DNA of 23,056 nt, taken from positions 1 to 23,056 of the IMG/VR virus record IMGVR_UViG_3300046514_000296; one strand, given 5' to 3'. Within the stretch, counting starts at the first letter, position 1, and each line of letters opens with the position of its first letter. Both the position numbers and the translations under genes were made by a program. Source of the stretch: a virus. Positions 1 to 23,056 of this stretch are shown one piece after another. A model generated the notes under the pieces. That model was not told the DNA's origin. It did not search any database and saw nothing but the letters and a program-made list of their open reading frames with translations.

Positions 1-118
1 AATATGCTCCCCGTCACGACTGGTCGCAGGCCCGAGTGACCATGATCTGGAGAATGCCACCGCGATAGATGCTCGGGCGCTTCTGGCCTGGCGGGATCAT
101 CTTGACGGGGAGCATATT
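1..118. repeat. 16-bp perfect inverted repeat at the window edge
   Basis: Bases 1-16 are the exact reverse complement of bases 103-118, with 86 bases between. The 103-118 arm is ordinary coding sequence on the minus strand: it holds the last bases of one radical SAM gene and the first codons of the next. The 1-16 arm introduces a TGA exactly where the second radical SAM gene would reach its iron-sulfur cysteine motif. The likeliest explanation is a fold-back or assembly artefact at a contig end. A true inversion is possible but less likely. Confidence 0.9.
14..115 (-). CDS. Second radical SAM protein, N-terminal fragment (cut by fold-back)
   Basis: An ATG at 115-113 opens one base after the TAA of the preceding radical SAM gene and reads 33 codons to a TGA at 16-14. 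The peptide ends with RGGILQI followed by MVTRACDQS. That is how many radical SAM proteins look just before their Cx3Cx2C iron-sulfur motif: a basic Arg-Gly-Gly strand, then Thr-Arg-Ala-Cys as the first cysteine, here residue 30. The next cysteine would be expected at residue 34, but the frame is closed by the inverted-repeat arm at 1-16, so the stop is probably artificial. A GGAG lies about 11 bases upstream of the ATG. If the reading is right, two radical SAM enzymes are encoded in tandem. The family call rests on only 33 residues. Confidence 0.5.
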   Translation of the reverse strand: MLPVKMIPPGQKRPSIYRGGILQIMVTRACDQS

Positions 119-881
119 AGCCGTTACTCCATTTCGTGAACGTCATGTCCCCGGTGCCGATACCACAATAGGAGCAAGCCTCGATCGCGTCGGCCCTGGC
201 CCACTCCTCGAAGTCGCGGCCCTCGGTGATCCTGAGATCGCAGAAGCCCGACCGCCCGTAAGCCGCCACGAACTCCTCGGTGCGGTTGGGGATCAGATCG
301 TACCAGTGCCCCAGCGGGCATTTGGCCACGATCCCGGAGGCAAGCACCTGGAGACAGTGACGCATGCAGCATCGATAGGGGACCGCAACCGGCCGCGGCT
401 CATGGTGGTAGCCGTGCTGGCAGAACAGGAGGTCGGCGGGATTCTCGGGATGAAAGCGGTCGATCGTCACTCCGGGCAGATCGTGGCGAAGCACCTCGAG
501 CCGGCGATCCCATTCCGCGACGCCGATCCGGTCCACGTAAATCGGATACCTCGATACGAACACCAGCGAGCAGAGCGCGAAGACGGGAGCGGCCACCTCG
601 TGCCAGTTTGCGCCCAGCAAGTAATAGCCGTTGGTCACGATGCTGACGGGATGCCCCCGCGCCGTCGCGCGAATGAAGCCCGCAAGATCGGGATGCAGAA
701 ACGGCTCGCCCCCGCCGATGACGAGATATTCCCACTCCACGAGCGCTTCCAGCTTGTCCAGCCAGGGCGCGAAGTCCTGCGCCTGATAGGTCGCGCGCCC
801 CCGGTGGGGGATGCCGTGCTGACATCCGGTACACTTGAGCGTGCAGTGCGAGACCGGCTGTAGCTCGATGCGCGGGATCAC
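117..881 (-). CDS. Radical SAM protein with C-terminal cysteine-rich (SPASM-like) region
   Basis: The 254-residue protein starts at GTG 881-879, which overlaps the stop of the upstream PRTase-HAD gene in a GTGA and has AAGGAG (891-896) nine bases before it. A frame-open start further upstream would overlap that gene by about 180 bases and adds only low-complexity Arg/Ala/Gly sequence. SHCTLKCTGC gives the Cx3Cx2C motif (C13, C17, C20) that holds a 4Fe-4S cluster and S-adenosylmethionine. GGGEPFLHPD (from residue 56) and SIVTNGY match the glycine-rich and strand motifs of the MoaA/PqqE-like radical SAM fold. Further cysteines at about 171, 172, 176, 188, 214, 236 and 239 suggest an auxiliary cluster of SPASM or twitch type. 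The enzyme should make a 5'-deoxyadenosyl radical in the cytoplasm; its substrate is unknown. Its coupling to the enzyme before it and a second radical SAM gene after it suggests one pathway. Confidence 0.88.
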   Translation of the reverse strand: MIPRIELQPVSHCTLKCTGCQHGIPHRGRATYQAQDFAPWLDKLEALVEWEYLVIGGGEPFLHPDLAGFIRATARGHPVSIVTNGYYLLGANWHEVAAPVFALCSLVFVSRYPIYVDRIGVAEWDRRLEVLRHDLPGVTIDRFHPENPADLLFCQHGYHHEPRPVAVPYRCCMRHCLQVLASGIVAKCPLGHWYDLIPNRTEEFVAAYGRSGFCDLRITEGRDFEEWARADAIEACSYCGIGTGDMTFTKWSNG

Positions 882-2047
882 CCGCAGCAGCTCCTTCGTG
901 GAGGTGTCGCTGCCGGTTCCGGTGGCGGCACGAGCACCCGCCCCAGCGCCGGGCAGAGCACGCGCTTGCCGGTTCGCTGCACGATGATGTGGGCCTGGCC
1001 AGGGCTCGACTCGGCGAACAAGGCGCAGGCCGAGAGTCCATAGTGAGCCGCCTTCCACTCGCCCACCTGCTCGTCATGCCCCCGGCCCGGTTCATACCCA
1101 AAGTCACGCAGCATGAGCAGGCCCACCGTGATCTGGTGGCGCGCCAGCCAGGCCGTGCACAGCTCCCGGTAACGCTCGTGGCGGGCCGAGACGATTAGCG
1201 GCACCTGCCGCCGCCTGGGCAGGTAGAGCGGCTTGGCGGTCTGAAGATGAATCCGGTACTGGCCGTTGTCGTCGTCGTTGGGTGGCGTGCATTCCTCGCA
1301 GAGAATGCCGTCGAAGTCAAAACCCATCGCCTCGCCGTGGCCAGCATTGGGCCAGTTCCATTCGAGGAAATGCTGGCCTGGATAGAGGGAGTGAAAGACA
1401 TCCACTGCGCGGATCGCCTGGGGATGGCAGTAGATGACCGCTCTGGTGATCTGCGCACCGGGCCAGTGCTTCTTGACCATCTCGGTGCAGGCAGACATAT
1501 CCCTGCCGAGCGCGGCGGTGTCATCGATCAGCAGGATATGCCGGGGCTCCGTTTGGTACGGCTTGAAATCCAGGCCCATGCGCCCGCCGTGGCCGGGATC
1601 GACCACCCCATACACCTTTGACACACACCATAGCGGCAAGTGCAGACAACTCGCGATCAGACCGCCAGGGATTAGCCCTGACCGCGCGATGGCCACTACA
1701 GCGTCGATGTCGGGAGGCAGACTCGCAGCCAGTTCAAGCGTGTCGTGGAAGAGTTGAGCAGTCGTGATGATGACCGAGGGATCGATGTGCCGGCCTCGCA
1801 AGCCGGCTGGCGTCTCGTGGGGCACAGAACCATTCGTGCTGTTTCCTTGGAAGGGCGACATTGGCACCATGTGTGGACCAGGAGCCGGCCAGGGCGATAA
1901 CGGCTGGACAACGGCCGGTGCCGGTTCAGACGGTACTGTAGCACGCAGCGTGCCGTCGAGCACGGCGCGTGCGTGCCGCCGATGCTGCTCGTTGTCCGAT
2001 ACGAGCATGGCTTCCAGCGTGGCCCGGTACTCGGGTGAGATGCTCAC
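878..2047 (-). CDS. Phosphoribosyltransferase-HAD hydrolase fusion protein
   Basis: The chosen start is GTG 2047-2045, overlapping the stop of the fibre gene as GTGA, with AGGG nine bases upstream; this gives 389 residues. After about 80 linker-like residues there is a type I phosphoribosyltransferase domain: the AVVAIARSGLIPGG substrate loop, then HILLIDDTAALGRD (acidic pair near 175-176), the classic PRPP-binding motif. A HAD-superfamily domain follows: GFDFDGIL (nucleophile and acid Asp near 244 and 246), IVSARHERY as motif II, EWKA as the motif III lysine and AESS as motif IV. PRTases transfer ribose-5-phosphate from PRPP to or from a base, and HAD enzymes usually remove phosphate, so the fusion could make or break a nucleotide and dephosphorylate the product. 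The gene sits between a tail fibre and radical SAM genes in one coupled transcript. The domain calls are firm; the pathway is unknown. Confidence 0.87.
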   Translation of the reverse strand: MSISPEYRATLEAMLVSDNEQHRRHARAVLDGTLRATVPSEPAPAVVQPLSPWPAPGPHMVPMSPFQGNSTNGSVPHETPAGLRGRHIDPSVIITTAQLFHDTLELAASLPPDIDAVVAIARSGLIPGGLIASCLHLPLWCVSKVYGVVDPGHGGRMGLDFKPYQTEPRHILLIDDTAALGRDMSACTEMVKKHWPGAQITRAVIYCHPQAIRAVDVFHSLYPGQHFLEWNWPNAGHGEAMGFDFDGILCEECTPPNDDDNGQYRIHLQTAKPLYLPRRRQVPLIVSARHERYRELCTAWLARHQITVGLLMLRDFGYEPGRGHDEQVGEWKAAHYGLSACALFAESSPGQAHIIVQRTGKRVLCPALGRVLVPPPEPAATPPRRSCCG

Positions 2048-3252
2048 GGGAAATACCCTGAAACGGTGATCGTCGCCCCGCCTGGCGGTGGCGGGCAGAT
2101 GCCATGATCTATTGGAGCGATCAGTGTCGGGTAAGGGCAATCCACGTCGGACTCGAATGCCCAGATCGGCGGCGGGTATCCGGGTCCACCAGGACTACTC
2201 ACCGGCCCAGGCGCGAAGCTGAAACTGAACGGCCCATCAACTTTCGTGCAGTCGCCACGACGACCGATGTAAACCCGATTGGGAGTGGGTATGACTGATT
2301 CGCCATAAGGGCCAGCGCCACCGCCGTAATTGTAAAACGCGACACATTTGCACGGCCCGCTGGGGATCGGATCGGGGTCAACGACCACGCAGTAGCCGAG
2401 ATAGGGGTCGATCTCCCAGGTGTAAGGTGTGCCCAGGTCGGGATAATCCACACAGGATGTCCCGTCAGCAAACAACCCAGGCGGTTGTACCATCACCCCG
2501 TTCTTGATGCAGCACAAATGACCGCTATAAGAATACTCGGTTGTGCTGGCTAGACCGAACCCATAACCAAAATCACACTCTATGTACACACCGCCTTCCT
2601 CATCCACGCCGCAGAATATATAGTAGCCGTAGGACAACGGTCCTGGATTGGAAACCAGCACCGTCTTCATGATGAGTCCCCAGCTTGTATCGGCATTAAT
2701 GCATGGGTTGCCGTCTCCGTAAAGCCCAAAGATACAAGATGCCGGGCTGTTATTGCTGATGAACTGCACACGCCCCAAAAGTTCGGTCTGGGTTAAGTCT
2801 GCCGCGTGCGGCACGCTGGTTGCGTTCGCGTTTCCGTTCACCCAGGACCCATTAGCATCGGTCACCAAGAACTGAGAGGGGACCAGAATTCCATTGCAGC
2901 ATGTGTAGCCCGGCGGTCCGGGCTGGGTCGTGCTGATCGGCTGAGCCCCGCAAGCACCCACGGACCAGCTAAAGCCAGCGCCGTTGTCCACGCAATTGCC
3001 CTGCGCGCCCAGCTTGACCGTGTAGCTGCCGGCAGTGCAGGGACGAAAGCAGAACACGCCGTCGCCGTCCGCGTTGCCGCTCTTGATCGTCGTGGTGCCC
3101 AGCAAGATGGTCACCGGCGCGCCGGCTGCTGGCACCGGAGTATAGACCAACCCTAGACCTTCCTCGGTAACAGTGTAACAACAACACTTGTAAACAGTAA
3201 CACAAGTGTCCCTGCCTGCGGCACAACGGACGATGAATTGTGCAGTTGGCAC
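2044..3252 (-). CDS. Cysteine-rich putative tail fibre / tail-tip protein (402 aa)
   Basis: The protein is 402 residues and starts at GTG 3252-3250, three bases after the stop of the 807-residue gene. No named domain is recognised. It has about 24 cysteines, including CCC near residue 23, three CC pairs and single CxC spacings. An N-terminal section (GAPVTILLGTTTIKSG up to GSYTVKLG) looks like a transthyretin/carboxypeptidase-regulatory beta-sandwich. The rest is rich in Gly, Tyr, Pro and Asn, as in secreted or virion adhesins. No signal peptide is visible. It is the last structural gene, and its stop overlaps the PRTase-HAD start. Parts near 2500-2720 and 3160-3200 look richer in A+T than the surrounding genes, which may mean exchange of this segment. 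A receptor-binding role is inferred from position and composition only. Confidence 0.6.
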   Translation of the reverse strand: MPTAQFIVRCAAGRDTCVTVYKCCCYTVTEEGLGLVYTPVPAAGAPVTILLGTTTIKSGNADGDGVFCFRPCTAGSYTVKLGAQGNCVDNGAGFSWSVGACGAQPISTTQPGPPGYTCCNGILVPSQFLVTDANGSWVNGNANATSVPHAADLTQTELLGRVQFISNNSPASCIFGLYGDGNPCINADTSWGLIMKTVLVSNPGPLSYGYYIFCGVDEEGGVYIECDFGYGFGLASTTEYSYSGHLCCIKNGVMVQPPGLFADGTSCVDYPDLGTPYTWEIDPYLGYCVVVDPDPIPSGPCKCVAFYNYGGGAGPYGESVIPTPNRVYIGRRGDCTKVDGPFSFSFAPGPVSSPGGPGYPPPIWAFESDVDCPYPTLIAPIDHGICPPPPGGATITVSGYFP

Positions 3253-3255
3253 TCG

Positions 3256-5679
3256 CTACTCGTACACCTCGTAGGTGTTTCCGCCCACGGTCCATCGCAT
3301 GTAGAGCGGAAACCACGTATAGTAAGCCGGCGTTCCTGAAAAGTTCTGACCGAACGCATTCAGTCCGCCGCAGCCGTACCGCCCATGCGCACCGATCCAC
3401 GATGCCGTGTTACCCGAGGGCGTGTACACCAGCGTCTCGCTGCCCGAGCCGCCCGGTCCTGACCACGAGAAATTGAGGTTCGCACGGGGGATCGGCAAGC
3501 CGTTGTCGCCGCAGCAGACCACATGGTTGAGCGGTATCTGGGGCAGATGGACCGTCATCGTGGTGCTGGGCGGCGGGGTCAGGTCGGCGCAGCCCGCATC
3601 CAGCGGAGCGAACGTGAACGTGGCCGTCATCATGCTGCCGTCGCATGTGGGAGTCGCGCTGGAGGTCCAGGTATTGACCAGCACCAGAGGCTCGCCGGTC
3701 TGAGCATCGCCCAGGTAGTAGCCGCAGAACGAATCATCGTAACGGCAAGAACCAAGGGGATAGGTCCACAACTCGCATGTCAAATTGTCGCCGTCGCAGA
3801 ACACGCGGTAGAAGTATTCGATATAAGAACCGCTGGCGTCATAACACTCCCTGGCTACACTGTCATCGTAGTACATGGCGGGCGCAGACCAGGAAAAATG
3901 ACCTGTCTGCCAGGTGCCAGTCGGGTAGTCATGGGTCAGCTTGAAATTCGAGAAGTGGCTGTCGGTTCCCGTCGCACCCTTGACGCCCAGCTCCACCCCG
4001 CCACAAGCAGAGCAGCTCACCGATTCGTTGCACGGCGGCGGCTCGAAGTTGATCTCCTGGGCATCCCCGCCCGAGAACGTGCATTCGCAGCCCGAGACGC
4101 TGACCGAGATCCAGTATTGACCCGGCTCCGGGGGCACCATGCAGCAGGTGCCCGAGTGGTCGGTCGTGCAGGTTGCGACCGTGGCCCCGTCCTGATCGAC
4201 CATCGTGGCCACTGCACCGGCAATGTAGTTGGTCTGCACGACCGGCGCGGTCATCGTGGCCGAGGTGACAGGCAGCGTCGTCTGATCGTGGGGAGGGCTG
4301 CCCGTGCCGCCGTAAAACGACGTTGCCGGCTTGCTGAAGGAGAAGCTGGCCGAGTACGTGGAGCCACAGGTCGGCTCGACGGCCACGACATAATCGACAT
4401 ACCACGGGCCGGCGCTGGGGGGACTGTATCTGTCATAGTTCCAGTCGGCCGCGATCGACGTTGCCCAGTTGGCCGCCAGGGGTGCCTCGGGGCACGGGTC
4501 GGCGTAGACACGCAAAGTCAGGGTCACGGTCGTCGGCTGGTAGGTCCAGAAGTAGTAATAGACTCCCCGGCCGCTGACCAGCGTGTCGCAGCCCGGCTTG
4601 GGAAGCGTGACCGACAGGTTGGCAGACGGTGGATCGACCAGGTCCACACAGCCAGCGTCGATCGAATCAAACGTGAACGCGGCCGCCACCGCGTCGGCAT
4701 CACACGTCGGAGACACCGTGGAAGTCAGGAGCTTGACCAGGGCCGGTGCGACCGACGACCCTGACTCTCCCAGGTAGTAGCCGCAGATCGCGTCGTCGTA
4801 GGGGCACTGCTCTACGGGCAGCGTCCACAGCTCGCAGCGGAGGTTGTCGCCGTCGCAGAAAACCCGGTAGAAATACTTGACCGTAGCCCCGTCGCCGGGG
4901 TCGCACATGCCATAAGCCGCATCAGCGTAGAACGAGGCGGGAGGGCTCCAAGAGAGATCCAGGCTCTGCCAGCATCCCAGGTCGGGATGCCAGTAAAACG
5001 CGAGGTCGGCCAGGTCGTCCGTGCCGGTCGCGCCGTTCTGATTGAGCGGAGTCCCGCCGCAAGCCGAGCACCACATGGTCGGCACGTAACCAGGGACCGA
5101 GCCCCAGAGGTTGTCGGAGTCAAACGGGATAAGCGCGGTCGCGTTGCCACCCGCTCCCTGCCAGAAATGATCGCCGTTGGCGTCGCTGATCTTCTGCTTG
5201 CTGACATCGATCCAGTAGTCGCACGCCTTGATGTACTGGATGTAGGACGGCTGGGGACCGCATAAATCCTGCACCAGCACGCAGATCGGCGTGTCGATGC
5301 ACTCGCAGACCGCCCACACACCATCGGTCCAGTCCAGCGCCAGCGCATTGGGGCCGGTGAGCACGCCCCCGGAATTATAAACCGTGACGGTCTCGCCGTC
5401 CGGAGTGAGCGTGCCGCCCGATCGCGAGCAGAGCGTGACAGGACCCGAGCCCAGGGTGAGGCCGCTCGCCGCCGAGATGACCTGGCCGGGAGCCAGATAA
5501 CCCCATGTGCCCGTGGAGGGCTTCGTGGTCCGGCCCCGACCCACCATCGGGTAACGGGCCGTGTTGGCTTCCTCGACCTGGCTGAACGCCGCTTCATGGC
5601 GCTCGAACGTCTCAGGGCGCAGCAGCACCGGCTTGCCGCCCAGCGGATCATCGGGTGGTGGAACGCCGGCAGCAGGCAT
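3256..5679 (-). CDS. Cysteine-rich repeat-containing tail-tip / receptor-binding protein (807 aa)
   Basis: The ATG directly follows the TGA of the 132-residue gene. Residues 1-130 are paralogous to that whole neighbour: both share ARYP..GRGRTT, ISAASGL.LGSG and a DG.WA ending. Residues about 204-360 and 556-713 are two copies of a domain of about 157 residues that opens with CSACGG and GATGTD, and carries EYFYRVFCDGDNL or KYFYRVFCDGDNL, CELWT, CGYYLG, a PTCD motif and a final DAGC. Between the copies lie beta-rich stretches, including one resembling a carboxypeptidase-regulatory fold. I count about 37 cysteines, mostly conserved between the two copies, so they probably make domain-internal disulfides or bind metal. 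No catalytic motif or signal peptide is seen. The position after tape measure and tail-tip genes suggests an adsorption structure, but no family is recognised. Confidence 0.65.
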   Translation of the reverse strand: MPAAGVPPPDDPLGGKPVLLRPETFERHEAAFSQVEEANTARYPMVGRGRTTKPSTGTWGYLAPGQVISAASGLTLGSGPVTLCSRSGGTLTPDGETVTVYNSGGVLTGPNALALDWTDGVWAVCECIDTPICVLVQDLCGPQPSYIQYIKACDYWIDVSKQKISDANGDHFWQGAGGNATALIPFDSDNLWGSVPGYVPTMWCSACGGTPLNQNGATGTDDLADLAFYWHPDLGCWQSLDLSWSPPASFYADAAYGMCDPGDGATVKYFYRVFCDGDNLRCELWTLPVEQCPYDDAICGYYLGESGSSVAPALVKLLTSTVSPTCDADAVAAAFTFDSIDAGCVDLVDPPSANLSVTLPKPGCDTLVSGRGVYYYFWTYQPTTVTLTLRVYADPCPEAPLAANWATSIAADWNYDRYSPPSAGPWYVDYVVAVEPTCGSTYSASFSFSKPATSFYGGTGSPPHDQTTLPVTSATMTAPVVQTNYIAGAVATMVDQDGATVATCTTDHSGTCCMVPPEPGQYWISVSVSGCECTFSGGDAQEINFEPPPCNESVSCSACGGVELGVKGATGTDSHFSNFKLTHDYPTGTWQTGHFSWSAPAMYYDDSVARECYDASGSYIEYFYRVFCDGDNLTCELWTYPLGSCRYDDSFCGYYLGDAQTGEPLVLVNTWTSSATPTCDGSMMTATFTFAPLDAGCADLTPPPSTTMTVHLPQIPLNHVVCCGDNGLPIPRANLNFSWSGPGGSGSETLVYTPSGNTASWIGAHGRYGCGGLNAFGQNFSGTPAYYTWFPLYMRWTVGGNTYEVYE
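3541..5070 (-). repeat. Two copies of a ~157-residue cysteine-rich domain
   Basis: Copy 1 is encoded by 5070-4600 and copy 2 by 4014-3541, both in the 807-residue gene. The order of conserved elements is the same: CSACGG, GATGTD, a Trp-Ser-Pro or Trp-Ser-Ala strand, YFYRVFCDGDNL, CELWT, YDD, CGYYLG, PTCD, ATFTF or AAFTF, DAGC and a Pro-Pro-Ser strand ending in LP. About 585 bases of other sequence separate them, so this is an old internal duplication rather than a simple tandem array. Confidence 0.85.
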
Positions 5680-6078
5680 TCAGTTGCACCTCGACGCCGC
5701 CCAGTCGCCGTCGCTCCACGTGAGCTTGATGGCCTTGTCGCCGGTGCTGGCCGTGATGGCATCGCCGGCATTGAGAACTTGCACCATTTCTCCCGTTCCG
5801 GTCAATGCGCTGCCGATGCGGTCGCAGAGTTCGACCGTCCCGCTGCCCAGCGCCAATCCACTCGCTGCTGAGATCGTGCCCCCCGAAGCCAGCTTGGCCC
5901 AGCAGCCGGCGCTCGCACTGGTCGTCCTGCCTCGGCCCGCCCGAGGATAGCGTGCGTTGTTCGCGCCCTCGATCCGATCGACCGCCGCCGCGTGCCGCTC
6001 GTAGGTTTCCGGCGAGAGCGCGATCGGCTGCGCCGGGTCAACGTAGGGATCAGGATTGGGAACGCCAGGCTGAGCCAT
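5680..6078 (-). CDS. Small tail-tip protein, paralogue of the N-terminus of the next gene (132 aa)
   Basis: The ATG at 6078-6076 shares one base with the upstream TGA (TGATG), and the stop abuts the next ATG, so translation is coupled on both sides. The whole protein aligns with residues 1-130 of the downstream 807-residue protein: a proline-rich start, PETYERH against PETFERH, the ARYP and GRGRTT motifs, ISAASGLALGSG against ISAASGLTLGSG, then a beta-rich segment ending in a Trp-Ser-Asp-Gly-Asp-Trp-Ala strand. The shared N-terminus probably docks to the same tail-tip partner, so this short copy could cap or space the site used by the long fibre. No family is recognised and there are no catalytic motifs. 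Confidence 0.7.
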   Translation of the reverse strand: MAQPGVPNPDPYVDPAQPIALSPETYERHAAAVDRIEGANNARYPRAGRGRTTSASAGCWAKLASGGTISAASGLALGSGTVELCDRIGSALTGTGEMVQVLNAGDAITASTGDKAIKLTWSDGDWAASRCN

Positions 6079-7028
6079 CAGGGACCCGGAGGCGGTGCCC
6101 CCAGACGTGTCGCGAGGTCGATGTTGAGCAGGTCGAAATCGGACTCATCGTAGCAGTCCAGCGTGAGTGACACCGGCGCGGCACCGACCGCGAGACGGTG
6201 GCCGGAACCATCCAGCGGCACCGGATCGGACACCTGCTGTCCCTGGTTCATGATCGCCTTGGTCTTGCCGGTCGTGGCGTCGATCTCGTTGCAGCCGGAA
6301 TCGAGGATCACCTTCCTCCAGCCCTTGCGGTCGATCATGAACGGATAAGTGACCGTGTAATAATAGATCTGGGCATTGGAATCATACTGCGGCTCCGAAG
6401 TGGTGATGATGCCCAGCTTGACCGTGTGCACATCGAAGCCGTTCCACGCCGCCTTGTTGATCGTGTCGCGGAAGGTCTCGGCGAGGGTAAGGTCGAACGC
6501 GGCCACCAGCTCATTGCGGGTGACGGTCATCGTGGAGCGTGAATCGTCGATCGTGATCGGCGGGTCGAAGGGATCGCCGGCACTGTTTCTGACCGGGTTG
6601 CCGTCCTTGTCGAAGTAGACGACCTTCTCCGTCCGCTCGCCGCCGAAGGAAACCTTGATCGGCCAGAGCGAGGGATCGTTCCCGAACGTGTTCATATCAT
6701 AGGGAGCATAATTCAGCGTCACGGTCCACTGGAGGCCCGATCCATCCTGGTCGCAGGACGCCTCGATCGTGTCGATGAAGCTGCCGGCGTCATACTCGTA
6801 GTTGGGATCACCGACCGCCAGGCCGTTGTGATAGAACTGCCCGATGTAGGGGACATGGCCCCCCGTCACGGGGTCGATCGCCGAGCGGACCTGGAGGGGG
6901 CCGACCTCGGGACCATAGGTCTCGACGACGAACGTGCGCACGTAGTGCCGCTGCCAGAGCCGGTTGATCGACCCCGAGCGGGTGCCGTCCATCTTCTCGC
7001 GGACAGACTTGATGCCGGGGGTGGGCAT
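6078..7028 (-). CDS. Putative distal tail / baseplate-type structural protein (316 aa)
   Basis: The gene starts at ATG 7028-7026, with no good Shine-Dalgarno sequence in front of it, and ends in a one-base overlap with the next gene. Its place immediately after the tape measure is where siphophages keep the distal tail and tail-tip proteins. The sequence is mixed alpha/beta with many aromatic strands (YVRTFVVETYG, WTVTLNYAPYD, IYYYTVTYPFMIDRKGW). A central section, RTEKVVYFDKDGNPV, and the paired statement of what looks like a Dit-like beta-galectin layout are only suggestive. It has few cysteines, unlike the genes after it. I do not recognise the family; the assignment is positional. Confidence 0.5.
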   Translation of the reverse strand: MPTPGIKSVREKMDGTRSGSINRLWQRHYVRTFVVETYGPEVGPLQVRSAIDPVTGGHVPYIGQFYHNGLAVGDPNYEYDAGSFIDTIEASCDQDGSGLQWTVTLNYAPYDMNTFGNDPSLWPIKVSFGGERTEKVVYFDKDGNPVRNSAGDPFDPPITIDDSRSTMTVTRNELVAAFDLTLAETFRDTINKAAWNGFDVHTVKLGIITTSEPQYDSNAQIYYYTVTYPFMIDRKGWRKVILDSGCNEIDATTGKTKAIMNQGQQVSDPVPLDGSGHRLAVGAAPVSLTLDCYDESDFDLLNIDLATRLGAPPPGP

Positions 7029-7113
7029 GGGCTAGGGAAGACTCAACCGATGTTGATTATTCGAGACACACATGGAAGTGCGATCGGAACCTGCTAGGAT
7101 GCCGCTGGCCTGC

Positions 7114-7191
7114 GAGGGCGTGGCCCCATTGAAGGAAGAACGGCAAGCGCTGGCATCTTGGCTTGGCCTTGCATGCCTTTTCCACGCCCTC
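7114..7191. repeat. 10-bp inverted repeat in the gap after the tape measure gene
   Basis: GAGGGCGTGG at 7114-7123 is the perfect reverse complement of 7182-7191, with 58 bases between. It lies in the only sizeable gap of the window (7029-7201). The loop is long and no T-run follows on the minus strand, so a standard intrinsic terminator is unlikely. It might fold in the mRNA around the small open frame at 7174-7094, or be chance in GC-rich DNA. Confidence 0.35.
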
Positions 7192-7243
7192 CCAGTCCGT
7201 TTCATTTCACATTCAAGGCCGGCATCTTGGCCTGGCCCTGCAT
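7145..7243 (-). repeat. Duplicated tape-measure C-terminus: 10 codons repeated after the stop
   Basis: The last part of the tape measure gene (7243-7214) encodes MQGQAKMPAL. The same ten residues are encoded again at 7174-7145, after the TGA at 7204-7202 and in the same reading frame. Six of the 30 bases differ and every difference is synonymous (two CAG/CAA, CCG/CCA, GCC/GCG and TTG/CTT). The second copy opens a 26-codon frame from ATG 7174 to TAG 7094, with GGAGGG and AAAAGG upstream. It could be a tiny gene, a readthrough extension of the tape measure, or the relic of an older 3' end. Confidence 0.6.
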
Positions 7244-10200
7244 CACCGCGAGTTGTTGCTTGGCCACGCCGAGCTGGTCCTTGGCGACACTCACGCCTTG
7301 CTTGACCGCATCCGTGGTGCTGGATTTGCCGGCGATGTTGCGGGAGAGGGCGCTGAAGGCTTCCTTGCTCCCGACCTCGAGCGCGCCGCCCAGCTTGTAC
7401 TCGGACTTCTTCTCCTCGGGCGGCGGCGGCTTCTTGCCGGTGAGGTCGGGCACGGCGGCGGCTTCATACTTCTTACGCTTGAGTTCCTTCTCGCCGATCG
7501 ATGCGAACTTCTCATCGATCAGAGCTTGCGAGCTGGTCAGGGCCGGTTTCAGAAGTTCGGGAAGTTTCTCCGTGGTCTTCTGAAAGTTTTTCGTGAGATC
7601 CGTCCACTCGAATTGAAACTCACCCGTCCTGAGAGCGTTCCATATCGCCTTGCCGAGATTTCCAAGATTGGTCGCTATGTTTACCGCGAAATTATGCATA
7701 TTCATGATCATGTCAACGAGTAATTCTTTCCAGTTCTTGCTTAGCCACTTCCAGAGCCGATCAAAGTTCTCGGGGATCGTGCGCGCGATCGCGACCACGT
7801 TGCTGGCGAAGTCGCCTACCTTGAGGACCGCAATCTCCCAGAGCGTGCCCATGTTGCGCACGCCCACGCCGATCATCTCGGGGATCATCTTGGCGAGATC
7901 GAAGAGGTATTCAGAAGCCTCGAACACGAATCCCAGCGGACCCTTCTTGGCCTCATCCCAGAGCCAGGTGAGGTTGACCAGAACCGATGGCCCGAACTCC
8001 TTGGTCTGCGCGATGAAATCGGTGATCACTCCTGCGCTTTCAGTGCCCCAGCTCTTGATCGCTGGACCGGCTGCCGACACCATATCGAGCACGCTGCCCA
8101 TCACGGCGTTGAAGCCGGTCGTTGCCGCCTGCAGAGCCGGCAGGAGCATCTCGCCGATCTTCTCGGCGAACATCTTGACCCCGCCCCCTGCCTGCTGGAA
8201 CTGCACGCCCACCGAGGTGGCGACCTTGGCCGCCGCGCCCTGAGCATAGGCGAGACCCTGAAAGATGAGCTGGGAGCGGGCGAGCAGCTCGTTGGTCCTG
8301 CCCGCAGCCTCCGGCTTGACGAGCGGGCCGGCGGCAGCAGTGGGCTTGACTCGCTGCGCCTTGGGCAAAGCCCGCTGTTCGGCCTCTTTCCGGTTCTTGT
8401 CCCGGATCGCCAGATGTTTGGCCTGATCGGCTGTCTGCTGCGCCTGGTTCCTGGCATGCTCCGCGACCAGCTTCTTCTGGCCCCCGAAAGCAAGACCGAC
8501 CGCAGGCGCTACCGGCTTCACTGTCTGGGTCGTGGCGCTCAACTGGGCGATCACACGGTTGACGCCGACAAGCTGGTTCTTGAGCATCTGGGCCTTAACG
8601 GTATCCTCGTTGATCGCTGCCCCGAATTGCTTGAGCGTGATAGCGCGGCCCTCTAACCCCGTCTTGATTGCCTCAGCAGATGTTTCCATAGGAATGCCCA
8701 GTGCTGTCATGTCTACCGCAAGTGCAGTGAGCTTATTGGACAGGGCGGCAGACGCGGCCTCGCTGAGCCCGGCCGTCTGCGCCATCGAGCCGAACCCGGC
8801 CGCGAGTTCGAGCTGGGCATTCTTGGTGACGCCCGTCGCCCGTGCCAGGGTCTCGGCCTGCGCCTCGACGGCGGCGGTGGCGTCGCCAAACACCAGCCGG
8901 GTGCGGATCATCGTGGCGTTTAGTTCCGTCGCCGCCTTGACGCCGCCCTGGAAGAACTGGACGACCTTGTAGACCAGGCCGACGACACCCAGGGCTGCCG
9001 CGATCTCGGTTCCCAGCCTGACCACCGAGCTGCCCAGCTTGCTCACGGCGCTCGTGGCAAACTTGGCATCGTCGCCGACCCGCCTGAACGCCTTGAGCGT
9101 GACGAGATCCCAGAGCCCACGCACGAGGTGGTAGACCAGCTTGGTACTGACCAGGAGACCGGCCGCGAAGACGTTATGCCCCGAGGCGAGCTGAGCGAAC
9201 GACTTGCTGCCCACCGAGCCCAGCGTCGAGAAGAACGAGATCGACCGGCCGATGGCGGCGGCGGCAGCAAGGCCCATTGCCAGGAAACCGGATGCGATGC
9301 GAGCCACGCCAACCACCACGTCGGCCGCCACCTGCCCCACGAAAATGAATCCCTGGGCGATACCCGCCGCCACGATCGCGAACTTGTTCCCCGAGGCAAC
9401 CGCCGCGTTGAAAACGTTGGGTATCTGCTTGATCGCCTCGGGGATCTTCGTGATGATGCTCAGGGCGTCTTTCATGACAGAGCCGAACGCCTTGCCCAGC
9501 GCGGGATCAGGGATCGCGCCCTTGAACTCCATCGTTCTTTGCGGTGCTTTGGGCTTGATCTGGAAATCGAGGCTGAGCTCCTTCATCAGCTCCGGAGCCA
9601 TTCTGCGGATCTCGTTGAAATACTCCTTGAGCGCAGTCCTGGACGGCGGCTTGATCTTCTCGGCAATGTCGATGGGTTCCTTCGACGGCTTCATCGCCCT
9701 GGGCTCACGCGCCCGGCCGTAGTAAACCCCCTTGGGCTGGAAGCCCCCCTCCCCCTTCATGGCCCTGGCGGTGCTGCTGCTCACGTCCTTGAGCTTGACC
9801 GAGATCGTTTCCAGCGACTTCAGCATCGACGTGGACATGGTGGCGGCGAGGGCCTTGACCGAAGCGCTGACCTCGTTCATGGAAGAGATCATGATCCGTG
9901 CAATCATCTTGGCGGCATTGCCCATCTCCTTGGTCATCTCGCCGGCCGATCTGGTCATGACCTCCGTCATCTTCTTGCCCAGGTTCTCGAACATCGTGTT
10001 GAAGACCGCCGCGCCGATCTTGGCGTTCTGCCCGAAGGCCCCGCCCAGCGCCCTGTCCAGGGGCGACAGCTTCTTGCCAGCGCCCGAGGCGAAGTTGCCG
10101 AGCTGGTTCGACAGGCCGGTCATCATGTTGGTCCAGCGATGCCCCTTCATCGCCACGTCCACGCGGTTGAACATCGTCATCATCATGCTCGACATCTGAT

Positions 10201-10483
10201 CGAGCAGGGCGTTGATCTTGGCCGCGAACGAGAGCAGGAGCGCGTTGGAGACGCCCATGCCCGAGGAGAGGCTGCTGGACAGGTTGGCACCGACCCGCGT
10301 CATCTGATCGGCCATCTTGTCGATGTTGATATTGCTCTCTTTCAGCCCTCCCAGCGTGCCGACCTTGAGTTCGGTCGTGGAACCGACATTGGAAATCTTG
10401 TCGGCGACCTTGGCGAGCTGGGAGTCCAGCGCGCTCATGTCGATCGCCAATCCTATGCCTAGAGGTGTACCTTTGGATGCCAC
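7202..10483 (-). CDS. Tail tape measure protein (1093 aa)
   Basis: This is the longest gene in the window, placed after the tail chaperone, as expected for a siphophage tape measure, which sets tail length and is ejected with the DNA. It starts at GTG 10483-10481, five bases after the stop before it, with AGGA about nine bases upstream. The N-terminal third is helical and coiled-coil-like. Residues about 365-430 are strongly hydrophobic and Gly/Ala-rich, as in the membrane-active segment of tape measures. Around 540-640 is the PhageMin_Tail-like motif region (ATGVTKNAQLELAAGFGSMA, then TALGIPMETSAEAIKTGLEG). An Ala/Lys/Gln-rich helix follows, and the C-terminus has QLGVAKQQLAVMQGQAK. By the usual rule of roughly 1.5 angstrom per residue, the tail would be about 160 nm (inference). 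No peptidase or lysozyme domain is seen. Confidence 0.92.
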   Translation of the reverse strand: MASKGTPLGIGLAIDMSALDSQLAKVADKISNVGSTTELKVGTLGGLKESNINIDKMADQMTRVGANLSSSLSSGMGVSNALLLSFAAKINALLDQMSSMMMTMFNRVDVAMKGHRWTNMMTGLSNQLGNFASGAGKKLSPLDRALGGAFGQNAKIGAAVFNTMFENLGKKMTEVMTRSAGEMTKEMGNAAKMIARIMISSMNEVSASVKALAATMSTSMLKSLETISVKLKDVSSSTARAMKGEGGFQPKGVYYGRAREPRAMKPSKEPIDIAEKIKPPSRTALKEYFNEIRRMAPELMKELSLDFQIKPKAPQRTMEFKGAIPDPALGKAFGSVMKDALSIITKIPEAIKQIPNVFNAAVASGNKFAIVAAGIAQGFIFVGQVAADVVVGVARIASGFLAMGLAAAAAIGRSISFFSTLGSVGSKSFAQLASGHNVFAAGLLVSTKLVYHLVRGLWDLVTLKAFRRVGDDAKFATSAVSKLGSSVVRLGTEIAAALGVVGLVYKVVQFFQGGVKAATELNATMIRTRLVFGDATAAVEAQAETLARATGVTKNAQLELAAGFGSMAQTAGLSEAASAALSNKLTALAVDMTALGIPMETSAEAIKTGLEGRAITLKQFGAAINEDTVKAQMLKNQLVGVNRVIAQLSATTQTVKPVAPAVGLAFGGQKKLVAEHARNQAQQTADQAKHLAIRDKNRKEAEQRALPKAQRVKPTAAAGPLVKPEAAGRTNELLARSQLIFQGLAYAQGAAAKVATSVGVQFQQAGGGVKMFAEKIGEMLLPALQAATTGFNAVMGSVLDMVSAAGPAIKSWGTESAGVITDFIAQTKEFGPSVLVNLTWLWDEAKKGPLGFVFEASEYLFDLAKMIPEMIGVGVRNMGTLWEIAVLKVGDFASNVVAIARTIPENFDRLWKWLSKNWKELLVDMIMNMHNFAVNIATNLGNLGKAIWNALRTGEFQFEWTDLTKNFQKTTEKLPELLKPALTSSQALIDEKFASIGEKELKRKKYEAAAVPDLTGKKPPPPEEKKSEYKLGGALEVGSKEAFSALSRNIAGKSSTTDAVKQGVSVAKDQLGVAKQQLAVMQGQAKMPALNVK

Positions 10484-10488
10484 TTGTA

Positions 10489-10866
10489 TTATCCTAAAAG
10501 AATCTGTTGCATGGCACGCACGGCGAGCGGCCCGTCTATTTGCTGGGTGGGTCTAACGAACGGCTGCGCTCTCATATGTACAGTTCCGTATTCCACGAAC
10601 TTGGCGTAATTCTTGGCCACATACGCCCGCCCGTAGAGCCGGTGCCGCTTGTGGTCGTTCTGGATCTTCGTGACCCGGATCGACTGGTACATGGGCACCT
10701 CGCCCTTGCGCCGGCGGGTCTTGCGCCGCGGCGCGCGGGCGCGCATGCCAAAGGCCAGGATGTCGAGCCCGAATTCGAGCGCCACGACCGCCTTCTGCCG
10801 GAAGGGCGCGAAGCGCCTCGCGAGCAGGCCGAGGTTTCTACTGCGGTACTTGTTGCCACCAGGCAT
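10489..10866 (-). CDS. HK97 gp10-like tail-completion / head-tail joining protein (125 aa)
   Basis: The start is ATG 10866-10864 with a GAGAAG-type ribosome binding site about five bases upstream. A basic N-terminal half (RAPRRKTRRRKGEVP) is followed by the family signature AKFVEYGTVHMRAQPFVRP, close to the VEYGT..M.AQPF.RPA block of the HK97_gp10 family (lambda gpZ/HK97 gp10-type completion proteins). Such proteins act at the head-tail junction or tail terminus. In most phages the gene lies before the major tail protein; here it lies between the tail chaperone extension and the tape measure. The motif supports the family call well; the exact assembly role is inferred. Confidence 0.8.
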   Translation of the reverse strand: MPGGNKYRSRNLGLLARRFAPFRQKAVVALEFGLDILAFGMRARAPRRKTRRRKGEVPMYQSIRVTKIQNDHKRHRLYGRAYVAKNYAKFVEYGTVHMRAQPFVRPTQQIDGPLAVRAMQQILLG

Positions 10867-10875
10867 GGTGTCTTC

Positions 10876-11555
10876 TCACGGGGCCGGCAGGGATCGGCGC
10901 ACGGGCCGTCCTGGCGGCGGCTGATTGAGCCCTTTGTTCGCTAGATAACCCTTGGCGAAGGCCACGAATTCCGGGATGCCCCGGTTCGCTGTGGCGGGCC
11001 GGTCGGACTCGTAGATGGGCGTCACCTTCCAGGGCTCGACGCCGACCATGAAGGCCCCGAACTTCGCGGCCATGAAATAGGCGTCCGGGAGGTCGTAGAG
11101 CGAGTAGAACGTCTGCCAGGCTGACCACTCCGCGTGATCGAGCGTCTCCTCCATCTCGTGGATCGACCGATAGCCAAGCGCCTGGCAGAGGCGGTGCTTG
11201 AAGCGATCCTCGGAGGTCAGTCTTTTGGGCTGCCGTTGGTCTCCGGGACCATCTTGGACAGCTTCATCGACGCCTCGACGATCCGCTCGATGGCCGCCCA
11301 CGGCAGCGTGCCGATCAGCTTCACGTCCTCGCCCACGAAAAGCTGGGTGCCGTCGCCGTTGACGCAACTCTTCTCGACGATGGGAAGGTAAATCTTGATA
11401 GGATCAGAGGCGTTTTTCTGGATGCGTTTGACATCCTCGACTTCGGCCAGGGTCAGCAGGCGAATCCTGATCGTGCCGCCCATCTCGGGGATGTCGACAT
11501 CCTCGGTGGGCAGGGTCGCCCGCCTGGCGAAAATCTCATCTCGTGTTAGGGTCAT
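10876..11555 (-). CDS. Tail assembly chaperone, -1 frameshifted long form (gpG-T type)
   Basis: Ribosomes slipping -1 at CCCAAAA (11229-11223) would leave the short chaperone frame after its Lys-111 and continue with an Arg codon at 11223-11221, then LTSEDRFKHRLCQ, to the stop at 10878-10876. The product is 226 residues: 111 shared and 115 extension. The extension is a compact helical domain (SIHEMEETLDHAEWSAWQTF, then YFMAAKFGAFM). It has no start codon or ribosome binding site of its own at the junction and lies directly before the gp10-like gene and tape measure. That is the layout of lambda G/GT, in which the extension recruits tail tube subunits and the shared part binds the tape measure. 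The open frame continues upstream of the slip site only as Arg-rich shadow sequence. Confidence 0.82.
11217..11555 (-). CDS. Tail assembly chaperone, short form (gpG type)
   Basis: The 112-residue protein starts at ATG 11555-11553, three bases after GGGGAG, and follows the major tail tube gene. The sequence MTLTRDEIFARR, then VDIPEMGGTIRIRLLTLAEVEDV has the pattern usual for siphophage tail chaperones: a short helix, a beta-strand naming the substrate-like Gly-Gly, and a 'LT..E' helix. It would bind and solubilise the tape measure before the tail tube polymerises, and is not expected in the finished virion. Two codons before its TGA is the frameshift site that produces the long form. Confidence 0.85.
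   Translation of the reverse strand: MTLTRDEIFARRATLPTEDVDIPEMGGTIRIRLLTLAEVEDVKRIQKNASDPIKIYLPIVEKSCVNGDGTQLFVGEDVKLIGTLPWAAIERIVEASMKLSKMVPETNGSPKD
11223..11229 (-). other. Programmed -1 ribosomal frameshift site CCCAAAA
   Basis: On the minus strand the chaperone frame reads AGC CCA AAA GAC TGA, so C CCA AAA is a perfect X XXY YYZ heptamer in the correct phase, with the zero-frame stop two codons on. The -1 frame continues without a stop for 115 codons. I saw no strong pseudoknot or long hairpin immediately after it; only weak stems are visible, so efficiency may depend on the slip site alone. Confidence 0.85.
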
Positions 11556-11566
11556 GTGCTCCCCGG

Positions 11567-11609
11567 ACGGGGCGTTGCCCCGTGCTTGATTGTTGTGCCC
11601 CTTCGGGGC
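11567..11609 (-). promoter_or_regulatory. Two RNA hairpins between tail tube and chaperone genes
   Basis: In the 79-base gap there are two perfect stems: GCCCC-loop of three-GGGGC at 11609-11597, and ACGGGGC-loop of three-GCCCCGT at 11583-11567. Neither is followed by a T-run, so they are not classic terminators. They may protect the 3' end of the abundant tail tube message, attenuate the chaperone, or partly mask its GGGGAG ribosome binding site, which begins just after the second stem. Confidence 0.55.
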
Positions 11610-11634
11610 GAGCCGAATTGAATGTACTCGCCAC

Positions 11635-12165
11635 TCACGCCGGCCAGGTTCCCGTGCCGTAGCTCATGCCGATGATCGCGTACAGTTCGATCGTCAGATC
11701 CGCCGTGAGCGAACCGGTCTCGGGGTCGGTGGCCGACTGGCCGAACTCGGAGATGAAGCCGTTGAAATGGATGTTGGACGGCACCGAGAAGCCATCGGCA
11801 TAGGTCAGGACGAACTCATCGATCTCGGATGAGGCCGACGCTGCCGACTCCAGCAGCTTGTTGACGATCACCTGATGGACCACGTTGTTGGGGTTGTAGA
11901 AAACCTTGCCCTTGAGCTGCCCGATGTCGGGCATGCCCGGCTTCTTCTGCACGACCAGCGATTGCAGGTTGGTCGGGTTGCGCACGCCCCGCTTGAAGCC
12001 GTCCCAGGAGATGTCGGTGCAGCCGGGAATGTCGGTGATCACGGACTCCGCATAGGGGCCGGCCACCTTCATGGACAGCTTCGTCCCCGCGCTGGGGAGA
12101 TCGTAGTACGCTGGTGGCGTTCCGGTGCGCGGAGCCGCTCCAAATTCCTCAAATTCTTCGGCCAT
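11635..12165 (-). CDS. Major tail tube protein (176 aa)
   Basis: The start is ATG 12165-12163 with AAGGAT about nine bases upstream. After an acidic N-terminus, the body has the features of gpV-type tail tube proteins: DIPGCTDISWDGFKRGVRNP, then QKKPGMPDIGQLKGKVFYNP, and a C-terminal beta-strand pair (IHFNGFISEFGQ, LTADLTIEL). These proteins stack as hexameric rings round the tape measure. It lies between the connector or completion genes and the tail chaperone, the standard position. The length is right for a tube protein without an extra C-terminal Ig domain. It is followed by two RNA hairpins, in keeping with a highly expressed gene. No sheath gene is seen, supporting a non-contractile tail. 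Confidence 0.85.
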   Translation of the reverse strand: MAEEFEEFGAAPRTGTPPAYYDLPSAGTKLSMKVAGPYAESVITDIPGCTDISWDGFKRGVRNPTNLQSLVVQKKPGMPDIGQLKGKVFYNPNNVVHQVIVNKLLESAASASSEIDEFVLTYADGFSVPSNIHFNGFISEFGQSATDPETGSLTADLTIELYAIIGMSYGTGTWPA

Positions 12166-12179
12166 GTGAGTTTATCCTT

Positions 12180-12614
12180 TCACGGAAGGGTAAGTTGAAA
12201 CGTCAAGAGGATCGTGGTGATGAAGACGTGCTTCTCGTCGAGCGCCATGGCGTCGAAAACCGGCGTGTTCTCGATCGTCTGGACCCTGGCGGCGGTGCCC
12301 GGCAGCCAGACCGGGCGGAAGAGCTGGATGATCTCCTGGGTCAGAATGATCAGCGGGTCGATGTCGGCGGTGGCGAGTGTGACCCGCTTGCGCATGCCGA
12401 TCTGGATCTGGGGGTTGAACGCCTGGCGCGGTGCCAGGTCGAACCGGGACACGGTGAGCATGGCCGGCGAGACGAACACCTGGAGGCCGTCGAGCGTGTC
12501 CAGGTCGAGGATCGAGAGGTACGTCCGTTCGGCCGTCAAGGGCTGGCTGAGAGTCGCCCCGTTGAGCACGACGACGACGGCATCGCAGATATCGATGACG
12601 ACGGCGCTCGTCAT
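12180..12614 (-). CDS. Putative tail terminator / minor tail protein (144 aa)
   Basis: The ATG at 12614-12612 overlaps the upstream stop as ATGA. The protein begins with a short helix (VVIDICDAVVVVLNG), then AERTYLSILDLDTLDGLQVFVSP, a beta-hairpin region and IDPLIILTQEIIQLF. This alternation of an N-terminal helix, strand and long amphipathic helix is common to small tail-terminator or completion proteins (lambda gpU-like), and the gene lies just before the tail tube gene, where such proteins are coded. I did not see a residue-level signature for a named family, so the call rests mainly on size, fold pattern and position. Confidence 0.5.
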   Translation of the reverse strand: MTSAVVIDICDAVVVVLNGATLSQPLTAERTYLSILDLDTLDGLQVFVSPAMLTVSRFDLAPRQAFNPQIQIGMRKRVTLATADIDPLIILTQEIIQLFRPVWLPGTAARVQTIENTPVFDAMALDEKHVFITTILLTFQLTLP

Positions 12615-13006
12615 CGATAGAACTGCTCCGTATCAATATGTTTCGTATGCACACGTATGTTGACGTGATAGGGATCACACCAGCGCCAGCACGGCTCATT
12701 GCCAAACGGTAAAACCTCGAATGTCTCTGCCTGGCCGTTGAGCGTGGCCGTCACGCGATCGCCCCGCTGGGGATCGATCGTGTCGCCGTAGGGGAAATGA
12801 AAATCGGCCGTGAGAAATTTATAATCGGCGTCTGTCCACTCGATCCGGATGCCGCCCATACCGTCGTCGATATGAAGCAGCTTGGCACCGTAGGACGCCT
12901 GGAGATCGACCGACTGATTCCCTCTCGTGTAGGTCACGGGCTGGCTGGCGTTGGCCTTGAGCTTTTCGCCCAGCCAGGCGATCCCTTTCTGAAGCATGTC
13001 GCTCAT
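12611..13006 (-). CDS. Putative head-tail joining (stopper) protein (131 aa)
   Basis: The chosen start ATG 13006-13004 forms an ATGA overlap with the stop of the previous gene and gives MSDMLQKGIAWLGEKLK. The frame also stays open seven codons further to a GTG at 13027, but coupling favours the ATG. The protein has an amphipathic N-terminal helix, then strands GNQSVDLQASYGAKLL and RIEWTDADYKFLTADF, a GDRVTATLNGQ turn, and a C-terminal EPCWRWCDPYHVNIRVHTK strand. Small beta proteins of this size coming after capsid genes and before tail-terminator genes (lambda gpFII-like position) form the ring that joins head and tail. The family is not certain. Confidence 0.5.
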   Translation of the reverse strand: MSDMLQKGIAWLGEKLKANASQPVTYTRGNQSVDLQASYGAKLLHIDDGMGGIRIEWTDADYKFLTADFHFPYGDTIDPQRGDRVTATLNGQAETFEVLPFGNEPCWRWCDPYHVNIRVHTKHIDTEQFYR

Positions 13007-13836
13007 CGCCAGCCGCCGGGCCTCCACATGGCCGCTGGCGGCAGGACGACGATGGGACTGCCGCTAAACACCTCGGGAGGCAGCGGGTTGCTGACGGTGA
13101 TCGTGATCGGTGTGCCCGAGCGGGTAAGCACCGGCGAGGTCGAGGCCAGGCTGATCGTGCGTGCGCCGGTCGAGTGCGCCGTGACCCGGAACGTGCCCGT
13201 GGTGGCCCCGATGCCGATCACCACGGGGCTGGTGGCGATCGTGTCACCGCCGTTCGAGCTGGTGATCGTGCAGGTCACAGGTGCCGTCGCGGGATGATCG
13301 AGAGTAATGGTGTAGGCGTCGGTGATGATGTTCGTGGTCGCCGTTGCCGGCCCACTGAGGGTTGCTGTGCTCGGTGGCAGCACCACCGCCGTCGCCGTGT
13401 AGGTGATCGGTGAGCCGGTGATCGCGAGCGCCGGCGCAGTCGATACCAGGCTGATCGAGCGTGCCCCGGCCGAGACCGATGTGACGGTGAACGTGCCGGT
13501 GCTTACCCCCGCCGCGATGGTCACGGTGCCCGGCATGAGCGTGTCGCCGCCATTCGAGCTGGTGATCGTGCACGAGACGCCGCCCGTGGGGGCTGGCTGG
13601 TCGAGGGTGATGGCGAAACTGGTCGAGGGGCTGCCCACCGTGCCCGTGGTCGGCCCGGTCAGCGTGGCCGTGGTGGGGGTGGTGATCGCGCTGGCGGGAT
13701 GCCCCCAGTAGCGCGCCCCGAAGTAGCGATTGCCGAAGTAGCGCGTACCGAAGTATCCGCCCGTGCCCGTGCGGACGGGTGGCCCCCAGTAGCGCACGCC
13801 AAAGTAGCGTGCCCCAAAATAGCGTGGTCCGAACAT
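13003..13836 (-). CDS. Virion protein with aromatic RYFG pentad repeats and two Ig-like repeats (277 aa)
   Basis: The ATG at 13836-13834 shares one base with the upstream TGA (TGATG). Residues 1-45 are a low-complexity repeat built on Arg-Tyr-Phe/Trp-Gly every five residues (RYFGARYFGVRYWG, then YFGTRYFGNRYFGARYWG). Two beta-sandwich repeats follow at about 53-145 and 155-248, each with TITLD or AITLD, VSCTITSSNGGDT or VTCTITSSNGGDT, TGTF, GARSISL or GARTISL and a GSPITYT or GTPITIT strand, like bacterial Ig-like surface domains. The tail end is Pro-rich. There is no signal peptide and no enzyme motif. Short RYF-repeat openings occur, as far as I recall, in other phage structural proteins, where they may anchor the protein in the virion; that is inference. 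Probable decoration or adhesin role. Confidence 0.6.
   Translation of the reverse strand: MFGPRYFGARYFGVRYWGPPVRTGTGGYFGTRYFGNRYFGARYWGHPASAITTPTTATLTGPTTGTVGSPSTSFAITLDQPAPTGGVSCTITSSNGGDTLMPGTVTIAAGVSTGTFTVTSVSAGARSISLVSTAPALAITGSPITYTATAVVLPPSTATLSGPATATTNIITDAYTITLDHPATAPVTCTITSSNGGDTIATSPVVIGIGATTGTFRVTAHSTGARTISLASTSPVLTRSGTPITITVSNPLPPEVFSGSPIVVLPPAAMWRPGGWR
13700..13836 (-). repeat. 15-bp-period tandem repeat encoding RYFGx units
   Basis: The first 137 bases of the gene are about seven to eight degenerate 15-base units with the core GAAGTAGCG on the plus strand (CGCTACTTC in the coding sense), interrupted once at 13755-13785. Units ending in Trp carry CAGTAGCG. The period of five codons is kept strictly, so the repeat is under coding constraint. 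Confidence 0.8.
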
Positions 13837-14384
13837 CAGGCGGGTGGAGTCAGGACCATAGAGGAGCGGTTGCCGCTGGCGTCTCCGGTCGCCGTGATCC
13901 GGGTTGTTGCCACGCCGGCCCCCTTGATCACGATCGAGCCTGTGTCGAGCCCCGAATCAGCCCCGGCCGAGGCCGCCGCAATCAGCGCCAGCGCCTGGCG
14001 AGCATTGAGGCCGGTCTCGATAATGATGGCGTCCAGCCCCGCCGCGCCCAGTGCCCGGTTGGCGACGGACCACTCGCCGACCACGATGCCGACCACGCTG
14101 GTTCCGCCCACGTTCGCCGTGCCCGAGAGCCGCACCGAGTACTCCGCGCCCGCCGTGAAGGTCGCGGGATCGACGGACATGTCGATCACGACGTGGTTGC
14201 GGCCTACCACTGACCCCACGTCAGCGGTGAGCGCCACGCCCCCCGAGGGGGTCACGTCGGCCCCGTCCTTGGTGACCGTGACCGCACCGGCCGAGAGCGA
14301 CGTGGGCACCCCCGAGGAGTTCACCGTGTTGAAGCGGCAGCGCACCGTTTTGGCGGCTGCGTAGTCCCCATAATAGCCAGGCAT
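13836..14384 (-). CDS. Beta-rich putative virion protein (182 aa)
   Basis: The start is ATG 14384-14382 with a strong GAGGAGG about eight bases upstream. The N-terminal half looks like a small beta-sandwich (KTVRCRFNTVNSSG, AVTVTKDGADVTPSGG, HVVIDMSVDPATF, AEYSVRLSGTANVGG). The C-terminal half contains GLNARQALALIAAASAG, a helix that resembles the 'LT.RQALRLILAALAG' element found before C-terminal strands in several siphophage structural proteins, then IVIKGAGVATTRITAT. No catalytic motif is visible. It lies between the sialidase-like gene and the Ig-like repeat gene, and the three seem to form one block. Family not recognised. Confidence 0.5.
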   Translation of the reverse strand: MPGYYGDYAAAKTVRCRFNTVNSSGVPTSLSAGAVTVTKDGADVTPSGGVALTADVGSVVGRNHVVIDMSVDPATFTAGAEYSVRLSGTANVGGTSVVGIVVGEWSVANRALGAAGLDAIIIETGLNARQALALIAAASAGADSGLDTGSIVIKGAGVATTRITATGDASGNRSSMVLTPPA

Positions 14385-14398
14385 GTATTATTGCCTCC

Positions 14399-16597
14399 TC
14401 AAATCACTAAACCCCCGTGCACGAGACTGCCGCCGACCAGGCCGCCGCCGATCGGAGCAAAGCCGCCTGTAAAGACCTGCTCCACGCCCGCCGTGACGAC
14501 CGGGATGTTGGCCGTGTACTGATGGGTGTAAACGTCATCGAGCCAGTCGATCACGTTGTGCGTCGATCCTACGGATGCACCCAGAAAACGGACATATTTC
14601 GGTGCCGCGCCGGCCGTGTACATGCCCAGGCCGGTCGTCGCCACCGCATTGTTGACCGCCAGTGCACCCGTCACGCTGGACGAACCCACGTTGGCGCTCA
14701 CGGTGAGCTTGTTCCAGCGATTGAGCAGCAACGGGACGCCGGTGTCCTGGTACGTGGTGCCGTTGTACCATTCCAGGTGCAGGCTGTTGGTGCCCAGAAC
14801 GATGCACTGCACCCGCACATGAGTCGGCCCGGTGATGCTGTCGGTTGCGTCCAGAAATTGGAGCGCGCAATTACTGTCGTTGGTCGTCTCGTAACGCCAG
14901 TGGCTCAGCGCTACTCTCGGAGTGGCCTGCGCCGGGTTGGCACTCCATGCTTGGTTGACCGCAAAATCATTGATCCCGCCCGTGGCCGCCGAGTTATCGA
15001 TCTTCACGGCCTTCGCGCCGTGATTGACATGCGCCGCATCGAGGGTCGCATTGGCTCCCACTGACGCCCAGAGCGCGCCGAACGATTCGCAACCGTCATA
15101 AAGATTGTTGCAATTGCAAACGTAATCCTCGGTGACGATGATCCGGCCGATGTTGTCCGTGGTGACTGCGCCGACCGGATAATAAAATATCATACAGATG
15201 GTGCCACTCGCGTTCTGCACGGCCGTTGGGTAGCCGGTATCCCATAAAGATACATTCGCCCCAGTGCCGATGTCCATCGGCGGCCGGTCGATCCAGGTCG
15301 CGCCGCCATCGGTCGAGATGACCGCACCGATCCCCCAGGCCGTGCCGTAGCGCATCCCGAAAGCACACAGGAGATTGCCGCTCGCCAGCCTGATCAGGTC
15401 GGGGCTGAACGCGCAGCCATACCCGGAGATCGGGGTGGTTGCCGGCAGATTGATCCGCGTGGGAGTCGTCCAGGTGACGCCGGAATCAGCCGACGTGCAG
15501 GCCATGAGATCGCCCACGGTATCGACGCGCATCACCGCCAGATAGTGACTGGAGTCCGTCGTCTGGATGACCGAACCTTCCGCGAACTGATCCACATTAT
15601 TAAATGCGATTGTCCCCTGCACGACCCAGTTCGAGCCGTTGACCGGATCGCTGCCGGCCGGACATTTGAGCAGCCACTGATGCCAGCCCGTATCGCCCGT
15701 GATGGCGGCATACGCCGGTAGATAGAGGTCGCCGCCCGGCGATTTCTCGACGAACCGCCCATAGGACGCGCCGCCATCGACGCCGTAGGTCCAGGGGACA
15801 GTCACGGGATTGACCGGAGTGGGGAAGAGCGCCAGGTTGGTCCAGGTCGCGCCGCCATCGGTCGATTTGCCGATGTACAGTTTGCTGTGGCCGCCGTTTT
15901 CGTTGGTGTTGGTGTCCGTGTTATACGCAATCAGGAGCGTGCCGTCCGCCAGTTCGACCACGCTGCGCGGCTCGGAGCAATGAGTGGCGTCATGAGCAAC
16001 CAGCGTGGTCTTTACTGGGAACGTGACGCCGCCATCGGTCGAGGACAGCATGAGGATATCGCCGTTGCTGCGATCATTATTCGAGCCCGCCCCGGCCATG
16101 ATCCAGCAGAGGATTTTCCCATTGAGCCCGGCCCCGCCGCCGTGGATGCCGCCCTGGTTCTTGAGCAAAACCGAGACAGGATTGGCGTTAAAGCCGGTCC
16201 TGTCGGTCTGGTTGTAGATGTCGGTCGGGCCAACGATCGCTGTGGCTGGCCCGACCGTCACCGCATAGCTCGAAACGCTGGTCGCCGCCGCGTTGCCGTA
16301 GTAGACGTAAATCGTCGAGGATGCTGCTGCCGCCACTCTCGGCACTTTCACCAGCAGGTAGACCGCGCTGTTGACAGTATCGTTCCCCTCCAACGCGAAG
16401 TTGAGCAGCGTTACCCCGTCCGAGTCCGTGACCCGGATATCTGACCTGTCGGCCTTGGCGTGCGCGTTGATCGACGTATAGGCCGCGCCGGTAAGCGAGA
16501 TGCCAACCTGATAATACGCGAGCGCACTGGTGGCATTGGCCGTGTTATCGACCGTGATCGGTTGCCGGTAGAGCCAGCTCGGGTTATACCAGGGCAC
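14399..16597 (-). CDS. DUF2341 / sialidase-type beta-propeller virion protein (732 aa)
   Basis: The start is GTG 16597-16595 with AGAGGA eight bases upstream. Residues 1-115 match the DUF2341 pattern, opening PWYNPSWLYRQPITVDN, later DIRVTDSDG and STIYVYYGN. Residues about 140-490 form a sialidase-like propeller: four Asp-box motifs (STDGGVTF near 186, STDGGATW near 245, SADSGVTW near 369, STDGGATW near 428) and blade strands such as RSVVELADGTLLIAY and PDLIRLASGNLLCAF. Residues about 500-700 look like a concanavalin/LamG-type lectin domain ending in a Gly-rich tail. A full set of three catalytic arginines, the acid Asp and the Tyr/Glu pair cannot be confirmed by eye, so it may bind glycans without cutting them. 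There is no signal peptide. It sits directly after the capsid decoration gene, suggesting a virion-surface role. Confidence 0.8.
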   Translation of the reverse strand: MPWYNPSWLYRQPITVDNTANATSALAYYQVGISLTGAAYTSINAHAKADRSDIRVTDSDGVTLLNFALEGNDTVNSAVYLLVKVPRVAAAASSTIYVYYGNAAATSVSSYAVTVGPATAIVGPTDIYNQTDRTGFNANPVSVLLKNQGGIHGGGAGLNGKILCWIMAGAGSNNDRSNGDILMLSSTDGGVTFPVKTTLVAHDATHCSEPRSVVELADGTLLIAYNTDTNTNENGGHSKLYIGKSTDGGATWTNLALFPTPVNPVTVPWTYGVDGGASYGRFVEKSPGGDLYLPAYAAITGDTGWHQWLLKCPAGSDPVNGSNWVVQGTIAFNNVDQFAEGSVIQTTDSSHYLAVMRVDTVGDLMACTSADSGVTWTTPTRINLPATTPISGYGCAFSPDLIRLASGNLLCAFGMRYGTAWGIGAVISTDGGATWIDRPPMDIGTGANVSLWDTGYPTAVQNASGTICMIFYYPVGAVTTDNIGRIIVTEDYVCNCNNLYDGCESFGALWASVGANATLDAAHVNHGAKAVKIDNSAATGGINDFAVNQAWSANPAQATPRVALSHWRYETTNDSNCALQFLDATDSITGPTHVRVQCIVLGTNSLHLEWYNGTTYQDTGVPLLLNRWNKLTVSANVGSSSVTGALAVNNAVATTGLGMYTAGAAPKYVRFLGASVGSTHNVIDWLDDVYTHQYTANIPVVTAGVEQVFTGGFAPIGGGLVGGSLVHGGLVI
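15292..16042 (-). repeat. Near-identical DNA repeats at the Asp-box codons
   Basis: A 25-base stretch at 15292-15316 recurs exactly at 15841-15865, and its last 16 bases recur again at 16027-16042. All encode the Ser-Thr-Asp-Gly-Gly core of an Asp-box. Exact DNA identity goes beyond what the protein motif needs, which suggests recent blade duplication or gene conversion. Confidence 0.8.
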
Positions 16598-16635
16598 TGG
16601 TGGTGTCCTCTCCGAGAGAGTGTGTTGAGAGGGGG

Positions 16636-16660
16636 GCTCGACGCCGAGAGCACGTCGAGC
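16636..16660 (-). promoter_or_regulatory. RNA hairpin between decoration and sialidase-like genes
   Basis: GCTCGACG (16636-16643) and CGTCGAGC (16653-16660) form an 8-bp stem with a 9-base loop in the 72-base gap. On the minus strand it is followed by a run of C rather than T. It may separate the high expression of the capsid decoration gene from the gene after it, or stabilise the upstream mRNA. A 5-bp stem at 16608-16620 overlaps the ribosome binding site of the next gene. Confidence 0.5.
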
Positions 16661-16669
16661 GCCGGGTCA

Positions 16670-17020
16670 TCAAGGTGAGGTCAGCTTGACATCGACCGTG
16701 GCATCACCGGCCAGCGCACCAGCGGGGTTGACGCAGACCCCGAGGGTGCCGGCCGATGAGCCAACTGTGCCCGTGGCGTTGTTCAGGCCCGTGGTGTTCA
16801 GGTACACAAGCGCCCCGAAGGCGATCGCCTCGCCCGCGTTCTTGTTGACGCGGTACGTGGGTGACTCCCAGGCGTCCAGCTCGCCCAGCGCGCCGGCCGC
16901 GATGTCCCTGATGGCAATCGCTGCGAAGGTGCCCAGGTCGATGAGGTCGCCGGCACTGACGGCCGAGACCGGGATGTAAGGGATGGTGGTCCCTTCCTTG
17001 AGCAAGAACGACATGGCCAT
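16670..17020 (-). CDS. DUF2190-type capsid decoration (cement) protein (116 aa)
   Basis: The start is ATG 17020-17018 (an in-frame ATG two codons on is possible), with GGGAGA about eight bases upstream. The protein has the order of the DUF2190/Phage_cement_2 family: an N-terminal strand (TTIPYIPVSAVSAGDLIDLG), a Gly/Ala-rich turn (FAAIAIRDIAAGALGELDAW), a middle ESPTYRVNKNAGEAIAFGALVYL and a C-terminal GTLGVCVNPAGALAGDATV, then VKL. Members bind the outside of the capsid at symmetry points and stabilise it. It follows the capsid gene after a short AT-rich spacer, as in many siphophages. No signal peptide, no enzyme motif. Confidence 0.85.
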   Translation of the reverse strand: MAMSFLLKEGTTIPYIPVSAVSAGDLIDLGTFAAIAIRDIAAGALGELDAWESPTYRVNKNAGEAIAFGALVYLNTTGLNNATGTVGSSAGTLGVCVNPAGALAGDATVDVKLTSP

Positions 17021-17078
17021 GCTATTTCTCTCCCATCAAACAGGTGAAATGATCGACACGTAAGCGAATTTACTGTTA

Positions 17079-18584
17079 TCAGGTACCAGCAGATCTAACA
17101 GATGCACGGTACTCCTGTTTGGCAACCCCGCAATCGTAGTATCCACGGAATTGGATGCCAAGCACATTAAAGTCCGCATCAGCGCTCTCTACCACGGGCT
17201 CTTGCCGGCCGTTGAGGAACGCCACCTGGATCAAGGGCAGTTCCATCGGATCGGCGATCAGCCACCAGGCCGTGGTCGAGTTGCCGACGATATTGGTGTT
17301 GGAGAGATAGCGTGACATCACGGTCTTGTACTTGTTGGCCCAGACGTTGCGGTTGGGCACCTTGGTCTGCGTCGAGGCCCCGCCCGTGTTGATGATCAGC
17401 GAGGTCATCAGCTCGTTGGCCGTGATCTCCAGCTCGGGCGGCACAAGCAGGATGCTGGGCGAGATGGCCAGCGGATCAAGGTTGGGGTCGGTCTGCTTGG
17501 CGAACGCAAGCTGCGCCGCCTGAAGACCAGTGCTCGAAAGAGCCGACCCGGCACCCGTGGAGACGTTGCCGCGCCCCGAGGTGTAGAACGTGCCCACGTT
17601 GGCCAGGAACTCGGTCCAGAACAGCACGTTGAGGCCGATGGCCGCACCGCGACCCAGCCGCATCGGCACCTGGGAGAGCGCTCCGAGATCATCGTTGATG
17701 ATGTCCGCTCTCGTCACGGCGAACATCTTGCCGAAGGTATCGACCTTGTTGCTGTACGCCACTTCCGAGGCGGTCGCGTGTTCGAGCTCGCCAGCCGGCC
17801 CGACCTTGGCGAACATGCTGTTCATGACGAACGAGTAGCTGAAGAACTGCTTGAAATCCCTGGCGTTGCCGATCGCCGCGATGTCCCGCCACGAGCTTTC
17901 GACGGCATTGAAGCCCACCATCAGGAACTTGTTGGCGATGTTGCTCATGATGCCGGGCAGCGAGAGCGTGGAGATGCCCTCGGCGCGGATCTCGCGGGGG
18001 TTGCTGCGGCCGGGGAAGGCCGCTTCCAGGAGCGACCGGGGATCGGAGCTGAGGAAGCCCTGGTAGCCGTTCTCGCGAGCGCCCAGGAGCAGGAGGTCAC
18101 GGAGGCCGATGCCGTGGGGAAACTGGTCGTCGGAGGCGTTCAGGGTCTCCTGATCGAAGAACTTGTCCAGCTCCTTGAGCCCGCACGACCGAGCGACCGT
18201 GGCCTCGATGATCTTCTGGGCCACCTGCCGCCCGCCCTTGACCATCGTGGCCCCGTGGCCCCGCGTGCGCTCGAGGCGCATCACCTGAAGCTCGACCTCC
18301 TCGAACTTGCTCTTGTTCTCGAGTGCCACCTCGCCCAGCCGCTTGAGTGCGGGGATCAGCGCCGGCCGGTCGGCCATCGCCATGTCGAGAAAGGCCGTGA
18401 TCTTGTTTTGGCGCTCGATCTCGCCCTCGTGCTTGGCGACGATCTGGTCGAGCGATTCGGTGATCTTCGGCCCCTCCCTGGCGGCTTTGATTTCCTCGTC
18501 GTAGAGCGACTGGAAATAGGTCCTCTGAACATCGCTGAGGGCCTTGGGGTCGAAACCCTTGGCCTCAAGCCACTTTTCAAACAT
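17079..18584 (-). CDS. Major capsid protein from an internal in-frame start (501 aa)
   Basis: Inside the fusion frame, ATG 18584-18582 (MFEKWLEAKGF) has AGGAGA at 18597-18592 with a seven-base gap, as good a ribosome binding site as any in the window. Translation from it would give a separate capsid protein of 501 residues lacking the protease. Its first ~95 residues are charged and helical (KITESLDQIVAKHEGEIERQ), like the delta/scaffold region of HK97-type capsid proteins, and the rest (SLLEAAFPGRSN to the Tyr-rich C-terminus) should be the HK97 fold. Excess capsid over protease would then be made by translation from a nested start, as lambda does with C and Nu3. The start is predicted; product sizes are not known. 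Confidence 0.65.
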   Translation of the reverse strand: MFEKWLEAKGFDPKALSDVQRTYFQSLYDEEIKAAREGPKITESLDQIVAKHEGEIERQNKITAFLDMAMADRPALIPALKRLGEVALENKSKFEEVELQVMRLERTRGHGATMVKGGRQVAQKIIEATVARSCGLKELDKFFDQETLNASDDQFPHGIGLRDLLLLGARENGYQGFLSSDPRSLLEAAFPGRSNPREIRAEGISTLSLPGIMSNIANKFLMVGFNAVESSWRDIAAIGNARDFKQFFSYSFVMNSMFAKVGPAGELEHATASEVAYSNKVDTFGKMFAVTRADIINDDLGALSQVPMRLGRGAAIGLNVLFWTEFLANVGTFYTSGRGNVSTGAGSALSSTGLQAAQLAFAKQTDPNLDPLAISPSILLVPPELEITANELMTSLIINTGGASTQTKVPNRNVWANKYKTVMSRYLSNTNIVGNSTTAWWLIADPMELPLIQVAFLNGRQEPVVESADADFNVLGIQFRGYYDCGVAKQEYRASVRSAGT

Positions 18585-19184
18585 GGTGGTTTCTCCTGTA
18601 GGGAGAGAGCCAAGGGAACTCGACGAGGCAGCCACGCTGGCCGTCGTCTGGGGATCTGCCCCGATCGCAACGAACGAGGTTTCAAAGAGCCTGCTTTCGC
18701 GGGCAATGAGCAGCGGACCCGAGACTTCGCGGCCGTTGACCACGGCCTTCTCGCCGGTCTTCAAGAATTCTTGTCTGACAATAGAAGCACCTATTGATGC
18801 CTGCCATTCAAAGCCGTTGCGGGCGTGCGTGAGCACCGACTGCGAGTTGGCATCCTCGCCGGTGATCGAGCCGGTGAGCTCCACGCCTGCGGCGTCGATC
18901 GTGATGACGTCGGTCTGGCCGATGATCTGGGACGATTCGTGGTCCAGCAGGATGGGGATCTTGTCGCGCGCGGCCTTCAGGCCCGAGAGGTCAACGATGA
19001 CCGGGCTGAAGAAGCCCGCCGCCTGCATGACCGCGCCGGTGTATGCCTTGATGGCGAACGTGGGACGCCGGGCGGTGCCGTCGGCGCTCTTCGCCTCAAG
19101 GTCGAGCGCGACCGTTGCGGTGAAGGAAAGCCGCTCGGGCACGGCCGTTTCCGCTGCTCTGGCCTTGATTGCTCGTCTGGCCAT
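17079..19184 (-). CDS. Prohead protease-major capsid protein fusion (701 aa)
   Basis: The chosen start is ATG 19184-19182 (MARRAIKARAAE), eight bases after AAGGAGA (19199-19193). It overlaps the portal gene by 89 bases in another frame; the frame upstream of it is low-complexity shadow. Residues about 15-180 form an S78/U35-type prohead protease: IPILLDHES (His near 82), FEWQASIGAS (Ser near 130, in the SIG motif of HK97 gp4) and RLFETSFVAIGADP (Glu near 168), so all three expected catalytic residues are present. An Ala/Ser-rich linker (TASVAASSSSLGSLP) leads to the capsid part from about residue 201. The protease trims capsid and scaffold during head maturation; the linker is a plausible self-cleavage site. 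Fused protease-capsid genes exist in databases, but the internal start makes this one notable. Confidence 0.88.
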   Translation of the reverse strand: MARRAIKARAAETAVPERLSFTATVALDLEAKSADGTARRPTFAIKAYTGAVMQAAGFFSPVIVDLSGLKAARDKIPILLDHESSQIIGQTDVITIDAAGVELTGSITGEDANSQSVLTHARNGFEWQASIGASIVRQEFLKTGEKAVVNGREVSGPLLIARESRLFETSFVAIGADPQTTASVAASSSSLGSLPTGETTMFEKWLEAKGFDPKALSDVQRTYFQSLYDEEIKAAREGPKITESLDQIVAKHEGEIERQNKITAFLDMAMADRPALIPALKRLGEVALENKSKFEEVELQVMRLERTRGHGATMVKGGRQVAQKIIEATVARSCGLKELDKFFDQETLNASDDQFPHGIGLRDLLLLGARENGYQGFLSSDPRSLLEAAFPGRSNPREIRAEGISTLSLPGIMSNIANKFLMVGFNAVESSWRDIAAIGNARDFKQFFSYSFVMNSMFAKVGPAGELEHATASEVAYSNKVDTFGKMFAVTRADIINDDLGALSQVPMRLGRGAAIGLNVLFWTEFLANVGTFYTSGRGNVSTGAGSALSSTGLQAAQLAFAKQTDPNLDPLAISPSILLVPPELEITANELMTSLIINTGGASTQTKVPNRNVWANKYKTVMSRYLSNTNIVGNSTTAWWLIADPMELPLIQVAFLNGRQEPVVESADADFNVLGIQFRGYYDCGVAKQEYRASVRSAGT
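18592..18597 (-). promoter_or_regulatory. Internal ribosome binding site for the capsid part
   Basis: AGGAGA on the minus strand, seven bases before ATG 18584, within the Ser-Leu-Pro-Thr-Gly-Glu linker codons of the protease-capsid fusion. The linker shows no other reason to use these codons. Confidence 0.65.
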
Positions 19185-20691
19185 CGGTCTGGTCTCCTTG
19201 TTCAATCTGCTGGTCAGCAGTCTGAGGCGGGATGGGGGCTGGCTTGCCGTAGGGTAGTGGCAGGCCCAGCGCGTCGAAGTCCTCCTTGTCGCGGGCGATC
19301 TCGGCGAGTCGCGAGTCGCGGTCCACGCCGTCACGGGCGCACATCTCGGAGAATGTTGTCCCGTAATTTTCGAGGTCGATCTGCTCGCCCCGTGCTTCCT
19401 TCAAGGGGTCGATCATCTCCATCGCCGGCCAGAGCCAACGGTGCAGCCACTGGTCGCTCCGGGTGGTGATGCTGGGGATGAGCTTGATCAGGACCGCCTC
19501 GGCCAGCCAGGCGCGCAGGATCGGGTTCAGGGCCGTCCGCTCCATGCGGGCGCGATCCACGTTGATCGCCCGGTTGAACCGCTGGAGACCGAGCCGGCCC
19601 GAGGAGTAATTCACGTTCGAGTAGTCGCCCGAGGCGATCTCGTAGGTTGTGCTGTGCCCGGTGGCCAGCTCGGTGAGGCAGGTACGGACGAATTCGGGAT
19701 GTCCCGAGGCGGGCTGTTCGGCCTTGAGCTGGCTCATCTTCCAGCCGGCCGGAACCGTCGTCAACATGCGGCGGTCGATGGGGATCTTCTCCCAGTCGGG
19801 CGGGTAGGTCATGCCCTCCTCGGGAGGATTCTCGGTGTAGAGCATGGCCGCGAAGCTCGCCGCCGTCTCGGCGGCAGCGACGGTGGCCTGGCGGTAGCGC
19901 CTCAAGTCGGCGAACAGCCCCAGGCTCTGCGTGAATTCGGGGATGCCCCGGTACTGGCCCGGCCGGGACGCGCGGAACCAGTGGACCACGAGCTTCGCCG
20001 GCACCCGCTCAAACTTGAACAGGCCCCGATAATTAAAGAGGTCTCCTGGATGTTCATACAAGAGATGGTAATAGGCCGGCTTGCGAAGCTGATTCAGCTC
20101 GATACCGTCGATCTGGAGGGGGTCGAGGGGATAAAAGTACGGGGTGGCGATCTGCTCGGCCTCGTACTCGCGGAGGTCAAGTGTCACGGGCTCGAGGTCG
20201 GGGTCGTCCTCGAGGAAGAGGAACGCCTCGCCGTCCACGGCACGCACCCGCCTGAGCAACCACATCTTGTCGGCCAGGCCCACCGCCTCGGCCCACTGGG
20301 AGAATTCGCTCTCGATCAGCGAGTTCAGCTCGCGGTCGTCGGTGAGAAGCTGGAGGCGGGGACCGTCTCCCACCATGAAGTCGGCCAGGGCATCGGCCAC
20401 GCCCGAGGCCCACGAGTTGTTCTGCACCTCGTAGCGGCAGCGGTCGCGGAGCTTCTGCCTGACCTGGGCACTGTTCGCGCCCCTGGCCGAGAGGTTGTCG
20501 GCCTCGCCCCAGTGGCGGATCGTTTCCTCAGAAATTTGCGCGCTATCATAGGATTGTTTGAGCCGGCGTTGATCCGATTCGCGCACGCTGGACTCGCCAG
20601 CCTGGCGGCGGATCGGCTGGCCCCGGTGGTCTAAAATTAGCGCTGCCAAGGGTCCCAGCCGCCACCCGAGGGCGCGCCGCGAGGATACCAC
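19096..20691 (-). CDS. Portal protein, lambda gpB type (Phage_portal_2)
   Basis: The frame is open from a GTG at 20691, which overlaps the preceding gene by 55 bases. TTG 20649-20647 is an alternative start that would give LAALILDHRGQPIRR, close to the usual opening of such portals. The 531-residue product carries the hallmarks of PF05136 portals: YEVQNNSWASGVADALADFM near 87-106, HWFRASRPGQYRGIPEF at 237-253, GDYSNVNYSSGR at 355-366 and a late acidic helix region (MIDPLKEARGEQIDLENYGT). The C-terminal 40 residues are Gln-rich and disordered and overlap the protease gene. The portal forms the dodecameric ring through which DNA enters and leaves the head. Its neighbours are the terminase before and the capsid fusion after, as expected. 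Confidence 0.9.
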   Translation of the reverse strand: MVSSRRALGWRLGPLAALILDHRGQPIRRQAGESSVRESDQRRLKQSYDSAQISEETIRHWGEADNLSARGANSAQVRQKLRDRCRYEVQNNSWASGVADALADFMVGDGPRLQLLTDDRELNSLIESEFSQWAEAVGLADKMWLLRRVRAVDGEAFLFLEDDPDLEPVTLDLREYEAEQIATPYFYPLDPLQIDGIELNQLRKPAYYHLLYEHPGDLFNYRGLFKFERVPAKLVVHWFRASRPGQYRGIPEFTQSLGLFADLRRYRQATVAAAETAASFAAMLYTENPPEEGMTYPPDWEKIPIDRRMLTTVPAGWKMSQLKAEQPASGHPEFVRTCLTELATGHSTTYEIASGDYSNVNYSSGRLGLQRFNRAINVDRARMERTALNPILRAWLAEAVLIKLIPSITTRSDQWLHRWLWPAMEMIDPLKEARGEQIDLENYGTTFSEMCARDGVDRDSRLAEIARDKEDFDALGLPLPYGKPAPIPPQTADQQIEQGDQTDGQTSNQGQSSGNGRARAAFLHRNGRARP

Positions 20692-20918
20692 CAGCCCCGC
20701 TGTACGCTGCCGCCCGGCAAAATCTGGCCGAACCGCAGGCCGCTCGTCTTGTTGGCCTGCTGGGACGCCGCGACGGCCGCGAGATACTTGTGTGCCGCCA
20801 GCAGGTCGGCAAGGCTGTACTGCTTCACGCTCCCCGCGTCGCTACTGGCCGACTCGGGTCCCGAGGCCGCTTCCTGGAGTGCGGCCAGGATCGCGTCGCT
20901 ATCAACGGGGTCAGGCAT
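20637..20918 (-). CDS. Small gpW-position head-completion protein (93 aa)
   Basis: ATG 20918-20916 lies six bases after GGGGGA and overlaps the last codons of the terminase gene; a second ATG two codons upstream is too close to the same site. The protein has an acidic N-terminus (PDPVDSDAILAALQEAASG), a helix YSLADLLAAHKYLAAVAAS and a basic Gly/Trp-rich C-terminus (GWWYPRGAPSGGGWDPW). A small gene between terminase and portal is where lambda encodes gpW, which closes the filled head, and the 'S..DL...' helix with an Arg/Gly-rich end is compatible. Sequence similarity is too weak to assert the family. Confidence 0.55.
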   Translation of the reverse strand: MPDPVDSDAILAALQEAASGPESASSDAGSVKQYSLADLLAAHKYLAAVAASQQANKTSGLRFGQILPGGSVQRGWWYPRGAPSGGGWDPWQR

Positions 20919-23007
20919 GGGCATTCCCCCAACGAGAGGCATACGCCTCGGCAAAACTCTTGCGTTTCGGCCGTGCTTCAACCGGCTTGCTGGCCCCGAG
21001 ACTTGCCAGCGCAGCACCCATGAGACTTGCAGCGGCGGCGGCACCGACACAAGCGTCAAAATAGTGGTTATCAGGCTTGTCTGGCAGCGTCTTCCACTCG
21101 AACAGGCTGCGCCCCTGCCCGTGGGTGGAGATGGGCAACTCTGCCGTTGCGTGATCGGCAAAGAGGCGATGTTCCTCGGGGGAGTGCCCGAACAGGCTGA
21201 GAGAGCCTGGATCGCCCAGAGCCGTGGCAAACCTGGCATGGATAAAGGATTTGTAATGGTTGGCGTCAAACCGCATCTGGCGAATGGCTTGCTTGGCCGT
21301 CAGCTTGGGGAGATACCAGAAATCCCCGAGGCGATCGCCGGCCCGCTTCTCGTATTCGCTCATCGGCCGCATGGAAGCCGTCACGCCAACGCCGCGACTG
21401 GGCAACAGAAGCGCCGCGTGTTTCGAGTGCTGGCAAACGTCGTGCACAACGTCGGGAACATAACCGGCATCGATCAGAAGTCGCCCGATCGACATGGGAA
21501 CCGAATCTTCCCTGCGCCACTTACGAGTGAGCAGCATGTCGGTCAGGTCCACGAGCCCCGCACGGATCGCCCCTTCCCGGCCTTTGCCCGGATACTTTCT
21601 CTGTAGGGTGTGCGGAGCCTTACGCAGAGTGAAGTAATTGAGCTTCTGTTCCGGCCAGGTGCCGTAATCGCACACCCAGCCATCGAAACCGACCGACCAT
21701 CCGGCCACGCACCAGTAAAGCGCCGCGTCGTGCACATCGATGAAGCCAGTCACGTACTCGGCCGCTACGGGCAGCTCGCCCCGCTTGATGCCGTTCGTCT
21801 TGCCCGCAATGGCCGCGGCGGTGAGCTTCGGGCTCTCGGCCAGGTGGGGCCGGATCGGAGATCCCTGGTACTCGGCCATGAACGACATTTCATCGTCGAT
21901 CTTGAGGTTCATTCCGTGCTGGATCGCGCTGGCCTCATCATCAAGGTGTCGAGCCGGCCAGGCCGCCGATCCTCCCAGGTCCATCGCCGTTCTGTGCTGC
22001 CTGTAGAAGTCGGTGGCCTCGGAGCCGTTGCCCCCCTTGCGAAGCGACTCGGCTCGGATCTGCGCGTAGGTGTCCCAGAGCTTGTCATCCGTGGGGATCG
22101 AGTCGAGGAGCCTGCACTTTTCCCCATGCCAGCGCGGCGAGCGTTCCCGGTCCAAGAGCATGTCGGCCATATCACCGGCGCGGATCACGGTCATGCAGGC
22201 AATCGCCGAGATTTTGCGATCAGGCCCCGCCATGCCGAGCACATCCCCGTTGACGATCGCCAGCCGATCCTGCGACTGGCTGGTGCTCATCGCTGATTCA
22301 CGAGTTTGCACGTCGTCGAGCAGCACAAGCTCCGGTCGCAAGATCGTGCCATCGGGAAGCGTCGACATCTGGCCTCTGAGGGCACCCGTGAGGCCCGCCA
22401 CACTGATCGTCGAGCCCGCCACGTCCACGCCGTCCAGGGCTCGCTCGGGCACGAATGGCAGGGTCAGACGGTCCACGCCCCACTCGATCCGGGTCGGACT
22501 GCCGTCAAACAACTGGCCGATCGCCTTCCGCGCGTGCCCTTCGAGGCGGATCAAGGGATAGCAAACCTGCCTGAAATCAACCGCCAGCACGTTGTTGCAG
22601 GTCAGCTCCATCTTGATGGTCTTGAGCATGTCGGTCGCTCGCCGGTCGGTGGCCCCGACGAGCCCGACAAATCTGCGATGGCCGTACACGAGACCCCAGA
22701 TTGCCGCCCGCGTGGCAATGCTGGTCTTTCCATTGCCGCGAGGCATGGATATCGCGAACAGGCCGCCCTCAAGGATGGATTTCTCCATCCGGACGATGAC
22801 CTTCTTGTGATCCTCGCTCCACTCCAGAACGAAAGCATTCGGGAAGTACGTCGTCAGAAAGAGCCGCAGATCCAGCCTGCACGCCTCGCGGCGCACCAGA
22901 TCCCCAGCGGCCGGGTAATCCTCCCCGATGTCCCGATCCCGACGCGAAATTCTCGCCCGGATCGTGTTGACACGCTCGTTCTCAAACTCCCGTGTGGGTG
23001 CAGGCAA
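20911..23007 (-). CDS. Terminase large subunit (ATPase and nuclease), 698 aa
   Basis: The protein shows both domains of a DNA-packaging motor. The ATPase has a Walker A-like SMPRGNGKTS at residues 87-96, Walker B ELVLLDD at 226-232 and a coupling Thr/Ser strand near ACMTVIRAGD. The RNase H-like nuclease has three well-placed aspartates: GFIDVHD (424), LLIDAGY (513) and HYFDACVGA (651). It cuts concatemeric DNA and drives it into the prohead through the portal encoded downstream. The only start in the open frame before the conserved N-terminus is TTG 23007-23005, with no clear ribosome binding site; an in-frame TAA lies at 23046-23044. The small subunit would be outside the window. The long spacer between Walker B and the nuclease and the C-terminal basic tail are unremarkable. 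Confidence 0.93.
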   Translation of the reverse strand: MPAPTREFENERVNTIRARISRRDRDIGEDYPAAGDLVRREACRLDLRLFLTTYFPNAFVLEWSEDHKKVIVRMEKSILEGGLFAISMPRGNGKTSIATRAAIWGLVYGHRRFVGLVGATDRRATDMLKTIKMELTCNNVLAVDFRQVCYPLIRLEGHARKAIGQLFDGSPTRIEWGVDRLTLPFVPERALDGVDVAGSTISVAGLTGALRGQMSTLPDGTILRPELVLLDDVQTRESAMSTSQSQDRLAIVNGDVLGMAGPDRKISAIACMTVIRAGDMADMLLDRERSPRWHGEKCRLLDSIPTDDKLWDTYAQIRAESLRKGGNGSEATDFYRQHRTAMDLGGSAAWPARHLDDEASAIQHGMNLKIDDEMSFMAEYQGSPIRPHLAESPKLTAAAIAGKTNGIKRGELPVAAEYVTGFIDVHDAALYWCVAGWSVGFDGWVCDYGTWPEQKLNYFTLRKAPHTLQRKYPGKGREGAIRAGLVDLTDMLLTRKWRREDSVPMSIGRLLIDAGYVPDVVHDVCQHSKHAALLLPSRGVGVTASMRPMSEYEKRAGDRLGDFWYLPKLTAKQAIRQMRFDANHYKSFIHARFATALGDPGSLSLFGHSPEEHRLFADHATAELPISTHGQGRSLFEWKTLPDKPDNHYFDACVGAAAAASLMGAALASLGASKPVEARPKRKSFAEAYASRWGNAHA

Positions 23008-23056
23008 TGTTAAGCCAGGTAAACTGGGGCGACGTAAATCAAATTATGACCGGGGG

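Follow-up and report, generated by a model that had tools for sequence, protein, structure and literature searches.

At the end of a tail-fiber operon in an uncultivated phage, a PRTase domain fused to a HAD phosphatase domain is followed by two radical SAM genes. The fusion belongs to a large, unnamed family that, judged by its conserved residues, is catalytically intact as a family. Relatives of the fusion adjoin sugar-modifying genes, so the cassette probably decorates glycans rather than nucleotides or DNA. Our proposal, held with moderate confidence, is that the PRTase-HAD protein ribosylates its acceptor in two steps and that the most likely target of the cassette is the virion, through fiber glycosylation, with the host surface as the alternative. 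If this proposal is correct, a widespread unannotated fusion family gains a testable activity (PRPP to ribosyl-glycan), and the fiber operon of uncultivated phages ends in an exchangeable set of sugar-decorating enzymes, with consequences for how phages mask or adjust their receptor-binding proteins.

A cassette coupled to the last fiber gene

The DNA analyzed here (the window), a 23,056-bp linear fragment from IMG/VR, consists mostly of one minus-strand late operon, with a GpA-type terminase, a lambda-type portal, a fused protease-capsid ORF, and tail and fiber genes. In the fused ORF (17079-19334), an S78 prohead protease is encoded together with a capsid domain, and a 732-aa ORF between the capsid and tail genes (14399-16597) encodes BNR (sialidase-type) repeats and a DUF2341 domain. 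Relatives of the portal were found on short contigs only, without the tail end. Toward the end of the operon, all on the minus strand, lie a tail gene (6078-7028), a fiber-like gene (3256-5679; 807 aa) and the last fiber-like gene (2044-3252; 402 aa). The last fiber-like protein and its neighbor are rich in cysteine (6.0% and 4.6%, respectively, versus 0.4% for the capsid ORF). A scan for promoters and terminators gave no signal above chance.

The first-pass annotation described three enzyme genes coupled to the last fiber gene, and the junctions are as it read them. A GTGA at 2047-2044 overlaps the end of the last fiber gene with the start of the PRTase-HAD gene (878-2047, minus strand; 389 aa, GTG start). 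At 881-878, a second GTGA overlaps the PRTase-HAD stop with the GTG start of a radical SAM gene (117-881, minus strand; 254 aa), whose TAA (119-117) is followed by a single T and then by the ATG (115-113) of the third gene. This third gene (MLPVKMIPPGQKRPSIYRGGILQIMVTRACDQS; 1-115, minus strand), however, is present for only about 33 codons before the contig end. Bases 1-19 of the window repeat bases 100-118 in inverted orientation (95%), a fold-back that is probably an assembly or amplification artefact and that creates an in-frame stop inside the repeat, thereby truncating the gene. Because the contig is a linear fragment, sequence past the third gene is unseen. An antisense ORF (69-863, plus strand) was dismissed as a chance occurrence, since it is the minus-strand frame that carries homologues and a high third-position GC content.

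Both enzymes at the end of the cassette had been called radical SAM proteins. The first is complete: it carries CxxxCxxC and GGEP-like motifs (CTLKCTGC and GGGEP), matches PF04055 above the cut-off (E 2e-8; 35 bits versus 29.5), and so belongs to the radical SAM superfamily. By eye, its C-terminal cysteines are twitch/SPASM-like. Against the named NCBIfam families, including viperin, QueE and MoaA, it scored at best 29 bits, where the cut-offs run from 131 to more than 500. No relatives were detected in six PRTase-HAD genomes or in 12 phage records, and 343 genomes of the phylum of a planctomycete metagenome-assembled genome (MAG) yielded two partial radical SAM matches and no other relative. 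A single-sequence structure model of this protein was useless (pLDDT 31). The second enzyme is a fragment, cut after the first Cys of the cluster-binding motif, and its family assignment was supported through homologues in three records (L172, L174 and L178). L172 has the identical stretch RGGILQIMVTRACD, and the full-length protein encoded there hits PF04055 (E 3e-9). In L174 (428-1966), the homologue and a Methyltransf_24 domain form a single protein, and the relative in L178 lies, as read by eye, just upstream of a terminase-like gene. Records carrying this second family contained no PRTase-HAD. The two radical SAM kinds resemble each other only remotely (hhalign probability, 23%).

The PRTase-HAD family and its conserved residues

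The fusion itself, also claimed in the first-pass annotation, was corroborated by alignment and by predicted fold. Following some 85 unaligned N-terminal residues, a type I, XGPRT-like PRTase domain (approximately 1783-1346) contains a pyrophosphate loop, ARSG (near 1687-1676), and a PRPP motif, DDTAALG (1525-1505). A PNKP-like HAD phosphatase domain (approximately 1339-941) contains motif I, DFDG (1318-1307), the motif III Lys (1054-1052), and a motif IV E-S pair (1012-1007); all are on the minus strand. As a single sequence, the PRTase part fell below the cut-offs of Pfam PF00156 (E 0.011) and the NCBIfam xanthine PRTase model (E 6e-7), and matched PDB 4trb at E 1e-3; with the family alignment, an hmmsearch of the PDB reached E 4e-14. 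A search by PDB code returned no primary paper for 7wzv. The predicted fold (pLDDT 92) matched XGPRT over the PRTase part (Foldseek E 1e-8; TM by target, 0.64 to 0.70), and the HAD part resembled PNKP phosphatase domains. With its PRPP loop, pyrophosphate loop and Rossmann-type fold, the PRTase part is thus assigned, by sequence and model, to the type I PRTase superfamily.

Across 96 sequences, residues G55, D107, G112, D175, D177, G178, R220, K263, E277, and S278 were invariant, and two further residues of the PRTase loops were nearly so (D106 in 94 of 96, R53 in 95 of 96). Position 218 is Ser or Thr, mostly Thr, and with the DxDG, Lys, and acidic E-S motifs it completes the signature of the HAD superfamily. 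Positions 110 and 139, which we take to be the purine-handling catalytic Asp and the purine-binding Lys of XGPRT as mapped through PDB alignments, vary freely in the family and are Ala and His in the window. The family therefore appears to have kept PRPP binding and lost purine recognition, and it does not qualify as a purine PRTase of the XGPRT/HGPRT type. The structural comparison suggested by the first-pass annotation thus returned an XGPRT-like fold, but one that lacks the residues by which the closest PRTases recognize purines. In the predicted model, 43 residues with one helix separate HAD motifs I and II.

Queried as single sequences against IMG/VR and INPHARED, the PRTase-HAD protein and the complete radical SAM protein had no close relative. 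The family was opened by a tblastn search against plasmids, with matches in 41 alphaproteobacterial records; those listed aligned over both domains at E values of about 1e-16 to 1e-25. One scan of each sequence collection with an alignment of these matches recovered at least 87 viral and at least 478 genomic stretches. The family is known from metagenomic contigs, and the ORFs of its neighborhoods come from a greedy ORF caller. Most phage copies fall in one supported clade, typically after fiber genes; the clade comprises 39 rows, 37 of them viral and two from planctomycete MAG contigs (support 100/95, midpoint root). The nesting of these two contigs in a mainly viral clade hints at planctomycete hosts for its phages. 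Because copies recur in phages and the catalytic residues are all kept, the family consists neither of unlinked host genes only nor of proteins with a lost active site, the two outcomes that the first-pass annotation had set against its own reading.

Nearest to the window in the tree are L012, L011 and L015 (support 100/97). In L015, a homologue of the tail gene at 6078-7028 occupies the corresponding place, just upstream of the fiber gene and the PRTase-HAD gene. Within INPHARED, the L012 PRTase-HAD had a single match at 24% coverage, and neither the PRTase-HAD nor the twitch radical SAM protein of another relative, L048, had any. One planctomycete MAG (L091, L092, and L093) encodes tandem PRTase-HAD-PRTase-HAD proteins of 600 to 680 aa. 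The fiber-like gene preceding the PRTase-HAD gene is Cys-rich (4 to 8%) in the window and in L011, L015, L017, L021, L022, L023, and L082; in marine relatives it is not.

Neighborhoods of relatives and the proposed function

The late-operon position after fiber genes recurs in the phage relatives, as the first-pass annotation would have it: the PRTase-HAD gene shares the strand of the preceding gene in 62 of 75 phage loci, and that gene is fiber-like in the loci read. Among the 142 proteins encoded downstream in phages were 13 Methyltransf_24, 5 radical SAM, and 4 pyruvyl transferase proteins, the last of the polysaccharide type. Sulfotransferases (one cluster of which matches the Gal-3-O-sulfotransferase family), epimerases, cytidylyltransferases, glycosyltransferases, and NDP-sugar enzymes were also present; a few of these cluster labels were given by eye from sequence. 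A decoration-type gene lay within four genes on the same strand in 25 of the 36 nonredundant phage-clade loci. Control genes from the same loci, lying farther away on the contigs, gave one FkbM methyltransferase and one PMM, with no others among the 25 commonest families. In bacteria, the gene sits in polysaccharide clusters, with 24 of 130 neighbors matching GT2 models and 24 of 130 being GT4-type.

Linkage to radical SAM genes was likewise recurrent. A radical SAM gene lay within 3 kb of the PRTase-HAD gene in 14 of 16 records having both and, after removal of redundancy, in 8 of 10, versus 1.6 expected (p ~5e-6 under random placement). The neighborhood search recommended in the first-pass annotation thus found the pairing but not the exact trio of PRTase-HAD and the window's two radical SAM kinds, which was not found in other records, the radical SAM proteins beside the relatives being mostly N-twitch (NF033640, below cut-off), unlike those of the window.

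We infer the following mechanism. The type I PRTase domain would take ribose-5-phosphate from PRPP and place it on a nonbase acceptor. This acceptor would be a glycan or else a virion protein, for example the fiber, modified on a sugar or hydroxyl. The fused HAD domain would then strip the 5'-phosphate, so that a ribofuranosyl unit remains. The downstream radical SAM enzymes would modify this sugar or the acceptor, in the position held by methyl-, sulfo-, or pyruvyl-transferases in other phages, and the cassette would be made late in infection, together with the fibers. Several observations count against a glycan reading. The two close relatives L011 and L012 have no adjoining decoration gene, and the window's own cassette, as far as the contig reaches, offers radical SAM genes only and no transferase of the glycosyl, sulfo, or methyl type. 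Methyltransf_24 proteins can act on other substrates, and one of them matched a phage family that carries a DNA methyltransferase annotation. In addition, PNKP phosphatase domains, which the HAD part resembles, act on nucleic acid ends.

The last point also serves an account that we regard as quite unlikely, in which the product of the cassette is a modified nucleotide or a small nucleoside-like molecule that serves DNA modification, signaling, or antidefense: the PRTase would join ribose-5-phosphate to a base, the HAD domain would dephosphorylate the product, and the radical SAM enzymes would rebuild the base. The nearest solved relatives of the PRTase-HAD protein are indeed purine PRTases, and the radical SAM enzymes QueE and MoaA act on nucleotides. 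The complete radical SAM protein nevertheless scores far below the cut-offs for QueE, MoaA, and viperin, and the purine-handling Asp and Lys are not conserved. PRTase and HAD domains do co-occur in Ter systems, one phage included (PMC7824862), the link drawn in the first-pass annotation; yet TerB, TerC, TerD, TerF, and TelA were absent from the window proteins scanned (some small ORFs left out) and from the neighbor families listed. With glycan-type neighbors in both phages and bacteria, control genes nearly free of them, and the purine residues gone, nucleotide or DNA modification is the less likely role, and glycan or virion decoration fits better. The first-pass annotation was right in recording a real and recurrent arrangement, with the correct architecture except for the truncated third gene, and probably wrong in its chemistry.

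Glycan chemistry might instead serve to alter the LPS, capsule, or S-layer glycan of the host surface, blocking superinfection or changing receptors. Bacterial PRTase-HAD relatives occur in polysaccharide loci, and radical SAM cassettes among the glycosyltransferases of pelagimyophage tail-fiber islands stand beside enzymes read as modifying the host O-chain (PMC7029224). Cotranscription with late structural genes next to the fibers would, however, be late for remodeling the host surface, and no membrane or flippase gene was seen in the cassette; as the sole purpose we consider this unlikely. A very improbable option is that the Cys-rich fibers are the substrates of the radical SAM enzymes, which might for example form thioether cross-links, and that the PRTase-HAD gene is an unrelated neighbor. 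Twitch/SPASM-like radical SAM enzymes often act on peptides, and the complete enzyme has such a Cys-rich tail. Among relatives, however, the presence of radical SAM genes is uncorrelated with the Cys content of the upstream gene product (median, 1.8% with and 2.3% without).

Comparison with known systems

Glycan decoration by ribosylation has a precedent in the gPRT-PRP enzymes, for which transfer of Rib-5-P from PRPP to an acceptor and subsequent dephosphorylation are established (CriT-CrpP, PMC10299916; Cj1432, PMC12096443; ORF15, PMC11127046). Examples include the enzymes for K. pneumoniae O antigens, CriT-CrpP of Bcs3 in H. influenzae b (PMC10299916), Cj1432 of C. jejuni (PMC12096443), and ORF15 of C. 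youngae, where the PRP is fused to a UbiA-type synthase (PMC11127046). The PRTase-HAD proteins likewise fuse a PRPP-using PRTase-like domain to a HAD phosphatase, have members in polysaccharide loci, and presumably, by analogy, carry out the same two steps. Unlike Bcs3 and Cj1432, in which the HAD domain is N-terminal, they place the PRTase first; the transferase is a classical XGPRT-like type I PRTase, a short insert replaces the large helical HAD cap (~100 residues in CrpP), the DxD motif is full, and copies are found in phage fiber operons. No gPRT-PRP structure was among the PDB matches listed for two family alignments (matches up to E 1 for one, the best 60 of 92 for the other). Given the reversed order, the small insert, and the XGPRT-like transferase, we do not file the family as a gPRT-PRP member; it may work like these enzymes as an analogue.

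Other resemblances are more limited. XGPRT shares the fold, the PRPP and pyrophosphate loops, and a conserved Trp near the hood, but has the purine-specific residues and no fused HAD domain. The Ter-linked nucleoside module unites the same two domain types, in contrast to the glycan-type company kept by PRTase-HAD relatives. The pelagimyophage host recognition cluster also combines tail fibers with radical SAM cassettes in the structural region, and includes glycosyltransferases, but belongs to another phage group, and the text of PMC7029224 contains no PRTase or HAD. Tentatively, and as a possibility we hold with some doubt, the XGPRT-like PRTase-HAD proteins could be an independent kind of PRPP-dependent glycosyltransferase residing in bacterial and archaeal polysaccharide loci, with one mainly phage clade capping tail fibers with a decorated ribosyl unit (methylated, sulfated, pyruvylated, or radical SAM modified). 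They would then represent, beside the gPRT-PRP enzymes, another structural solution to PRPP-dependent glycosylation.
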